Below are positions 1-22,874 of a stretch of 22,874 bases of DNA, piece after piece. Origin of the DNA: Thraustochytrium sp. TN22 (lineage: Eukaryota > Sar > Bigyra > Thraustochytrida > Thraustochytriidae). Position numbers and translations under genes: made by a program. Each line of letters starts with the position of its first letter. Position 1 is the first letter of the stretch. Below the pieces are notes generated by a model that made no database searches, had not been told where the DNA came from, and was given only the letters and a program-made list of their open reading frames with translations. Location of the stretch: NCBI GenBank assembly GCA_013306675.1, contig JABLUY010000384.1, positions 1-22,874 of the forward strand, written 5' to 3'.

Positions 1-177
1 TCCGCCGTCGCCGACGCCAGCAGCGTGCTGCTGGTGTCGAGCCCGCGTCCTGGGGGTGGTCGCCCAGCGCGCAGTTCGTTCGAGCCTTTCGCCCTCGCCG
101 CGCCGGCCAGCAGCCTGCCACAGACGTTGGCCTTGCGAAGCACATCAAGGGCGAAACGGTCTAAGAAAAGCATATGA
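1..177. other. Possible gene fragment at the left edge, strand unresolved
   Basis: The first 160-175 bases are open in several frames, so the window may begin inside a gene. A plus frame ends at the TAA at 162-164 with a tail reading LAKHIKGETV. Another plus frame ends at the TGA at 175-177. On the minus strand an ATG at 173-171 opens a frame (MLFLDRFALDVLRK...) that runs off the left edge. None of the three resembles a family I recognise. The stretch is too short and GC-rich for openness alone to mean much. A 3' terminal exon of a plus-strand gene is the simplest reading, with low confidence. Confidence 0.2.
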
Positions 178-1197
178 TTTGTTCTTGTGATCATGTGCCT
201 GCCAGGTCGGTCACACGAGAACGAGAACTGACACGTCTTCTCTCGATGGCTCTCGTTGACTCACAGTCAGGCTGACTCAGTGGCAGAGGCACGGTCTCTG
301 GCGGCAGTGCCAGTGCCATGGCAACTCCGTCTCCCGCTCGCATTCATTTTTGTAAAAACTGTCAGTGACTGCGCAAGGCCTTGTCAGTCAGACGAGGAGC
401 TCAGCTGTTCAGGACTTGTCCGTGGCGTGACACCCGCAGAAGTTGCCTCAAGTCATCCAAGATCTCCGCTGGCACTGGCAGTCTGTGGGAGTGTGGTCAA
501 CGTGGCGGCACGTGCATGGTGGAGCTGCAGCAGGGTGCGAGCCGCAGCGGTGGACCTGCGGCGCCGCAGCAGCCTAACAGTGTGGCAAACTCGAGACTCG
601 AGTGAGCAGCGCCGCATCGGGGTCCGGGTAGCGTCTCCGACTTTGCTTCTGGTTCCTCGGTACTACCATGTGGTACCTTCGGCGGGTGGGAACCCGCGGC
701 GCCGCCCAGCCAGCAAGATCCGCACGCTAAATGATAACAAGCAAGCGGCCGCCGGCGCGACTCGCTGTGCAATGGTCCGGCAGCCACGTGGCCGCGCGCT
801 TCGCACGCTGGTCTCGAGGACTCGGAGAACTGGATGAGTCACGGTCGAAGGCTCTCAGACTGACTCTCCGGCGACGACGCGCAGCTCACTGCCAGTGCCA
901 GTGGCATTGGCCCGGCGGGAGCCGGACGCAGCCCGGCGGGCCAGCGGCTCAAGGTTGAGGACCCTGGGTACTCGCGTTGACAAGAGTTGACAACAAGCCT
1001 TGCTGCAGCCCTGCACGCGCTGTCTGTCAGCGGCCAGATGCTGTTCAGAAAACTAGGTTTGTTTCGTGCGCGGCAAGTGCCGCGTGCGTTGGTGCCACTG
1101 ACAGTGAGAGCAGGCTCTGCCAGCTGCCGGAGCTGGAGCTGCGAGGCCTGCAGACCCGGAATCGACGAAATCCAGCAGAAGCTCGATTGCCTCGGTC
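178..1197. other. Non-coding upstream region of the first beta-helix gene
   Basis: I see no convincing gene in this kilobase. The open frames it contains are short, low in recognisable motifs and overlap one another. The notable content is four copies of the palindrome CACTGNCAGTG or a one-base variant, listed separately, plus related half-sites such as CAGTGCCAGTG near 304-314. It is probably the promoter and 5' leader of the gene starting at 1198. Confidence 0.5.
357..1106. promoter_or_regulatory. Cluster of four CACTGNCAGTG palindromes upstream of the first beta-helix gene
   Basis: The copies are AACTGTCAGTG at 357-367, CACTGGCAGTC at 473-483, CACTGCCAGTG at 887-897 and CACTGACAGTG at 1096-1106. 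Two are perfect inverted repeats around one variable base; two differ at one outer base. The last lies about 90 bases before the ATG at 1198. A dyad with a fixed 1-nt centre and several copies upstream of one gene looks like a binding site for a dimeric transcription factor. I do not know the factor. The assignment rests on sequence recurrence only. Confidence 0.45.
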
Positions 1198-3033
1198 ATG
1201 GCGCGCTCGGTGAAGCTGCACGTGGCATGGTGGACCGCGGCCATGGCCGTGGCGCTCGCACACGGCCATAGGGAGGTGCGAGTGGGCGAGGGCGCCCCCT
1301 TGCAAATGGTGCTGGCAGAAGATAGGCTGGACCTACTGCCGGTGGTGCCAGTGGAGGAGGGGGAGGGGGAAGAGGACCTGGACGACGAGGACGAGGAGGT
1401 GCAAGGAGGAAGCCAAGGCCGCGCGAGCGTGGCACTTAGGCAGGAGGACTTCGATGCTGGCTCGTACATTATCACGCAGCCCGGGCGGTATGTGCTTGAG
1501 GAGGACATCTCCTTCCGTCCAGCGGGAGACCTGAGCGAGGATGCGCCGGAGACGTGGATGTACCCGGACCGGACCAAGGCGCCGTACAATGCGAGCGGGT
1601 TCCGCCTCGGCTTCTTTGCGGCCCTGGTGGTGGAGGCGGAGGATGTGACGATCGACCTCAAGGGCCACAAGATCGAGCAGTCCAAGGAGCACGCTCTCGT
1701 GCAGCGCTTCTTCTCCGTGATCGAGCTGGCCAGCCTGCCGTTCCCGCCCATCATTGGGCCGGCCAACTTTGGCGCCGTGAGTGACTATCGCGTTGCCAAG
1801 AATGTTGTCATCAAGAACGGCGTCGTTGGGCGCAGCTCGCACTACGGCATTCACGGCAATGGGAACTCCCGCGTCGTGATCAAGAACCTGGAGATTGTCG
1901 ACTTCGAGGTGGGCGGTCTGGCGCTCAACAGCGTGCACCGACTCAAGGTCAAGAACGTCAAGGTGCACTCGAGCCGAACGGACGTGCCGGCGCACGCGGC
2001 GCTCTCGCATAGCATCTTCCTGCTGCAGGCGGAGGCGAACCACCTGACGGCGCCCGAGGGCAGCGAGGTGGCCGAGGCCGCCAGGGCACTGCGCAAGGAG
2101 GTGTACACCTATTTGAAGCAGGGCGGTGGCGCACACGAGCTCTTCGGCACGCGCAACGGCGGCCTTCCTGACGCCGCCTCTCTGGTGGGCGTGCAGATTC
2201 ACGGCATGGTGAATGTGGGTGAATTCTCCAACGTGGTCCCGGCGCGTCCGGACGAGGAGGACCCGCCGCTGGCGCTCCTGGGCCGAGATGCCTTCGCCGT
2301 CAACCTCGACAACGTTGTCGTGTCGAACCTGCGCTCCCGCAACCAGGAGACCGGCGCGCTCATGTACCGCGGCGCCGGGTTGGCGGACGGCGCCTACACG
2401 ACGGCGCACGCCGCCGACATTGTGGCAGGTGTCTTCGACATTGACCACATCGTGGACCTGAAAAACAACTACACGTGCAAGCGAAACCCGCTCGCTGACT
2501 TGCAGCTTGCGGTGGCGCGCTACTCACTGGCCTGCCGGTACGATCCCTCCGCCGCCTGCGGCAAGGGCTTTGAAGGTGACCTGCTGGCCCGCAGCGGCAT
2601 TCCGCAGTCCGTGCTCGAGTGGTGCGACGCGCCATTCGACGCGGAGAACTCCGAAGCGCTCTGGGCCAAGATCCTTGAAAAGTACGAGGTCGTGGGCGGC
2701 CACGGCGTCATGCACCACGTATCCAAGGGCCTTGTTGGCATCAAGCTCGACAACATCTTCCGCGTCAAGATCAAGGACTGCGTCGTCGAGAACCTTCGCA
2801 ACGAGGGTAATGCCGAGGACCGCTCGCCGCTCGCAGTCCTCTCCAACCCGGATTCTGTCTTCGACGGCTTCACCGCGCGCGGCGTCTCGCTCGCCTCCAC
2901 CGTGCGCGTGCGTGGCTCTGCCATTGCTGTGCGCGACATTCACTCCGAGGTTGGCGACGACGTCTGCGTGGCTCAGATCAACTCCAACTCGCGCCTCAAC
3001 CTCACCTCCATGGACTGCGTCAGCTCGAAGTAG
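1198..3033 (+). CDS. Secreted beta-helix-like protein, paralogue 1
   Basis: This is a 611-aa protein. It starts with a probable signal peptide (hydrophobic core WWTAAMAVALAHG, residues about 11-23). An acidic linker follows at about 43-75 (EEGEGEEDLDDEDEE). The conserved body starts near residue 78. Short beta-strand repeats rich in V, I, N and G, such as VTIDLKGHKI and KNVVIKNGVVG, with the GIHGN turn near 217, are typical of right-handed parallel beta-helix (pectin-lyase-like) proteins. Sequons occur at YNASG (about 131), NNYTC and LNLTS. Paired cysteines (LACRYDPSAAC) and a C-terminal Cys suggest disulphides, as expected outside the cytosol. I see no catalytic signature of pectate lyase or polygalacturonase, so no activity is assigned. 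The body is closely similar to the next gene, and the acidic linker is the main difference. The start is the first ATG of the frame and places the signal peptide correctly. Confidence 0.85.
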   Translation: MARSVKLHVAWWTAAMAVALAHGHREVRVGEGAPLQMVLAEDRLDLLPVVPVEEGEGEEDLDDEDEEVQGGSQGRASVALRQEDFDAGSYIITQPGRYVLEEDISFRPAGDLSEDAPETWMYPDRTKAPYNASGFRLGFFAALVVEAEDVTIDLKGHKIEQSKEHALVQRFFSVIELASLPFPPIIGPANFGAVSDYRVAKNVVIKNGVVGRSSHYGIHGNGNSRVVIKNLEIVDFEVGGLALNSVHRLKVKNVKVHSSRTDVPAHAALSHSIFLLQAEANHLTAPEGSEVAEAARALRKEVYTYLKQGGGAHELFGTRNGGLPDAASLVGVQIHGMVNVGEFSNVVPARPDEEDPPLALLGRDAFAVNLDNVVVSNLRSRNQETGALMYRGAGLADGAYTTAHAADIVAGVFDIDHIVDLKNNYTCKRNPLADLQLAVARYSLACRYDPSAACGKGFEGDLLARSGIPQSVLEWCDAPFDAENSEALWAKILEKYEVVGGHGVMHHVSKGLVGIKLDNIFRVKIKDCVVENLRNEGNAEDRSPLAVLSNPDSVFDGFTARGVSLASTVRVRGSAIAVRDIHSEVGDDVCVAQINSNSRLNLTSMDCVSSK

Positions 3034-3846
3034 CCCGATGATTGACCGGGGAGACCCGGGGCGGGCCTCCTCGCAGCGCGGCTGAGCGCGCACGTGCGGC
3101 GCCGTGCATCTTTTTAGTTCTAAAGGAACGCCTAACCGAAGCTCTAAACGCCAGGTCTGCACGCGCAGAGTCCATTGCTGGGGTCGCCATCGCCCCCACT
3201 GGTATCGGGTTGCGCGCGGCGTCCCGGTCCGCGGCGCGTGCAGTGCCACACAGAAGCTTCGACCACCGTGTCCACATCGCATGCCTCGCACCTCTCCCTC
3301 TTCTACGTCCAGCCCAGGTGCGCGCTCCTTGGAAGAGCCATCCTCCGCGCCGAAACAAGGACCAGGTCCCGGGCAGGGCGTGGCGTGGCGAGAGCTTCAG
3401 CCGGCGGCCGCGCGCGACGGTGCAGAGGCGGCCGCTGCCAGCGCGCGAGTCCAGCCTGCCGCCTGTCGCCAGGGAAAGGCGCCGCACCGCGCCGGCGCGC
3501 GGCCTGAGCGCGCCGGGACTCAATTGCTTGTGCACGCTGTGACCTCACGGGTGGCGCGCTTGTCCAATGGGGGGGCGCGCCCGCTCTGCGGGCGACCTCA
3601 GAGCTGGGAGCGCAGTGTCCACTGGCAGACGCGTGCCGTCCCGCTTGCTCCCCGTCTGAATCGGGGCCGAGACACGCATCGAGGCGGGCGCCCGCGCTGA
3701 CAGGCGGCTTCGATCGTGGCGCGGGCGGCGCGGCAGACACGCAAGAAGGCGCTTGGTTTCCCCCGCGCGCTCGCTGCTGCCCGGGCGGTTGCGGGCGGGG
3801 CGGGCGGCGCCTGGGCGTCGAGGTCAAGACCGAGCTGCGATCAGCA
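3034..3846. other. Intergenic region between the two paralogues
   Basis: These 813 bases hold no gene I can support. The open frames on both strands are arginine/alanine-rich, as expected from GC-rich non-coding DNA. A 9-of-11 match to the upstream palindrome (CACTGGCAGAC, 3620-3630) lies about 220 bases before the second paralogue's ATG. The region probably contains the first gene's 3' UTR and the second gene's promoter. Confidence 0.5.
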
Positions 3847-5532
3847 ATGACGACGACGATGCGACAGACTCGGAGCGCGCCGCGGAGAGTTGTGCTCGCA
3901 CTGGCGGCGGTGGCGCTGGCCACGGCGCTGGCACGCGGAGAGCCGACCGAGGCGGCGGTGGTGCAGCTGCGACAGGCGGACTTTAACGCCGGCACATACA
4001 TCGCGGACCAGAGCAACTGCGTCTACGTGCTGGAGGAGGACGTGGTCTTTCGGCCAGCAGGCAAGCTGCGCAGGAATGCGCCGGAGGAATGGATGTATCC
4101 AGACCGCTCGCAGGCGCCGTACAATGCGAGTGGGTTTCGCTTGGGCTTCTTCGCGGCCCTGGCCGTGGAGGCGGAGAATGTCACCATCGACCTGAACGGG
4201 CACCGCATCGAGCAGTCCGAGGAACACGCGCTCGTGCAGCGGTTCTTCGCGGTCATCGAGTTGGCCAGCATGCCGTTCCCACCGCGCAAGGGGCCGGCGG
4301 ACTTTGGTGGCACGAGCGACTTCCGACCGGCGCGCAACGTGGTGGTCAAGAATGGTGTCATCGGTCGCAGCGCCCACCACGGCATCCACGGCAACACCAA
4401 CGACAACGTGGAGCTGGTCGATCTGGAGATCCACAGCTTTGAGGTCTCGGCCATCGCCCTCAACGGCGTGCAGGGACTCACCATGCGCAACATCGTAGCG
4501 CACTCCTCGCGCACAAATGTGCCCGCGCATGGCGCCTTGTCCCAGAGCATCTTCTTGCTGCAGGCCGAGGCGAACTTCCTCAGCGCCGGCCGCAAGAGCG
4601 AGGTGGGTAGGCGGGCCGCGACGCTGCGCAAGGCAGTGTATCGCTTCCTCAAGCGGCGCAAGGACACGCGCGGCCTCTTCGCGTCGCGCGCCGGCGGCCT
4701 GCCGGACGGCTCGCTCCTGGCCGGCATCCAGATCGCCGCGCGCTTTAACGTAGGCAACTTTGAGACGGAGCTGCCGGAGGAGCCCTCTGCGGCGGCACCG
4801 CGGGCCTCCTTGGCCGTCATCATGCAAAACGTGACGGTCTCCGGCCTGCAGTCGCGGCCGCAGGAGACCGGCACGCTGACAACCATGGCGGACGCCGCAG
4901 CGAACGCGACCGCGGCCCCGGTCGGGGACATTGTCGGCGCCATGTTGGACATGGACTTCATCTTCAACGAGCGCAAGAAGGCGTACCGAAGGAACCCGCT
5001 GGCGGACCTGCAGCTCGCCGTCGCCCGCTACGCGCTGGACTGCCTCTCCTCGGACGCTGCCTGCGGTACGGGCCTGGAGGGTGCGCTGCTTGCACGTAAC
5101 AGCATCTCGCAGGAGGTGCTGGACTGGGCCTTTGCTCCGCGCCGCAAGCGGCGCGAGGCCTGGGACGCGCTCCTGGCCTCGCACACGATCGAGGGCAACC
5201 ACGACGTCATGCACCACTTCCTCAAGGGCGTCATCGGCTGCAAGCTGGACGGCATCTACGGCGCCAACATCACCGATGTCGTCGTCGACGGCGTGTACAA
5301 CCTGGCTGAGGACTCGGACCGCTCTGCCCTGGCCCTGGCTGCGAGTAATTACACCTACGACGGTACTTCGGCGCGCGGGCTCTCTGTGGCCTCCACGGTA
5401 CAGCTCTTCGGCGATGACATTGCGGTGCGCAATGTTGAGGCTAGCTCCGGCCAGGAGGTGTGTCTCGCCGAGATCAACAGCAACCAGGACCTCGATCTCG
5501 AGGCCGTCAAGTGCCCTTTCGCGTCGGCATGA
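3847..5532 (+). CDS. Secreted beta-helix-like protein, paralogue 2
   Basis: This is a 561-aa tandem paralogue of the preceding gene, on the same strand. A probable signal peptide spans residues 1 to about 31 (basic start, then VVLALAAVALATALARG). The mature protein starts almost directly with the conserved region (VVQLRQADFNAGTYI) and lacks the acidic linker of paralogue 1. Shared blocks include EEWMYPDRSQAPYNASGFRL, VTIDLNGHRIEQSEEHALVQ, GIHGN (about 179), RNPLADLQLAVARYAL and a final INSNQDLDLEAVKC. Beta-strand/turn repeats again point to a right-handed beta-helix. There are more sequons than in paralogue 1: NAS, NVT twice, NAT, NIT and NYT. The function is unknown; a cell-wall, scale or extracellular-matrix role is possible but only inferred from secretion and fold. 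Synteny and similarity indicate local duplication. Confidence 0.85.
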   Translation: MTTTMRQTRSAPRRVVLALAAVALATALARGEPTEAAVVQLRQADFNAGTYIADQSNCVYVLEEDVVFRPAGKLRRNAPEEWMYPDRSQAPYNASGFRLGFFAALAVEAENVTIDLNGHRIEQSEEHALVQRFFAVIELASMPFPPRKGPADFGGTSDFRPARNVVVKNGVIGRSAHHGIHGNTNDNVELVDLEIHSFEVSAIALNGVQGLTMRNIVAHSSRTNVPAHGALSQSIFLLQAEANFLSAGRKSEVGRRAATLRKAVYRFLKRRKDTRGLFASRAGGLPDGSLLAGIQIAARFNVGNFETELPEEPSAAAPRASLAVIMQNVTVSGLQSRPQETGTLTTMADAAANATAAPVGDIVGAMLDMDFIFNERKKAYRRNPLADLQLAVARYALDCLSSDAACGTGLEGALLARNSISQEVLDWAFAPRRKRREAWDALLASHTIEGNHDVMHHFLKGVIGCKLDGIYGANITDVVVDGVYNLAEDSDRSALALAASNYTYDGTSARGLSVASTVQLFGDDIAVRNVEASSGQEVCLAEINSNQDLDLEAVKCPFASA

Positions 5533-6275
5533 GCGGCATGAACGTGATCGCGGTACGAGTAGCTCCGACAAGCCTAGCTCGGCTCGGGCGCCGGGCTCGT
5601 CAGCTCGCCCCTATTTTGTACCAGGAGAAGTGAAACGAACCTCTAACTTATCTGCCCTTGTGCGGCCTGTGCTCCAGCAACCGCAGCGCGTCACTTGCTG
5701 CACGCCTCAGGCCCGGACCCGGACCCGGAGGTGGTCATGGGACCCACCGTACGCCCCACACGCAAGCTTCTCGTCCCCCGTCCGGCGCCCCGATCTGCAC
5801 CACTCCTTCCGTTGCCACGAGCCCAGCCCCAACGTGACCATGACGTCACCGAGACCGTGTCCGTCCGTGCCTTCACGCGGCGAGCGCGGAGTCGAGCCCC
5901 GACCGCCGAGCTCTGGCGCCCTCGTGCGTGTTCCGCCTCGACTCGTCATGCTCTAGCTAGCCTCTCGCAAGGCAAGCGAGTTGTCCTCCGGTCTTGGTCT
6001 GTCTGGTCCTCCTCCACCTCGTACGCGGCGAGCATCCCGCAAGAGCAAAAGATGGGCTCGCACGGTGGCGGCGGTCGGGGCTACTTTGCAGGCCTGCGTT
6101 GCTGCAATGCAAGCAAGCGCTGGCGGCGGCTCCGCCCGCCTACTTCTTGACCGTGAGCGTGCTTTGCTCGCGGCGCGCGACGGGGAGAGAGCGAGGCCCA
6201 ACCGTCGCGGCGACGGTTGTGCCGCAAGGGCGCGGCCCGCGCATACCCGAGTGGCGCGCAAGCGCGGCCGCAAGC

Positions 6276-6313
6276 GCGCAAGTGGGGCAAACCGGCGCAA
6301 GTGGGGCTAACCG
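6276..6313. repeat. 19-bp tandem duplication
   Basis: The unit GCGCAAGTGGGGCAAACCG (6276-6294) is followed immediately by a second copy (6295-6313) differing at one position (A to T). It lies about 230 bases upstream of the Gln-rich gene's ATG. It could be a duplicated promoter element or a neutral slippage product. Confidence 0.85.
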
Positions 6314-6386
6314 CGGCGGCGCGAGCCCGCCAGACCCTCTTCGCTTCGCTCGCGCGGAGGGAGTTCGCATCGCGCGCGCGGCGGCA

Positions 6387-6387
<1 letters not shown>

Positions 6388-6426
<39 letters not shown>
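6388..6426. repeat. CGG trinucleotide repeat in a 5' leader
   Basis: Thirteen uninterrupted CGG units are flanked by further imperfect GGC/GCG triplets, from about 6379 to 6440. The tract ends about 120 bases before the ATG of the Gln-rich gene, so it probably lies in the 5' UTR or core promoter. In frame it would encode Arg, Ala or Gly runs, but I see no reason to treat it as coding. Confidence 0.85.
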
Positions 6427-6429
<3 letters not shown>

Positions 6430-6544
6430 GGCGGCGGCGCTCCGGAGCGTGCGCCCCCTCCCCCGCCCCTTCCCGGCCCGGCCCCGGGCGCGGCGGAGCA
6501 CGGCGAGAGCGGCGAGAGAGCGAGCCGACCAAGGCGCGGCCGCC

Positions 6545-8109
6545 ATGGCGGTGAGCGCGGGCGAAGGCCGCAGGGCGCGCGGCGCGGCGGCGGGCGGTGG
6601 CGGCGGCGCGGCGGCCAGCGCGGCCGGCGCGGCGGCCGGCGCGGAGTACGGGCGCTCGCGCGCCCGCGCGGCGCCGCACGCGCAGAGAATGGAGCCCCAG
6701 GCGAAGGCGGCGGCGACGACGTCGCTCGGAGCCGCAACCTCGCCCACGGCAAGCACGCCCACGGCACCCGCCGGCAAGCGTAAGGACAGGCGGAATCGGC
6801 GCGGCGAGCCCAAGCGCGGTCGCGCCGGCGCTCCCCAGCAGCAGCAGCAGCAGCAGCAGCAACAGCAACCTCAGCTACAGCAGCAAACGCAGGCGGAGAA
6901 GCTCAAGATGAAGAAGCAGGCGCGGCCGCGGCAGCAGCAGCAGCAGAAGCAACCCCAGGCGCAGACGCAGACGCAGACGCAGACGCAAAAGCGCACCAAG
7001 AGCCAGAACCAAGAAAAGGTGCAGCAGGAGCTGCAGCTGAAGCAGCTCTCGACGACGCCGCAGCAACAGCAGCAACAGCAACAGCAGCAGGAGGAGCTGC
7101 CGCAGCAGCAACGGACGCCGCGGCCGGACGATGAGGAGGCGATCGGCGCTGGCACCCGCGAGGCTCGGATCGTGCTGGAAGAGGCGGATCCGGCTCGTGA
7201 TGGCGAGGAAGATGGCGAGCACGATCGCGAGGACGAGGACGTGGAGGACGAGGAGGAGGACGACGAGGAGGAGGAAGCGGAGGACGGTGAGGGCTTCTCC
7301 GTTGTGTCGGACGATATGGTCTCGTTCGCCTCGTCAGAAAACCCAGCAACCGTGGCGACGCACACCACGGCCGCCAGCACGGCAAGTCACGAGCCGCGCG
7401 TCCGCAAGCTGGACGTGGAGACGCTCTTCGCGGAGCAGCGGCGTCTGGAGAAGCTGCAGGACAAGGTCAAGGTGAGCGTCTCGCTGGATGGCGGGCCGCC
7501 GCTGGAGGTCTTCGTGGCCGTGATCGACGACCTGCTCGAGTTCACCTACGACGGCAGCTTGCAGGTGGCGTGTGAGTCGGGCGCGCTGCACGTGTGCGTG
7601 GAGTCGGCGGTCTTGGGGCTGCGCAAGGAGGTGAACGGCGTCTTTACGCTGCAAGAGACTGTTGCGCTTGACGCGTGGACCGAGCTGTACTTTGTCCACG
7701 ACGCGGGCGTCCAGCGCTGGCGCTTCCGCGGCTTCCACATCCGCATGTCCCCGGCGGCGGTGGTGTCGGCCACTGCAACGCCACCATCTCCGGTTCAAGT
7801 CCCGGCGGAGGTTCCCACCGAGGCGCAGCAGGCACCCAGGTCGGCGGCGGTGCCGGCAGCGTTGCCAGCGGCGAACGCGGAGGCGATCTCGCCGCGGCGA
7901 CCGCGAGGCCCGCCAGGCTTCGCGCCCATGGCTGCCGCACCAACACAGGTTCCTGCCATGTACCCGGAGCACCAGCAGTTTCACCCTATGATGGGTCCCG
8001 TGAACGCCTCGCCCATGTCACCCATGTCACCCCCCATGGAGCCAGGGATGCCGTACCACGCGATGCCGCTTGGCGTGATGATGGCCGGCGCGCAGGTACA
8101 GCCGCAACC

Positions 8110-8145
<36 letters not shown>

Positions 8146-9361
8146 ACAGCAGCAACAGCAGCAGCAACAGCAGCACATGCCGCCGCCCATGATGATGCTG
8201 CAGGCGCAGCAGGGTCCTGCTTTGGATGCGCACGGCCAGCCGCAGGCAGCCATGATGTGGTATCCCGGGGCGCCAGCGCCGACTCCCTTCTTCATGTACA
8301 TGCCGAACGCGTACGCGGCGCAAATGCAGCCCATGTATCCGGGAGCGCACGACGGCCAGCACCTGCACCCGCAGCAGCACCCGCAGGAGGCTGCACACAT
8401 GGGGGCGGCGCAGGGACCCGACGGCCCCGGCATGCCGCGGCTCTCGCGCGGGCGGGATGGCGAGTTGCGCGCGCCGGCTGAGCATGCCCTGGACGCGCTT
8501 GCGCACCACCTAGACATGGGCTTGCTGGACATGCTGCTCGGGTCCGAGTGGGGCCGCGGGCGCGTCATGGACATGCTGCGTCGCGGCGACGACGAGCGGC
8601 TTCCGGGCGTGCTCATGAACCGGCTGGGCGCCAGCGTGGGCGTCCTGCTGACGGACCGCTACGCGTCGCAGCTGATGCTGGAGATTCTGCGTGGCGGATC
8701 GTCAGCGGATCGTGCGCGCCTGGTGGACCTGCTGGACGTCTCGGTGCCTGCACTTGTGGCCAGCAATGTGGCCTGCAGCGTGCTGCTAGCGGCGCTCAAG
8801 GACATGGAGGACGAGGCCACCGGCGAGCGCCTCCTGGATGTGATCCTCGACCACGTGGACGCCACGGAGCTCCTCGCGCACCCGCGCGCGCTCACGCTCG
8901 TGCTGGCTGCACACCCGCGCGCCAAGGAGCGCGTGCGCGCGGCGCTCAGCGAGGTGGCCAACCCGGTGCGCCTGGCCACTTCGCGCCTCGAGTCCTCGCG
9001 CCGCATGGTGGACGCCAAGTTCGTCGACCCAGCCTATGTCCACCTGCTGGCGCACCACGAGCTCGGCCATGTCATCCTGGCCACCAACGCGCAGCTGCGC
9101 GAGGCCTGCCTGGAACGCCTCGACCTCATCGTGCTCGTCAAGCACGCGCCGGCCGGCGCCAAGGTCGTGCACGCGCTCCTGCAGGACGCCTCCACGGGCC
9201 CGCGAGTCGCGCGCCGCCTCGCCGCGGCCGCCTCGCAGCTCGTCTTCGACCAAGAGGCTGCGCCCATTCTCAGCGACGCCCTTGAGCTCCTCGACCAGCG
9301 CGGGGAGCTCGACGACGCCGCGCGCGCCCTCCTCCCCCTCCTTCACCGTCAAGTCATGTAA
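6545..9361 (+). CDS. Gln-rich protein with a Pumilio-like helical C-terminus
   Basis: This is a 938-aa protein. I chose the ATG at 6545 because it has a near-ideal Kozak context (GCCGCCATGG); the frame extends 5' only without an ATG. In order: an Ala/Gly/Arg-rich start; Gln-rich low complexity from residue 98 to about 190 with QTQTQTQ and KK patches; an acidic Glu/Asp stretch (about 217-250); a compact beta-rich domain (about 302-402) that I do not recognise; a Met/Pro/Gln-rich linker with 21 consecutive Gln at 523-543; and an alpha-helical repeat region (about 638-932). Units such as LLTDRYASQLMLEIL and LVASNVACSVLLAAL resemble Pumilio repeats (D-x-Y-G-N/S-x-V-I-Q core), but the RNA-contact positions are poorly conserved. 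A Pumilio-related RNA-binding or scaffold protein acting in the cytoplasm or RNP granules is plausible but unproven. An unrelated ARM/HEAT-type solenoid is the alternative. Confidence 0.8.
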
Positions 9362-10238
9362 AGCAAAGCGCTCTGTGAACTTTTGATGATACCGGTACGG
9401 ACTCTTCTTGACTGTGAATCACCATGCTTGAGTCACCATGAAGCGCACAGCCTGACGAGAGAAGGCGGTGAAGGCGTGGGCAACAGGCAACCTCACACAG
9501 CCAAGCAAAGCGAAGCGAAGCGCGCACGCGAGGTGAGCATCCCGTGCCACGCCATGCCAAACACAGTGGCACAAGATCAATTACGCATGCCGAGAGTCTC
9601 TCCTGGCCCAACTTCTTGGCATCAACGCAAGGGTATGGAGAAACGGATATTGAATGAAGCAGCGTCCATCACAGCACAATCTAGCAAAAGAACTCGGGTT
9701 ATGCCGTGACCGAAGACAGCTCATAAAAGGGTCGTCGTCACATGCTCGTACGCCAGCACAAGGCCGGCGCACGACATTCCAGTCTCCTCGTCGCTCACCT
9801 CCATCGTCACCATCACCACCACCTACCCATCCACGGTTGATCGCTAGCTCGAAGAGTCGCACAAAGAAGAGAAGAGAGAAGAGGTAGAAACAGCGGCGGG
9901 AGGATGGAGTTGAAGTCGAGACGAAGAAGAGAGCAGAGATCACCAGCGGCTGCCGCGCAATCATCGCAACAGCCTCAGGCGTCCCCCCTGCCCCTCGTCC
10001 TCCATCATCATCATCATCAACACCACAACCACCACCAGCTCAACCACCCCGCCCCAAACCGGTCTCGTGTGCGATCACCTCTTCTGCAGCCAGGTCGCTC
10101 GTGGAGGAGTCAGTGGATCGAGCGGGCGCTTTCTGGCGCACCCGCTCGCGCTAATAGTCTCCACGCGCCCGCCGACGGCGCCGCCGCCATGTCGACGCCG
10201 CCGACGCGCCCGCTCGAGGCTAGGCTTGGTCGGGCCGC
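9362..10238. other. Convergent intergenic region (two 3' UTRs)
   Basis: This region lies between the ends of the Gln-rich gene (plus) and eL37 (minus), so both 3' UTRs should be here. I see no supported gene. A 112-codon plus-strand frame beginning at the ATG at 9904 ends inside the eL37 stop region. Its product is low complexity (a His/Gln-rich run from CATCATCATC repeats near 10003-10040) and resembles nothing known. Confidence 0.5.
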
Positions 10239-10499
10239 TTAGGCCTTGGTGGGGGCGGCCGTGCGGAAGCCGTTCTTGGCCTTGCGCGGGATGGTCTTGA
10301 GGTAGCGCATGCGGCCGGTGCCCTCGGTGCGGCGGCGCAGCGCCTTCTGGCCCCACTGGTACCGCCGCATCTTGGCGATGGGGTAGCCGCACGAGGCGCA
10401 CTGCGCCTTCTGCACGTGGTACGACGACTTGCCGCACCGCCGGCACAGCACGTGGGTCTTGTTGTGCTTCTTGCCGAAGGCCTGCGTGCCCTTCGTCAT
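10239..10499 (-). CDS. RPL37: Large ribosomal subunit protein eL37
   Basis: This 86-aa protein is a zinc-ribbon component of the cytosolic 60S subunit that binds rRNA. The start MTKGT, then [16 protein letters not shown], is diagnostic of the family. Four zinc ligands are visible as C19-x2-C22 and C34-x2-C37. GTGRMRYLK near the end matches the conserved rRNA-binding segment. Family members are usually slightly longer (about 90-97 aa), and the C-terminal tail here is shorter ([10 protein letters not shown]). The ATG at 10499 is the canonical start, and no intron is needed. It is divergent from the lysine-rich protein gene across a 480-base shared promoter and convergent with the Gln-rich gene. 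Confidence 0.97.
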
Positions 10500-10633
10500 C
10501 TTGCCCGCCCCTTGCCGCGCGAAGACGACCTGCTCTCACTCCCCGGCGTGGTCTGCCGCCGCGCCGCCGCCAACCCTCCCGCCCCGCCGCCGCCCTGCCG
10601 CCCAAGGCCTGCCACCGCTCCGCGCACCCCTTT

Positions 10634-10644
10634 ACCCTAACCCT
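10634..10644 (+). promoter_or_regulatory. Telo-box-like element upstream of eL37
   Basis: ACCCTAACCCT, about one and a half telomere-type repeats, lies in an otherwise repeat-free promoter. Telo-box motifs are a known feature of ribosomal protein and translation-gene promoters in plants and some other eukaryotes. The core ACCCTAAC recurs upstream of eL18 (15483-15490, opposite orientation). Confidence 0.5.
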
Positions 10645-10867
10645 GCTGCACACCCTGGGCCGCGCCCGCACCGGACCCGGGGCGGGCGCGGCCGCGCGCC
10701 GCCGCCAGGCGCCGGGTCCGGTGCGCAGGCCGGCGCCGGCGCGAGCGGCCCGCGCACGCGCCGCGGGGACCGGTGCGCGATCGGGGTTGCGCGGGCACCG
10801 GTGCGCGCGCGGACCCCGCTGCGGTGCACAATGATGAGCAGTGCCATCAGGCCAGTGGTGGTGGAGG

Positions 10868-10882
10868 GCCACTGGCAGTGGC
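10868..10882. promoter_or_regulatory. Perfect CACTGNCAGTG palindrome upstream of the Lys-rich gene
   Basis: GCCACTGGCAGTGGC is a perfect inverted repeat of 7-bp arms around one G. Its 11-bp core is the same motif found in several copies upstream of 1198. It lies about 100 bases before the ATG at 10980, matching the distance of the most proximal copy at the first beta-helix gene. Confidence 0.45.
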
Positions 10883-10979
10883 GGCGGCGCGCGGTGGCGC
10901 GAAGAACTGGCGGCCAGGGCCCGCGGCGCGGCAGACGAGCTGGGGCGGGCGGCGCGAGGGCGAGCGGGAGGCCGGCAGC

Positions 10980-12014
10980 ATGGAGGACGACAAGCTCGCG
11001 GCGCTGCACGATGAGTTCAAGATGAAGGCGGGCTCGCGCGGCGGGCGCGGCGGCCTCGGGACCGGGTTCCAGGCCTCGGGCGGCTTCGACCTGAGCAAGT
11101 CCATCCTGAGGCAGCATGGCATGGATGAGCACGGGAACGAGATCAAGAAGGGCGCGGCCAAGGACGAGGACGAGAAGGAGGCGCGCCAGGAGGAGGTCAT
11201 CTCCGGCCCGCGCCCGGGCTACATGCCGCTCATCAAGTTCGTGCCGGCGGGCTACAAGCCTCCTGCGCCTGCGCAGAGCAAGAACCACCTCACCTTTGAC
11301 GCCAGCGACTCGGACTCGGACTCGGATTCGGACTCCGACGAGGAGCCCGTCGTGGAGGAAACCAAGAAGATCACCAAGAAGACGTCTGACAAGAAGACGT
11401 CCGACAAGGGCCAGGAGGAGAAGACCAAGAAGGCCAAGAAGGCCAAGAAGGCGGACGACAAGGATGGCGAGGTGACAACGAAGACGAAGAAGAAGAAGGA
11501 GAAGAAGGAGAAGAAGACCAAGAAGACCAAGACGTCCGAGAGCGAAGACGACGAGCCCAAGAAGGAGAAGGAGACGAAGAAGAAGGCCAAGAAGAAGGCC
11601 AAGAAGACCGAGGAGGACAAGGAGGACGCCGAGAGTGCTGACGCCGGGCGTGTGAGCAAGAAGCGCAAGCGCGCTGCGGAGGAAACTGCGGACGAGGTCA
11701 GCCAGAAGGACAAGAAGAAGAAGAAGACCAAGAAGAAGGGCAAGGCAGACAAGGCCGGCGAGCCGGAGGCTGACGAGGAGGAGGAGCCTAAGAGCGCCAA
11801 GAAGGAAAAGAAGGAGAAGAAGGAGAAGAAGGAGAAGAAGGAGAAGAAGGAGAAGAAGAGCGAGGACGAGAAGGACATGGAGGAGAAGAAGACCAAAAAG
11901 ACGAAAAAGGGCGAGGAGAAGAAGGCCAAGAAGAAGGCCAAAAAGGTCGAGGAGTCCGAGGCCGAGGCGCCAAAGAAGGAAAAGAAGAAGAAGGCCAAGA
12001 AGAGCGCCGAATGA
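10980..12014 (+). CDS. Lysine-rich, acidic/basic repeat protein (nucleolar type)
   Basis: This is a 344-aa protein starting at the ATG at 10980 (GCAGCATGG, good context); the frame is open further 5' but has no ATG there. Residues 1-105 form the only complex region: a Gly-rich GGRGGLGTGF, SKSILRQHGMDEHGNE, then GYMPLIKFVPAGYKPP. A Ser-Asp repeat (about 108-122) resembles casein kinase 2 target stretches. Residues about 125-344 are almost entirely KK, KE and KAKK repeats, including a nine-base AAGGAGAAG tandem array near 11800-11860. This composition is typical of nucleolar and ribosome-biogenesis proteins. LRQHGMDEHGNE is only loosely reminiscent of G-patch proteins, and I do not assign that family. 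Divergence from eL37 supports a ribosome-related role, as inference. Confidence 0.8.
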   Translation: MEDDKLAALHDEFKMKAGSRGGRGGLGTGFQASGGFDLSKSILRQHGMDEHGNEIKKGAAKDEDEKEARQEEVISGPRPGYMPLIKFVPAGYKPPAPAQSKNHLTFDASDSDSDSDSDSDEEPVVEETKKITKKTSDKKTSDKGQEEKTKKAKKAKKADDKDGEVTTKTKKKKEKKEKKTKKTKTSESEDDEPKKEKETKKKAKKKAKKTEEDKEDAESADAGRVSKKRKRAAEETADEVSQKDKKKKKTKKKGKADKAGEPEADEEEEPKSAKKEKKEKKEKKEKKEKKEKKSEDEKDMEEKKTKKTKKGEEKKAKKKAKKVEESEAEAPKKEKKKKAKKSAE

Positions 12015-12039
12015 TGAGGATGAAGATGAGCGCCGAATG

Positions 12040-12077
12040 TCAGAGAGAGGAGAGAGAGAGAGAGAGGGAGAGGGAGA
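12040..12077. repeat. GA-rich microsatellite
   Basis: An interrupted run of GA dinucleotides (GAGAGAGGAGAGAGAG and onward) lies just downstream of the Lys-rich gene's stop codon, probably in its 3' UTR. Confidence 0.85.
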
Positions 12078-12130
12078 GTCAAGAGCGCGCGCTGCCCGCC
12101 GCCATGCAGTCGTGAGACAGCCGCAATACA

Positions 12131-12213
12131 GTCACGAGGCGAAACCTACTCGCCGCGAGGCGAACGTACTCGTCGCGAGGGCAAACCTGCCAGTCGCGAG
12201 GCGAACCTAATCG
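12131..12213. repeat. Degenerate ~21-bp minisatellite
   Basis: Four adjacent units share the core CGAGGCGAACCTACT with small differences: variants read GCGAAACCT, GCGAACGT, GGCAAACCT and GCGAACCT. Unit length is about 20-21 bases. The repeats are in intergenic DNA and have no coding explanation. Confidence 0.7.
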
Positions 12214-12269
12214 CTCTGCCTCGTCAACCTGCAGTGCGCCCCTGCTCGTCCAAAGAGAACTCTCCAGTT

Positions 12270-12950
12270 AGCTAGCTAGCTATGTGTGTCAATAATCCCT
12301 GGCGACAAGAGAGTTAGTCAGCTTGGCGTCAGTCAGCTTGGCTAAAACCGGTACGAGGTCGGTGAATTCGCCAGCCAGTCAACATCCGTCGCCACCTGCT
12401 CATGCGCCGGTCAGCTTCCCGGCCCGTGACCTGACCTGACCCAGACATCCTTCCCTTCTGCCACTTGGCCTAGCTAGCTAGAAGCAGGCAGGAAACGCAC
12501 AAGATCAGCCTCCGAGTCGTGATGAGATCGTTGTTACCACCTTGAGATGAAGGAATCATCATTTCTGCGCCCACCACTCGCCAGAGAGTCACTCCTCGTC
12601 GAACTTGATTCGGGACGCTCGCCTGGCCGACACCGGTTGCGCCGCGCTTCGCGGCGGCTTCGGTCGGAGGCCTTCCGAGTCGTGTTGGCTAGCCGTCGGC
12701 CGTGCCCCGCCCCGCTCACTGCACTCACGCCGCCGCGGGCCTGGGCCAGCGCGACGGACTCGGAGTCGGAGGGCGCGGCCACCCGAGTGAGTCAGAGCTT
12801 CGCAGGCGTCTCGCAGGCTGCGAGGCGAAGCAGGCAGAAGACTCTCATGTCAGTCAGAACGCAAGTTGAACCAAACAAGCAACGCCGCCGAGCGACCGAA
12901 AGATCCCAGCAGCCAGACAAGCGCGGCGAGGCAGCGGACTAGCTAGCTAG
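12270..12950. repeat. Three (CTAG)3 blocks
   Basis: Self-complementary (CTAG)n blocks occur at 12270-12284, 12470-12481 and 12939-12950. Shorter versions lie at 5953-5960 and 16891-16899. The third block is 18 bases upstream of the dehydrogenase start, where it would sit in the leader or core promoter. Confidence 0.7.
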
Positions 12951-12968
12951 AGCGTGAGAGAGGAGAGC

Positions 12969-13814
12969 ATGGCGGCCACGGCGGCGCGCGTGTTCGTGGT
13001 GACCGGGGCCAACCAGGGGCTCGGGTTCGAGACGGTGCGCAAGCTCGCACGGCTGGAAGGGCTGCACACGGTGCTCACGTCGCGCAGCGAGGACAAGGGC
13101 AAGGAGGCGCTGGAGAAGCTGCAAAAGGAGGCGCCCAAGGCAAGCCTGGAGATGATGCAGCTGGACCTGGACAGCGACGAGTCGCAGGAGAAGTTCGTGG
13201 ACGCGCTGCGTAGCAAGCACGGCAAGGTGGCCTGCCTCATCAACAACGCCGGCCTGGCCTTCAACTCCAAGAGCAAGGAGACCTTTGAGGAGCAGGCCGT
13301 GCCGACGCTGCGCACCAACTTCTTTCAGACGCTCAAGTTCACCGAGCGCATGCTGCCGCTGCTGCAGCACGCCGAGAACCCGCGTATCGTCACGGTGGCT
13401 TCGGAGATTAGCAACTCTGCCTTCAAGCAGTGCAGCAAGGAGATGCAGAAGAAGCTCACGGCGCCCGAGCTCCGCATCACTGACCTGCTCGACCTTGCTG
13501 GCGACTACCTCAAGGCCGTGCAGGAGGGCAAGAGCCTTGAGGAGCTTGGTTTCCCCACCAACAACTACGGCATGAGCAAGCTCCTCGTGCGCCAGTACAT
13601 TCGCGTCTACGCCAAGATGCATCCTGAGATTCAGATCAACTGCGTCGACCCGGGCTGGTGCTCCACGCGCATGGGCGGCGAAAAGGCCACGCGCACGCCC
13701 GAGCAGGGCGCAGAGGTCTTTGCCTATGTCGCTACCCAGGAAATTGGCAACACCAGCGGCGAGATGTGGCGCGACAACCAGCAGCAGCCGCCGCTCAGGC
13801 CTCAGGAGGACTAA
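12969..13814 (+). CDS. Carbonyl-reductase-like short-chain dehydrogenase (SDR)
   Basis: This 281-aa single-domain protein is a classical-type SDR that should reduce carbonyl compounds with NADPH in the cytosol. The nucleotide-binding motif TGANQGLG is at residues 12-19, NNAG at 92-95, and catalytic Ser at 145 (VASEIS). The Y-x3-K motif YGMSK has Tyr200 and Lys204. The long insert between Ser and Tyr and the segment DPGWCSTRMGGEKATRTPEQ are characteristic of the carbonyl reductase 1 (CBR1) branch, whose members are about 277 aa with similar catalytic spacing. Start at the ATG at 12969; the frame upstream has no ATG. The substrate cannot be predicted. The gene is convergent with eL18. Confidence 0.93.
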   Translation: MAATAARVFVVTGANQGLGFETVRKLARLEGLHTVLTSRSEDKGKEALEKLQKEAPKASLEMMQLDLDSDESQEKFVDALRSKHGKVACLINNAGLAFNSKSKETFEEQAVPTLRTNFFQTLKFTERMLPLLQHAENPRIVTVASEISNSAFKQCSKEMQKKLTAPELRITDLLDLAGDYLKAVQEGKSLEELGFPTNNYGMSKLLVRQYIRVYAKMHPEIQINCVDPGWCSTRMGGEKATRTPEQGAEVFAYVATQEIGNTSGEMWRDNQQQPPLRPQED

Positions 13815-13850
13815 GCGGGTGTGCTGCTGAGCCGTCTTAGACTGGCGATC

Positions 13851-13865
13851 GATTCGAGTCGAATC
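13851..13865. repeat. Perfect 15-bp inverted repeat after the SDR gene
   Basis: GATTCGA-G-TCGAATC lies 37 bases after the SDR stop codon. With only a 1-nt centre it would not form a normal RNA hairpin loop, so a DNA-binding dyad is more likely than a terminator. It superficially recalls a tRNA T-loop, but no cloverleaf surrounds it. Confidence 0.6.
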
Positions 13866-13870
13866 TGCCG

Positions 13871-13893
13871 TGAATGAATGAATGAATGAATGA
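13871..13893. repeat. (TGAA)n microsatellite
   Basis: About five to six TGAA units are followed by interrupted copies (AACGAATGAAATG). The tract is in the 3' flank of the SDR gene. Confidence 0.85.
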
Positions 13894-14352
13894 AACGAAT
13901 GAAATGCATGCACAACTTACTGTTGCAAAGAGGCCACGCCAAGCATGGGCTTGCCTTGGAGAACATGAGCTTGCCGTCGTAACCTCAGAAGCGACGTGAC
14001 GTTGCGCTTCAACTGACTCAAGTCAATGCAGCAGCCGAAACCAGTCTGATGACGATTCAAACAAATGACAGAATCACAACGCCGCGTAGCCTTGCCAGTG
14101 CTGACAGCAAGTAAGTAGCTCCGTTAGCTCTCAACAAGCCAGCAAATGGCCTTGACAGCAAGTAAGTTAGGCCTAGGCCTAGCCTCCCTCGCCTGCAGGA
14201 AGCGCGTGCGAGCGAGCAAGTTGATTTTGCGAGAGAAGCTGACTCGAGAAAAGCAAGGGCGAAAGGGAAACAAGCCAGCACGACCCAAGAAAGCTTCAAT
14301 AAGCAAAGAAAAGCTACGAGGGAATACCCGAAGAAGCGCCAGGAGCGCCGCC

Positions 14353-15313
14353 TTACACCTTGAAGCCGCGGCTCCGCCGGCGGCCGCGAGCCTTCTCGAA
14401 CTTGCGGCCCTTGGAGCGCACGTAGGGCTTGGCGTGGCTGTGGGGCGAGCCCGGGGTGCCAAAGTGCTTGACAGCCTCGCGGGTGTTCTTGCGGCCGCGG
14501 AGCAGCACGCAGTTCTTGCCCTCCGGCTCGAGCATGGCGAGCTGGTCAAAGGTCAGGCACTCGCCGCCGGCCTGGGTGATGCGCGCGCGGGCGGTCTCCG
14601 TGAAGCGGAGGGCGCAGATGCGCATCTTGGGCACCTCGAGCATGCGCACGTCGTCGGTGACCGAGGCCACCACGACGGCGATCTTGCTCTCCTTCTTGTC
14701 GCCCATGAGCAGGCTGATGCGGCTCAGGGACATGGCCGGGCGGTTCACGCGGCTCATGTACATGCGCTTGAGCACGGTCTCGTTGAACTTGGACTCCGTG
14801 CGGCGCGCGAGGAAGCGGTACAGCTTCACGAGGAGCGCCAGGTACGGGTTCTCCGACTTGGGCGCCTCGCGGTTCTTGTGGCCGACATTGCGCCCACCGG
14901 CGATCAGATCGATACCCTGTTTCACGTCCCGCTGTCAGTCAATCGTTCGTTCAAGTATATACACCACGGCAAACAAGCCGTGCTCGCGCCCCGCGCGCTC
15001 GTCCGCTGTCCCCTCGCTTCGACTCCGGCTCGTGGGCTGCAGTCGGGGCGCGCCAAGAGGAAAGGAGAGACAAGCAAGGCAAACCATCACCTCGCCTCGC
15101 CAGCAGCCGAAGCCGTCGCGAGCACCTCGGTGCCGCTTTCCCCCGTCCTCTCGCGCTCCACCGTTCAAAGCCCCTCGTCCACGCGGTGGCGCGGCGCGGC
15201 GCGGCGCCTCCTCGCCGCGCCGCGCCACGCCGTGCGAGCCCAGCCGTCGCCGAGCGGGGGGAGCAGACTCGCGCGCAGGGCGCGGGCGCCGCGGCGCCCG
15301 CCCCACGTACCAT
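14353..15313 (-). CDS. RPL18: Large ribosomal subunit protein eL18, two exons
   Basis: This component of the cytosolic 60S subunit is 188 aa after splicing, the same length as the human protein. Exon 2 (14916-14353) encodes GIDL onward, with the family-defining blocks [31 protein letters not shown] and [18 protein letters not shown], and ends at a TAA. No ATG exists in frame at the exon 2 start, where family members begin MGID. The start codon lies upstream at 15313-15311, directly followed by a consensus donor (ATG|GTACGT). The acceptor is the CAG ending at 14917. Splicing joins ATG to GGT-ATC-GAT, giving MGID exactly. The gene is divergent from the 103-aa gene and convergent with the SDR gene. 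Confidence 0.95.
14917..15310 (-). other. Spliceosomal intron of eL18, immediately after the start codon
   Basis: This 394-nt intron reads GTACGT at the 5' end and GTGAAACAG at the 3' end. A branch-point-like CTGAC lies about 20 bases upstream of the acceptor. It is the only intron in the window required by gene structure. It contains a TATATA stretch (about 14955-14960) and a very GC-rich inverted repeat (15184-15231). I looked for a box C/D snoRNA, as ribosomal protein introns often carry one, and found no good candidate. Confidence 0.88.
15184..15231. repeat. GC-rich inverted repeat inside the eL18 intron
   Basis: The left arm GGTGGCGCGGCGCGGCG and a complementary right arm near 15214-15231 are separated by a short loop containing CTCCTC. 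About 16 mostly G-C pairs can form. In the transcript this would be a highly stable hairpin in the 5' part of the intron. Confidence 0.65.
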
Positions 15314-15482
15314 GGCGCCTTCGCGCGCGCGCTAGCAGCCGCCTGCCTCCCTCTCCAGCAATCCCGTCTGCCGCCGCCGCTCCTGCGCTCCTGCTCGCCC
15401 TCCTTTCTCCTCTCTGCGCTCTGCCGCCACCCGTGGCCCTCCCCGCGTTCCCCCTGCTTGCGCCGGGCGGGCGGCCGCCGCG

Positions 15483-15491
15483 GTTAGGGTA
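15483..15491 (-). promoter_or_regulatory. Telo-box-like element upstream of eL18
   Basis: The plus strand reads GTTAGGGTA, so the minus strand reads TACCCTAAC. The 8-mer ACCCTAAC is identical to the core upstream of eL37 (10634-10641). I noticed no other copy of the full 8-mer in the window. Confidence 0.5.
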
Positions 15492-16029
15492 GCCGCGCTG
15501 CGGCGCCGGCGCGCGCCGCACTGCGCCCCAGCCGTCGTGGCCACGGCCAGCCGCGCCGTCTGCCAGGCCTGGCTGCCAAGCCAGCGCTGGCTGCAGTGCG
15601 AGGGCAGCGAGAGGCAGCAGCGGCCGGCACGGGCGGCTCTGCCTGCCACCGGCGGGAGAAGAGAGCCTGAGCGGCGCGCCGAGTCGGCGGCGGTGCGGCG
15701 GCGCGGCGCGAGAGGTGTGCGCCCGCGGGGAGGGCGCGAGGACAGGTCAGGCGCGACGCGGAGAATCGGGGGAATAGGAGAGGAGAAGAGGGGTTTTGCC
15801 GGCGGCCGCTGCAGGGGAACGCGGGGAAGGGCGAAGGGCGAGCGCGGCCAGACGATCAACAACAGCGGCGCGAGCGAAGGTAGGTGGCGCCCGCGCGCGG
15901 CGGCGGCGGCGGCGGCGGCGGGGGCCGGTGCGGGAGCGGGAGCGCCGGCTGCAGAGGCGAGCGAGCGCGGCGCGGCCGGCAGCGCGGCGGCGGGAGGCGG
16001 CGGGAGGCGGCGCTGCCGGCCTGGCAGAC

Positions 16030-16207
16030 GGCCTGCCTGCCTGCTTTGCCTGCCTGCCCGCCCGCCTGCCTGCCGGTGGCTGCCACGGACGAGCGCGTCA
16101 ACCACGGGGACGCGCCACCGCGCGCGCGAGAGGGAGAGAGAGGAGGAGAGGCGGGCCGCTGCGTCGTGCGTGCGTGCGTGCGAGCCTGCGGGCCTGCTCG
16201 CTCGCTC
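16030..16207. repeat. CCTG and GCGT/CTCG simple repeats
   Basis: Interrupted (CCTG)n spans about 16030-16074. After an interval come (CGTG)n at about 16165-16180 and (CTCG)n at about 16198-16208. They lie in the divergent promoter region between eL18 and the 103-aa gene. Confidence 0.7.
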
Positions 16208-16458
16208 GCGCGGAGCCGCCGCGCCGAGGAGGGCGGGTCGGGGCCGGACGTCCCTTCCCTCCCTCCGCTTGCGCATCGTGGTGAAGGGCGCGGCAGGGTT
16301 CGCCGACGAGCGGCGCGGGTCCCGCAAATGAAGCGTAGCTTGAGGCTCGAGCGCGGCGGACGCCAAGGAGGGCGGGCGGAGAGGCCTGGCAGACGAAGCA
16401 GTAGACTAACCCAGCGACTGACGCAGCCGAGGTGAGGTCGGCGGAACAGGCAGGAAAG

Positions 16459-16770
16459 ATGCTGTTCAACCCGCAGATCTTCAGCAGCCCGTTCCTCTTC
16501 CAGGCCCTGGCCGGCCCGAAGAGGCAGGTGAAGCGGGTGATCCAGTCCACGCAGGCCGGCAAGGCGTGCCCGACTGTGCTGCAGGGCAGCTCCAAGGTTG
16601 CGCGCGTGCCACTCCTGTCGCGCGTGCTCCGCGCCAGCAAGTACCGGCCTTCGCTCGAGGTGCTCTCGACCCCGGCCTTCTTTACCGCATCAACGATGCG
16701 CGCCCAGGTCACCATGTACCCAACCACCAAGGTCATCACCCGCAAGGGTATGGTCCAGATGGCGCTCTGA
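16459..16770 (+). CDS. Basic 103-aa protein of unknown function
   Basis: This short open frame starts at an ATG with A at -3 (GGAAAGATGC) and ends at a TGA at 16768-16770. The protein starts MLFNPQIFSSPFLFQALAG, followed by basic segments (GPKRQVKRVIQ, SRVLRASKYRP) and ends KVITRKGMVQMAL. Its composition is balanced, unlike the Arg/Ala artefacts around it, and local GC is lower, which argues that it is real. The hydrophobic then Arg/Lys-bearing N-terminus, poor in acidic residues, would suit a mitochondrial presequence. I do not recognise the family. Position opposite eL18 hints at a translation-related or mitochondrial role, but this is inference. No transmembrane helix is obvious. Confidence 0.7.
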   Translation: MLFNPQIFSSPFLFQALAGPKRQVKRVIQSTQAGKACPTVLQGSSKVARVPLLSRVLRASKYRPSLEVLSTPAFFTASTMRAQVTMYPTTKVITRKGMVQMAL

Positions 16771-17013
16771 GGTAGTCAGTCGCTCGCGCCAGCCGTTCCT
16801 TGGCATGCCGGATGCGCCCTCGAGCGAGCGCGCGACTCTGGATGTAGCTCGCCACCGATGCAGCGCTCTCTCTCTGTCTCGAGCGAACGAGCTAGCTAGA
16901 TTCAAGCCTCGCATTCATGCGTTGACGGTGCTGCCATTCCTCGTCCCTACTCCTCAACATCGACAACGACGATCATAACTTCATCTTCCATGGTACTGTC
17001 TGCTCGACCTTGC

Positions 17014-17066
17014 TTTGTTGTTGTTGTTGTTGGTGATGGTGGTGGTGGTGATGATGATGATGATGA
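17014..17066. repeat. Compound triplet repeat (GTT)n-(GGT)n-(GAT)n
   Basis: Runs of GTT, then GGT, then GAT follow one another in the 3' flank of the 103-aa gene. They are typical of microsatellite expansion in non-coding DNA. Confidence 0.85.
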
Positions 17067-18499
17067 GAAAAGCCATGATGCATCAATGGACATTCCGAGA
17101 AATGCGATCCCAAGTTGCATCGTTGCCATGGCTCGCATTTACTTGGTGAAGACGTTTGTTCCCTCTGTGTGGTTGCGCTGACGCGGCGCGCGAGCGCGCA
17201 TGCATTCACGGCCATTCCCAGGCATGTTTTCGCGGTCTCCCTGCCGTGCGTCCTCTCTGGCCATCAACAAGGAATGCGTTGGCTCTGAACATTGATTTTG
17301 GAGGTTTCTTTCACAGGTTGACTGCTGACGCGCAATCTCTCTCCACGCCGCGCCACGTCACGCCACATCAGGCTGCATGCTCTGACAAGGCTTGCCTCGC
17401 TTTCATCAGCACGCAAGCACGGCAAGGTCAGGTTGCAAGCAAGCCCGCCAGCGCCCGCGCATTGCACCCTTGACATCCACGACCATGCGCTGAAGCTCAA
17501 GCGCTCTCTTCTCGCGACACGATGGCGCACGCAAGCATCCAAGTCGATCCCACCATCGTTCGATGAACGTAGCTCGCTCGAGCGTCGGGCTAGCTCTCAC
17601 TCATCGCGTAGTACGCGGCGCCGTAGTAGTAGTACCTCGCGCGCAGCGCTTGGGTGTGCGCGCGCTCCGCTCGGCCACTCCGCGCGACGGTGACTCGGAC
17701 TCGGACGGCCTTAGGCTGACGCCGGCGGCGCCTGACGGCGACCACGTGAGCGCCGCGGCCACGACGCGCGCGCGCGCAGGGCAAAAGGCCGCAGCGAGGA
17801 GCAGTCGGCCCCAAGGCGCTGCGAATTCGTCGACGAGCAGTAGTAGTAGCAGGCCCGGCGGCGGCGGCGGGGTTGGGGCAGCGTGCGGCAGCGGCGCCCG
17901 CGCCGTTATTGCCGCGCGGCGCACGAAATGATGGTCGCGCGCGCGCGGGCGCGCGCGCGGGCGCGGGGATTTCGGAGGGGGCTCGCACGGGCATGCAGGC
18001 GCGCAGGCGCCCGCCCGCGCGGGCGCGGGCGGGCGCGCGGGCGCGCGGCATGCCGGGCGCATGGCGCGCCCTGCTTGGCGCCGGGTGGCGCTCCCGCGCA
18101 CGGCCTCGCGGCCTCCCGCGGCGGCGGGCGCGGCGACGGCGCGGGGGCGCGCGGGGCCGCGCAGCCCCCGGCGCGCGCGCTCGCGCCGCGCGCCGCCGGC
18201 CGCGCGCCGCCGCGCCGCCGCGCGACATGTGCCCCATCTTGCTGAAGCAGGCGGCGCAAGGCCGAGGCCGCCTCAGCTCGGTCATGATGATGCGGCAGAG
18301 ACCCAACCGGAGCGGCGCGCGCGGCGGTGGCGGTGCGCGGCGGCGGCGGTGCGCGGCGGCGGCGGCGGCGGCGGCGAATTCGCGTGCTTGGCGAGCGCGG
18401 CGCGCCTCGGCCCGGCCCGCGGCGGCGGCCCGGCGGCGGCGGCGGCCGTCAATTCAAACCGCGCGGGGCCGCGCCACCAGGAGGTGAGGAGCGCGGTGG

Positions 18500-18502
<3 letters not shown>

Positions 18503-18538
<36 letters not shown>

Positions 18539-18648
18539 CCTCTTCTCTCTCTCTTTTCTCCTTGGACGTCTCGTCTCGCCTCGGCTCGACAAAAAGTCGC
18601 GGCTCGACTCCAGCAGACTCGACTCGCCTCGACTCGTCTCGCCTCGCT
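18503..18648. repeat. TC tract followed by CTCGN pentanucleotide repeats
   Basis: An uninterrupted CT dinucleotide run spans 18503-18535 and continues as a pyrimidine-rich stretch to about 18560. About 18568-18648 is built from imperfect CTCGN/GACTC pentamers. The tract lies about 280-420 bases upstream of the HDAC ATG. Confidence 0.85.
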
Positions 18649-18859
18649 TCGGCCGGCTGCTCGTAGCGCTCGTCGCGGCGCCCTCGCCGCGCGGCGCCCG
18701 CCGCCACCGCGCCCCTCCCCGCGCCCTCTCGCGCCGTGCCGCGCGCCTGGTCCGCACGTGCGCTCGCAGGCGCGCCAAGGGAGGAGAGAAGTCGTTCGCG
18801 GTGGCGGAGAGCGCCAACGAGCGGCTCGGCAAGGCTGCCGGCGGCGGCGGCCGGCGCGC

Positions 18860-18876
18860 AAAAATAAAAAGAAAAG
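18860..18876 (+). promoter_or_regulatory. AT-rich core-promoter-like element of the HDAC gene
   Basis: AAAAATAAAAAGAAAAG stands out in a region of extreme GC content and lies 45-60 bases before the HDAC ATG. It could be a TATA-like element giving a short leader. Its position is suggestive, but the sequence is not a canonical TATA box. Confidence 0.35.
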
Positions 18877-18920
18877 GGCGCAGCGCGGAGAGGCAAAAGG
18901 GCTAGAGCACGGTAGACAGA

Positions 18921-20119
18921 ATGCAGCGGTCGCTATCCTCGACGCTGGAGGATGGGCCTCTGCGCATCCAGGACCCGAGCAGGCTGGCCGCGGCGCGGCG
19001 CGGGCCGGACGCCGACAGCGTGGACGACGACGACGAGGAGGACGACGACGAGCTGATGGAGGACAACAAGTCGAATGACGACGACGACGACGACGGCGCC
19101 GTCAAGAAGGTGACCTCAGACGGCGCCCAGTTCTCGCCGCGCAAGGCGTGCGCCGAGGAGGTGCTCTCCTTCACGCGGCACAAGACCACGCAGAACGGCG
19201 ATGCCAAGGATCTGGGCGCCGGCAAGGCCGCGCCGCCGCCGCTCTCGTCCCCGGGCGCCTCCTGGAAGTCCGCGTCGCTGGCCGCGCTCTCGCCCAAGCC
19301 GCCCACGCCGGCGGCCGCTGCGGCCTCCTCCGTGGCCGGTGCCTTCAAGAGCAACGGCGCGACCGCGACCTCCGCCTCGTCCAGCGCCTCGGCGGCTTCG
19401 GGTGCCGCCAAGGACGGCGAGGAGGACGGCGCAGCCCGCGCGGCGCAGGCGAAGGCGAAGCAGGTGACAGGGGAGAGCGACAACAAGGGGTCCGCTGCTG
19501 CTGCTGCTCCTGGCGCTCCTGGCAGCAAGGAGCAGGATGACGCGCAGGCCAAGGGAACTCAGGCGGCGGGCGGCGGCAAAGGCGAGAGCGCACTCAGGGT
19601 CAAGTCGGAGGCCGTGGGCGGAGATGCCGAGGCGGACAGCGCCGAAGCGCGGCTCGCCGAGGCGGCGCTGGAGCTGCGCAAGGCCGTGCTGGAGGGCGAC
19701 ACGGACACCGTGCGACAGCTCATCGCCAGTGTAGAGGACGAGGCGACGCGCGACAAGATGGTGAACGAGCACCACGACGGCTTCAGCACGCTCATGGTGG
19801 CGGTCTCGTGCGAGAAGGGCAAGCTGGACCGCGACCTTGTACTGGAGCTGCTGCGCGGCGGCGCGCGCGTCACGCCGCGCGACCGCGTAGGCAACACCGC
19901 TCTGCACTGGGCCTCGCTGCACGGCCAGCTGGCCGTCCTGGACGACCTCGGCGCCACGGACGCCGCGTTGCTTGCGCTCGCCAACGAGGAGGGCGACACG
20001 CCGCTGCACCTCGCGAGTCGCGCGGGCCACGCAGACGTCGTGCGGCAGCTCATCCAGCGCGCCTTGGAAACGGCTGGCGGCGGTGTCAAGGCGGAGCACG
20101 GCGGCGCGGAGGCCGCGGC

Positions 20120-20154
<35 letters not shown>

Positions 20155-22241
20155 CCACGCCCTCGCCAGCGTCCGGCTTGTCCATCTCCGCGCCCACGGG
20201 CCAACGGCTGCCGGAGGGGCTGCAAAAGCGCAAGGATGCGGCCCTCAAGCTCATCCCGGAGCAGGAGGCGAACGCAGAGCAGCCACCGGCCTCGCTGGTG
20301 GCGCGCAATCTCGAGGGCGAGACCGCCTTTGATGCGGCCGCGCGCGATGTGAGCGGTCGGCTCAACCACGACGTGCGCGCGCGCGTGCAGCTGGAGTTCT
20401 GGAAGGGCAGCAAGTACTTTCGCACGTTGGTGCTACACCACCCGGATTGCTTCGACCACGTGCCGGTGGGCGACGACGACCGCGACGTGTGGGAGGCGCC
20501 GGAGCGCATCGCCGCCATCCTCGAGGAGTTGGCCGGCAGCGAGAGCTTCGACTCGGTGGTCATCAGCTCCAAGTTCGCACGCGCCTCGCGCGACATGATG
20601 ACCAAAGTGCACTCGGCCAAGTACGTGAGCATGGTGTACGCGCTGTCGGAGGAGCTCCAGGGCAAAGGTCCGGTGGCCTTCACGCCGCGCGTGCAAACCG
20701 GTGTTAAGCAGAACAAGGGCAAGGAGATCAAGCGCGCCGAGTACTCAGACACCTCCTTCTCGGCTGGCTCGCTGGACGCCGCGCTGCGCGCCAGCGGCGC
20801 CGTCTGCCACGCCATCGACCGGGTCGTGGAGGGCAAGCACCGCAACGCCTTTTGCATCGTGCGCCCGCCCGGCCACCACGCCGGCCTGGAGGGCCTGCTC
20901 GACTCGGCGAGCTCCTGCGGCTTTTGCATCTTCAATAACGTCATGGTGGGCGCCGTGCACGCGCTCGAGCGCTTTCCGGACACCATCAAGAAGGTGGCCA
21001 TCGTCGACTTTGACGTGCACCACGGCAACGGCACCGAGGAGATCGTGGCAAAGCTCAACAAAAAGGCGCTTGCCGAGCAGCGCGCGCGCGGCGAGGCGCC
21101 CAACCCGCCCTTCCTCTTCTTCTCTTCGCATGTCTTCGACGGTGCGCGCCCCAGCAGTTCGTACGAGTTCTACCCAGGCAGCGGCCAGCACTCGGACGCG
21201 CTCGGCAACATCATCAACGCGCCCATGATGCCGCTCTGGCGCCGCCGCGGCTCGCGCACTGGCAAGGGCCAGGCCGCTGCGCAGGCCGCGCTGCAGGAGC
21301 CGGAGGACCCGCTCGCACCCAAGCGCGGCCGCCGCAACTGGGCGCAGCGCTTCTACTTTGACCACTTCGGCCGCACCGAGTTCCGCCGCATCATCAAGGA
21401 GCGCCTGCTCCCGCCGCTGCGTGCCTTCCAGCCCGACCTCATCCTCATCTCCGCCGGCTTCGACGCCGGCCGCCGCGACGTCGGCAACGGCCGCTTCATG
21501 GGCCACTTTTGCTCCGGCTTCGACCTCCAGCAGCAAGACTTCATGTGGGTCGCCGGCCAGGTCTCCAAGATGGCCAACATGTGCTGCCAGGGCCGCGTCA
21601 TTTCCGTGCTCGAGGGCGGCTACGGCCGCATCGACAAGTCCATTGACGCGCGCATGATGCGCGTCGACCGCACCTCGCTCGCGCGCAACGTCGTCGCCAA
21701 TCTCGCGGGCCTCATCAACCCGCTCGCCAAGATGGAGGCCGACCCGGAGGAGTCCGACTCCGAAGACGAGGCCACCAAGGAGCACGAGGAGAAGCAGCTC
21801 CAGCGCCGCGGCCGCAACCGCAAGAAGCCCAAGCGCTTCGAGAACGAGGTTGCGCCCGCCAACAAGCGCCGCAAGCGCCGCGGCCAGGACGAGTCCGATG
21901 AGGAGAGCACCGAGTCTGGCGCCTGGAAGCGCCGCCGCAAGCCCGCGCCCGTTGCCGCTCCGGCCGCTCCGGCCGCCGCGCCCGCCGCCGCGCCCTCCGC
22001 CGACGCCACGGCCGAGAAGCGCGAGATGGCGCTCGCCTTTCTGCGCAAGGTCAAGACCAAGTTCTCCGAGGACGACTCCGTCTACAAGGACTTCCTCGTC
22101 ATCATGGGCCACTTCAAGTCCCGCACGCTCGACGTTCCCGACGTCATTGCCAACGTGCGCCGCATCTTTCGCAACGACCCCGAGCTCATGCGTGAGTTCA
22201 ATGACTTTCTCCCGCCCGGCTACAACGCTGGATCCAGGTGA
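18921..22241 (+). CDS. Histone deacetylase with ankyrin repeats and a C-terminal PAH domain
   Basis: This 1106-aa protein should remove acetyl groups from lysines in the nucleus. An in-frame TAG (18903-18905) just upstream supports the ATG at 18921. In order: an acidic/Ala-Ser-rich disordered region (1-250); ankyrin repeats (about 288-385; GNTALHWAS at 324, GDTPLHLAS near 358); a Ser run (about 401-413); and the deacetylase domain (about 495-930). Catalytic residues are complete: His652/His653 in RPPGHHA, zinc ligands Asp698 and His700 in DFDVHHGNGT, Asp848 in SAGFDA, and Tyr901 in EGGYG. This Tyr argues for an active enzyme, not a class IIa type with His there. Basic nuclear-localisation stretches follow (RKKPKRF, KRRKRRG). 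Residues 1034-1102 form a Sin3-type paired amphipathic helix (AFLRKVKTKF, VYKDFLVIMGHFKS, FNDFLPPGYN). The domain is HDA1/class II-like; subclass is uncertain. The stop overlaps a splice-donor-like AG|GTGAGT, so a further exon is possible. Confidence 0.93.
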
Positions 22242-22630
22242 GTGCCTCACAGTCCAGCCCAGCCCAGGCTGCTGCGAACGCTGCCGTCGTGTTAGTACCT
22301 GAGCAGCTACTACGCAGCGAGAGAAGAGCAAAGAAATAAGACACCACGAGCAGAAAGGCAGGGACGATTTGCGCGATTTGCGAATCAGGCTGAATGCATA
22401 CAACGCATCTTTTTTCACCATGATCATGCGCTCCACGCAAGTGACGAACTCCAAGTTGTGCTGGCTCACATCGCCAAATTTCTTACAGCACACATCTGTG
22501 CCAGCCATCATCCGAGTGGCCGTAGAGCGCGCACCCGACCAATTGACTAGCAAATCTACTCGCGGCGCAATCAGACTTTGCCCCGTGTCTGGTTGGCATC
22601 TGCACAGGCGTAGTGCGACTGGGGCAACGC
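22242..22630. other. Downstream flank of the HDAC gene
   Basis: This is probably the 3' UTR and flank of the HDAC gene, with lower GC than the coding region. A plus-strand frame at 22369-22728 runs into the palindrome array and does not look like a gene. Confidence 0.45.
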
Positions 22631-22874
22631 GCTTACGGCGCAGATCTGTGCCTCTTACGGCACAGATCTGTGCCGTCTGTGCCGTAAGACTCGCGGCACA
22701 GATCTTACGGCACAGATCTGTGCCGTAAGGCTCTTACGGCACAGATCTATGCCGTAAGGCTCTTACGGCACAGATCTGTGCCATAAGGCTCGCGGCACAG
22801 ATCTGTGCCGTAAGGCTTGCGGCACAGATCTATGCCGTAAGGCTCTTACGGCACAGATCTGTGCCATAAGGCTC
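22631..22874. repeat. Tandem array of short BglII-centred palindromes, truncated by the window edge
   Basis: Nine copies of a palindrome centred on AGATCT occur at 22642, 22664, 22700, 22714, 22743, 22772, 22799, 22826 and 22855 (first base of each AGATCT). The best unit is a perfect 26-base inverted repeat whose left half is CTTACGGCACAGA. Units are joined by short linkers such as GCT. Spacing settles at 27-29 bases in the distal part and is irregular (14-36) at the proximal end. Substitutions include TCTATGCC, GTGCCATAAG and a CGCGG replacement of the left end. No coding frame explains it, and the array continues past the window end. Confidence 0.95.

Follow-up and report, generated by a model that had tools for sequence, protein, structure and literature searches.

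A probable fusion of an ankyrin-bearing, class II-type histone deacetylase with a Sin3 PAH1-type domain in Thraustochytrium sp. TN22

Sin3 recruits a separate class I deacetylase and, to our knowledge, the known Sin3 complexes have the scaffold and the enzyme on different chains. Short amphipathic helices in disordered proteins, among them Tet1 and SAP25, have been described as ligands of the first PAH domain (PAH1) of Sin3 (PMC13068551, PMC6168491), and patient variants of A126 and K155, in the PAH1 of human Sin3A, weaken binding of the Sin3-interaction domain, SID (PMC13068551). The human class II HDACs are described as not forming the Sin3 complex (PMC10707265). Uhrig et al. (2017, PMC5499015) described ankyrin-bearing class II HDACs in green algae and heterokonts, an earlier note on the DNA analysed here having believed that ankyrin-HDAC combinations exist in some protists, and nuclear localisation has been reported for this algal/heterokont sub-class (PMC5499015). 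The ankyrin proteins dealt with in PMC7339932 were also considered as a precedent for the ankyrin-HDAC combination, but were rejected, since those described there are ankyrin-bromodomain proteins rather than ankyrin-HDACs.

The DNA analysed (the window) is the whole of a contig of 22,874 bases (C315), which belongs to an assembly of 37.9 Mb in 453 contigs. A single forward-strand reading frame, uninterrupted between positions 18921 and 22241, encodes 1106 amino acids plus the stop codon, and its translation and Pfam matches define what we call here the ANK-HDAC-PAH protein, all features of which are given below on the forward strand. Its N-terminal region (residues 1-247, 18921..19661) is of low complexity, acidic and rich in Ala and Ser, with a positive codon score over residues 1-245. 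It is followed by ankyrin repeats (residues ca. 248-380, 19662..20060), recognised by Pfam and by alignment with a paralogue encoded on contig C399, the best stretch corresponding to Ank_2 at residues 291-380 (E 1.3e-15, over the curated cut-off). A probable last ankyrin-like repeat (residues 457-490, 20289..20390) was located, after a Ser-rich insertion, by alignment to the C399 protein. The histone deacetylase domain (residues 525-902, 20493..21626) gives a Hist_deacetyl match with an E-value of 1.6e-59 and 202.1 bits, against a cut-off of 27.9, and the PAH-like module lies at the C-terminus. The ankyrin repeats, the deacetylase and the PAH that the earlier note had placed in one chain were thus all recovered over curated Pfam cut-offs, and their E-values exclude chance for each of the three domains.

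The deacetylase domain was recognised not only by Pfam but also by its PDB relatives and its catalytic residues. H652 and H653 are found in PPGHHAG, D698 and H700 in DFDVHHG, D848 in SAGFDAG and Y901 in LEGGYG, so that the catalytic set that the earlier note had read from the sequence is complete, each residue at its assigned position. We take D698, H700 and D848 to be the Zn ligands, H652/H653 the active-site His pair and Y901 the active-site Tyr. Among the 27 PDB sequences matched at E-values up to 1e-20, eight are best matched by the ankyrin part and 19 by the deacetylase part, the latter being entries for HDAC6 (13), HDA1 (3), Clr3, HDA15 and BuphA.10154.a.B1 (one entry, taken for bacterial). 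The presence of HDAC6, HDA1, Clr3 and HDA15 among these relatives leads to a class II assignment, and the sequence as a whole points to a Zn-dependent deacetylase of class II type with putative activity. Reading of the sequences also revealed a variable insert within the domain, after the PLW motif (residues ca. 774-814, 21240..21362); the paralogues on contigs C399 (L011) and C433 (L013) carry variable, partly low-complexity inserts at the same place.

The C-terminal module (residues 1034-1102, 22020..22226) was characterised by Pfam, by phmmer and by a structural model. The Pfam PAH core covers residues 1054-1097 (22080-22211) and profile positions 2-45 of 45, with an E-value of 3.7e-12 and 46.2 bits against a cut-off of 21.3, while a match to a second PAH-like family, PAH_ZNF598, stayed under its cut-off (13.4 versus 25 bits). 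A phmmer search of residues 1030-1106 against PDB sequences rendered 17 distinct sequences at E-values up to 1, all of the Sin3 family, with a best E-value of 3.1e-26, and in all five of the displayed alignments, four of them with SIN3 entries and one with Pst1, the first PAH outscored the second and third. Residues 1037-1102 align without gaps with the first PAH of both yeast SIN3 and Schizosaccharomyces pombe Pst1. In a comparison with the Sin3 encoded in the same genome (contig C121), identity amounts to 34/73 with PAH1, 23/75 with PAH2 and 12/69 with PAH3, and by sequence the pocket is of PAH1 type. A126 and K155 of human Sin3A presumably fall on A1037 and K1066, which have the same 29-residue spacing. 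The protein is not itself a Sin3: Pfam detects in it a single PAH stretch and no match to Sin3_corepress, the true Sin3 being that on contig C121.

The predicted fold agrees with this assignment. AlphaFold2, run on residues 1030-1106 as a single sequence without templates, renders a four-helix bundle (helices at residues 1031-1047, 1053-1066, 1072-1082 and 1087-1096) with a mean pLDDT of 87.3 and a pTM of 0.74. The best Foldseek match of this model in the PDB is Sin3B PAH1 with NRSF/REST, with an rmsd of 2.0 A over 68 columns and a TM of 0.74. Foldseek returned 54 PDB matches at E-values up to 10, of which one (9.5e-4, the Sin3B PAH1 entry) is under 0.001 and those ranked 2 to 16 range from 1.6e-3 to 1.7; the best 16 of the 54 are all Sin3-family or Sin3-complex entries. 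As modelled, the region folds as a four-helix PAH bundle, and the earlier reading of a PAH-like module therefore holds in both sequence and predicted structure.

Between the deacetylase and the PAH lies a linker (residues 936-1033, 21726..22019) that is acidic at first and then basic, with three K/R clusters at residues 961-1010 that resemble nuclear localisation signals. The continuity of the frame through this linker has a bearing on whether the fusion is real. It can be the case that it is an artefact of the gene model or of the assembly, with PAH and HDAC belonging to separate proteins as a result of a hidden intron, separate transcripts or a chimeric contig. The end of the contig lies only 633 bases beyond the stop codon, within a repeat, and open frames arise easily in GC-rich DNA: across this GC-rich contig there are 95 ORFs of at least 100 amino acids, many of them antisense. 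Since long open frames are cheap in such DNA, what carries the claim is not ORF length but the codon signal together with the domain matches. The two domains, nevertheless, share one stop-free frame. To score codon use, eight conserved cores from seven other deacetylases and Sin3 of this genome served as the training set. The resulting score favours the ANK-HDAC-PAH frame with positive values in all eight regions scored, which exclude residues 456-494. In the linker, which shows a coding signal in this frame, the score is 0.48, against -1.04 in both remaining forward frames and -0.16, -0.08 and -1.04 in the reverse frames; in the PAH it is 0.70, against -0.25 or less in all other frames. The ankyrin part scores 0.45, with one reverse frame weakly positive (0.08), and in the Ser-rich spacer (residues 386-455) one reverse frame outscores the ANK-HDAC-PAH frame (0.28 versus 0.17). 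Third-position GC remains between 0.84 and 0.96 in each 50-codon block from residue 201 on, with no break at the HDAC-PAH junction. The stop codon comes 9 residues after the end of the Pfam PAH, so that this domain could not be the start of a downstream gene without splicing. Moreover, single open frames also hold the domains of Sin3 and the deacetylase domains of nine of the ten other deacetylase genes, that on contig C234 being split between two frames. An artefact is, in view of these data, very improbable, and the HDAC-PAH fusion, known from one genome, is very probably real as judged from the sequence.

The contig ends in a palindromic tandem repeat of ca. 29 bases (unit TCTTACGGCACAGATCTGTGCCGTAAGGC) that is present in 6.1 copies at positions 22703-22874 of the window, with a related 22-base array nearby at 22632-22674. 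This repeat probably broke the assembly. Elsewhere in the window, a forward-strand frame at 12954-13814 encodes a short-chain dehydrogenase (adh_short, E 7e-30), which was the only one with Pfam matches over cut-off among the ten other frames scanned out of the 95 listed.

A six-frame profile search of the genome, a procedure that ignores introns and whose counts are therefore lower bounds, rendered 13 deacetylase matches, which we count as 11 genes. In a tree of the 11 deacetylases the ANK-HDAC-PAH protein pairs with the C399 protein (95/96), and these two group with the proteins of C433 and C85 (99/97). With a midpoint root, the ANK-HDAC-PAH protein and five others are split from five class I-like proteins (100/100), the class labels being our own reading of the tree. 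A domain scan of seven of the ten other deacetylases (all except those of C432, C234 and C444) found ankyrin repeats in the C399 and C85 proteins and none in the C433 frame. The ANK-HDAC-PAH and C399 proteins share 46% identity (195/422), and a whole-genome PAH search found no PAH in the latter, which is the nearest paralogue. That search gave four matches in all, three in the Sin3 frame and one in the ANK-HDAC-PAH frame, and in six frames no PAH was found on the contigs of the ten other deacetylases. Given the lack of a PAH match in the C399 protein, the sub-class is not characterised by a PAH. The simplest reading of these sequences is that the PAH would have been gained on the ANK-HDAC-PAH branch after its split from C399, although it may instead have been lost from C399.

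Two further paralogues have unusual deacetylase domains. That on contig C444 (L014:367-2682, forward strand), which groups with the class I-like types, is devoid of the catalytic residues, with S, M, G and L opposite D698, H700, D848 and Y901, respectively, and S opposite H652; from its sequence it looks like a pseudo-deacetylase. The domain of the class II-like deacetylase on contig C179 (L016:823-3324) lies in one open frame, in which a long insert of low complexity interrupts it.

Apart from its three PAHs, the Sin3 frame of the genome contains a Sin3_corepress and a Sin3a_C domain. The genome also gave two matches of SAP30 type and, for Sds3, a partial one (profile positions 18-109 of 217), all over cut-off. 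Taken with Sin3 itself, these suggest that an ordinary Sin3 complex probably coexists with the ANK-HDAC-PAH protein.

Other large frames were observed in the same genome. A single frame of 3044 amino acids on contig C124 reaches a total of 2539.7 bits over its length in matches to the omega-3 PfaA synthase family, whose cut-off was passed in none of 14 control genomes. Near it, on the opposite strand, a frame of 2083 amino acids gives partial omega-3 PfaA matches, and we take the pair to represent the OrfA/OrfB arrangement of thraustochytrids, which makes a thraustochytrid host, and with it a heterokont one, most likely. An open frame of 5691 amino acids on contig C410 (ca. 25857-39995) has eight partial omega-3 PfaA matches among those listed, a pattern as would be given by a modular polyketide or fatty-acid synthase.

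The explanation that we consider best, and reasonably probable, is that a nuclear class II HDAC with ankyrin repeats has gained a PAH1-type pocket through which it is recruited by SID-type helices without Sin3. An ankyrin-bearing class II deacetylase of the heterokont/algal kind would have been the starting point, to which a C-terminal pocket of Sin3 PAH1 type was added. The basic clusters at residues 961-1010 would take the enzyme into the nucleus, where the four-helix bundle of the PAH would bind a short amphipathic helix of SID type in a DNA-bound repressor or adaptor. Through such binding the enzyme would reach its target with no need of Sin3, and the ankyrin repeats may constitute a second, separate docking surface. 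Since the human class II HDACs stand outside the Sin3 complex, a PAH of its own would supply the enzyme with what its class lacks. The proposal of the earlier note, that the protein could bind repressor motifs directly and bypass Sin3, is plausible.

PAH domains can also bind adaptor subunits, however, so that a bypass of Sin3 need not follow. The PAH might instead attach the enzyme to some corepressor-complex subunit, either a SAP25-like adaptor or a partner from the Sin3 complex, in which case the deacetylase would join the Sin3 complex instead of bypassing it. The genome retains Sin3 together with the SAP30-type and partial Sds3 matches, and SAP25 is an adaptor bound by PAH1 (PMC13068551). 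Binding to SAP30, on the other hand, is a property of PAH3 according to the title of entry 2ld7, and PAH3 is the domain that the ANK-HDAC-PAH pocket resembles least (12/69). We consider this docking unlikely, even if it is the next most likely explanation after direct recruitment by SID-type helices.

A regulatory role of the PAH was also considered, in which it would fold back on helices of its own chain, producing autoinhibition, or would link two copies of the protein. In the stretch LAEAALEL (residues 245-252), found where the ankyrin part starts, the spacing is L-x-x-A-A-x-x-L, presumably that of the Mad1 SID. This pattern occurs twice in the protein against 0.75 matches expected, but among 1000 block shuffles a fraction of 0.18 also attain this count, and a second, ad hoc pattern gave no matches against 0.48 expected; the pattern scan detected within the ANK-HDAC-PAH protein no SID-like motif above chance. 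In addition, Mad1 is bound by PAH2, as stated in the title of entry 1g1e, whereas the pocket described here is PAH1-like. A regulatory module of this kind seems quite improbable.

If the pocket serves instead for direct recruitment by SID-type helices, it could compete with the PAH1 of Sin3 for the same repressor helices, so that a given repressor would have a choice of two enzymes, a class I deacetylase by way of Sin3 and the class II enzyme directly. We put forward such competition tentatively, as a possibility that falls short of being probable.

No description of an HDAC-PAH fusion was found among the titles and abstract openings listed in searches of open-licence PubMed Central text. What was already known is the ankyrin-HDAC part; what we have not found described is a PAH on a deacetylase. 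Viral and prokaryote collections were searched for relatives of the whole protein with six seed peptides, chosen outside the PAH; one search rendered none, and the other, among the matches listed, rendered one, of residues 664-710 at 43% in a Sphingomonas contig. These collections, which are devoid of eukaryote genomes, say nothing on how common the ANK-HDAC-PAH architecture is. If the proposed competition with the PAH1 of Sin3 takes place, a single protein would act as a shortcut through the Sin3 corepressor system. A natural fusion of PAH1 and a class II HDAC would make it simple to test whether repression requires nothing more than recruitment by a PAH pocket, and it would also show how a new corepressor can arise by the move of one domain.

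With regard to known systems, the ANK-HDAC-PAH protein resembles the sub-class of Uhrig et al. (2017, PMC5499015) in having ankyrin repeats N-terminal to a class II-type deacetylase and in its heterokont-type host. It differs in its PAH domain, which goes unmentioned in the main text of that paper, where 'PAH' has no occurrences and 'paired amphipathic' has one, in the reference list. The ANKRA2/RFXANK proteins and the class IIa HDACs likewise link an ankyrin surface with a class II deacetylase, but there the ankyrin protein is a separate one that is described to bind a PxLPxI/L motif (PMC12066720), and a motif scan showed this motif to be absent from the ANK-HDAC-PAH protein. With Sin3 and its PAH1, finally, the protein has in common the module itself, with its four helices, PAH1-type sequence and same predicted fold; whereas Sin3 carries several PAHs and a corepressor domain, the ANK-HDAC-PAH protein would carry one PAH directly on a class II enzyme.
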